Shown: positions 1 to 35,446, numbered from the stretch's first letter. The stretch: 35,446 bases of DNA from Candidatus Undinarchaeales archaeon (GCA_030753015.1 JASMDC010000037.1:1-35446); one strand, 5' to 3'. Notes: generated by a model from the letters alone, not told the origin. A program made the numbers and translations.

Positions 1-1605
1 ATAGGTTTATAAAATTAATGCGCCTAAATAGGCTCATGAAGAAGTACACCCGTATCAAGATCATCAACGGCCGCGAGTACGCGTACGAGATCACCCCGTA
101 CTACGACCCGAAGACCAAGAATACGCGGCAGAAGAGCAAGTATCTTGGCGCGGTCCAAAGCGATGGCTCGATACGCAAGGTGCGACAGAAGCTCCCGCGC
201 AACTCGTTTTCCTACGGTCAGTTCATCCCCGCCCTCCACGTCATCAGTGAGCTCAAGGTCGACGAGATCCTGACCCGGACCTTCGGCGAGGCGCGAACGA
301 AGCTCCTTCTCGCCCTCGCCATGAACCGGGCGCTTCGCCCTGTCGCGTTCCACAACGTCAGGAACTGGTACGAGGGCACGATCCTCGTCAAGGAGTACGG
401 CGACCTCCCGCTCTCGTCCCAGAACATCAGCAAGGTCCTCTCCGCCACCGGGCAGAGCTCGGCGCCCTACGAGTTCTGCAAGTCGTTCACGCGGAGCCGC
501 CCGAGCGCCGACACCCTCGTGTACGACATCACATCTCTCTCCTCCTACTCGGACCTGATCAGTCTCCTCGAGTACGGGTACAACCGTGACGGGCTCAGTC
601 TGCCACAGGTGAACCTCTCCATGGTCCTCGACAAGGAGCGCGGCATCCCCGTACTGTTCGACGTGTACCCGGGGAGCGTCCCGGACGTGTCCACCTTCAA
701 GAACACGCTGACGAAGCTCGGTGACTGCGGCGCCAAGTCCTTTCGCCTCGTCCTCGACCGCGGGTTCTTCAGCTCCGACAACGTCATGGACATGCTCGAT
801 GCGGAGCTCGACTTCGTGATCCCGGCCAAGGCGTCGCTCAAGGAGGTCAAGAACCTCATCTCGAAGAACCACACCAAGAAGGAGGACCCGTCCTTCCTCA
901 GGTTGTATCAGGACAGGACGCTCTTCGTCAAGGACGTGACGGTGAGGATCAAGAGCGACGAGAAGGAGAAGGACGTTCCGGCGTACCTCTACTACGACCT
1001 GAGACGGGCACAGGAGCAGAAGGACGCGTTCTACAAGGCTCTCCGCCGATGCGTAGAGCAGATCGAGGAGGCCAGACCGAGATCATGGCAGAAGCCGGCG
1101 AAGGTCGTGGGGGGGATCGCGAAAAAGCTCGTCACGTTCATCAGGTGGAAGAAGGTGGACGGGAACAGGATCAGCGTCACGCTGAAGAAGAAGGCGATCT
1201 CGCAGCGGGTGAACAAGATGGGGTTCACCGTCCTTCTCTACAACGGCGACCATACGTGGGACGGCGCGCTCACACTGTACCGGGAGAAGGACATCATCGA
1301 GAAAATCTTCCAGGTCCTCAAGCGCGACCTGGAGGCAATGCCCATGAACGTGCAGTCCACAGAGACCATGAAGGGATTCGTGTTCGTGACATTCCTCGCG
1401 CTAATCATCCGATTCAGGCTCATCAGGATGCTCAAGGATGCGGGCCTGGGAAGGAAGTGGTCCGTTGACAAGTTCCTCTTGGAGATGGAGAAACTAAGCA
1501 AAGTCGAGATGGAAAACGGGGAAATGTTCACAACCGAGATCACGAAGAAGCAGAGGGAGCTGATGGAGGCGCTCGGATTAACCTGTGCCTAAAACGGGGG
1601 AGCTC
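1..1605 (+). mobile_element. IS1634/IS4-type insertion sequence, left end probably outside the window
   Basis: The element is defined by its transposase gene and by the disrupted ATPase reading frame next to it. The right boundary is inferred: on the minus strand, the ATPase stub at 1736 reads plausibly as far as about 1608 (…FLSHPN) and then loses family resemblance, so the IS probably ends around 1600-1607, some 10-15 nt after the transposase stop. The left terminal repeat cannot be seen because the window starts within or at the edge of the element. I could not match terminal inverted repeats by eye. Confidence 0.65.
36..1592 (+). CDS. IS1634/IS4-family DDE transposase
   Basis: This is a DDE transposase expected to cut and rejoin the ends of its own element. 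It has about 518 residues from the chosen start, a usual length for IS1634-type enzymes. Numbered from the upstream ATG at 18, the likely catalytic acids are D170 (VYDITS), D247 (LVLDRGFFS) and E428 in YREKDIIEKIFQVLK, which resembles the YREK signature of the IS4 superfamily. The N-terminal part (MKKYTRIKIINGREY) is typical of archaeal and bacterial members. I prefer the ATG at 36 because a TATA-like TTTATAAAA at 6-14 would start transcription close to it; the ATG at 18 is the alternative. The frame is intact, so the enzyme may be active. It lies antisense to a truncated ATPase gene that it seems to have interrupted. Confidence 0.85.
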   Translation: MKKYTRIKIINGREYAYEITPYYDPKTKNTRQKSKYLGAVQSDGSIRKVRQKLPRNSFSYGQFIPALHVISELKVDEILTRTFGEARTKLLLALAMNRALRPVAFHNVRNWYEGTILVKEYGDLPLSSQNISKVLSATGQSSAPYEFCKSFTRSRPSADTLVYDITSLSSYSDLISLLEYGYNRDGLSLPQVNLSMVLDKERGIPVLFDVYPGSVPDVSTFKNTLTKLGDCGAKSFRLVLDRGFFSSDNVMDMLDAELDFVIPAKASLKEVKNLISKNHTKKEDPSFLRLYQDRTLFVKDVTVRIKSDEKEKDVPAYLYYDLRRAQEQKDAFYKALRRCVEQIEEARPRSWQKPAKVVGGIAKKLVTFIRWKKVDGNRISVTLKKKAISQRVNKMGFTVLLYNGDHTWDGALTLYREKDIIEKIFQVLKRDLEAMPMNVQSTETMKGFVFVTFLALIIRFRLIRMLKDAGLGRKWSVDKFLLEMEKLSKVEMENGEMFTTEITKKQRELMEALGLTCA

Positions 1606-1736
1606 AGGTTCGGATGTGACAGAAACCGGAGCGCATCCGAGGTCCTTTCCCTCTTAATAATCTCCTCCCGTTCGAGGATCGCCTCCGTCTCTATCTGTTG
1701 GTCGGATATGATCCTCTTGAGGAGGTCTTTATTCAT
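1578..1736 (-). pseudogene. N-terminal stub of a DUF4143-type AAA ATPase, cut by the IS
   Basis: A minus-strand frame starts at ATG 1736 with MNKDLLKRIISDQQIETEAI and reaches FLSHPN near residue 43. After that it runs into IS sequence and stops at 1578, giving 52 codons in all. From family knowledge, archaeal DUF4143/AAA_14 ATPases often begin MNKxLLKxII-DQQ, followed by an acidic helix, a short RE segment and a hydrophobic strand before the P-loop (GxRRCGKST). The stub ends just where that strand and P-loop should come, so it lacks all catalytic parts. The rest of the gene would lie left of the window. The assignment rests on this short match and on the position beside the transposase. Confidence 0.55.
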
Positions 1737-1740
1737 AGAT

Positions 1741-1781
1741 ATTATATTGTCAAATATTTATTAATACTTTGTCAATATAAT
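1741..1781. promoter_or_regulatory. AT-rich inverted repeat before the truncated ATPase
   Basis: Arms ATTATATTG (1741-1749) and CAATATAAT (1773-1781) are perfect inverted repeats. Two direct copies of TTGTCAA lie inside (1747-1753 and 1769-1775). The block ends 5 nt before the ATPase-stub ATG, so it could be its promoter and operator region. It is far more AT-rich than its surroundings. Confidence 0.45.
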
Positions 1782-1914
1782 GTTGGAGTTTTAATTTATC
1801 GGCTTCCCGAGCTAACTCAGTTCCAAAGCCCTCTGCCCTCGCGTTCCACGATCTTTTGAGTGCATCACTGTTAATGATTGGATGACGGGGACTGATATCG
1901 AGGAATGAGCGCCC
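1750..1914 (-). pseudogene. C-terminal fragment of an unrecognised protein
   Basis: About 54 minus-strand codons ending in TGA at 1750-1752 read like real protein: GRSFLDISPRHPIINSDAL, then a charged amphipathic helix (WNARAEGFGTELAREADKL) and HYIDKVLINI. Codons become AT-rich towards the end, unlike the neighbouring genes. No start codon with a ribosome binding site is visible, and the frame runs upstream into the antisense-frame noise of the VWA gene, so it is probably a remnant. Its stop lies inside the inverted repeat before the ATPase stub, so the two may once have been an operon. I do not recognise the family. Confidence 0.3.
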
Positions 1915-1948
1915 CTCGTGATGTGATCGCGCTGGATTGGCGATTCGC

Positions 1949-4900
1949 TTAAGTCGTCTCCGTGATCTCGGAGTAGAAGTCCGAAAGCCTCTCGGGGAGG
2001 GCGTCCACGTTATCGAGCACACAGTAGTTACCGTGCCCGAACATGGTCTCCAGGTACTCGCCACCCCGGCTGTCGATGGCCATGGCATACGACTGGATGC
2101 CCATGTTGTGGCCCTCGTCGATGGCCTTGCGGATGTCGTTGAACACGTAGTCCTTGCCCTGCTTGTTGGGCGAGTCGCTGTAGTCGTTAGGCTCACCGTC
2201 GGTGAGGTAGAGGAATATCTTGGTGCGGGCGTCGGTCTGGTCGAGCTGGGCCATGGCGTGTCGCATGGCGGGGCCCATCTTGGTCATCGAACCGGGCTCC
2301 ATGCCCTCGATGCGGCCATGGGTTATCCCGTTGTAATCCTCCTCGAAGGATTTTACGCGGTAGACGCGCACGTCGTCCTTGCCCGACGTGTCGAATCCGT
2401 AGATGGCGAACTGGTCACCGAGATTATCGAGCGCCTCGCTCATGAGGATCATGGACTCTTTGGACTTCTTGATGATGTTGCCGTAGGTGGAGCCGCTCTG
2501 GTCGACAAGGATGCACACGGCCACATCGCGACCCTGCTTCCTCGACTCCTCGAAGATCTTGTCGTCCATGCCGTGGCCTGTTGCCCGGCGCTCGCCCCAC
2601 GCATCGGTGTAGGCGTCCATGTCCACGTCGGACCCCTCGGGGAGTCGGCGCTCCTTCTCGAGGTGGGCCGGTTTGAGCTCGGACATGGTGTCGATGATCT
2701 GGCGCCTGATCGTGTCCATGTCCCTGATTGTGGCTGAGTAGAACTCGGTGGAGGCCTTCTCGCGGATGATCTCTTTTACGGTGCAGAACTCGTAGAGGTA
2801 GTCGCTGAGGGTGGAGTCCCACTCGTCGTACTTGAACTCCTCGATGACCTCGTTGCGGTCCGTCGGATCGCCGCCACCGCCCTGGTCGGGATCGGGGGGC
2901 GCATCGCTGCCACCCTGGGGCTTGCCGCTGCCGCCCTGCTGCGGGTCGCCGTCACCGTCCTGCTGGTCGTCTCCCTGGTCGTCGCCGTCGCCACCGCCGC
3001 CGTCCTGGTCGTCGCCCTCGTCATCACCGGACTCTCCGCCGTCACCCTGGCCGTCCTGGGGCTCGCCGTCGCCGGACTCCCCTCCGCCCTGGCCCTCCTG
3101 TGGCTCGCCGTCGCCGCCGTGGTCGCCCACGTCGTCTCCCGGCTGCTGGTCCTGTGGCTCGGTGAGCTGGGGGAAGAGATCGGTGACAATGTCATAGACC
3201 TTGCGCGTGGCGCTCCATGTGTCGTACACAGTGCCCGGTTCGGATTCGGTCTTGTATATGTCGTAGCACTGGTCGAATGGTGCCTGGTACTGGGGATCTA
3301 TCTGGGTGACGGTCGTGCCCATCTTGACCTTCTGGAGGAGCGCGGACATGAACTGCTGCCCCGGGTCCTGGGCCTCGGGCCCCTCGAGAGGCTTCATGAT
3401 ATAAGCCGCGTTTGTGAGGTCCAGTTCCTCGGAGATGAGGCCGCCGTACTCGTCGCGGAGGTTGTGCTCGATGCGACCGTCCTCGAGCAGGTTCCAGATG
3501 TGCTTGGCAAGGCCCTGCTTCTCGTACTCTTTTACAGCTTCCTTGATCTCCACGGCGAAGGAGTCGTACTTGATGTGGGACATCTCATGGTCCATGAGGC
3601 CCCAGTAGAGCATGCGGTTCTGGTCGTTATCGGTGTACGCGTCCACGCGCTTGGGGATGAAGATGGTGTTGTTGTCAGTGTAGGCTATGGCGCTTCCCTT
3701 GACGATGTCCACGCCCACGGGTTTCTCGAGGATGCCGCCCACCCACTTGCCGGCGGAACCCTGGATGTCCTCGAAAGCCACGTAGTGGTACTTTTCCTTG
3801 AGATCGTCCATGAAGCCGCGGGTGAGCCCGAGCTTGAAGAACTTCTCCGCGGCGTCGACGCCGTGCTCCTTGTAGACGTCCAGGCCCTTCTCGGCCCAGT
3901 CCTGGAGGACACGACCGTCGAACTCCTTGAGGATGACGCCGAAGTTCTCCATGAACGCCTTGGCGAGCTTGGTATCGACCACCTCCACCTTCTGCTCGGC
4001 CTGGTAGACGGCTGCGAGCTGCTGTGGGTCCTTGACGGCCTCCATGGAGGTGATGGTGTTGTTGAGGTAGTTGTTCATCTGGGAGCTGTAATCGACGGAG
4101 AGCTTCTCTCCCAGGCCCAGTACGAAGTCCTTGATCATGTCGGGGAACTTGGAGAGGCGACCCAGCTCCTTCAGGTCGCTGATGGCGGCAGTGTCGTTCC
4201 GCTCGTAGATGGTGGCGTGGTAGTCGAAGAACTGCTGGCGGTCTTCGGGCTTGACTGTGCGGAAGAACGTCTCGGTGTTCTTGAGCAGGTCCTCCTTCCG
4301 GCCTTTGTAAGTGGTGCTGTCGAGCTCACCCTTCCAGGTGAGGTAGTCGGGCGCCGACATCTCGGCAAGGAAGGGTATCGAGCGCACAAAGGCACCGTAG
4401 GTAGCGGCATCGATGGCGTTCGAGGATGAGTAGTAGTAGCCACTGCTGGTGAAGTCGTCTTCGTTGATGGTGGTGCCCTCGCGGATGAACTGCTTGAGGC
4501 TGCGGTCGTTCATACCCTCCAGAGCGCGACCGTTCTCAAGGATGGCCCGGGCGAGGCTGGCGCGCTTCTTCTCGGTGGCCATGGTGGCCATCTCGAACAG
4601 GCGCCCCTTGTCGGTCACCTTCTCCAGGAGCTTGGCGTCCATGTGGTAGGGTGCGTACTCGTCCTTATCTGTGACCTCGTTGAGCTTGTAGGCGAGGGTA
4701 TTGAGGGTGTCGAGCTCTTCCTTTCCGAGGAAGGGAGTGAACGCGGCTGCCTTTTTGACCACCGTCTCCACGAGCTTCTCGTTGATCCCCTCGACGGCGT
4801 GGAGGTACTTGTCCTGTCCCTCCTGTTCGAGGGCGGCAAGCTCGTCACGGGAATGGTAGAGGACGGCCTTGCGGGCATCGTCGGTGGTGAGCCTGAGGGC

Positions 4901-6631
4901 GATCTCCTTCCATACCCCGAAGGCGTCGGGGCGGAGGATGTCGGTGATCCCGCCGGTGTGTGCGAAGTAGCGCTCGCCCACGTAGCCGTCGCCAGCAAGG
5001 CGCTTGTCCATAAGCTCCTTGCCGAAGGCCGCCCAGGTCTCGAGGTTCTCGTCGCCCTGACCGGGATCGTACTGCTCCTGCAGCTGGTTGAAGAACTCGG
5101 CGGCCGCCAGGCCGTTCGTCCCGGCGAGCTCGCGGGTGAGCTCGAAAGCCCGCTTGGTGGGCTTCCCCTCGAGGGTCGGGATGACCTTCTTGGAGTTCTC
5201 GAAGAACTTGTAGGCGGCGGGGTCGCCGGCGAAGACGTTGGCCGTCTTCACCCAGTCGAACATGAAGCGGTTACCGAGATCGTCGATGAGCTCCTTGGTG
5301 CGGTCGAAGTATGATTTCTTGAGCTGGTCGTCCAGACCGCGGCTGACATCGATCCACTTCCGTACATCCTTGAGAGAGCGGTCCTTGAAGTGGTCGTGGC
5401 TCTGGAGGACCTCCTTGGCAGCATCGCCCTCGCCCTCTTCCACAGCGTACTCCACCATACGGAAGAGCTTGCCGCGCTTGTGCCCGTCATAGGAGCGGAC
5501 GAACGTCTGTGTCCTGTCGAGCACGCGGTCGGCGACGTCAATGTCCTTCTGGGAGATGCGGTTGGCCACATCGCCGATCTGAGTGATCGTCTTGGCGTTG
5601 ACATCGCTCAGGGACGTCTTGGTCTTGTCCACGAACTTAACCGGATCGTAGTATGATGCACCGACATCGGCCCAAGCACTGAGCGTGGAGGCCTTGGCCT
5701 CCTCGATATACTGGCCCGCCTTGAAGGTGGCGGCGCCCATGGCTTCGTTCTGCTGGGCGACGTCCTTGACGATGCCCAGGACCTTGTCTCGGTCCTTGAC
5801 CTGTCTGAGAACGGCATAGGAGTCGTCGAAGTACCGCTTGCGCAGCTCCGGGTCGGAGAACGAGTCGGCGGTATCCTCCCAGGCAGCGACCGTGCCGGCC
5901 TCCTCCACCACGCCCCGGACGTCGCCGGAGGCGTTCATGAAGGAGTAGGCCAGGGGCTTGCTGTCCTGGTAGTATGATTCCATGCCCTCGATGACGTGCT
6001 CGCGCACGTCCTCGTCCAGGCGCTTGAAGGTGTTGGCGGCCTTGGTGAAGAACTGGCTGCGAGCAAGCTTGAACGAGCCATCCTCGTACTCCTTGCCCAT
6101 GGTGTAGATCCTGTCGTTCTGCTCATCGCTGAGATTGCTGAACAGGTCGTCGGCGTTAGTGAAGTAGGACTTCCCGTCAGCGGGTTTGTCTGCTGCGAGC
6201 TCGGCGGCCCGGCCTAGCACTGTGACGTACGCGTTCGGGTCCACCTTGTCCACAAAGGAGTCGATGGAGCGGGCCATTGTCGAGACATCGGAATTGTCAA
6301 CAGTAGAGATGAATGACGCGAGCTCACGGTGGGCGGGTGCGAGCTGTTCGCCCCGCTCAGCGAGCTTCTCCCACATCTCGGTGAAGTTCGAGACGTGGTA
6401 GCCGTACTCGGGCTTCTCCATGAATCCCAGGAGCTTGTCCCGGGCCTCGCTGTCGCTGAAGTGGGTGAAGACTTCTTTGGTCTTGTCGATGAACTTGCTC
6501 GCGTTCCACCTGTTGAGTCGCTCGAGCTTGTCCGCGACAGCGTTCCATTTGGTGAGCTGGTCGTCGGAGAGCCCCAACCCGGAGAGGTCGGGGCGTTCGA
6601 GAGGTTCTGTGGTGGTGGCGGAGGTATCCAT
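1949..6631 (-). CDS. Giant VWA protein with helical repeats, NorD/CobT/CoxE-like
   Basis: The 1560-residue protein probably partners the MoxR-type ATPase encoded 36 nt upstream, in an AAA+/VWA complex that activates or remodels a target. Residues 1 to about 900 are charged, predicted helical and loosely repetitive, with recurring F/Y-x-D/K-x-T/S-x5-L modules (for example KFIDKTKEVFTHF, KFVDKTKTSLSDV, SYFDRTKELIDDL). Near residue 1015 comes DHEMSHIKYDSF, a HExxH-like motif, followed by NLLEDGRIEHNL, as seen in NorD/CobT-type proteins. Residues of about 1155-1255 form an Asp/Gly/Gln low-complexity linker. The C-terminal 200 residues are a VWA domain with a MIDAS motif (LVDQSGSTYG, near residue 1377), a threonine-containing GSMTKMGPA segment and YLTDGEPND. 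No signal peptide or membrane segment is visible, so it is probably cytoplasmic. NorD and CbbO proteins are usually much shorter. The target is unknown, with no nitric oxide reductase, Rubisco or cobalt chelatase gene nearby. Confidence 0.8.
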   Translation of the reverse strand: MDTSATTTEPLERPDLSGLGLSDDQLTKWNAVADKLERLNRWNASKFIDKTKEVFTHFSDSEARDKLLGFMEKPEYGYHVSNFTEMWEKLAERGEQLAPAHRELASFISTVDNSDVSTMARSIDSFVDKVDPNAYVTVLGRAAELAADKPADGKSYFTNADDLFSNLSDEQNDRIYTMGKEYEDGSFKLARSQFFTKAANTFKRLDEDVREHVIEGMESYYQDSKPLAYSFMNASGDVRGVVEEAGTVAAWEDTADSFSDPELRKRYFDDSYAVLRQVKDRDKVLGIVKDVAQQNEAMGAATFKAGQYIEEAKASTLSAWADVGASYYDPVKFVDKTKTSLSDVNAKTITQIGDVANRISQKDIDVADRVLDRTQTFVRSYDGHKRGKLFRMVEYAVEEGEGDAAKEVLQSHDHFKDRSLKDVRKWIDVSRGLDDQLKKSYFDRTKELIDDLGNRFMFDWVKTANVFAGDPAAYKFFENSKKVIPTLEGKPTKRAFELTRELAGTNGLAAAEFFNQLQEQYDPGQGDENLETWAAFGKELMDKRLAGDGYVGERYFAHTGGITDILRPDAFGVWKEIALRLTTDDARKAVLYHSRDELAALEQEGQDKYLHAVEGINEKLVETVVKKAAAFTPFLGKEELDTLNTLAYKLNEVTDKDEYAPYHMDAKLLEKVTDKGRLFEMATMATEKKRASLARAILENGRALEGMNDRSLKQFIREGTTINEDDFTSSGYYYSSSNAIDAATYGAFVRSIPFLAEMSAPDYLTWKGELDSTTYKGRKEDLLKNTETFFRTVKPEDRQQFFDYHATIYERNDTAAISDLKELGRLSKFPDMIKDFVLGLGEKLSVDYSSQMNNYLNNTITSMEAVKDPQQLAAVYQAEQKVEVVDTKLAKAFMENFGVILKEFDGRVLQDWAEKGLDVYKEHGVDAAEKFFKLGLTRGFMDDLKEKYHYVAFEDIQGSAGKWVGGILEKPVGVDIVKGSAIAYTDNNTIFIPKRVDAYTDNDQNRMLYWGLMDHEMSHIKYDSFAVEIKEAVKEYEKQGLAKHIWNLLEDGRIEHNLRDEYGGLISEELDLTNAAYIMKPLEGPEAQDPGQQFMSALLQKVKMGTTVTQIDPQYQAPFDQCYDIYKTESEPGTVYDTWSATRKVYDIVTDLFPQLTEPQDQQPGDDVGDHGGDGEPQEGQGGGESGDGEPQDGQGDGGESGDDEGDDQDGGGGDGDDQGDDQQDGDGDPQQGGSGKPQGGSDAPPDPDQGGGGDPTDRNEVIEEFKYDEWDSTLSDYLYEFCTVKEIIREKASTEFYSATIRDMDTIRRQIIDTMSELKPAHLEKERRLPEGSDVDMDAYTDAWGERRATGHGMDDKIFEESRKQGRDVAVCILVDQSGSTYGNIIKKSKESMILMSEALDNLGDQFAIYGFDTSGKDDVRVYRVKSFEEDYNGITHGRIEGMEPGSMTKMGPAMRHAMAQLDQTDARTKIFLYLTDGEPNDYSDSPNKQGKDYVFNDIRKAIDEGHNMGIQSYAMAIDSRGGEYLETMFGHGNYCVLDNVDALPERLSDFYSEITETT

Positions 6632-6667
6632 CGTCAGGTCCGTGTTAGTATCTTGTACAGGACGTGT

Positions 6668-7771
6668 CTACTGCTGGGCCTCGGCTTCCGCCTCTGGCTC
6701 CTGGGCGACCTCACCGCGGTTGTACTGGCCGTCGATGACGTCGACCTGCCGCATGATGGCCTCGCGCACGTCGGAGTAGTCGGGCAGCGGTTCCGTGATG
6801 ACGCTAACGATACCCATCTGGCACGCGTCGTGGAATGCATAGCCTTGGCCCATGAGCTCGGCAGTGGCGATAAGGGTGCGTGTACCGGCTCCCTCCTTGA
6901 GCTCCTTCATCTTGCGTGTGAACACGCCGATCTCGACGAGCATCTGTGAGTCCTTCATGGCGACGTTGCCCTCGTGGGCGACGATCTGGGTCTCGAGCTC
7001 GGCCTGAGGTGACTTCATATCGCGAGCGTAGTCGATGTCGACTGCCATGAAGCGCTGCTGGAGCGAGGGTTTCAGCTGAGCGCGCTGGTAACCGGGATTG
7101 TAGGCTGAGACGAAGTAGAAGTCTTCGGCAGCGTGAACGATCTCGCCACCTTTCTTTTCCAGTGTGATCTTGCGCTGGTGGTCGGTGGCCTCGTTGACCT
7201 TCGAGAGCACGTCCTTGCGCGCCTCGGCGATCTCGTCCAGGTAGAACACACCGCCGTACCGAGCGGCCAGGGTCAGCGGCCCGTCCTGCCACTTGATCTC
7301 ATCGCCCTTGACGATGTAGCGGCCGATGAGGTCGTTGGACGACAGGTCCTCGTTCCCTATGGCGTAGAACATGGGCTGGTCCGTCTTGAAGCAGAAGTGC
7401 TCTATAAGACGTGTCTTGCCGCACCCGGTCGGTCCCTTGAGCATCATAGGTTTCTTGACCGCATAGGCGTCCATGAGCACGTCGAGCTCGTTCACATCTA
7501 CCTGGTTGCCGTCCACTACCTTGTGGTACTCCTTGACGGGTAGGTAGTATGGCTCCTTGGTGATCTTGTAATCGTCGATGTTGATCTCGTCCGGCGCCCC
7601 TAGATTGAGGTCGACCTCTTCTCCGGTGTCCAGGTACTTCGCGTGCACCTCGTTGGACCCGTTGTCGATACCCTCGATCTTCAGATCTCTTGCCCTGCCA
7701 GTGTTCTCGTCATAGATCTTGAGCGTTTCACCGACTGGAATAGTGATATCCTCGCTGATTTCTCCGTACAT
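6668..7771 (-). CDS. MoxR-class AAA+ ATPase, CbbQ/NorQ/GvpN-like
   Basis: The 367-residue ATPase shows Walker A GPTGCGKT (113-120), Walker B VFYLDE (175-180), a sensor-1 asparagine in SAYNPG (about 225) and a probable arginine finger in SLQQRF (240), all typical of the CbbQ/NorQ branch of MoxR ATPases. Such enzymes form rings that use ATP to activate partner enzymes together with a VWA protein, and here the VWA gene is directly downstream. An N-terminal region of about 75 residues looks beta-rich (EDITIPVGETLKIYD) and is not part of the usual CbbQ core. The C-terminus is a Glu/Ala/Gln tail. The start at 7771 is supported by GGAGAAGGTGG upstream. A TATA box at 7834-7843 gives a leader of about 40 nt. 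Confidence 0.85.
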   Translation of the reverse strand: MYGEISEDITIPVGETLKIYDENTGRARDLKIEGIDNGSNEVHAKYLDTGEEVDLNLGAPDEINIDDYKITKEPYYLPVKEYHKVVDGNQVDVNELDVLMDAYAVKKPMMLKGPTGCGKTRLIEHFCFKTDQPMFYAIGNEDLSSNDLIGRYIVKGDEIKWQDGPLTLAARYGGVFYLDEIAEARKDVLSKVNEATDHQRKITLEKKGGEIVHAAEDFYFVSAYNPGYQRAQLKPSLQQRFMAVDIDYARDMKSPQAELETQIVAHEGNVAMKDSQMLVEIGVFTRKMKELKEGAGTRTLIATAELMGQGYAFHDACQMGIVSVITEPLPDYSDVREAIMRQVDVIDGQYNRGEVAQEPEAEAEAQQ

Positions 7772-7833
7772 CGTCAGTACCCCACCTTCTCCAAGTTAAT
7801 AGAGAGGGTAGCCGTCTCCTGCCCGACTTCCGA

Positions 7834-7843
7834 CTTATATACT
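7834..7843 (-). promoter_or_regulatory. TATA box of the MoxR-VWA operon
   Basis: On the minus strand this reads AGTATATAAG. Transcription would start near 7812 and leave a leader of about 40 nt that carries a GGAG/GGTGG ribosome binding site. Most genes nearby look leaderless, so this operon is translated differently. Confidence 0.6.
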
Positions 7844-7864
7844 TTCTCTTTAGTTGTCCCTTGA

Positions 7865-7885
7865 AAGGTACGAATTTCGTACCTT
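7865..7885. promoter_or_regulatory. Perfect 21-bp palindrome between divergent genes
   Basis: Arms AAGGTACGAA (7865-7874) and TTCGTACCTT (7876-7885) are exact inverted copies around a single T. The site lies about 25 bp upstream of the MoxR TATA box and about 30 bp upstream of the TATA-like element of the ATP-grasp gene. That position suits a homodimeric regulator acting on one or both genes. No regulator is encoded directly beside it. Confidence 0.6.
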
Positions 7886-7950
7886 ATTATAGACCCAGGC
7901 GACCTAGCGACATCCCTTTAAAGCTAGCCGGTCCTCCGGTCCAGAGCACC

Positions 7951-9246
7951 ATGCCCACCGTCCTCGTGCTCTGCTTCGATAGCCATGTGCGTCTCATCAG
8001 GGAGTTCTTCGAGCGCGATACCACCTACGACGCCGTCATCGATCCGCAGTCCGCTATCGAGCGCGATGGCGTGGGGGCCTACGTCGAGCGGATCGCAGAG
8101 AAGATACGATCGGGCCGGCTTTCGGTCGACGGTATCGCCACAACCACCGAGGACCTCGCGTTAGTTGCGTCCGTCATCGCACGTGAGGCCGGTCTTGCCG
8201 GACCCGCTCCGGGCGCTGTGTTCGCCTGTCAGAACAAGCTTGTGCAGCGCACGCTCCAGCGGGAATGCGCTCCCGAGGCCACGCCGGACTTCTTCCTGGC
8301 CCGGGACTGGCTTGTGGGAGAGGTCCCCGGTGTGCAGTTCCCTCTCTTTGTCAAGCCGGTGACCTCGGCCCTGTCCTTCTACTCCCACCATGTTGAGGAT
8401 GCGGGCGAGCTCCGACGGATCATACGCGAAGGACGCGATATAGTTCCTTCAGGCAACCGGCTCAACAGCGAGGTCATCGAGCTCGGTTACATCGACCACC
8501 CGTGGGCGCCCCTTCATAGTGAGCTGTTATGTGAGGGGGTGATCACGGGCACACAGGTCACCGTGGACGGCTATGTGCGAGAGGGGGGCGTTGTGCTCCT
8601 GGGGACGACCCTCTCGGTGTTCGTCCCGGGGACGATCAGCTTCTCACGCTTCGACTTCCCACATCAGTTCGATCCGGAGATCGACTCCCGGGTCGCTGGG
8701 CTCGTCCAGCGCGTGGTCACTCATATCGGTCTGGATGATACTCTGTTCAACATGGAGCTCATGGTGGACGGGGGAACGGGCGCGATAAGCATAGTCGAGC
8801 TCAACACCCGCCTCTCGTTCCAGTTCGTACCCCTCATCGAATGGGTGCGTGGCGTCAGCCCTCTCCGCATCATGTGCGACATAGCTGTAGGGCGAGAACC
8901 CAAAAGGTTAGCTACTGAAGGGGCCGGACCTTATTCAATGTCGAGCTCATGCGTCCTTCGCACGCCTGAGGACCGGTGGGTGGTCGACGTGCCCTCATCA
9001 GAGGACGTCGCGCGCATCGAGGCGGAGCGTCCCAATGTGCGTGTATTCCCCTTGGTGGCGCCAGGGACGCGCCTTTCGGACTACCTGCAGGACGCATATA
9101 CCTATCGGTACTGCCTGGTGAATATCGCTGGCGAGGACATCGACGAGGTCATCAGCACCCTTGCGGTCGTGAAGAATGGGCTAGGATTCCGGCTCGCACC
9201 GGCTGAGGACTCCCCTGCTTCGCCGGTCAAAAAAGAAAAAAGGTAG
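7951..9246 (+). CDS. ATP-grasp domain protein
   Basis: The 431-residue protein has the layout of an ATP-grasp ligase: an N-terminal alpha/beta segment (MPTVLVLCFDSHVRLIREF), a central lobe with the nucleotide-binding lysine in FPLFVKPV, and FNMELMVDGGTGAISIVELN near residues 265-285, whose Glu and Asn would bind magnesium. Such enzymes join a carboxylate to an amine or thiol through an acyl phosphate; the substrate cannot be read from sequence. The ATG at 7951 was chosen because an upstream CTTTAAAG element (about 7915-7922) would start transcription just before it, and the 30 extra upstream codons look non-coding. The C-terminus ends in a KKEKR tail. The gene is divergent from the MoxR-VWA operon and may be co-regulated through the palindrome. 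Confidence 0.75.
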   Translation: MPTVLVLCFDSHVRLIREFFERDTTYDAVIDPQSAIERDGVGAYVERIAEKIRSGRLSVDGIATTTEDLALVASVIAREAGLAGPAPGAVFACQNKLVQRTLQRECAPEATPDFFLARDWLVGEVPGVQFPLFVKPVTSALSFYSHHVEDAGELRRIIREGRDIVPSGNRLNSEVIELGYIDHPWAPLHSELLCEGVITGTQVTVDGYVREGGVVLLGTTLSVFVPGTISFSRFDFPHQFDPEIDSRVAGLVQRVVTHIGLDDTLFNMELMVDGGTGAISIVELNTRLSFQFVPLIEWVRGVSPLRIMCDIAVGREPKRLATEGAGPYSMSSSCVLRTPEDRWVVDVPSSEDVARIEAERPNVRVFPLVAPGTRLSDYLQDAYTYRYCLVNIAGEDIDEVISTLAVVKNGLGFRLAPAEDSPASPVKKEKR

Positions 9247-9247
9247 T

Positions 9248-9270
9248 GGGGTCCGGCAAAGCCGGACCCC
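9248..9270 (+). terminator. GC-rich hairpin after the ATP-grasp gene
   Basis: A perfect 10-bp stem, GGGGTCCGGC (9248-9257) and GCCGGACCCC (9261-9270), closes on an AAA loop 1 nt after the stop codon. No T-tract follows; instead there is a G-rich run. It may mark or protect the mRNA 3' end. A classic T-run terminator is not present. Confidence 0.5.
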
Positions 9271-9367
9271 GGGGGGAAGGAAATCCAAAAAGCATCACAC
9301 AATTGCCACCAATTCTCGCCTCGCTGCCACTCCCGCATTACCGAGAGTTCCATTCCTCTGAGGGATG

Positions 9368-9395
9368 TAATGGTTTTTTCTTAAAATAACCATTA
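9368..9395. terminator. AT-rich stem-loop between convergent genes
   Basis: Arms TAATGGTT (9368-9375) and AACCATTA (9388-9395) can pair around a 12-nt loop. On the plus strand the first arm runs into TTTTTT. It lies downstream of both the ATP-grasp gene and the PAS regulator gene and may terminate either transcript. Confidence 0.4.
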
Positions 9396-9423
9396 TGAAA
9401 AAGAATATGAAAAACATTGAAAC
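9396..9423. repeat. TGAAA motif array, downstream copy
   Basis: Three TGAAA boxes begin at 9396, 9408 and 9418, with spacings of 12 and 10 nt. The 28-bp block matches the block at 12599-12626 at 23 positions by my count, and the last 16 bases (TGAAAAACATTGAAAC) are identical. It lies 14 bp past the stop codon of the PAS regulator. The near-helical spacing suggests a protein-binding site. Confidence 0.65.
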
Positions 9424-9437
9424 CTATCTAGATTGCC

Positions 9438-12400
9438 TCACACACGTCCGTCAACGAAGAGGTGGCGACCGCGCTCGGAGAGCTCCACGACCTTGCTCCT
9501 ACCCTTTTCGTGCTGGAGCAGGTGGCCGGCGCTCACGAGATTCCTTACCCGCTTGCGTACGGTGGGTTGGCTGATTCCCAGCTCAGCGCCGATTTCGGTG
9601 TTGGAGGGCTTGAGCCCGAGCAGGTTCCGCTGATATACGTACCGAAGGACCTCCAGAAGGTCCTCGGGAAGGCTTACCTTGATCATCGGATTGATCTCCA
9701 GACATTCCTTCTCGAGCAGCCTCAGCTCCCGCGGGTCCATGGTCGTAGGATCAACGGAGACAATGATGATGTGACCTTTGAGGTAGGCTACCTCACGCAG
9801 CCGTTCCACTAGAGACAGTGTCTCGCTGAACCCGATCTTCAGAACGAGGAAGTCCAGTCTGTCGATGAGAACCGTGTGTGCCCGTTGAAGCTCCTCGATG
9901 CAGTTCTCGACCTGTGCTGCTCGGGGTGCTATGCTACCAGCTCCTGCGCGGTCCGTGAGCCAATGGAACGTGTACTCCGCATCCAGATCCTTCTTGAACT
10001 CCTTCTCGGGGGCCCGGGAGATCACAAGGCCGGGGAATCCTGCCTTCAGGAGATCGGAGAACGCCTCGAGTGCAAGCCCTGCCGCTTGCTCTTGAGCGAG
10101 GTAGAGCTGTCCGTCCTCGAGGCTGTAGCGCATCAGGCGGCGTCGCATCTCCTCCTCGGAACGCTTGCGCTCGGTGATGTCCTTGAACACTGCAAGCCAT
10201 CCGGACGTAGCTGCGTCGGCACCCTTGATTGGCGCAGGTGTGATCAAGCAGTGGATGAGGTCCCCGTCCTTTCTCCGCAGGGCACCTTCGAACTCACCCT
10301 CCCCGCCCCGTTCTTCGAACACGTACCGTTTGAAGAGTGCCATGGCCCTGTCCCTCGTCCCCTCGTTCCAGAACGGGAATGGCGGCTTGATACCAACGAG
10401 CTCCTTCTCACTGAATCCCGTCATTGAGCAGAAGGCCGGGTTCACGTACGTTGTCATTCCATCGAGGTCGACGAGGAGGAGACCGTCCTTCATGGACTCG
10501 TGAAGGCTTCTGGAGAACGCCTCCTGCCTGACGAGCTGCTCCTCGGCCCTCTTGTGCTCGGTGATGTCCCGCCAGATGCCTTGGATGAAGGTCTTTCCCC
10601 CGGCCTGGATGGGCCTGGTGCTCACCATGATAACACGCGTCCTGCCGTCCTTTGTCCGGTGCTTGGTCTCGAAGAGGTCGCCACCCTCTTTCGTGATCTT
10701 CTTGATGTGCTCTGTGGTCTCCTCGGGGGACTCGATGACCTCGATGTCCGCGAGCGTGAGCTGAGCGAACTCCTCACGGGAATATCCTAGGTTCTTATGG
10801 GCCCGCTCGTTGAACTCGGTGAACGTCTTCGAACCAGTATCGATCAGAACGATGGAGTCTGCTGCCTGATCGAAGATGGCGCGGTATCGTTCCTCTGACT
10901 CACGCAGGGCCTTCTCCGACCTGGTACGCTCCGTGATGTCGCGAACGTAGGCGTGGACGAGCCGCTGTCCACCGACAGATGCTACCCTGAAGCTCACCTC
11001 TGTCGGGAACTCGGTACCGTCCTTACGTCTACCGGATGAACCGATGAACAGGCCCTCCTTCTTGAGCTGCTTCCTGATTGTCCGGGGGAGCGTGCCCGCG
11101 ACGTCATCCGGTACGAGGTCTATGGCGTTCATTCCACGAAGCTCGACCTTGGAGTAACCGAACATCTCGCAGGCAGTAACGTTACAGTCGATGATGTTCC
11201 CGTTGAGGGTCTCGAGGAGAACGGCGTCGGTGGACGTCTCCACGAGCGTCCTGTACTTCTCCTCGCTTGCCTTGATGGCCTGCTCGGCCTTCTTGCGTGC
11301 AGTGATGTTGCGGATCATGATGAGCACGGTGTCCTTGCCGGACGTGGCCATCCTCGCCTCGAATTCCCGCTCATCGCCACCAACCGTGAGCTTATACTCG
11401 TACACCTGCAGTTCACCGGTCTCCAGGCATTGCTTCATGTGACGCGTCGTCAAACGGGCAAGGTCACGCGGGAGGATGTCGTTCACCTTCTTTCCCAGGA
11501 ACTCCTCGGGAGTCGCATAAAGATCATCACTTCCGCCCTTGTAACTGATGAAAGTACCATCCTTGTGGACCTGGAACATGAGGTCGGGCATCGCGTCGAG
11601 GATGGCACGGGTCTTCGACTCGCTCTCCGCCAAGGCCGCCTCGGTCCTCTTTCGCTCACTGATGTCACGAGCGATGCCCATGCACACGCTCCTGCCATCG
11701 ATCGTTAAGGGGAATCCCTTCACCTCGACCTCGGCCATGCTTCCGTCCTTCCGGGCCAGGGTGACGGGGAGCGCATCGGTCGCTTCCCCGGTCCTTGCGA
11801 GATCAGCCAATACCTTTATCGCGTCCTTGATGGTCTTCTTAGTGATCAGGTTGAGCGTCAGGAAGCTCTTCCCGATCAGCTCCTCCTTCTTGTAGCCTAC
11901 CAACCGTTCGGCGGCCTCGTTGCCGTCGATGAACACCCCTTTCAGGTCGTGGAGGTAGATCGCGTCCGGCGACCTCTCGAAGAGGGCCCTGAACCGCTCT
12001 TCGGAGACACGTAGCTCCTCTTCGGCCTTCTTACGCTCGGTCACCTCACGCTCCAGTTCAACGGTCTTTGCCTGCAGTTCGGCAACACGCTCGTCCACCA
12101 AGTTTTGGAGGTGGTCCCGGTGATGCTCGAGCTCCTCTTCGGTATGCTTGCGCTCGGTGATGTCCCGGAGGATGCCCACTGCACCGATGATGCTCCCGCC
12201 CTTCCGGACGAGATGGTTGCTCGCTTCCACGGGGACGGTGGTGCCGTCTTTACGGATGAGCTCGAGAGTGATCAGTGGGCTCTCCTTGCCCTTCGTGACA
12301 GCGTCGGTGATCAACTTGGCGATCCGGGGTATCTCCCTGGAACTGAGAACACCGAGCTTGAGGACGTTCCGACCGATGACCTCTTCCTGCGAGTAACCGA

Positions 12401-12563
12401 CGAGGTTCTCCACACGCGGATTCACATCGATGACGGTGCCTGTGCGGTCGATGAACACCACCAGGTCGTTGATGCTCCCGCATATCTCTTCGTGGAGCTC
12501 AAGCAGGACGGTACCCGGCTCGTGCTCTACCGGGATCTCGTCCTTTCTCTTTGTCGAAGGCAT
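9438..12563 (-). CDS. Six-PAS, DUF835, winged-helix sensor-regulator
   Basis: This 1041-residue protein looks like a one-component sensor and transcription regulator. Six PAS domains follow each other at about residues 25-140, 186-305, 316-423, 433-546, 557-670 and 680-800. Most end in the D-I-T/S-E-R/H-K linker typical of PAC motifs. A coiled coil of about 40 residues separates PAS1 and PAS2. Residues of about 810-970 match a DUF835 domain (ITHWLTDR-like segment, then VLIDRLDFLVLKIGF). The last 65 residues form a winged helix-turn-helix (TEIGAELGISQPTVRKRVRNL). There is no histidine kinase H-box or ATPase domain, so phosphotransfer is unlikely; PAS domains probably sense redox state or small ligands. 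No membrane segments are seen. ATG 12563 has GGGGGATC before it. A TATA box at 12639-12648 and TGAAA arrays on both sides suggest autoregulation. Confidence 0.85.
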   Translation of the reverse strand: MPSTKRKDEIPVEHEPGTVLLELHEEICGSINDLVVFIDRTGTVIDVNPRVENLVGYSQEEVIGRNVLKLGVLSSREIPRIAKLITDAVTKGKESPLITLELIRKDGTTVPVEASNHLVRKGGSIIGAVGILRDITERKHTEEELEHHRDHLQNLVDERVAELQAKTVELEREVTERKKAEEELRVSEERFRALFERSPDAIYLHDLKGVFIDGNEAAERLVGYKKEELIGKSFLTLNLITKKTIKDAIKVLADLARTGEATDALPVTLARKDGSMAEVEVKGFPLTIDGRSVCMGIARDISERKRTEAALAESESKTRAILDAMPDLMFQVHKDGTFISYKGGSDDLYATPEEFLGKKVNDILPRDLARLTTRHMKQCLETGELQVYEYKLTVGGDEREFEARMATSGKDTVLIMIRNITARKKAEQAIKASEEKYRTLVETSTDAVLLETLNGNIIDCNVTACEMFGYSKVELRGMNAIDLVPDDVAGTLPRTIRKQLKKEGLFIGSSGRRKDGTEFPTEVSFRVASVGGQRLVHAYVRDITERTRSEKALRESEERYRAIFDQAADSIVLIDTGSKTFTEFNERAHKNLGYSREEFAQLTLADIEVIESPEETTEHIKKITKEGGDLFETKHRTKDGRTRVIMVSTRPIQAGGKTFIQGIWRDITEHKRAEEQLVRQEAFSRSLHESMKDGLLLVDLDGMTTYVNPAFCSMTGFSEKELVGIKPPFPFWNEGTRDRAMALFKRYVFEERGGEGEFEGALRRKDGDLIHCLITPAPIKGADAATSGWLAVFKDITERKRSEEEMRRRLMRYSLEDGQLYLAQEQAAGLALEAFSDLLKAGFPGLVISRAPEKEFKKDLDAEYTFHWLTDRAGAGSIAPRAAQVENCIEELQRAHTVLIDRLDFLVLKIGFSETLSLVERLREVAYLKGHIIIVSVDPTTMDPRELRLLEKECLEINPMIKVSLPEDLLEVLRYVYQRNLLGLKPSNTEIGAELGISQPTVRKRVRNLVSAGHLLQHEKGRSKVVELSERGRHLFVDGRV

Positions 12564-12598
12564 TGATCCCCCTCAGCCCCCGAGGTGAAGGTCAATCT

Positions 12599-12626
12599 TG
12601 AAAAGGTTATTGAAAAACATTGAAAC
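12599..12626. promoter_or_regulatory. TGAAA motif array at the PAS regulator promoter
   Basis: Three TGAAA boxes begin at 12599, 12611 and 12621, with the same 12 and 10 nt spacing as at 9396-9423. The array covers the start site (about 12618) predicted from the TATA box at 12639-12648. A protein bound here would probably block transcription of the PAS gene, and that gene's own winged helix is the obvious candidate. Confidence 0.6.
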
Positions 12627-12638
12627 ACATAGTCCTTT

Positions 12639-12648
12639 CCTTATAGGT
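12639..12648 (-). promoter_or_regulatory. TATA box of the PAS regulator gene
   Basis: The minus strand reads ACCTATAAGG. A start about 25 nt downstream falls inside the TGAAA array and leaves a leader of about 55 nt. Confidence 0.5.
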
Positions 12649-12763
12649 CTACTATCATCGTGCACAACCTGTCGAGAGCGGCCGCAATCCACGCAGGTAC
12701 GCACAGGCCGGGCCCAATAATCCACTGACTAGAAAGGCTACAATGAACGGACGACGACCGGTC

Positions 12764-13309
12764 CTAGATCTCACCGATCTCCTTGAACTTCTCCAAGAGC
12801 TTGTCGAAGGCTTCACGGACGTCCTCGATGCGCTTGGCGCCGGTGACCACGAAGCGGCCGGTACTGAATATGAGGATGGCCACCTTGGGCTTGATCATCC
12901 GGAACACCATGCCGGGGAACTGCTCGGGCTCGTACTCCACACCTTCGAGCTTGTAGGCCAGTCGGTCCAGGTTGAGCTCGAGATCGGTCTTGACCGAGGA
13001 GACGATGTTCTGGATCTCGATGAGGGGCTCGCCATTGAACTCCACTCCGTAATCGGCGAGGAGAACCTTGACCAGGCCAACGGCCCGCTTCACGTCCTCG
13101 ATGGACCGCGAACCAGTGCAGACCATCTTACCGGACCCAAAGAGGAGGTTGGCCGTCTTGGGCTCGGGCAGCCTGAGCACGAGACCGGGGAACTGCTCGG
13201 GGTTGAACTCTGCGTTCTCACTCCCGGCGGCTACCCGCTCGAGGGGAATTGAACAGTAAAGGTTGCAGGAGGCAACGATGTTCTCGACTTTAATCTCAAC
13301 GAGTGTCAT
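12764..13309 (-). CDS. tbp: TATA-box-binding protein
   Basis: TBP binds the archaeal TATA box and, with TFB, recruits RNA polymerase. The 181-residue protein is the usual archaeal length and shows the two direct repeats of the saddle fold: KVENIVASCNLYCSIPLERV with NPEQFPGLVLRLPEPK, and EIQNIVSSVKTDLELNLDRL with EPEQFPGMVFRMIKPK. Each repeat ends in the strand pair ANLLFGSGKMVCTG or AILIFSTGRFVVTG. The ATG at 13309 was chosen over the GTG at 13318 because it starts the conserved MTLVEIKVENIV and has GGTGG just upstream. There is no long acidic C-terminal tail. Two TATA boxes lie upstream. Confidence 0.97.
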   Translation of the reverse strand: MTLVEIKVENIVASCNLYCSIPLERVAAGSENAEFNPEQFPGLVLRLPEPKTANLLFGSGKMVCTGSRSIEDVKRAVGLVKVLLADYGVEFNGEPLIEIQNIVSSVKTDLELNLDRLAYKLEGVEYEPEQFPGMVFRMIKPKVAILIFSTGRFVVTGAKRIEDVREAFDKLLEKFKEIGEI

Positions 13310-13330
13310 GTGAACCACCTATCAATGAGT

Positions 13331-13356
13331 CTTTTATAAAGCAAGCTTTATAAAGC
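13331..13356 (-). promoter_or_regulatory. Tandem TATA boxes before tbp
   Basis: The distal box, GCTTTATAAAGC (13345-13356), is a perfect 12-bp palindrome. The proximal box, CTTTTATAAAGC on the plus strand (13331-13342), lies 14 bp closer. From the distal box, transcription would start near 13325 and include the GGTGG ribosome binding site. From the proximal box, it would start almost at the ATG. Confidence 0.65.
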
Positions 13357-13389
13357 GATTGTTGTGGTAGGGATTGTTGTCACTCGGTG

Positions 13390-13797
13390 TCAGTCTCGTA
13401 TAGGATTGAAACCATCGCCTTGCACACGCTCGATGGTGTCGCGGGCGGTGATGAGGAACACCTCGCAGGTAACAGAGACCCGGGCCGAGAGCAGGTGCCC
13501 TGCCGCCCGTTCACCAGAAGGCGATACGGCATGGATGTGACAATGGACCACAGGATCGCCCTCCAGTCGAGTGATGTTCCCCATCAGGGAGACGATCTCC
13601 ATGAAGCCCTTGAGCCTTCTTGGATCGTACCCACCCTTTTCGCGGTCAAAGAAGGCGTACTCAACCTCGTCCAGGGCGCCGATGGCCCAGAACGGCCCCG
13701 TCACCTGCCGTTCCTGTGCGTACTGCACAAGCGATGAGATTATCTCCTCACCCTCGCGTAGCCTGACCACGTGGATGTCGTTTACCCCGGTCTCCAT
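13390..13797 (-). CDS. PPC/DUF296 domain protein
   Basis: The 135-residue protein is a single PPC (DUF296) domain, about the usual length of stand-alone prokaryotic members. It shows the strand VNDIHVVRLREGEEIISSLVQ, the segment GPFWAIGALDEVEYAFFD, and the conserved histidine cluster PVVHCHIHAVSPSG, which probably binds a metal. The fold forms trimers; plant versions sit beside AT-hooks and help DNA binding, but the function of stand-alone archaeal versions is uncertain. No AT-hook is present. A TATA box at 13821-13828 would start transcription a few bases before the ATG. The gene lies 80 bp upstream of tbp on the same strand, but tbp has its own promoter. Confidence 0.85.
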   Translation of the reverse strand: METGVNDIHVVRLREGEEIISSLVQYAQERQVTGPFWAIGALDEVEYAFFDREKGGYDPRRLKGFMEIVSLMGNITRLEGDPVVHCHIHAVSPSGERAAGHLLSARVSVTCEVFLITARDTIERVQGDGFNPIRD

Positions 13798-13820
13798 ACC
13801 TGTGAGCGGGCGGCCAAGAC

Positions 13821-13828
13821 TTATAATG
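13821..13828 (-). promoter_or_regulatory. TATA box overlapping the stop codon of the DUF123 gene
   Basis: The minus strand reads CATTATAA; the final TAA is also the stop codon of the upstream nuclease gene. A start about 25 nt downstream gives a nearly leaderless mRNA for the PPC protein gene at 13797. Confidence 0.5.
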
Positions 13829-14255
13829 CCGATACAGTGAGGCCCGCTTTGATGCTGGACGGCTCAACGTCCGAACCCCCCGGAGGCATGTCACCCTCCG
13901 GATCGTCGGAGCGGAAGAGATGGGAGGGGCAATCGCAGTCGGACGATCCGAATCCCTTCACTGCCCTGCATCGCTCCGCCAGCTCCCTGGCAAGAACGCA
14001 TTCATCGCTCCCGGGATAGATACGGATCGCGTTGACACCGCGGCCCTCGGTGAGCGCGTCGATATGCCAGTGCCTGCGCTTGTGCTTGCGAGCATGACGG
14101 GACAGACGCGCAGCGAGCCCTCCCGGACCATAGGCGGATCCCACGTAGAGGTACGTTCCCGGTTGGACCGTCCCTCCCCTACCGAAGGGTGTCAGTACGT
14201 CGATAATGACGGTGATTATGTAGGCGCCGCCCGTCTTTGGACAATCGTTGCTCAC
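13821..14255 (-). CDS. DUF123 family GIY-YIG-type nuclease (Uri superfamily)
   Basis: The 144-residue protein matches the DUF123 branch of the GIY-YIG superfamily. Visible features are GGAYIITVIIDVLTPF, GTYLYVGSAYGPGGLAARLSRH (the G-x-Y-x-YVGSA core with its following Arg), KHKRRHWHIDALTEG, ECVLARELAE with the likely catalytic Glu, and the ending FGSSDCDCPSHLF. It may be a small DNA endonuclease, perhaps in repair; cellular roles of DUF123 proteins are poorly known. The start is GTG at 14255: an in-frame stop lies just upstream, and GGAGG sits 8-9 nt before the GTG. The C-terminus extends about 30 residues past the conserved SHLF motif with a Pro/Gly/Ser-rich tail. Confidence 0.85.
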   Translation of the reverse strand: MSNDCPKTGGAYIITVIIDVLTPFGRGGTVQPGTYLYVGSAYGPGGLAARLSRHARKHKRRHWHIDALTEGRGVNAIRIYPGSDECVLARELAERCRAVKGFGSSDCDCPSHLFRSDDPEGDMPPGGSDVEPSSIKAGLTVSAL

Positions 14256-14409
14256 AGGTGTTGGCCTCCATCATTCGTGATATACGGGTTAGTGTGAACG
14301 GACATTGGCGCACACCGAGAACGGAAATTCGTATTTTTTCAAGGTAGAACGTTTAATTGTCGACAAATGCTCATTTTAAGGCCGTTTTCGTTCAAATCGA
14401 ATCGCAAGA

Positions 14410-14420
14410 CTTATATATTT
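14410..14420 (+). promoter_or_regulatory. TATA box before the hairpin-rich intergenic region
   Basis: CTTATATATTT matches the archaeal TATA consensus and predicts transcription from about 14441 on the plus strand, where no long gene follows. Confidence 0.5.
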
Positions 14421-14440
14421 CAATACATACATAGCGAATA

Positions 14441-14610
14441 CTTTTTTATGAAAGCCTGGGGGGTGGCTCGACTGGCAGGGGGAAATGGCCCCTGCCAGCC
14501 CCTTTTTCCTTTCCTATCCGGCGAGGCGGAGGAATGGTCCCCCGTGACAGTTCGACTGCGACGTTCCACTGTCTAGAACTGATGATTGGACGCACCACCG
14601 TGCGTCCTTT
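14441..14610 (+). ncRNA. Candidate small structured RNA (or 42-codon ORF)
   Basis: The 375-nt gap between the DUF123 gene and the Pro-rich gene has no long ORF but is not featureless. After the TATA box at 14410 come three hairpins. The first is a 10-bp perfect stem at 14472-14481 with 14489-14498, followed by CCCCTTTTT. The second is a 6-bp stem at 14546-14551 with 14569-14574. The third is an 8-bp perfect stem at 14588-14595 with 14600-14607, followed by TTT. This suggests a transcript of about 70 nt (ending after hairpin 1) or about 170 nt (ending after hairpin 3). I could not match it to SRP RNA, RNase P RNA or tRNA. Alternatively, ATG 14448 to TAG 14576 encodes 42 residues starting MKAWGVARLAGG, and would be nearly leaderless. 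Confidence 0.35.
14588..14607. terminator. Hairpin between convergent transcripts
   Basis: GGACGCAC and GTGCGTCC form a perfect 8-bp stem with a 4-nt loop. It is followed by TTT on the plus strand, and on the minus strand it lies 23 nt past the stop of the coiled-coil protein gene. It could end transcripts from either side. Confidence 0.45.
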
Positions 14611-14630
14611 ACTCGTGCTCTTGTTCCCTA

Positions 14631-15404
14631 TTACTTGCCACCGATCTCCTTGCGGATCATGGAGAGCTCCATGTGCATCTGCTTTTCGAGATCACCGAAC
14701 TTCTTGTTGATCGCCTCAAGATCCCGCCCCTTATCATCGAGCTTCTCCTGGAGTTCGACGATTGTGGCGTTCTTCCGGTCGACCGCATCCTCGAGGTTCT
14801 TGATACGCTGGGAGAGCTCGTGGATGAACTTGATGTCCTCCGCCATCTCCTTGAGTATCATAGCTACACCGTCCTCTTTCTTAGCGCCAGGAGCAGCGGG
14901 CCCCTTGGTCTTGACCTGGTCCTCGATGATCCCGATCTTCTGTTTTAGCTCGTCGATCGTCTCACGGGCGGGGGACTTTGGGCGTTCCGGGGCCTTCTCG
15001 GGCTCCTTGACCTTAGGTGCCTCGGCCGGAGGTGCCATGACTGGTGGCGCAGGTCCGGGAGGAGGTGCGATCGTGGGTGCCTCTACCTTCGGGGCCTCGA
15101 CCACAGGCACCTTCACCTCGGGTACCGGTGGCGGCATGGGTCCTCCCATGGGCTTCGGCGGCATGGGTCCTCCCATGGGCTTTGGCGGCATGGGTCCTCC
15201 CATGGGCTTTGGCGGCATGGGTCCTCCCATGGGCTTTGGCGGCATGGGTCCTCCCATGGGTTTCGGCGGCATGGGTCCTCCCATGGGCTTTGGTGGCATA
15301 GGTCCACCGACGGGTTGTGGTGGCATGGGTCCCGCACCGGGTGGGGCAGGTTGAGGTGGTTGAGCATCCGTGTTCTTCTTACCGAGCAGCCAGTCGAGCA
15401 CCAT
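14631..15404 (-). CDS. Pro/Met/Gly-repeat protein with C-terminal coiled coil
   Basis: I do not recognise this 257-residue protein. After a short N-terminus (MVLDWLLGKKN), residues of about 12-95 are a tandem repeat of the 9-residue unit PKPMGGPMP. A Pro/Ala/Val/Lys-rich spacer follows. The last 110 residues are a charged heptad coiled coil (ETIDELKQKIGIIEDQVK … AVDRKNATIVELQEKLDDKG). It has no signal peptide or membrane segment. The layout suggests an oligomerising rod with a disordered, sticky N-terminal arm, perhaps a scaffold. Start 15404 was chosen because the TATA box at 15426-15434 puts the transcription start at the ATG itself. A longer frame to 15707 exists but would lie upstream of that promoter. 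Confidence 0.7.
   Translation of the reverse strand: MVLDWLLGKKNTDAQPPQPAPPGAGPMPPQPVGGPMPPKPMGGPMPPKPMGGPMPPKPMGGPMPPKPMGGPMPPKPMGGPMPPKPMGGPMPPPVPEVKVPVVEAPKVEAPTIAPPPGPAPPVMAPPAEAPKVKEPEKAPERPKSPARETIDELKQKIGIIEDQVKTKGPAAPGAKKEDGVAMILKEMAEDIKFIHELSQRIKNLEDAVDRKNATIVELQEKLDDKGRDLEAINKKFGDLEKQMHMELSMIRKEIGGK
15130..15345 (-). repeat. 27-bp in-frame tandem repeat
   Basis: Six nearly identical 27-bp units (15130-15291) are followed by two degenerate ones. Each encodes PKPMGGPMP in the coiled-coil protein gene. Differences among the six are single third-position changes, so expansion was recent or is kept even by recombination. Confidence 0.85.
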
Positions 15405-15425
15405 GGGGCCATGAATCCACCAAAC

Positions 15426-15434
15426 CTTTTTATG
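15426..15434 (-). promoter_or_regulatory. TATA box giving a leaderless mRNA
   Basis: The minus strand reads CATAAAAAG. A start about 26 nt downstream coincides with ATG 15404. Confidence 0.5.
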
Positions 15435-15492
15435 TGCTATCATTAGCGGGATAGTGTAGTTGTCTGACAGTAGTACCTGTCGGAGGGATACC

Positions 15493-16431
15493 ATGGCTTC
15501 GGAGGACATGGACTCGATCATCGGCCCTTCTCTTTCCTTTTTCAAAGAGAACCTCCACCTTCTATCACTCTCGGTCGCGATAGGTGTCGTTATCACGGTG
15601 GTCGTGGCGTTCCTCCCCGTACCACACGACTGGTTCACTCTCATCAGTCTGAACGTGCTCGGGCCCGACTGGCGGAACGCGCGGGACATCGAGTTCATGT
15701 TCTTCACGACGCTCTACGGGTCCCTGCACAGGATCGCAACGCTCGCCATCTATCTCATCTACGCCGCTTCCGTGTACGGCTACCTGGGGAGGCGGGACCG
15801 GAGCGTCGGCTCCGCGATCATGCTCCTCCACGACCGCGCGCCGCGGTTGTTCACCCGACTGCTGCTCTACCTCCTGCTCTATGCCGCAGGTGTTTCGCTC
15901 CTCCACTTCGCTGTAGAGGAAGGTGGGAAAGTACGGGCCCTGAGCTCGTTGCTCGATACAATAGGTCCTCTCGTGCCCGTGCTCGTTGGCCTGCCCTTCT
16001 TCTTCATCGTCCATGACGCTCTCTTCATGGACGAGGATTATGATGCACTTGAGATCGCCTGGGCGACCGCTTCCCGCGCTATGTCCAGCGCGCCCGCTGT
16101 CATTGCCATCACGGCCGTGCTAGAGATGGGTAGGGTCGCTTGGCAACCGGCTTCGATGTTCTTCAAGCTCCTCGTAAAGGACTGGGAGCACACCGGTTTC
16201 TACTGGCACAACTCATACACTGCTGTCATCGCTGTCACGGGAGAACTTGCAGACTATGTCCTCTTCCTCCCGTTCACGGCCGTGGTTGCCACCTACCTCT
16301 ACATGCAGTGCAAGGACAATCCCTTGGTCCCTGCCATCGTCGCAGAGCGGGAGGCGCTCTACGCCCACATGGCCTCGCTCAAAAGCTACTACGGCTCCTA
16401 CCAGTACCAGCCGGTCCAGGAGGGCTGGTGA
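15493..16431 (+). CDS. Multi-pass membrane protein of unknown function
   Basis: This 312-residue protein has about six hydrophobic segments: HLLSLSVAIGVVITVVVAFL near residue 25, a Tyr-rich pair (IATLAIYLIYAASVYGYL), LLYLLLYAAGVSLLHFAV, IGPLVPVLVGLPFFFIVHDA, APAVIAITAVLEM, and a last one near VLFLPFTAVVATYLYMQ. Helices are joined by charged loops. The 35-residue C-terminal tail is soluble and Tyr-rich (LKSYYGSYQYQP). No catalytic motif or known transporter signature is seen; the spread of helices resembles DUF6159-like archaeal membrane proteins only in general. The ATG at 15493 has GGAGG 7 nt upstream and is preferred to the ATG at 15460. The gene is divergent from the coiled-coil protein gene. 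Confidence 0.7.
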   Translation: MASEDMDSIIGPSLSFFKENLHLLSLSVAIGVVITVVVAFLPVPHDWFTLISLNVLGPDWRNARDIEFMFFTTLYGSLHRIATLAIYLIYAASVYGYLGRRDRSVGSAIMLLHDRAPRLFTRLLLYLLLYAAGVSLLHFAVEEGGKVRALSSLLDTIGPLVPVLVGLPFFFIVHDALFMDEDYDALEIAWATASRAMSSAPAVIAITAVLEMGRVAWQPASMFFKLLVKDWEHTGFYWHNSYTAVIAVTGELADYVLFLPFTAVVATYLYMQCKDNPLVPAIVAEREALYAHMASLKSYYGSYQYQPVQEGW

Positions 16432-16504
16432 GCCCGACATGAAGAAGAAGATGATGGGACGAAATAATAACCGGGCTCTACACACAGGCGAGCTTTGAGA
16501 AAGG

Positions 16505-16512
16505 TATAAATA
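16505..16512 (+). promoter_or_regulatory. TATA box of the GH130-type gene
   Basis: TATAAATA predicts transcription from about 16534, 15 nt before ATG 16549. Confidence 0.6.
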
Positions 16513-16548
16513 CACCGTGAGCTGCTGTGTCACACTGGGAAAACGGGT

Positions 16549-17478
16549 ATGGAGGACTTGGAACACCTCCCTTGGGACGGGGAGCTAGAAAAATATAGCG
16601 ACAATCCGGTACTGTCGCCCGATCCGTCGCTCTACTGGGAGCATGGCGCAGCCTATAACGCGACGGCCATCCAGAAGGACGGAAAGGTCTATCTTTTCTA
16701 CCGGGGCGAGGACAGAACACCCGAGGAGGATCCCGAGCAGCGCGAGTATGTCTCCCGCATAGGCCTGGCGGTCTCCGACGATGGCATTCACTTTCAGCGC
16801 ACCTCCGACGAGCCCATCATCGACGCGGACACAGGCCCCTACGCCGCAATGAAGTGCCGCGGAGTGGAGGACCCTCGGGTCGTGGAGGTGGAGGGCCAGT
16901 ACCTCATGACCTACACAGGCTACGATGGCGAGCATGTCCGGATGTTCCTGGCGACCTCGGATGACCTGGAGCATTGGACCGAGCATGGCCCCATCCTCGA
17001 CGGCATGAAGGCAGGGGCCATCGTACCACAGAAGGTGGACGGCCAGTACGTCATGTACTGCGGCGACACGAACCTCTGGCTTGCCCGCTCAGACGACGGT
17101 ATCAACTGGAACCGTGATCCCGATCCCGTGATGAAGCCGCGGCCGGCACACTTCGACAATGTGCTGGTCGAGTCGGGGCCCGCGCCCCTTGTGACCGACG
17201 ACGGCATCCTCCTGGTCTACAACTCGTGCGACGACACTGGACGCTACAATGCTGGCGCCGCCCTGTTCAGCCTGGAGGATCCGCGCCATCTGGTCCAGCG
17301 GACCGAGGGACCGATCCTCTCACCGACGGAGGATTACGAGCGCGACCACAAGCACGCCCACCTCACCGACGTGGTGTTCATCGAGGGTATGGTGGAGCGC
17401 GACGGCCAGTACATCTTCTACTACGGTGCCGGTGACGAGCATGTCGCAGTGGCCACCGCACGTTCTAGGAAGGAGTAG
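16549..17478 (+). CDS. GH130-type mannoside phosphorylase or hydrolase
   Basis: The 309-residue protein is a five-bladed beta-propeller enzyme of the GH130 group, whose members mostly cleave beta-1,2- or beta-1,4-mannosides with phosphate. Blade motifs recur in order: YNATAIQKDGKVYLFYRGED, RIGLAVSDDGIHFQR, CRGVEDPRVVEVEGQYLMTY (with the conserved Asp of the EDPR motif), TGYDGEHVRMFLATSDDL, ESGPAPLVTDDGILLVYNS, and a C-terminal YYGAGDEHVAVATA. Length is close to the family's usual 300-350. It has no signal peptide, so it acts in the cytoplasm, perhaps turning over mannose-containing compatible solutes or glycans. The substrate cannot be told; some members of related subfamilies are plain hydrolases. 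It has its own promoter. Confidence 0.85.
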   Translation: MEDLEHLPWDGELEKYSDNPVLSPDPSLYWEHGAAYNATAIQKDGKVYLFYRGEDRTPEEDPEQREYVSRIGLAVSDDGIHFQRTSDEPIIDADTGPYAAMKCRGVEDPRVVEVEGQYLMTYTGYDGEHVRMFLATSDDLEHWTEHGPILDGMKAGAIVPQKVDGQYVMYCGDTNLWLARSDDGINWNRDPDPVMKPRPAHFDNVLVESGPAPLVTDDGILLVYNSCDDTGRYNAGAALFSLEDPRHLVQRTEGPILSPTEDYERDHKHAHLTDVVFIEGMVERDGQYIFYYGAGDEHVAVATARSRKE

Positions 17479-17482
17479 GTCC

Positions 17483-17501
17483 GTCCGCGATACCGGCACG
17501 G
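17483..17501 (+). repeat. 19-bp direct repeat, left copy
   Basis: GTCCGCGATACCGGCACGG occurs here, 4 nt after the GH130 stop codon, and again at 18311-18329, 4 nt after the antitoxin stop. The two copies bracket the toxin-antitoxin-like pair and its promoter. Confidence 0.8.
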
Positions 17502-17657
17502 GGATCACTGTCCATATGATTGAAGTGTCATCTTCAAAACGCACGTGAACATTCGATCCAATGATCAGGATCTCGATAGGTACTCCTTCAAAGGGTAGTG
17601 AAATGATTTAGGGGACCGCGTCCATTTCTTCCTGGAAACGACATAACATAGGATAAG

Positions 17658-17668
17658 TAATATATATT
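17658..17668 (+). promoter_or_regulatory. TATA box of the toxin-antitoxin-like pair
   Basis: TAATATATATT predicts a start near 17689, about 14 nt before ATG 17703; the short leader includes GGAG. A second TATA-like TTATAATAC at 17680-17688 is closer. The surrounding 100 nt are AT-rich compared with the flanking genes. Confidence 0.5.
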
Positions 17669-17702
17669 CGAACATCTAGTTATAATACTATGGAGTCGCG
17701 CC

Positions 17703-17987
17703 ATGAGCATCGAGCAGGACCCGTACGAAGAGATGAGGCGGAAGCCGCTTCGTATACTCAACAAGCATGCAGAACGCAGGGTGGAGGACAATGCCTCATT
17801 AGAGGCGGTAGTCGAGGCCATGAGGCACGGCGACATCTCGCCAGAGGGAAGGGGCAAGTACCGTGCGGTCCTCCCGGTCAAGGACGGGAAGCTCCTCGTA
17901 GTGATATTCAGGGATTGGGGGGAATACCTTATCCTGCTCACCGTTACATTGACTGGAGGTTCGCGACGGTGGCGACCATGGGGGTGA
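17703..17987 (+). CDS. Probable DUF4258-type toxin of a toxin-antitoxin pair
   Basis: This 94-residue protein is probably the toxin partner of the zinc-finger protein encoded 4 nt downstream. It shows NKHAERRVEDNASLEAVVEAMRHG followed by strands KYRAVLPVKDGKLLVVIFRDW and EYLILLTVTLT. This H-x2-R helix, then beta-hairpin, layout resembles DUF4258 and the RelE/MqsR-like RNase toxins, which often pair with YgiT/MqsA-type antitoxins. The function is inferred from this layout and the neighbour; no catalytic residue is proven. The C-terminus ends in a basic GGSRRWRPWG tail. The gene comes before its antitoxin, the order used by mqsRA. Confidence 0.6.
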   Translation: MSIEQDPYEEMRRKPLRILNKHAERRVEDNASLEAVVEAMRHGDISPEGRGKYRAVLPVKDGKLLVVIFRDWGEYLILLTVTLTGGSRRWRPWG

Positions 17988-17991
17988 TACG

Positions 17992-18306
17992 ATGAGGTGT
18001 GGTGAATGCGGGACGGATTTCAAGGAGTCTACCCGAGAGCTGTTCGGAGAGACGATCACGCTCTGGACCTGTCCGGGATGCGGTGAGGAACTCGTGGATG
18101 CACAAGAGCTCGCCGAGGTCCAGAAGCGCCTCCTAGGTGCTCGACCAGAACGCAGGCGCATCGTGCAGGTCGGTAACTCCTTGGCGGTCACGCTTCCGCG
18201 TCGGATTGTGGATCTGCTCGGATTGAAGAAGGGTGACGTTACCAGTATCTCTTACGATGTTGAGAAGAAGGCGTTCGTAGTCACCATAGGCACCTCGTCC
18301 AGTTGA
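17992..18306 (+). CDS. MqsA/YgiT-type zinc finger plus AbrB-domain antitoxin
   Basis: The 104-residue protein has two parts. Residues 3-30 carry two CxxC pairs (CGEC and CPGC) that form a YgiT-type zinc ribbon. Residues of about 55-95 (RIVQVGNSLAVTLPRRIVDLLGLKKGD) are a SpoVT/AbrB swapped-hairpin DNA-binding domain. This combination is typical of antitoxins that bind a small RNase toxin through the zinc part and repress their own promoter through the DNA-binding part. The 4-nt gap after the upstream gene supports a two-gene operon. Strong candidate operators are the AT-rich sequences around 17641-17690. The pair sits between two 19-bp direct repeats. Confidence 0.8.
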   Translation: MRCGECGTDFKESTRELFGETITLWTCPGCGEELVDAQELAEVQKRLLGARPERRRIVQVGNSLAVTLPRRIVDLLGLKKGDVTSISYDVEKKAFVVTIGTSSS

Positions 18307-18310
18307 GGCG

Positions 18311-18329
18311 GTCCGCGATACCGGCACGG
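18311..18329 (+). repeat. 19-bp direct repeat, right copy
   Basis: This copy is identical to 17483-17501. It lies between the antitoxin stop codon and the TATA box of the helicase gene. Confidence 0.8.
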
Positions 18330-18343
18330 CACCCCTGTCTGAC

Positions 18344-18350
18344 TTATAAA
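18344..18350 (+). promoter_or_regulatory. TATA box of the helicase gene
   Basis: TTATAAA predicts transcription from about 18371, 3 nt before the GTG start, so the mRNA is essentially leaderless. Confidence 0.55.
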
Positions 18351-18373
18351 CTCGCGACACTGTTCCCTTTATA

Positions 18374-20266
18374 GTGGATGAGCAGGATGGTCCGGTCGAG
18401 GGAACGTTCCCATTCCAGGCCATACGACCGTATCAGGACGAGGCCGCGGACGCCATCACGGCGACGCTGGACGATGGGGCCCGGCTCCTCCTCTCTGCCC
18501 CGACGGGTATCGGCAAGACGGCCGCGGCCGTGTATGGTGCAGCACGGCATCAGGCAGTCACTGGTGACCGGCTCTTCTACGTTACAGCACGTACCACCCA
18601 TCAGCTCGTCGTGATGGACACCTACGCCAAGATGGTGGAGGCCGGTTGGGGACTGCGGGCGATCCGTATCGCGGCCAAGGGACGTATCTGTCCGGAGACG
18701 GACGGGGTGTGTCCCAGCTGTCCGCGCATGAACGCCTACCACCGCAAGGGATCAGGCGATGCGCTGGCGCGGCTGGCGGAACGCTCTATCATACTCCCCC
18801 GTCACGTGCTCAAGGTATCGGAGGCATGCGGGGGAGTATGTCCGTACGAGGTGTCCCTGGACGCCTCGATGTCCTGCTCGGTGGTGGTGTGCGACTACAA
18901 CTACGTCTTCCACCCGACCGTGTTCATCCAGCGGTACTTCTCGGGGCACTACGATGACATGTTGCTGGTGGCGGATGAGGCGCACAACCTCCGGGACAGG
19001 GCGATGGACGCTTTCAGCCCTGCGCTCTCTCGCGCCCTGGTCGATGACGTCATCACCCGATGTCGGGACCGTCGTGAACCGGTGTTCACCCGCCTGGCCG
19101 AGGCGTGGGGGGAGGTGGGTGCCGTGCTTGACTCCGTGTACCTGGACCCGGAGCGGTGGTACCGTCCCGAGGACTCCTTCCTTGTCGAGCTGGACGCCGA
19201 ACGCTTCCATCTTGTCGCTATGGCTGTGACGGAGGCCATGGAGGAGTACTTCTCACTCCCAAGGAAGCGGAGGTTGAAGGGAGAACGCCGGGACAAGCTT
19301 GCTGATGCCTTCTCCACGCTCCTCCACTTCCATGTGGTGCTCGATCAGGCCGGCGATGAGTTCGCCTACATCTACAGGCGGGAGGAGGACACTTTCCAGA
19401 TAGTGTGCCTCGATCCATCACGGGTGCTCTCGCGACGCATCAGCGGATTCCATGCCGCGGTGGGGATGTCCGCCACGCTCGAGCCCATGCGGTTCTTCCG
19501 GGACGTGCTGGGATTCCCAAAGGACTGTCGCACGGTCTCCCTGCCATCACCCTTCCCACGTGAGAACCGTCTTGTCAGCGTGGTCCCCGATCCGTCGACA
19601 CGGTATAGGGACCGGAACGACTCGGCACAGAGGGTGGCCGACACCATAACGGCGGTTGCACAGAACGCCAGGGGGAACGCCGTGGCATACTTTCCCTCGT
19701 TCGCTTACCTGGAGCTGGTGCGCGGTCATCTGACCGTCCCGCCCGAGAGGGAGCTGATCGTTCAGCGTTCGGGTATGAGAGATCTCGAGCGGACCCTGCT
19801 CCTTGAGCGGATGAAGCAGGCGCGTAACCTACTTCTACTCGGCGTCCTCGGTGGTACCCTCTCCGAGGGGATCGACCTACCGGGTGAGGCGCTGGCAGCG
19901 AGCGTTGTTGTAGGTCCTGCCCTCCCCAAGGTGTGCCTCGTACAGGAGCTGGTGAAGCGCCACTTCGATCGCACCCAGGGCTTCGGGTTCGCATACGCCT
20001 TCGCCTACCCGGGGATGAACAAGGTGGTCCAGGCCGCAGGCCGCGTCATACGCACACCTGAGGACGTGGGGACGATTGTACTGGTGGGTGAGCGCTTTGC
20101 CCAGCCCTTCTACGCTAGGATGATGCCCACTCACTGGTTCGACAAGCGTGCGGACGAACTGTGCACGGACGATATCATCGAGGAACTGTCGACCTTTTGG
20201 GGAGATCACCCCTCCCCGGAGAGCGTAGAGGAAGGTCCGATCATGTATCCAGCAGGTACCGCTTGA
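18374..20266 (+). CDS. XPD/Rad3-type iron-sulfur DNA helicase
   Basis: The 630-residue protein is a superfamily 2 helicase of the XPD/Rad3/DinG group, which unwinds DNA 5' to 3'. Motifs in order: Q-like FQAIRPYQDEA, Walker A SAPTGIGKTAAA (41-52), an iron-sulfur region with cysteines at 106, 113, 116, 152 and 156, DEAH in VADEAHNL (201-204), GMSATLEP (motif III), and the C-terminal arginine-finger motif QAAGRVIRTPED. Five cysteines are present where four normally bind the 4Fe-4S cluster. Known roles of the family are nucleotide excision repair and removal of DNA structures; the archaeal role is unsettled. The GTG start at 18374 is supported by the TATA box 25 nt before. The 3' end overlaps the convergent hydrolase gene by 26 nt. 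Confidence 0.9.
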   Translation: MDEQDGPVEGTFPFQAIRPYQDEAADAITATLDDGARLLLSAPTGIGKTAAAVYGAARHQAVTGDRLFYVTARTTHQLVVMDTYAKMVEAGWGLRAIRIAAKGRICPETDGVCPSCPRMNAYHRKGSGDALARLAERSIILPRHVLKVSEACGGVCPYEVSLDASMSCSVVVCDYNYVFHPTVFIQRYFSGHYDDMLLVADEAHNLRDRAMDAFSPALSRALVDDVITRCRDRREPVFTRLAEAWGEVGAVLDSVYLDPERWYRPEDSFLVELDAERFHLVAMAVTEAMEEYFSLPRKRRLKGERRDKLADAFSTLLHFHVVLDQAGDEFAYIYRREEDTFQIVCLDPSRVLSRRISGFHAAVGMSATLEPMRFFRDVLGFPKDCRTVSLPSPFPRENRLVSVVPDPSTRYRDRNDSAQRVADTITAVAQNARGNAVAYFPSFAYLELVRGHLTVPPERELIVQRSGMRDLERTLLLERMKQARNLLLLGVLGGTLSEGIDLPGEALAASVVVGPALPKVCLVQELVKRHFDRTQGFGFAYAFAYPGMNKVVQAAGRVIRTPEDVGTIVLVGERFAQPFYARMMPTHWFDKRADELCTDDIIEELSTFWGDHPSPESVEEGPIMYPAGTA

Positions 20267-21053
20267 ACCTGTCCACGGCCGTCTCCAGCGCCACTTGTCG
20301 GGGAGGGCGCTCATCCGCTTCCGGGAAGAAGATTGAGAGGACATGCCGTCCATCTTCCACCCACACCATCTCGGCAGACCCCCCGGTGGCCTCGTAAATG
20401 GCGTCGGCGTTACGTGGGAACACGGTCCGGTCGTTTGTGCCATGGATGATCGTATGGGGTGTCGGGGAGATGTCCTTCGCGACGTTCCGAAGGTTCTCCT
20501 GAGTAGGATCGAGGACCTTTTCGATGAGCTCTCCGAAGTCGGCTGCATGGATCCCGTGGCGGTTGTACGGGAAGTGCAGGAGCCGGTGGATACCGATCCT
20601 GTAGAGCCAGCGGACGACGCTACCCATGGGATAGGACTCGGCGGCATCTGACAGGCTCGTCGGTGAACCCCAGGTGACGAGCGCATCAACGGGCGCATCA
20701 CTAGCGGCGACCCGCGATGCTACGTACCCGCCCATGCTGTGGCCGAATATCCCAACATTCCCATCGTCGAGCAGGTCACGCATGTAACCGACGACGGTCG
20801 TGGCATCGTCCACCATCCCGTCAAGGTCGAACTCGGCCGTTGACGCGCCATGGCACCTCTCGTCGTAGACCATGACCTTGAAGCCCTCGTCGCACAGCAT
20901 CCCTGCAAGGTCGTACAGGTCCGAGCGGCCTCCCGCGTACCCATGGCAGAGCACGACACCCGCACCATTGGGGTCGTCCGGTGTCCATACCTCACCGTGG
21001 ACATCTGTCCCATAGCCAGGGACCGTCACCTCTTCCACGGCATACTCGTACAT
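20241..21053 (-). CDS. Alpha/beta hydrolase, paralogue A
   Basis: The 270-residue protein is an alpha/beta hydrolase similar to acyl esterases and peptidase-like hydrolases. It shows the oxyanion strand VVLCHGYAGGR, nucleophile elbow GHSMGGY, Asp in IIHGTNDRTVFP and His in EDGRHVLSI. A cap-like helical insert lies between the Ser and Asp motifs. There is no signal peptide. It is clearly a paralogue of the gene at 22272-23117, sharing EVWTPDDPNGAGVVLCHGY and the ending ETAVxRFKRYLLD. It begins 7 nt after the stop of the TIM-barrel-like gene, so the two share an operon. Its 3' end overlaps the helicase gene tail to tail. The substrate is unknown; an ester or amide is likely. Confidence 0.85.
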   Translation of the reverse strand: MYEYAVEEVTVPGYGTDVHGEVWTPDDPNGAGVVLCHGYAGGRSDLYDLAGMLCDEGFKVMVYDERCHGASTAEFDLDGMVDDATTVVGYMRDLLDDGNVGIFGHSMGGYVASRVAASDAPVDALVTWGSPTSLSDAAESYPMGSVVRWLYRIGIHRLLHFPYNRHGIHAADFGELIEKVLDPTQENLRNVAKDISPTPHTIIHGTNDRTVFPRNADAIYEATGGSAEMVWVEDGRHVLSIFFPEADERPPRQVALETAVDRFKRYLLDT

Positions 21054-21060
21054 ATCGAGC

Positions 21061-22197
21061 TCATACCTCCTCTACGGGGGTTCCCCGCTGTACCAGGCGT
21101 CCGAACCACCGGGCCAGCGCGTTCCGCCAGCCAGGATCGTCAGGCCTTGATGGTCCCTCGTACTCCTTGATATCGAACCGTTCGGCCCAGTCGCGCTTCA
21201 GGTCCACGAGCTGGAAAAGCGACACGGCGAACTGCTTGTCGCTCCCCGTACGCTCCCGCGCTCCACGAGCCACGGCCTCGATGACCTCGCGCTGGTCACA
21301 CAGCTTCTCCCTGCCCTCGGGGGTGTGGTAGTAAAGGTCGAACAGCTCCACCATGGAGCGGTGGCCGTACCCGGCCTCGGTGATGCCGAGGCTGACACCG
21401 ATATCCTTGTCGGGATAGGCCTCGTACAGCTTGTTGACGTGGTCGGTGAGCACCTTGTGGGCGAACGTGTCGGTCATGAAGGGCTTCAACGTCATGGAAG
21501 CGTAGCTCATCAGCTCGATACCGTCGAAGTGGGAGAGGTCCGGGAGCGGTGCTCCGAACCGTTCGAGGAAGCCGCGCTCGCGCTCGGGGAGGATGGCCAC
21601 CGAACCGATGCCCCGCTCCTTGAGGTAATCGGCGAGCCCTGTGAGCTTCTCACCAGCCTCCTTCACGGCCCGATCATGCTCCTCGCGACGTCCGGGGGAG
21701 AACAGCATGGCCACCTGGTCGATGATGTGGCCGGACCAGCTCTCCTGGGGTTCGATGTCCACCATGAGCCGCGAGTCCATCTCCCTGAAGGTGTCCCCGT
21801 ACCGAGCCTCCAGATCCTTGACGTAGTCGACGTACACGTCGATGTTCTCCTTGTTGACCCAGATTCCGTGCTCCTTGTTGAGCACCGGCCAGACGTCGAT
21901 ACCGAGACCGGCCTCCCTGGAAACGTCCATCAGCTCGTCGAAGAGACCTTCCTTGTAGAGGTCGAGCGGAAGGCATGCGCGTACCCGTATCCCGTTGTCC
22001 CGAAGATATCCGAGCGTTTCCACCAGATAGGCGTCGTCGCCCCCCGTCCCGCCATCGGCCAGCGCCCGTGTAGCGTCTATGAGGCTCCTGTAGCCGTCAG
22101 CGGCGTCTATGAGGCTCTGGTATCCATTGACGTCGTAGACTTCGAACCACACCCCGTCGAAACGTGAAGCTAGCTCTACGTCTTCGTACGCTTCCAT
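21061..22197 (-). CDS. Unrecognised protein, possibly a TIM-barrel glycoside-hydrolase relative
   Basis: I do not recognise this 378-residue protein. It alternates helices with short strands as a (beta/alpha)8 barrel would: GVWFEVYDV, IRVRACLPLDLY, LGIDVWPVLN, RLMVDIEPQ, IGSVAILP, FDGIELMSYASM, DIGVSLGITEAGY and FAVSLFQLVD. Acidic residues at strand ends (MVDIEPQ, GIELMSY, GITEAG) would suit a glycoside hydrolase with Glu catalysts, but this is inference. Near the N-terminus a 10-residue unit is duplicated in tandem (GYQSLIDAAD, GYRSLIDATR). No signal peptide or membrane segment is seen. A TATA box at 22231-22238 would start transcription about 12 nt before the ATG. It lies between two paralogous alpha/beta hydrolase genes and is co-transcribed with one. 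Confidence 0.75.
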   Translation of the reverse strand: MEAYEDVELASRFDGVWFEVYDVNGYQSLIDAADGYRSLIDATRALADGGTGGDDAYLVETLGYLRDNGIRVRACLPLDLYKEGLFDELMDVSREAGLGIDVWPVLNKEHGIWVNKENIDVYVDYVKDLEARYGDTFREMDSRLMVDIEPQESWSGHIIDQVAMLFSPGRREEHDRAVKEAGEKLTGLADYLKERGIGSVAILPERERGFLERFGAPLPDLSHFDGIELMSYASMTLKPFMTDTFAHKVLTDHVNKLYEAYPDKDIGVSLGITEAGYGHRSMVELFDLYYHTPEGREKLCDQREVIEAVARGARERTGSDKQFAVSLFQLVDLKRDWAERFDIKEYEGPSRPDDPGWRNALARWFGRLVQRGTPVEEV

Positions 22198-22230
22198 ATG
22201 TCCCCAGTCGTGCGATGGCGTGGCACGGGG

Positions 22231-22238
22231 TATATAAA
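22231..22238 (-). promoter_or_regulatory. TATA box of the barrel-hydrolase operon
   Basis: The minus strand reads TTTATATA, with transcription expected near 22209 and a leader of about 12 nt before ATG 22197. Confidence 0.6.
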
Positions 22239-22271
22239 GGTTATGAACCCGCGCGGTGGAAAACTACCGTT

Positions 22272-23117
22272 CTATGCGTCGAGGAGGTATCGCTTGAACC
22301 GCTCCACCGCGGTCTCCATGGCCACGACCCGCGTGCCGTCGTCGTCCGCATATGGATGGAGCGGGTCGAGATTATGGTGGCCTCCGGGGACCCATGCGAG
22401 CTCGGTGGAACCACCTGCCGCTTTGTGGATGCCTTCGGCGTTGTACGGGAGGACCTCATCGTCCTCAGTGCCGTGGATGATCGTGTAGGGCACGTCGATC
22501 TTGGCCGCAAGCTCCGTGAGGTTAGGCTGGTCGGGGTCCATGACATCGGCAACGAGGGCCCCGAGGTCGTCCACGTGGAGGAAGTCGCGGGTGAACGGGA
22601 TGTGGAGGATTCGATATAGTTGACTAAAGTACAGGAAGCGGGGCAGTCGTCCGTCGGCGTGGTCCTTGGTCGCAGTGCGCATGCTGATCGGAGCGCCCCA
22701 GGTGACCAGGCAGTCCATGTTCCCGTACAGAGCGGCTGAGGAAGCGGTCACATACCCGCCCATGCTATGGCCGAACAGACCGACCTTGTCGCCATCGACA
22801 CGGTCCCGTAGCCACTCAACGGCAGTGGATGAGTCGTCCATCATACCGCGCAGATCGAAGTCGGCCTCCGAGGCGGCATGGGCACGCTCGTCGTATAGGA
22901 GGACGGTGAAACCCTCGTCGTAGAGCATCTGGGCGAGGTCGTAGTGGTTGGCCCGGCTCCCTTTGTACCCGTGACAGAGCACTACTCCAGCGCCATTCGG
23001 ATCGTCAGGCGTCCATACCTCACCAATGAGCTCAGCGCCGTCCCCGGGGACGGTGACCTGTTCCACAGTATAGCCTTCGGGAACGCTGAGTTCATCCTCG
23101 AGCTCGTATCCTCCCAT
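22272..23117 (-). CDS. Alpha/beta hydrolase, paralogue B
   Basis: This 281-residue alpha/beta hydrolase is a paralogue of the one at 20241-21053. Visible features: VVLCHGYKGSR, nucleophile elbow GHSMGGYV, Asp in IIHGTEDDEVLP and His in PGGHHNLDPL. It has a longer N-terminus and differs mostly in the cap region, so its substrate may differ. The ATG at 23117 was chosen because a TATA box at 23149-23156 places the transcription start near 23126; the upstream ATG at 23144 would not be transcribed. It has its own promoter and ends 74 nt before the barrel gene, which also has its own promoter. Confidence 0.85.
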   Translation of the reverse strand: MGGYELEDELSVPEGYTVEQVTVPGDGAELIGEVWTPDDPNGAGVVLCHGYKGSRANHYDLAQMLYDEGFTVLLYDERAHAASEADFDLRGMMDDSSTAVEWLRDRVDGDKVGLFGHSMGGYVTASSAALYGNMDCLVTWGAPISMRTATKDHADGRLPRFLYFSQLYRILHIPFTRDFLHVDDLGALVADVMDPDQPNLTELAAKIDVPYTIIHGTEDDEVLPYNAEGIHKAAGGSTELAWVPGGHHNLDPLHPYADDDGTRVVAMETAVERFKRYLLDA

Positions 23118-23148
23118 CTGTCCCAGTAAGAACGGGCAGGTCACCCGG

Positions 23149-23156
23149 TTTATATA
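23149..23156 (-). promoter_or_regulatory. TATA box of hydrolase B
   Basis: The minus strand reads TATATAAA, with a predicted start near 23126, 9 nt before the ATG. Confidence 0.6.
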
Positions 23157-23177
23157 CGTTTCGAGGCGGGAGGCGCC

Positions 23178-23645
23178 TCACGGCAGGACGATGTCCCTGA
23201 TACGCCTGTCCTTGGACACCTGGGGTATCAGTCGTGTACTGCTTGCAAGACCGCACCCAAGGGCACGACCTTTGTAGCAGACCAGCACGTACCGTCGTCC
23301 TTCGTCCTCATGCTCATCGGTGAGGGATACCTCCTCGCCAGCGATGAACCGCACCGCATGCTCCCTGTCGAGGCTCACCCTGTTGTGCGTGATGTGCTCG
23401 GCCAGTGCTTGGAGCGCCGTTCCGGTCGGACGCCAGCCATCGGGCCCTATGCTCGACGATCGCATGATCGTGATGCCCACCGTATCGTACCGGACACCCT
23501 CTGTGAGCCCATCGACCACCATCCAGACCGCGTTCGCGCCCTTGCGGAAGAAGACCATATCGTCGAAGGCCTCTTCAGGTATGCCGAACTGCTCGGCCCA
23601 CCAGGCAATGATGGCTTCACGCTCGACGCTTTCGAAGCGAGGCAA
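23178..23645 (-). CDS. Small PUA-like RNA-binding protein beside the RNA methyltransferase
   Basis: The 155-residue protein resembles the PUA-like C-terminal domain found in RsmF/NSUN methyltransferases. It has a helical start (EREAIIAWWAEQFGIPEEAF), the strand pair FFRKGANAVWMVV, RYDTVGITIMR, an alpha segment ALQALAEHI, and the ending RRYVLVCYKGRALGCGLA followed by basic residues KDRRIRDIVLP. In many species this domain is fused to the methyltransferase; here it is a separate gene that overlaps it by 29 nt, so the two probably act together. The TTG at 23645 was chosen as start because GGGAGGT lies 6 nt upstream; an open frame extends further but has the composition of the overlapping gene. 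The start is the least certain part. Confidence 0.65.
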   Translation of the reverse strand: MPRFESVEREAIIAWWAEQFGIPEEAFDDMVFFRKGANAVWMVVDGLTEGVRYDTVGITIMRSSSIGPDGWRPTGTALQALAEHITHNRVSLDREHAVRFIAGEEVSLTDEHEDEGRRYVLVCYKGRALGCGLASSTRLIPQVSKDRRIRDIVLP

Positions 23646-24531
23646 CGAAAAAACCTCCCGTATCGTTGAGGTGCGGGTACACGCGCAGGCACCGGCGCAT
23701 CTGGTCGGGGAACCGATGTTCCTCCCATTCGGTGAGCCCGGGGGAGCAGATGAATCCGGGTGGGGCCGACCCGTCCACGAGCTCGAACCCACGCTCCAGC
23801 GCTCGTGCGACCTGTACCTCGTTGTCCTCGGGCGCATAGGTGCAGGTCGAGTACACGAGCATACCACCGGGACGCACAAGCTCGCATGCCCGGTCGATCA
23901 TGGCCGACTGGCTTCGCTGGAGCTCCTGCCTGAACCTACGATGATAGCGCCAGAGCACGTCAGGTCGCTTGCGCGCCATGCCTTCGCTGGAGCAGGCCGG
24001 ATCGAGCAGTACCCGATCGAACGACGCGTTGGGGAACCTCCGGCCGTCAATAGAGGAGAAGCCCGTGTTCATCACTCCCAGCCGTTCGCAGTTCGCGCGG
24101 AGCATGGGGAGCCGTCCTTTGGCGACGTCGTTGGCGATGATGTGGCCGGTGTTCTCCATCATCTGAGCGAGGTGTGTCGTCTTGGAGCCGGGTGCAGCGC
24201 ACAGGTCGAGCACGCGCTCGCCGGGTCGCGGCGCGAGCACGATTGGTGGCACCATCGACACCTCCTCCTGTGAGTGGATGTGGCCGATGAAGTGCTCGAA
24301 GAGCGTACCGGGCCGATCAGCGTCGATTCGCAGCCCGGCCGGGTACCAGCTAAAGGGATCGGCAGCGATGCCCCGTTCTTCGAGCGACTCCCGCACAGCT
24401 GCCGGGTCGGCGCGAAGTGTGTTCACTCGCACGGTCGACGGTAGCGGCTGCTCACAGCTCTCAAGGAAGGCGTCGAAGTGGGGAACGATGTCCTGGTACC
24501 TGTACAACGGGGAGAGGTCAGGGACCTCCAT
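23617..24531 (-). CDS. NSUN/NOP2/Sun-family RNA cytosine-C5 methyltransferase
   Basis: The 304-residue enzyme methylates C5 of cytosine in rRNA or tRNA using S-adenosylmethionine. It shows an N-terminal RNA-binding part (STVRVNTLRADPAAV), the SAM motif VLDLCAAPGSKTTHLAQMM, FSSIDGRRF, the motif IV cysteine in LLDPACSSEGM and the motif VI nucleophile in VYSTCTYAPEDNE. Both conserved cysteines are present, so it should be active. The ATG at 24531 begins 2 nt after the Cbf5 stop and starts MEVPDLSPLYRYQ; the ATG at 24606 would create a 73-nt overlap and an unusual N-terminus. It closes the ribosomal cluster with its PUA-like partner downstream. The exact target base is unknown. Confidence 0.9.
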   Translation of the reverse strand: MEVPDLSPLYRYQDIVPHFDAFLESCEQPLPSTVRVNTLRADPAAVRESLEERGIAADPFSWYPAGLRIDADRPGTLFEHFIGHIHSQEEVSMVPPIVLAPRPGERVLDLCAAPGSKTTHLAQMMENTGHIIANDVAKGRLPMLRANCERLGVMNTGFSSIDGRRFPNASFDRVLLDPACSSEGMARKRPDVLWRYHRRFRQELQRSQSAMIDRACELVRPGGMLVYSTCTYAPEDNEVQVARALERGFELVDGSAPPGFICSPGLTEWEEHRFPDQMRRCLRVYPHLNDTGGFFVASLRKRRA

Positions 24532-24533
24532 GG

Positions 24534-25604
24534 TCACGATGGCGTCCTGTGCCACATCTTGGGGTACACGCCGCGGGGGATGAAAACGCGATCGATGCTC
24601 GCGCACACGCCCTTCCTGCCCTGGGCCATGCGGTCGGAGTCCATGGTCGCCTTCCCGATGGCCACCAGTTCTCCCTTCAGGGACATGATCGCGACAAGGT
24701 CCTTCACTTCGATGTTGGACTCGAGCGTGGCCACACCGGGGAGGGCCAGGGGAGCTCCGTGGGCGACAGCGGACACGGCGCTATCGAGGATCGTGATCTT
24801 CGGGAGGTTCCCCACCGCATGCTCCACGGGGAGCACGGCCTTGCGCAGGAGGTCCTCACGCCCGTCCTCCTTCCAGAACACGTATGCATCCAGGAGGTCG
24901 TGAAGCGTGACTTGCGATTCGCCCTCCACGAACGGCCCGGCCCGTGTGCGACGGAGCTCGGCCATGTGGGCCCCGCTCATGAGGGCGGTCCCCATGTCAT
25001 GGCAGAGCTTACGGATGTAGGTGCCTGCCTCGCATCCCACCTGGAGGAGCACCTCCCTGCCCTTGAACTCTAGGAGGTGCATGTAGTAGATCGTACGCTT
25101 GCGCACACGACGACGGACGGCCGAGCGCACCGGCGGCTTCTGGAGTATCTCGCCCTTGAACTCATCTATGGTCTTTTGGAGGAGCCCGGGCTTCACATCG
25201 CCATGGAGCCGCATGAGAGCGATATACTCCTTTCCCGAGGGGAGCAGGGCCTGGACCGCTTTCGTAGCATCGTCGAGCGCGACCGGGAGAACACCCGTGA
25301 CGGCGGGATCGAGGGTACCGCCATGACCGGCCTTCTCAGCCCCGAGGATGTTCTTCACCCATGAGGATACCTCGTGGGACGTAGGGCCTGCAGGCTTGTC
25401 GAGGTTCACGATACCGAAGCGCAAGTGGGTGGCGATGTCACGCTCGCTCGGCGGGCAGCCGAACTTATCGTCAGTAGCTGTCTCTACCTTGACGGTGGTC
25501 TCCCTGGGCGTGGCAAAGAGCGGTGTGGTCCGGCGCGGACGTTCCGGAGACGGTAGGTCCCGTGTCCGGTGGCGCCTGGGAAAACGCTTTCCCGGTCGGT
25601 TCAT
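24534..25604 (-). CDS. cbf5: Cbf5/TruB-family pseudouridine synthase
   Basis: Cbf5 is the catalytic subunit of the H/ACA RNP and converts uridine to pseudouridine in rRNA; archaeal Cbf5 can also make position 55 of tRNA. The protein has the catalytic motif GHGGTLDPAVTGVLPVAL with its Asp, the following KEYIALMRLHGD, a second motif KPPVRSAVRRRVRKR, LLQVGCEAGTYIRKLCHDMG, and a C-terminal PUA domain (LPKITILDSAVSAVAHGAPL … LVAIMSLKGELVAIGKA). At 356 residues it is of normal length, with about 60 extra N-terminal residues rich in Arg and Pro. ATG overlaps the TGA of eL14 (ATGA), suggesting translational coupling. Nop10 and Gar1 genes are not in this window. Confidence 0.95.
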   Translation of the reverse strand: MNRPGKRFPRRHRTRDLPSPERPRRTTPLFATPRETTVKVETATDDKFGCPPSERDIATHLRFGIVNLDKPAGPTSHEVSSWVKNILGAEKAGHGGTLDPAVTGVLPVALDDATKAVQALLPSGKEYIALMRLHGDVKPGLLQKTIDEFKGEILQKPPVRSAVRRRVRKRTIYYMHLLEFKGREVLLQVGCEAGTYIRKLCHDMGTALMSGAHMAELRRTRAGPFVEGESQVTLHDLLDAYVFWKEDGREDLLRKAVLPVEHAVGNLPKITILDSAVSAVAHGAPLALPGVATLESNIEVKDLVAIMSLKGELVAIGKATMDSDRMAQGRKGVCASIDRVFIPRGVYPKMWHRTPS

Positions 25605-25849
25605 TTCCCGCTCTTATCCTTGTCGAGCTTCTGGAGCGCCTTGGCCACGTCGGCGTCGCTGGCACCCTTCTTGACCTCGACCATATCGGTGAGGAGCTCA
25701 AGGTGAGCGATGTTCACCTTCCTCCGCCGCACGCCGTCACCGGACACCAGAACGTTGGTGTCGTCTACGATGTCGATGATCACGCACTTGCCGCCCATGT
25801 CGCGGCCAGCCATCTTGATGCAGACACGACCCACATCAATTGCTGGCAT
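25601..25849 (-). CDS. rpl14e: Ribosomal protein eL14
   Basis: The 82-residue protein is the large-subunit protein eL14, with an SH3-like KOW fold: DVGRVCIKMAGRDMGGKCVII, DDTNVLVSGDGVRRRKVNIAHLEL and a short Lys-rich tail. Length is normal for archaea. The ATG at 25849 has GAGGTGA 5 nt upstream and is preferred to the GTG at 25858. It overlaps the end of the eL34 gene by 14 nt, and its own stop overlaps the cbf5 start. Confidence 0.9.
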   Translation of the reverse strand: MPAIDVGRVCIKMAGRDMGGKCVIIDIVDDTNVLVSGDGVRRRKVNIAHLELLTDMVEVKKGASDADVAKALQKLDKDKSGK

Positions 25850-26120
25850 CAGTGTCACCTCGCAGAGGGAGGACGGCGTTGTTCTTGATCATCTCACGGG
25901 TGCAGCGTGAGCACAGCTTTCCACCGTAGGGTCGATGGACGTTCCGCCTCGTCGAGCGCACCTTCGCGCCCTCCCGGGGTACCCCGCTGAGGATGGCGCC
26001 GCACTCGGCGCAGTGGGGGATACCCGCCTTCTTCCGGGAGTAGTGTGTGACCACCTTCCCGCCGGGCGTAGCCTTGTACTTCTTTTTCAGCGTCGTTGAG
26101 CGCAATGCCGGTCGTACCAT
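25836..26120 (-). CDS. rpl34e: Ribosomal protein eL34
   Basis: The 94-residue protein is eL34 of the large subunit. It begins MVRPALRSTTLKKKYKATPG, as archaeal eL34 proteins do, and carries two CxxC pairs (CAEC, CSRC) likely to bind zinc. It continues with GGKVVTHYSRKKAGIPH and NVHRPYGGKLC. The ATG at 26120 was chosen over the upstream start because this is where the family N-terminus begins and a GAGGTGA lies before it. It ends inside the eL14 gene. Confidence 0.92.
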   Translation of the reverse strand: MVRPALRSTTLKKKYKATPGGKVVTHYSRKKAGIPHCAECGAILSGVPREGAKVRSTRRNVHRPYGGKLCSRCTREMIKNNAVLPLRGDTDASN

Positions 26121-26147
26121 ATTCTGTTCACCTCGCAAGCATTCCTA

Positions 26148-26654
26148 CTAATGTTCTACCCCCATCAGCTTCCGCAGGGGGAACGACACAGCCATGGATG
26201 ACATGATGTACCATCCGAGCCATCCCAGCTTGTCGTAGATGAATGGGAAAGGGATATAGGCGAGCGTCTCGAGCTGCAGCCCACCCGCGTACGAGCGGAG
26301 CCACATGAAGATAGTGATGATGGGGAGCATGGAGAAGAACGTCGGCTTCATGCTGGTGTTCATCATCTCCATCTGTGTCTCGGTGATCTTTGAGAACACC
26401 TCGCTCACCTTCTTGGGCTGGTTGTCCTTTTGATGCTTCTGGAGCTCCTTCTGGAGCTTCTCCAGCTTGGTCTTGTACCCTCGCATCTCCTCGGGGTCCA
26501 CGAACATCTTGTAGACGACCGTCGAGATGAGGCTGACCAGAGCGGCGGCGCCCATGATGACGAGCATGGCCTGTTGACGTTCGCCTGCTCCCACAGGAGC
26601 GAAGGTGCCCAACGGTAGCAAGGTGGCGTTCAGCACCGAGTCCACCGCATCCAT
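26148..26654 (-). CDS. DUF106/EMC3-like membrane protein
   Basis: The 168-residue protein belongs to DUF106, archaeal relatives of EMC3, TMCO1, Get1 and the YidC/Oxa1 insertases. A first membrane helix (AMLVIMGAAALVSLISTVVY) is followed by a long charged coiled coil (RGYKTKLEKLQKELQKHQKDN), then MEMMNTSMKPTFFSMLPIITIFMWL and a last membrane segment (LGWLGWYIMSSMAVSFPL). It probably helps insert membrane proteins. Its place directly downstream of secY supports this and is common in archaea. ATG 26654 has GGAGGTGA 9 nt upstream; the GTG at 26666 is less likely. Confidence 0.9.
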   Translation of the reverse strand: MDAVDSVLNATLLPLGTFAPVGAGERQQAMLVIMGAAALVSLISTVVYKMFVDPEEMRGYKTKLEKLQKELQKHQKDNQPKKVSEVFSKITETQMEMMNTSMKPTFFSMLPIITIFMWLRSYAGGLQLETLAYIPFPFIYDKLGWLGWYIMSSMAVSFPLRKLMGVEH

Positions 26655-26675
26655 CGACCATCTCACCTCCCGTCC

Positions 26676-28265
26676 TTATCCCTTCATAAAGCGCCTGAGC
26701 GCTGGGTACATGTCGACCATGTGCTGTGTGTGGACTTCCTCGTAGAGGTTGTAGACGATCATGACCGTCAGCAGGATCCCGGTACCGCCACCGATCGAAC
26801 CTGTGAGGTCGGCGAAGGCGGCCAGGAATCCCACGAACGCCCCACCCATGACGGTCAGGGCCGGGATGTAGCGGTTGAGGATGGCCTCCATCATCCGCGG
26901 ATCGCGGCGGAAGCCCCGCACGGACATGTTGGAGTCCTTGATCTGCTTGGCCACGGCCTTTGCGTCCATGTTCGATGTCCTGACCCAGAACACCGAGAAG
27001 ATCACAGCGCCGATGATCATGAACACGGTATAGATGATACCCCGCAGTACTTCTCCGAGCGCGCCATCGCCGATGAATCGGCACGAAGAGTATCCGAGAC
27101 CCGTGAGCTTGTCCCGTTCCAGCGGACATCCAAGATAAATTGATGTCATCACCGTCGGGTCCGTGAGCCCTGACATGAAGTTGCTCGCATCAACACCCAC
27201 TTGATAGAACCATAGCTCGTTCAAGGGTAACCGTTCTCCCGACACCCCCGTTGCGAACACAAACCACTTAGACGTGTCCAGCAGCTCCCGGGAGATTATC
27301 CCTCGGGGGGAGTCGATGAAGAACGCCAGCCCACCTGTGGGCGTGGCGCCACCACCAGCAAAGGTCCCCAGATAGGGGAATCCGTTCTGGTCGAGCAGTC
27401 CGGCCCACAACTGGAGGTTGGCGAGCACTGCTGCCGCCAGGATGACCGGGATGTTCGATGTGTAGACGAACCGCAACGGCCACTTGGTCGTGTAGCCACG
27501 CACACGCGCGAAGGTGAGGGGGATCTCGACCTTCATGGCCTGGACGTAGACTACCACGGTGAACACGAAGACCGTGAATAATATGGGCATCAGGCTGTAG
27601 ACCGCACCCTCTGGATTACCCTGCGCCATCTGTTGCATTGCGAACCAGACGATACCGGTAGGCACGTCCGGATTGGTCGGGCTGGGCATCGGGTTGAGCG
27701 ACGATACAATGATGCTGGTGCTCACACCGGCCGCGATGAAGAGCGACACTCCGGAGCCGAAGCCCCACTTGCTGATGATCTCGTCAAGGATGATAATGAG
27801 CAGTCCGCCGATGGAGAGCTGCGCTATGAGGAGCGCCGTCAGTCCAAAATTGCTGGGATCTGAAGGCGGTAGTCCTCCGGATATAACGTACACTGCGGCC
27901 TCGAAGATGGTGAAGCCGATGGTGACCAGCTTCTGTGTCCCTTGGAACCTGCGACGGCCCTCGGCCGTCGTGATATCGAACGGGAGCAGGTCCACACCCT
28001 GTAGCAGCTGCAGGATGATAGATGCGGTGACGATGGGCGAGATACCTAGGGTGATGATCGAACCGAAGTTACCTGCCACGATCGCGCGAAGGTTCTGGAA
28101 GTAGTCGATCGCCTGGGGGGAAAGCCCATAGAGCTTGAGCTGGCCGAGTATGAAATAGAGGATGAGCACTGTGCCCGTCCATTTCAGCTTCTCGTTGAAC
28201 GACAGCCGTCGCTTCGGTTTCTCAACCTCGGGGAGGTTGCCCAGGATCGAGTCGAGGTCCACCAT
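26676..28265 (-). CDS. secY: Preprotein translocase subunit SecY
   Basis: SecY forms the protein-conducting channel with SecE and a beta subunit. The 529-residue protein has about ten membrane helices, with the plug/TM2 region GSIITLGISPIVTASIILQLL, and TKWPLRFVYTSNIPVILAAAVLANLQLW before TM7-8. It is longer than the usual 430-490 residues of archaeal SecY. The extra length lies between TM7 and TM8, from AGGGATPTGGLAFF to about GALGEVLRGIIY, and contains two cysteines (LGCPLERD, YSSCRF) that could form a disulfide outside the cell. The cytosolic TM8-9 loop (RDPRMMEAILNRYIPALTV) is conserved. It lies between uL15 and the EMC3-like gene, as in many archaea. Confidence 0.97.
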   Translation of the reverse strand: MVDLDSILGNLPEVEKPKRRLSFNEKLKWTGTVLILYFILGQLKLYGLSPQAIDYFQNLRAIVAGNFGSIITLGISPIVTASIILQLLQGVDLLPFDITTAEGRRRFQGTQKLVTIGFTIFEAAVYVISGGLPPSDPSNFGLTALLIAQLSIGGLLIIILDEIISKWGFGSGVSLFIAAGVSTSIIVSSLNPMPSPTNPDVPTGIVWFAMQQMAQGNPEGAVYSLMPILFTVFVFTVVVYVQAMKVEIPLTFARVRGYTTKWPLRFVYTSNIPVILAAAVLANLQLWAGLLDQNGFPYLGTFAGGGATPTGGLAFFIDSPRGIISRELLDTSKWFVFATGVSGERLPLNELWFYQVGVDASNFMSGLTDPTVMTSIYLGCPLERDKLTGLGYSSCRFIGDGALGEVLRGIIYTVFMIIGAVIFSVFWVRTSNMDAKAVAKQIKDSNMSVRGFRRDPRMMEAILNRYIPALTVMGGAFVGFLAAFADLTGSIGGGTGILLTVMIVYNLYEEVHTQHMVDMYPALRRFMKG

Positions 28266-28276
28266 AAATGATCTCC

Positions 28277-28744
28277 CTAGGACTTGTCCTCAGCTGGTTC
28301 TTCCTCGAAACCGGCCGGGGCCTCGGCGACCCCGCCGCTTTTCTCGATGCCTGCGCGGGCCTTCTCTGTGAAGTACGGTGCCTTGATGTGTACCTTCTTT
28401 GTAAGGTAGCCGTTCCCCAGGACCTTATGGAATCCCAGGGCGCCAAGGTCCACAGCATAGGTGTCCTTCTTCTTCTCGGCCCTTCCGGCCTCGACCCACG
28501 CCTCTAGGGACTGGTCGAGTTCTTTGAGGTTGATTGTAATAGGGATGAAGCCCATGGGCTTGTTGAAGCCGTACTTGCCGAAGTGCTTCGGGTCGTACTT
28601 GACAACGTAGGTCCACTTGCCTTTGTGCATACCGGCGTTGCCATGTCCACCCTTGTTCCCAGCTCCGCGGCGCTTCTTCTTGGAACCGCCACCGCAGGAC
28701 TTGGTCCCACGCATGCTCTCGATCTTCTTTCGTTTTCGGATCAT
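28277..28744 (-). CDS. rpl15: Ribosomal protein uL15
   Basis: The 155-residue protein is uL15 of the large subunit, of archaeal type: MIRKRKKIESMRG, SCGGGSKKKRRGAGNKGGHGN, and a globular C-terminal part (LGALGFHKVLGNGYLTKKVH). ATG 28744 has GAGGTGG 5 nt upstream and matches the family N-terminus. A short Glu/Ala-rich C-terminal tail (EAPAGFEEEPAEDKS) is less usual. Confidence 0.95.
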   Translation of the reverse strand: MIRKRKKIESMRGTKSCGGGSKKKRRGAGNKGGHGNAGMHKGKWTYVVKYDPKHFGKYGFNKPMGFIPITINLKELDQSLEAWVEAGRAEKKKDTYAVDLGALGFHKVLGNGYLTKKVHIKAPYFTEKARAGIEKSGGVAEAPAGFEEEPAEDKS

Positions 28745-28761
28745 GATGTCCACCTCGGAGG

Positions 28762-29232
28762 TTAGATCATACGCTCGATGAGCTTGTCGATTTCTTCCTT
28801 GCGGTCGCCCAGAGCGCCGCCAATGGTCACGTGCCGCTTGATTGCACCGTGGCCCTTACGAGGCGGGTGAAGGCGGAACACGGGCTTCAGGTCAGGAAGG
28901 AGCTCTGTCGTCTCCTTGCTATCGGCCCATGCCTTTACGAAGGCATCGATGGTCTTGTACTTGCCTCCGGTCGACTCCTTCACGTACTCGTCTGTGATAG
29001 GCTTGTTACCTACCAGCTGGCCGCGCTTCTTCAGCATAGCGGCGAGCAAATCAAGGCTGGGTGTGCCCCAGGTGATGTAGTCCTTGGCCTTCTTGATCAT
29101 CCCGCGTGTTGTGGGGGAATCGTCCACCACGACACAGTGGTTGACCCGGTCAAGGCGCAGATAGGTGAGTGTCTGGTTGATCCCGGTGCGAACACCTATG
29201 GACCCGCGGACCCTTACGATAGCGAGCTTCAT
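28762..29232 (-). CDS. rpl30: Ribosomal protein uL30
   Basis: The 156-residue protein is uL30 in the long archaeal/eukaryotic form. It begins KLAIVRVRGSIGVRTGINQTL, with the strand LRLDRVNHCVVVDD and the archaeal C-terminal extension ending HPPRKGHGAIKRH. The ATG overlaps the uS5 stop codon (ATGA), so the two are translationally coupled. Confidence 0.95.
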   Translation of the reverse strand: MKLAIVRVRGSIGVRTGINQTLTYLRLDRVNHCVVVDDSPTTRGMIKKAKDYITWGTPSLDLLAAMLKKRGQLVGNKPITDEYVKESTGGKYKTIDAFVKAWADSKETTELLPDLKPVFRLHPPRKGHGAIKRHVTIGGALGDRKEEIDKLIERMI

Positions 29233-29981
29233 AGAACAACACCTGCCGATTCAACGTACTCGTTCTGGTACTTGATGAGGTGAAGGTTTCGCAGAGCATC
29301 GAACGTCGCGTTAGCGAGGTTGGTGCGGCTTCGGGTCTGGCCCGTGGTCTTGGACCAGACGTCCTTGACACCAGCGAGCTCCAGGATCTTCTTGGACTCG
29401 TCGTTGATAGCAAGCTTGATACCCTTGGGTGCAGGCAGAAGGGTCACTCGGACGCTCCCGCACTTCCCCTCGACCTTGGCCGGGATGGAATGGGGTCCAG
29501 AGCAACCGCACTCCCAACTCCCGCACGCTCGGGGCACGCGGATCATGTTGAGCTTCGCGTTAGCGACGGCACGCTGCCTGGCGGGGACGCTGGATCGGCT
29601 GCTCCCACGACCAAGTCCTACGAGCCCGTCGCGGTTACCCACGACTGCGACATAGGAGAACTTGAGCCGTGCACCCTCACGCACCTTCTTCTGAGTGTGC
29701 TTGAAGGGGCGTCGGGCACCGCCGCCGAACTTACCCTTGGCCTGACCGATGAGGATGAGCTCTGACTCGAGGTTCTCGCGCAGGATGAAGTCAACGATTT
29801 GAGGTTCCTGGACAGTGAGGTTCAGACTGAGGATCTCCTCTACCGAGGTAATCTCGCCAGCCTTCACCTTCATTCCCAGCTTCGTGCGAGGGACCCAAGT
29901 CTCGAGCGCTTCCAGATCACGGTTGATCCTTTGTTGTGGTCGTTGTCTTGATCTTGATCTTTGTCCTGGTCCTGGTGCCAT
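29229..29981 (-). CDS. rps5: Ribosomal protein uS5
   Basis: The 250-residue protein is uS5 of the small subunit, important for decoding accuracy. It shows an Arg/Gln-rich N-terminus (GPGQRSRSRQRPQQR), the double-stranded RNA-binding segment FSYVAVVGNRDGLVGLGRG, and VRVTLLPAPKGIKLAINDESK. The archaeal insert VPRACGSWECGCSGPHS contains three cysteines that could bind metal. ATG 29981 was preferred to GTG 29990, which overlaps the uL18 stop. Confidence 0.95.
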   Translation of the reverse strand: MAPGPGQRSRSRQRPQQRINRDLEALETWVPRTKLGMKVKAGEITSVEEILSLNLTVQEPQIVDFILRENLESELILIGQAKGKFGGGARRPFKHTQKKVREGARLKFSYVAVVGNRDGLVGLGRGSSRSSVPARQRAVANAKLNMIRVPRACGSWECGCSGPHSIPAKVEGKCGSVRVTLLPAPKGIKLAINDESKKILELAGVKDVWSKTTGQTRSRTNLANATFDALRNLHLIKYQNEYVESAGVVL

Positions 29982-29986
29982 GGTGA

Positions 29987-30487
29987 TCACGCCTTGTCGA
30001 TCTTGTTCTTGGTGGTCTCGACGAGCGTGTTCAGCTTCTCGTCGATGTGCTGCCCGTTGATGCGCTCTTCGGGCGGAAAGATATCATCACTGTGAGGGAT
30101 GGCGACCCCGCTGTCGAGGATGCCCTTGAGGGTCGCGTAGAGCCTGCCGCCACGCTGTGACGTCACAACGCCGAGGTCCAGTATCCCCTCCTTCACCTTC
30201 GCGGCCTGAGCACGCTTACCGATCAGGTAGCCGGTGAGGTAGGCTGCAGGTAGGTTCTTGGTCCCCTTGTCCCAGCCGAACTTCGCCAACTGCTGTGAGG
30301 TAGCGGAAGCCAGGGTAAGGTCACCCTTGGAGTCGAACTGCACGACCTGAGCACTGATGTACTTGTTCGAGCGCCTGACAACGAAGCGAGGCTTGCGTGC
30401 TTGGAGCAGGATACGCCGGCTCCGGTAATCGGTGCGCTTCTCCCGGCGACGCCGGAAGGGGACACGGTAGACTGCGTTCTTGGCCAT
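29987..30487 (-). CDS. rpl18: Ribosomal protein uL18
   Basis: The 166-residue protein is uL18, which binds 5S rRNA with uL5. It has the basic start VYRVPFRRRREKRTDYRSRR, PRFVVRRSNKYISAQVVQFD, and TGYLIGKRAQAAKVKEGILDLG. The start is 1 nt after the eL19 stop codon. Confidence 0.95.
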   Translation of the reverse strand: MAKNAVYRVPFRRRREKRTDYRSRRILLQARKPRFVVRRSNKYISAQVVQFDSKGDLTLASATSQQLAKFGWDKGTKNLPAAYLTGYLIGKRAQAAKVKEGILDLGVVTSQRGGRLYATLKGILDSGVAIPHSDDIFPPEERINGQHIDEKLNTLVETTKNKIDKA

Positions 30488-30488
30488 G

Positions 30489-30980
30489 CTACTCGACCTC
30501 CTTGGGGGCTTCCGGCGCCGGTTCCGGCGTCGGCTCGACGATCAGGTCGTGCTCCCGTATGTAGAGTTTCAGGTGAGCCTTGTTACGAAACATGTTACCC
30601 TTGATGTGGCGGTAGAGGTATCGGTAGTCCTTGGGCGTGAGCTTGCCCACGTCCCTGAGGTGGCGGATGAGCTCGCGACAGGGCCGCACCAAATTGATCC
30701 AACGCCGCTTGGCTGGGAGCCGGGCGTTCTTGGTACCCCTTCGGTTGCCATACCCACGGCGGTGACCCTTGGTGCGCTTGATATGGCGCTCCCGGGCCCT
30801 GTGTCGTGACGTACCCTTCTTCTGGTGGACGGAGATGACACCCTCGGAGATGAGGGTGCGTAAGTCCTCCCGGGTGAGGGCATCGCTTACCTGTGAGAGC
30901 CTCGTGGGATCGATCCACACGCGGTGGGTTCCCGTCTTCATGATCCTGCTCGCGACCTTCTTGTGATTTGAGACATTCAT
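30489..30980 (-). CDS. rpl19e: Ribosomal protein eL19
   Basis: The 163-residue protein is eL19: VSNHKKVASRIMKTGTHRVW, RRGYGNRRGTKNARLPAKRRW, and a long basic helix near the C-terminus (LTPKDYRYLYRHIKGNMFRN). The C-terminus ends with an acidic Pro/Glu tail (EPTPEPAPEAPKEVE). ATG 30980 has GGTGAT upstream; ATG 30986 and GTG 30989 are alternatives. Confidence 0.94.
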   Translation of the reverse strand: MNVSNHKKVASRIMKTGTHRVWIDPTRLSQVSDALTREDLRTLISEGVISVHQKKGTSRHRARERHIKRTKGHRRGYGNRRGTKNARLPAKRRWINLVRPCRELIRHLRDVGKLTPKDYRYLYRHIKGNMFRNKAHLKLYIREHDLIVEPTPEPAPEAPKEVE

Positions 30981-30985
30981 CGTCA

Positions 30986-31348
30986 TCACCGGTTGAATAC
31001 CTGGATACCCAGGTCGTCGGCTTTCTTCAGGATGGTCTCGCGCTTGCGTGTCCCCACGGTCCCGCCGATGCGGGCACCCTGAGTCTTCGGGTCAATGGCG
31101 TCCAGCATTTTAGGATTGAACACCAGGACCTCGGTAAGTCCGGAGGGGTGGAGACCGCGGACTGCCTTGGGAGAACGGTACCCTGAATCGGGCATAGCGG
31201 GCTTACCACGTCTGCCCAACCGAATCTTGTTCGTGATCCCACGGGGCTTGCGCCACACGGGCTTGAGCTTCTTGTATCGGAACCATTCGGTGCGCTTGAA
31301 CGTCGGTCGGCGCGCCGCGATTCTCTTCTTCAAATCCATAAGATCCAT
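30986..31348 (-). CDS. rpl32e: Ribosomal protein eL32
   Basis: The 120-residue protein is eL32: RRPTFKRTEWFRYKKLKPVW, RKPRGITNKIRLGRRGKPAM, GYRSPKAVRGLHPSG and IGGTVGTRKRETILKKADD. It is close to the usual archaeal length; eL32 is absent from bacteria. It starts 3 nt after the uL6 stop. Confidence 0.95.
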   Translation of the reverse strand: MDLMDLKKRIAARRPTFKRTEWFRYKKLKPVWRKPRGITNKIRLGRRGKPAMPDSGYRSPKAVRGLHPSGLTEVLVFNPKMLDAIDPKTQGARIGGTVGTRKRETILKKADDLGIQVFNR

Positions 31349-31351
31349 GGA

Positions 31352-31876
31352 TCATCCCTTCTTCATGATGAGGATCCCGTCCTGGAACACGCGCTTGTCC
31401 CGCGAGTTGTTCCATGCGCTCATCCTCTCGATGTTCGCGGCCGTCTGGCCGACATGCTCTTTGTCGATGCCCTCGACGTGGACCTCGTCCTTCTTGACGT
31501 TGACTTTGGTCGTTCCGATGATATTGCATCGGCGCGGGTGGCGCTCGCCAAGCAGGTTCTCCACGAAGACCTGTTTTCCCTTGACCTTCACGGTCATGGG
31601 GAAGTGGGTCTGGACCATCTTGAGTATGTAATGGAAGCCTTCGGTCGAACCCTTCACCAGGTTGGTGATGTGGGCTGCAAAGGTACCCACCATGGCGTGG
31701 GGTCCCGCGTGGGTCCCGGAGGTGGATACGACGAAACGGTCGTCCTTCAGCTCGATTTCGACCTTTCGATGGAACAGTTCCCTGCTCACCTCGCCCTTGG
31801 GTCCCTTGACCGTTATCTTCCGACCCTCAAGGCGTGCCTCGACGCCTTCCGGGATCGGTATTTCTCTGGTGATCAT
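31352..31876 (-). CDS. rpl6: Ribosomal protein uL6
   Basis: The 174-residue protein is uL6: ITREIPIPEGVEARLEGRKI, TVKGPKGEVSRELFH, and the C-terminal motif HVGQTAANIERMSAWNNSRD near the factor-binding site. ATG 31876 has AGGAGGTC about 5 nt upstream; the longer frame to 31921 overlaps the uS8 gene and lacks family similarity. Confidence 0.95.
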   Translation of the reverse strand: MITREIPIPEGVEARLEGRKITVKGPKGEVSRELFHRKVEIELKDDRFVVSTSGTHAGPHAMVGTFAAHITNLVKGSTEGFHYILKMVQTHFPMTVKVKGKQVFVENLLGERHPRRCNIIGTTKVNVKKDEVHVEGIDKEHVGQTAANIERMSAWNNSRDKRVFQDGILIMKKG

Positions 31877-31889
31877 GGTCAAGACCTCC

Positions 31890-32282
31890 TTAGTACACGT
31901 ACGCCAGAAGCGTACCACCAACCTTCGACTTCCGGGCTTTCTCGTGATTGACGACCCCTTTCGAGGTCGTGAGGATGAGCATGCCGAGGTTCTTAGCGGG
32001 CAGGAACCTGCGCTCCCATTTCTCGAACTCGTCCACCTTCACCGAGTGACGAGGCTTGATCGCCTTACAGTAGGATATCTTGCCTCCCAGCTTGATGCGG
32101 TACACCCCGCCAACTCCGTTATCGATGACCTCGAAGTCTCCGATGTACCCGGCCTTCTGCATCACGCGAAGAACACCGGTGGTCATCTTTGAAGCCGGTC
32201 GGACCACGCACTCGGTCTTACCGATGCGCTCGTGGTTGTAGATGGTCGACAGGGCGACTGCGAGCGTGTCGTTGAGTGTCAT
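31890..32282 (-). CDS. rps8: Ribosomal protein uS8
   Basis: The 130-residue protein is uS8: [35 protein letters not shown], and the C-terminal [20 protein letters not shown]. Length is normal for archaea. The ATG is 12 nt after the uS14 stop. Confidence 0.95.
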
Positions 32283-32294
32283 ATCATCATCCTC

Positions 32295-32459
32295 CTATTC
32301 ATACTTCCTGAAGCCTAGCTCCTTTGCGACCTCGCGGAAGCACTGACGACAGATCATGAGCTCGTACTTGAGGATGAGGGCCCCATGGCGCCCGCAGCGC
32401 CGACAGGAACGGGACCCACGCCCACATGTTCTCTTATTGGGCTTGTTCGCCTTAGCCAT
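32295..32459 (-). CDS. rps14: Ribosomal protein uS14, zinc-binding form
   Basis: This short gene encodes 54 residues: [20 protein letters not shown], then [20 protein letters not shown] and [14 protein letters not shown]. Two CxxC pairs (C19-x2-C22, C37-x2-C40) are as expected for zinc-binding archaeal uS14. ATG at 32459 lies 1 nt after the uL5 stop; the stop is TAG at 32295-32297. It fits exactly into the gap between uL5 and uS8. Confidence 0.95.
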
Positions 32460-32460
32460 G

Positions 32461-33219
32461 TCAGTTCACCTCCACCTTGAACCGCTCCTTCATGAATGCG
32501 ATGCCTTCCTCTTGGGTGAGCAAGTGCTTCTCGGAGACGCGGTTCTTGTGGAACCGCCGCGCCTTGACCCTGTACCCGGGGCGAGCGATCGAAACACAGA
32601 CGTCCATCCCGAACACACCGACCTTAGGATCGTACTTGAAATCAGGGATGTCCAACGACTCCCTGATACCGAAGGAAAGGTTCCCATGGTTGTCGAAGTT
32701 ACGCGCCTTGAGCTTGTTCTCGAGGGCCCCGAGCGCCTGCACGAGCAGGGCCTCAGCGGCCTTGTGCCTGATCGTGACCTTCGCGCCCACGACCTGACCG
32801 GGCCTGATGCCCCAGGTCGGGATACGCTTGATCGTGCTCGTCTTGACAGGTTGCTGTCCTGTGAGCTGTTCGAGGAGCTGGATCGCGCGCTCGAGCAGGT
32901 CGTGCTCGGCACCGATGCCGATGTTGAAGGTTATCTTGTCGATATAGGGCTGTCGCATGGGATTCTTCCCCGGAGGCAGCTTAACCTTCTTCTTGACCGG
33001 GGCCTTGGTGGCGGCCTTCTTCGCGGTCTTCCCAGCGGTCTTGGCAGGGGCCTTCTTTGGCACGACCTTCTTGACCACAGCATTCTCCGGTTCGGCCTTC
33101 TTCGGCACGACCTTCTTGACCACAGCCTTCTCCGGCTCGGCCTTCTTCGCGGTCTTCCCAGCGGTCTTGGCAGGGACCTTCTTCGGCACGGCCTTCTTCG
33201 CGGTCTTCTTTTCTGCCAT
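32461..33219 (-). CDS. rpl5: Ribosomal protein uL5 with a long Lys/Ala/Pro-rich N-terminal extension
   Basis: Residues of about 85-252 are a normal archaeal uL5, which holds 5S r[57 protein letters not shown] and [17 protein letters not shown]. In front are about 85 extra residues of almost only Lys, Ala, Pro, Val and Glu, built from repeats ([15 protein letters not shown] and [15 protein letters not shown], flanked by [11 protein letters not shown] on both sides). This resembles histone H1-type tails and would be disordered and strongly basic. ATG 33219 lies 1 nt after the eS4 stop, and no internal ATG just before the uL5 core has a better context, so the extension is probably translated. 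Confidence 0.92.
33013..33175 (-). repeat. Nested repeats in the uL5 extension
   Basis: A 37-bp sequence is repeated exactly at 33013-33049 and 33139-33175. Between them a 45-bp unit occurs twice (a 23-bp core at 33059-33081 and 33104-33126 is identical), giving an A-B-B-A layout. All copies are in frame. Confidence 0.85.
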
Positions 33220-33220
33220 A

Positions 33221-33925
33221 TTAACCACCCAGGTTGATGACCGGCTCCTCAACGCCCACGGGCATGACATAGTCGAGGATGGTCTCGAACCGGACCTTTC
33301 CCGCCAAGACTGCCACGTTGGGCTTCATGACCTTGTGACGGACATCCAGCAGCTTGACTACCTGACCCACGTGTGAGCCACCGGTCACAAGGATGAGGTT
33401 ACCCTCCTTGAGCGGGATATGTTCTGCGATCTTTTGACCGGGAATCTCCAGGAGAACGGAGTCGCCCACATGATAGGCCGAGCCGTCCTTTACGATGATG
33501 TTCCGGCCATCGTGGAGCTCAAGCTGGATCTTACCGCCCTTGACGGTACGCTTACCGTTGATTCGGCACAGCTTCCGCTTCGCGTCCTTCCCCTCGATGG
33601 GCACGAACTCGAGCCCCTTCTTGGAGGTGACGAGACGGAAGTTCTGCTTGAGCTTGGGGACGGAGAGGATGTCCATAGGCCCTACAGGGAAGCCGCTCGC
33701 TTTGACCTTCCGGCCGTCGACCACGACGTCACCCTGGTTTAGAACGAAGGACGCCTCGCGGGCGCTCTTCACGAGACCGAGGGTGTCGCAGATGGCGACC
33801 TTGACCGGAACACTTGTTGCGATGGAGTGGGCTCCCGGGGTTGGGCGGACGATGTATGTTCTCTCCTTCGTCCTGATGTTCCAGAATCCGGGTGCAGCAT
33901 ACCTCTTGAGGTGATTTCGTACCAT
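33221..33925 (-). CDS. rps4e: Ribosomal protein eS4
   Basis: The 234-residue protein is eS4: HLKRYAAPGFWNI, an S4 RNA-binding domain (EASFVLNQGDVVVDGRKVKA), and a C-terminal KOW segment (EGNLILVTGGSHVGQVVKLLD). Length is typical of archaea. The ATG is 1 nt after the uL24 stop. Confidence 0.95.
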   Translation of the reverse strand: MVRNHLKRYAAPGFWNIRTKERTYIVRPTPGAHSIATSVPVKVAICDTLGLVKSAREASFVLNQGDVVVDGRKVKASGFPVGPMDILSVPKLKQNFRLVTSKKGLEFVPIEGKDAKRKLCRINGKRTVKGGKIQLELHDGRNIIVKDGSAYHVGDSVLLEIPGQKIAEHIPLKEGNLILVTGGSHVGQVVKLLDVRHKVMKPNVAVLAGKVRFETILDYVMPVGVEEPVINLGG

Positions 33926-33926
33926 A

Positions 33927-34286
33927 CTATTCGCCTCCTATGGCCTTCTGGCGGGTGCGGTCCTTGATGTCCAGATCGGTGATGAGGACGTTGGACGGGT
34001 GGATGGGGTATGCCCGCTTCGTGCCGTCAGCGCGCTCGCGCTGGATGCCCTCAACAAATATCTTGAAGGTCTTCCGGTCCACACGCTCCACCTTGCCTTT
34101 TGTGCCCTTGAACTCGCCGCGCACGATCTTGACCGTGTCGCCAACGCGGACGGTCACCGAGCGGCGGTTGAACTCACCGCTCAGCTTCTCGTTGAGGTGG
34201 GCGGCCATGCACTTGCCTCTCTGGTGGATCGGCTTCGTGAAGTGCCGCTTCCTCTGTTTTCTTGGTAGACGTGACGATGCGACCAT
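33927..34286 (-). CDS. rpl24: Ribosomal protein uL24
   Basis: The 119-residue protein is uL24, an assembly initiator that binds 23S rRNA. It has the archaeal N-terminus (SSRLPRKQRKRHFTKPIHQR), a KOW motif (VRVGDTVKIVRGEFKGTKGK), and IHPSNVLITDLDIKD. It starts 1 nt after the uL14 stop. Confidence 0.95.
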   Translation of the reverse strand: MVASSRLPRKQRKRHFTKPIHQRGKCMAAHLNEKLSGEFNRRSVTVRVGDTVKIVRGEFKGTKGKVERVDRKTFKIFVEGIQRERADGTKRAYPIHPSNVLITDLDIKDRTRQKAIGGE

Positions 34287-34287
34287 T

Positions 34288-34713
34288 TCAGACCACCATC
34301 CTTGCGATCTTTCCTAGACCTGGCCAACGCTCCACGGGCTCGCGGGCGATGACGCTCTTGATCTCTGAGCCGCGGGGGTCGCCCTGATCGTTGACGACCA
34401 CAGCAGCATTTGTCTCGAACCTGACGTGCATGCCTGACGGACGCGCGAACTCCTTGCGCGTGCGTACCACGATGGCTCGCACGACCTCGTTGCGCATCTC
34501 AGGCGTACCCTTGACCACTCTAGCGACGACCATGTCGCCGATCATGGCCGTGGGCATCCGGCCGTGCGTGCCCTGGATACCGGGCACGGTGATGATCTCG
34601 ATGATTTTGGCCCCAGTGTTATCGATGACGGGCAGCCGGGCTCCGGGTGGGAGACACCTGACGTAACCCTTGGTGGGCGCCCTCTTCTTTGCTAGCTTTA
34701 CCCTTCGGACCAT
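34288..34713 (-). CDS. rpl14: Ribosomal protein uL14
   Basis: The 141-residue protein is uL14: GARLPVIDNTGAKIIEIITV, GDMVVARVVKGTPEMRN, and a C-terminal REPVERWPGLGKIARMVV. The ATG at 34713 was chosen because the family N-terminus starts there and GGTTGAT precedes it; the longer frame to 34773 overlaps uS17. Confidence 0.95.
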   Translation of the reverse strand: MVRRVKLAKKRAPTKGYVRCLPPGARLPVIDNTGAKIIEIITVPGIQGTHGRMPTAMIGDMVVARVVKGTPEMRNEVVRAIVVRTRKEFARPSGMHVRFETNAAVVVNDQGDPRGSEIKSVIAREPVERWPGLGKIARMVV

Positions 34714-34718
34714 GGTAA

Positions 34719-35006
34719 TCAACCGAGTTTCTCGATGACGACGAAGTACTTGCTCTTGCTGAGCGGTCTGCACTCAGCGATGCGGACAACATCGCCCTTC
34801 TTTGCCCCGATACAGGGCGGATTGTGGGCGGCCACTCGTGTGGAGCGCTTCGTGAACCGCTCGAACTTGGGGTAGTAGCGGTTGAAGCCCCAGTGGACGA
34901 TGACCGTCCCGTGCATTTTGTCCGACACCACGGTCCCGACGTGGGTCGAGCCCCGCGTTGAGAGGGTTCCGTGCTGCGGGCAGCGAGGATCGTTACATTC
35001 TACCAT
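34719..35006 (-). CDS. rps17: Ribosomal protein uS17
   Basis: The 95-residue protein is uS17 with the archaeal N-terminus CNDPRCPQHG, then HVGTVVSDKMHGTVIVHWGF and the OB-fold strand GDVVRIAECRPLSKSKYFVV. ATG 35006 overlaps the end of the Rnp1 gene by 14 nt. Confidence 0.95.
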   Translation of the reverse strand: MVECNDPRCPQHGTLSTRGSTHVGTVVSDKMHGTVIVHWGFNRYYPKFERFTKRSTRVAAHNPPCIGAKKGDVVRIAECRPLSKSKYFVVIEKLG

Positions 35007-35292
35007 GGTCACACCCCATCTTCTTTCCTAACTTCTTAATCCGGTCCTCGGGCCGTGCTACGAGCACCGCGCCCTCCACCTCAACGCGCTCTCCCTGGGG
35101 GAGGGTGAAGTGGAACGCGCACTCGTCCTTGGCAACGGACCGTCGACCATCGGTCGTTTCTATGATGAGCATGTTCCGCGACTCATCGACCACCGTACCG
35201 GTGAGGCCGACCTTGGAGTCGTCGGTCGAACGGGCCACCGCGATCGGGAGTCCGATGAGCTCATGGCACACCAAGTCTCGTGGCGTTATCAT
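34993..35292 (-). CDS. rnp1: RNase P protein component 1 (Rnp1/Rpp29)
   Basis: The 99-residue protein is Rnp1, the Rpp29 homologue, a Sm-like barrel subunit of RNase P that helps mature tRNA 5' ends. It shows HELIGLPIAVARSTDDSKVG, TGTVVDESRNMLIIETTDGR and a basic C-terminus. The ATG overlaps the stop codon of the preceding gene (ATGA). Its place between uL29 and uS17 is standard in archaea. Confidence 0.93.
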   Translation of the reverse strand: MITPRDLVCHELIGLPIAVARSTDDSKVGLTGTVVDESRNMLIIETTDGRRSVAKDECAFHFTLPQGERVEVEGAVLVARPEDRIKKLGKKMGCDHGRM

Positions 35293-35446
35293 TTCTTCGC
35301 CTCCTTGGTAGCCACCTTCTTGGCGGGCGCCTTCTTAGCCGCTTCCTTCTTTGGCTCGGCCTTCTTGGTGGGCGCCTTCTTAGCCGCTTCCTTCTTTGGC
35401 TCGGCCTTCTTGGTGGGCGCCTTCTTAGCCGCTTCCTTCTTTGGCT
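35289..35446 (-). CDS. Lys/Ala-rich C-terminal tail of a uL29- or uS3-type ribosomal protein (partial)
   Basis: Only the last 52 codons are in the window. They consist of a repeated 15-residue unit (KKAEPKKEAAKKAPT) and end VATKEAKK. The globular part lies beyond the right edge, so the protein cannot be identified directly. From the usual archaeal order (uS3, uL29, then sometimes a SUI1-like protein, Rnp1, uS17) it is most likely uL29 or uS3 with a tail. The unit resembles the repeats in the uL5 extension. Confidence 0.5.
   Translation of the reverse strand, partial: PKKEAAKKAPTKKAEPKKEAAKKAPTKKAEPKKEAAKKAPAKKVATKEAKK
35331..35446 (-). repeat. 45-bp in-frame tandem repeat
   Basis: Two full units (35331-35375, 35376-35420) and part of a third (35421-35446) are identical base for base as far as visible and encode the Lys/Ala/Pro-rich tail. 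Confidence 0.9.

Follow-up and report, generated by a model that had tools for sequence, protein, structure and literature searches.

Two genes lie on one strand near the left end of the stretch of DNA analysed here (the window), which is 35,446 b long and constitutes the complete contig C48 of a 3.85-Mb archaeal assembly. They code for a CbbQ/NorQ-family AAA+ ATPase and a VWA protein of 1560 aa, with the ATPase gene upstream and 36 nt between the two ORFs. A TATA-box-like motif, TATATAAG, is a candidate archaeal promoter ahead of the ATPase gene, and the two genes therefore probably form a single two-gene operon. The GC content of the pair, 0.61, matches that of the remaining window, 0.60, and the right part of the window codes for archaeal-type ribosomal proteins, SecY, and TBP. 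Coordinates of the features of the pair are collected in the table.

Table. Features of the ATPase-VWA gene pair (window positions; aa numbering is that of each protein)
Feature	Position	Strand	Basis
VWA partner gene, 1560 aa, ATG start; arm, HExxH domain, acidic linker, VWA	1949-6631	-	ORF, family matches, and homologous pairs
VWA domain, NorD/CbbO type including finger region, about aa 1260-1557	1961..2854	-	sequence and model
Acidic low-complexity linker, aa 1172-1258, 83% G/D/E/Q	2858..3118	-	composition; pLDDT about 30
HExxH domain, aa 965-1170; resembles minigluzincin selecase and the CobT N-terminal family weakly	3122..3739	-	motifs and profile
LLEDGRIE motif (EDxR), aa 1048-1055, possible third metal ligand	3467..3490	-	sequence
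HEMSH motif, aa 1015-1019, true HExxH	3575..3589	-	sequence
Helical-repeat arm, aa 1-960	3752..6631	-	arm-arm similarity; all-helical model at pLDDT 40
ATPase gene, CbbQ/NorQ-family AAA+, 367 aa, ATG start	6668-7771	-	ORF and family matches
Walker A GPTGCGKT, aa 113-120	7412..7435	-	alignment with relatives
ATPase N-terminal extension, aa 1-66, beta-rich by eye	7574..7771	-	missing in 17 CbbQ/NorQ relatives aligned
TATA-box-like TATATAAG, 63-70 nt 5' of ATPase start	7834..7841	-	motif match only; candidate promoter

Several neighbouring ORFs are of note in their own right. A DDE transposase ORF (PF01609; 3-1592) lies at the contig edge, immediately beyond the 3' end of the VWA gene and in the opposite orientation and, as the window is the entire contig, nothing is visible past it. 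Divergent from the pair is an ATP-grasp protein (7861-9246) that bears a weak resemblance to the N-terminal part of PRK02186, an argininosuccinate lyase family; it was considered as a client and dropped, as it is found beside none of the pair's relatives examined. The region at 9438-12563 codes for a protein of 1041 aa that combines six PAS-type domains and DUF835 with a winged-helix region at its C terminus, a candidate one-component sensor-regulator. PADLOC has no model for the VWA protein and gives only marginal AAA matches for the ATPase, and a VMAP-like gene is not recognised within the window. The 3.85-Mb assembly (G000) compares with 0.6 to 1.1 Mb in nine other genomes of its phylum, and its placement may merit a check; an archaeal 16S rRNA was looked for in this assembly and not found.

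By its sequence, the ATPase belongs to the CbbQ/NorQ (CGN) subfamily of MoxR AAA+ ATPases. It matches AAA_5 (PF07728, 1.9e-30) and CbbQ_C (PF08406, 3e-16, above cut-off), and its best sequence relatives in the PDB are CbbQ 5c3c (6.9e-61) and NorQ 9qhd (6.5e-49). A CbbQ that shares 44% identity with it is encoded directly after two ORFs of 474 and 134 aa, whose sizes and order suggest RuBisCO subunits. In addition to Walker A, it keeps Walker B (FYLDEI), the sensor-1 N (SAYNPGYQ), and the R of QRF, with the first R of RQRF replaced by Q. Alignment with 17 relatives shows ∼65 additional residues at its N terminus, 13 residues inserted ahead of Walker A, and a short tail at its C terminus; the absence of the extension from all 17 bears out a remark in an earlier note on this DNA that the N terminus of the ATPase is unusual.

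The C-terminal VWA of the 1560-aa protein is NorD-like in both sequence and model. The sequence matches PF00092 (1.9e-7) and PDB NorD 9qhd (3.5e-35), and the model matches NorD with a Foldseek value of 6.5e-17 and a VIA-align Z of 26.3 to 9qh6 over 253 aligned residues. The MIDAS is complete, with DQSGS at 1377-1381, T1450, and D1478 (DxSxS..T..D). In a VWA tree the protein forms a single long isolated branch of unsure placement, and its function may thus have shifted.

Preceding the linker is the HExxH domain. The earlier note had listed Walker A and B, MIDAS, LLEDGRIE, and an HExxH-like site as hallmarks of an AAA+/VWA machine; all are found, and the last is a true HExxH (HEMSH). Both HExxH and EDxR are kept in the f29 family of archaeal pairs, a Fraserbacteria protein, and a Salmonella genomic-island VWA protein (identity ∼20-25%), and CbbO, NorD, and the f4 archaea have this motif pair in degenerate form. 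A six-sequence profile of the domain finds MJ1213, which we take to be the minigluzincin selecase, weakly (E 0.004) and with an alignment limited to a strand and the helix that carries HExxH; used as a single query, the window sequence does not recover this match. The HExxH region of two family members matches CobT at 5e-6. In the predicted model of aa 965-1170, a strand and the HExxH helix are accompanied by a long helix bearing E1050, and VWA domains take up the Foldseek and VIA lists for the C-terminal model, which bear on the VWA only. Together, motifs, profile, and model are suggestive, and no more, of a putative gluzincin-like metal site. In two unrelated genomes (L112 6178-9973 and L113 4148-6623) the arm/VWA gene is broken into two ORFs that overlap by 14 to 20 nt, the break falling after the HExxH helix and before EDxR, which could be a true fission, a frameshift, or a programmed frameshift.

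The remaining N-terminal portion, aa 1-960, we accept as a degenerate helical-repeat arm, in agreement with the long helical region that the earlier note saw in front of the VWA. The arm is homologous to the arms of free-standing relatives beyond chance, as judged by sequence: BLAST of aa 1-895 against the relatives' arms gives 38 HSPs (the best, to L057, at 7e-6) and the reversed sequence gives 1. The relatives' arms contain a 37-aa repeat, xxxWxxxGxxl...A..YF. An HMM of this repeat detects the last repeat of the 1560-aa protein clearly (hit at aa 909-922; repeat about aa 909-945) and others weakly, and its whole-arm score of 8.1 exceeds the highest value from 200 shuffles, 2.7. Self-comparison of the arm points to modest internal similarity: it yields six off-diagonal HSPs, where 40 shuffles average 0.2 and never exceed 2, but the best bit score is no better. 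If the same 37-aa period is assumed, the arm would hold ∼24 units, a figure that is arithmetic and not a count. As to the profile search and structure prediction of the arm proposed in the earlier note, Pfam, NCBIfam, and PADLOC are silent, and a fold prediction (980 aa, five sequences) is all-helical (63% helix) with very low confidence (mean pLDDT 40), a model too poor to show a solenoid.

Pairs of this kind are widespread, and most stand alone. A match is present in 28 of 394 archaeal genomes sampled, in 13 of 23 genomes of the phylum of G072, and in 13 of 371 of the phylum of G230, where some of the proteins are 1223 to 1409 aa; bacterial relatives are in Chloroflexota, Acidobacteriota, Fraserbacteria, Proteobacteria, and on a Miltoncostaea plasmid. 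Many archaea and certain bacteria pair NorQ-like ATPases with helical-arm VWA proteins of 780 to 1409 aa, usually with no conserved neighbour beside them, and the arm of the 1560-aa protein is the longest within the set compared. None of the nine further genomes from the window's phylum has a close homologue, and exact-pattern searches of genome and viral contigs find none. L110 and L111 have the gene order ATPase, a 465- to 481-aa helical ORF, and an 804- to 807-aa VWA ORF; since the arm is fused in the window's protein and is a separate ORF between ATPase and VWA in these loci, it is a module of the same machine, which indicates that it works with the VWA. In small-genome archaea of the phylum of G230, a conserved protein of 182 to 197 aa with the motif HFFPD and no Pfam family is encoded directly upstream of the ATPase (L060 13741-14334, L110 1975-2526, and L111 636-1184) and is a candidate third component.

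A survey of the neighbourhoods of homologues for a conserved partner, as proposed in the earlier note, shows that most relatives lack one; pairs of two families, f4 and f119, are associated with a divergent thermosome. In seven f4 genomes and one f119 genome (G010, G072, G306, G148, G341, G092, G235, and G375; loci L063, L065, and L074-L079) the pair is followed on the same strand, mostly within ∼10 nt, by a group II chaperonin gene (PF00118, 1.8e-137). These linked chaperonins form a divergent thermosome clade, of which G112, G253, G217, and G130 have unlinked copies; within the phylum of these genomes the clade is represented in 12/12 pair-positive and 0/4 pair-negative genomes examined (Fisher p 0.0005, uncorrected for kinship; one of the four pair-negative genomes is only 82% complete). 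On contig C43 (L001), the window's own genome has a thermosome gene followed on the same strand by genes for a classical MoxR ATPase (329 aa, PF07726) and a DUF58-like VWA protein (323 aa), both assigned by sequence, a second chaperonin-MoxR-VWA adjacency that involves a different MoxR subfamily.

No client enzyme is encoded within the window, that is, on the whole contig, as the earlier note had stated. That note also allowed for an enzyme just outside, which could make this an ordinary NorQD or CbbQO; a neighbour is possible where the contig ends at the left, and there is none inside the window. RuBisCO genes do not adjoin the pair, and the sole RuBisCO of the genome lies on contig C106 (L071 1366-3048). 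Its large subunit is 560 aa with the C terminus SEHEKA, has ∼90 extra N-terminal residues, and contains the catalytic motifs KPKxGL, KDDE, and SGG.

With the gene pair, its ATPase family, a NorD-type VWA, intact catalytic and MIDAS motifs, and arm homology all in evidence, we favor the interpretation that the pair is a free-standing protein-remodelling machine of the NorQD/CbbQO type (probability about 0.65), and the relatives without a neighbour enzyme, which share the two-gene order, count for it. The NorQD cryo-EM model, in which the finger sits in the pore, the linker is stretched, and the N-terminal domain is a second leverage point (PMC13036017), provides the template for how such a machine may work, together with CbbQO, in which there is one CbbO per CbbQ hexamer and the MIDAS binds RuBisCO (PMC4660213); by analogy with these we infer the ring, the finger in the pore, the MIDAS-client contact, the twisting, and all dynamic steps. 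The ATPase would form a hexameric ring plugged by one copy of the VWA protein via its VWA finger, with the MIDAS metal site pointing outward to bind an acidic residue of the client. The arm and HExxH domain, tied to the VWA by the acidic flexible linker, would be a second client-binding point, and ATP-driven rotation of the VWA against the arm would pull on the client, such that it is opened, activated, or metallated. Docking of a client by the arm is plausible and agrees with the proposal that the N-terminal domain of NorD, which varies in length, sets client specificity (PMC9976466). Against the remodelling reading, the client is unassigned in both window and genome, and the retained HExxH could mean that the protein is a peptidase rather than only a remodeller.

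The alternatives differ mainly in what is acted on. The pair may insert metal into, or activate, a metalloenzyme encoded elsewhere, in the way that NorQD acts on cNOR or CobST on cobaltochelatase, which would suit a NorD-type VWA as the closest solved structure and the relation of the HExxH region to the CobT family in two relatives. However, a common fold names no client, no metalloenzyme adjoins the pair, and the genome (98.9% complete) has no COX1/NorB-family gene, so that NorQD-type use is excluded for that client and neither cNOR nor a heme-copper oxidase is available; we regard this alternative as rather unlikely. A role as activase for the RuBisCO of the same genome is very improbable, even with a large-subunit gene on C106, a nearest CbbQ that is RuBisCO-linked, and RuBisCO in 20/24 pair-positive versus 13/26 pair-negative archaea tested, an association (Fisher p 0.018, uncorrected for kinship) that is weak and confounded by kinship. 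The genes are unlinked, the pair is present without RuBisCO in G010, G026, G130, and G230, and the SEHEKA terminus lacks the C-terminal HK/R motif that CbbQO requires on RuBisCO (PMC4660213, PMC8718961).

The ATPase-VWA-thermosome operons of eight genomes in two families, and the co-occurrence with the divergent thermosome in another archaeal phylum, raise the prospect that the pair serves a group II chaperonin in assembly, opening, or client hand-over. The window's pair is not beside a thermosome, though, and the three thermosomes of its genome are all canonical, with none in the divergent clade, so the link seen in the other phylum is not transferable to it; given also that the pair-negative sample amounts to four genomes, we think such a role improbable here. 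Equally doubtful is an ATP-driven metallopeptidase, in which the HExxH/EDxR domain would cut clients presented by the ring and VWA. Conservation of both motifs from f29 archaea to the Salmonella genomic island and the weak profile match to selecase speak for it, but that match spans just a strand and the HExxH helix and is missed by the window sequence alone, and the CbbO and NorD lineages, which have been studied by experiment, function although their site is degenerate. A broader proposal, also improbable in our estimate, is that free-standing archaeal pairs constitute a distinct functional class, in which a NorQ/NorD-type motor whose arm has a live gluzincin-like zinc site would act alongside a group II chaperonin in protein quality control or the assembly of complexes, and not on a single metabolic enzyme.

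Overall, we consider the pair to be a known kind of machine that is special by degree, in arm length, isolated branch, ATPase extension, and retained metal-site motifs. The earlier note's suggestion of a new subtype holds only in part. The literature searched describes no homologue of this length whose target is known, and homologous arms occur in other free-standing pairs. As such arms are shared and CbbO itself is ∼790 aa, a missing adjacent client is common in the family and does not mark a new subtype, although one with its own client class is possible. The well-established clients of CbbQ/NorQ-type machines are only two, RuBisCO and nitric oxide reductase, and the relatives show that the same machine exists with neither client in numerous archaea and certain bacteria, where the arm is longer, the HExxH is retained and, in one phylum, a dedicated thermosome accompanies it. 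They thus offer testable candidates for the purpose of the arm and for further targets of such motors.

Among known systems, NorQ-NorD shares the ATPase family, a VWA with finger and MIDAS (E 3e-35; Z 26), the ATPase-then-VWA order, and a flexible linker before the VWA, but NorD is ∼640 aa with neither arm nor HExxH, and its client gene norB is adjacent. CbbQ is the closest ATPase, and CbbO has the end of the same arm, an HExxH-region domain with LFEDARVE, and a VWA; in contrast to the 1560-aa protein, it has lost the HExxH, has a shorter arm, and adjoins RuBisCO genes. CobS-CobT is likewise an AAA+/VWA pair, related through the CobT-family match noted above, but the VWA matches CobT_C at only 0.0018 (18.4 bits, below the cut-off of 21) and the ATPase matches CobS at 0.005 (16 bits against a cut-off of 558). 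Midasin/Rea1 has six AAA modules in one eukaryotic chain and acts on pre-60S ribosomes, but its AAA domain is related by sequence, its MIDAS domain is the next structural match after NorD, and it too has a long linker between motor and VWA. The free-standing archaeal NorQ/NorD-like pairs (f29, f4, and others), for which no name was found in the literature searched, differ in having VWA proteins of 780 to 1409 aa, ATPases of 270 to 300 aa that lack the N-terminal extension and, in f4, the thermosome link, but they share with the window's pair the two-gene arrangement, the helical arm, in f29 the HExxH domain, and mostly a setting apart from any client gene.
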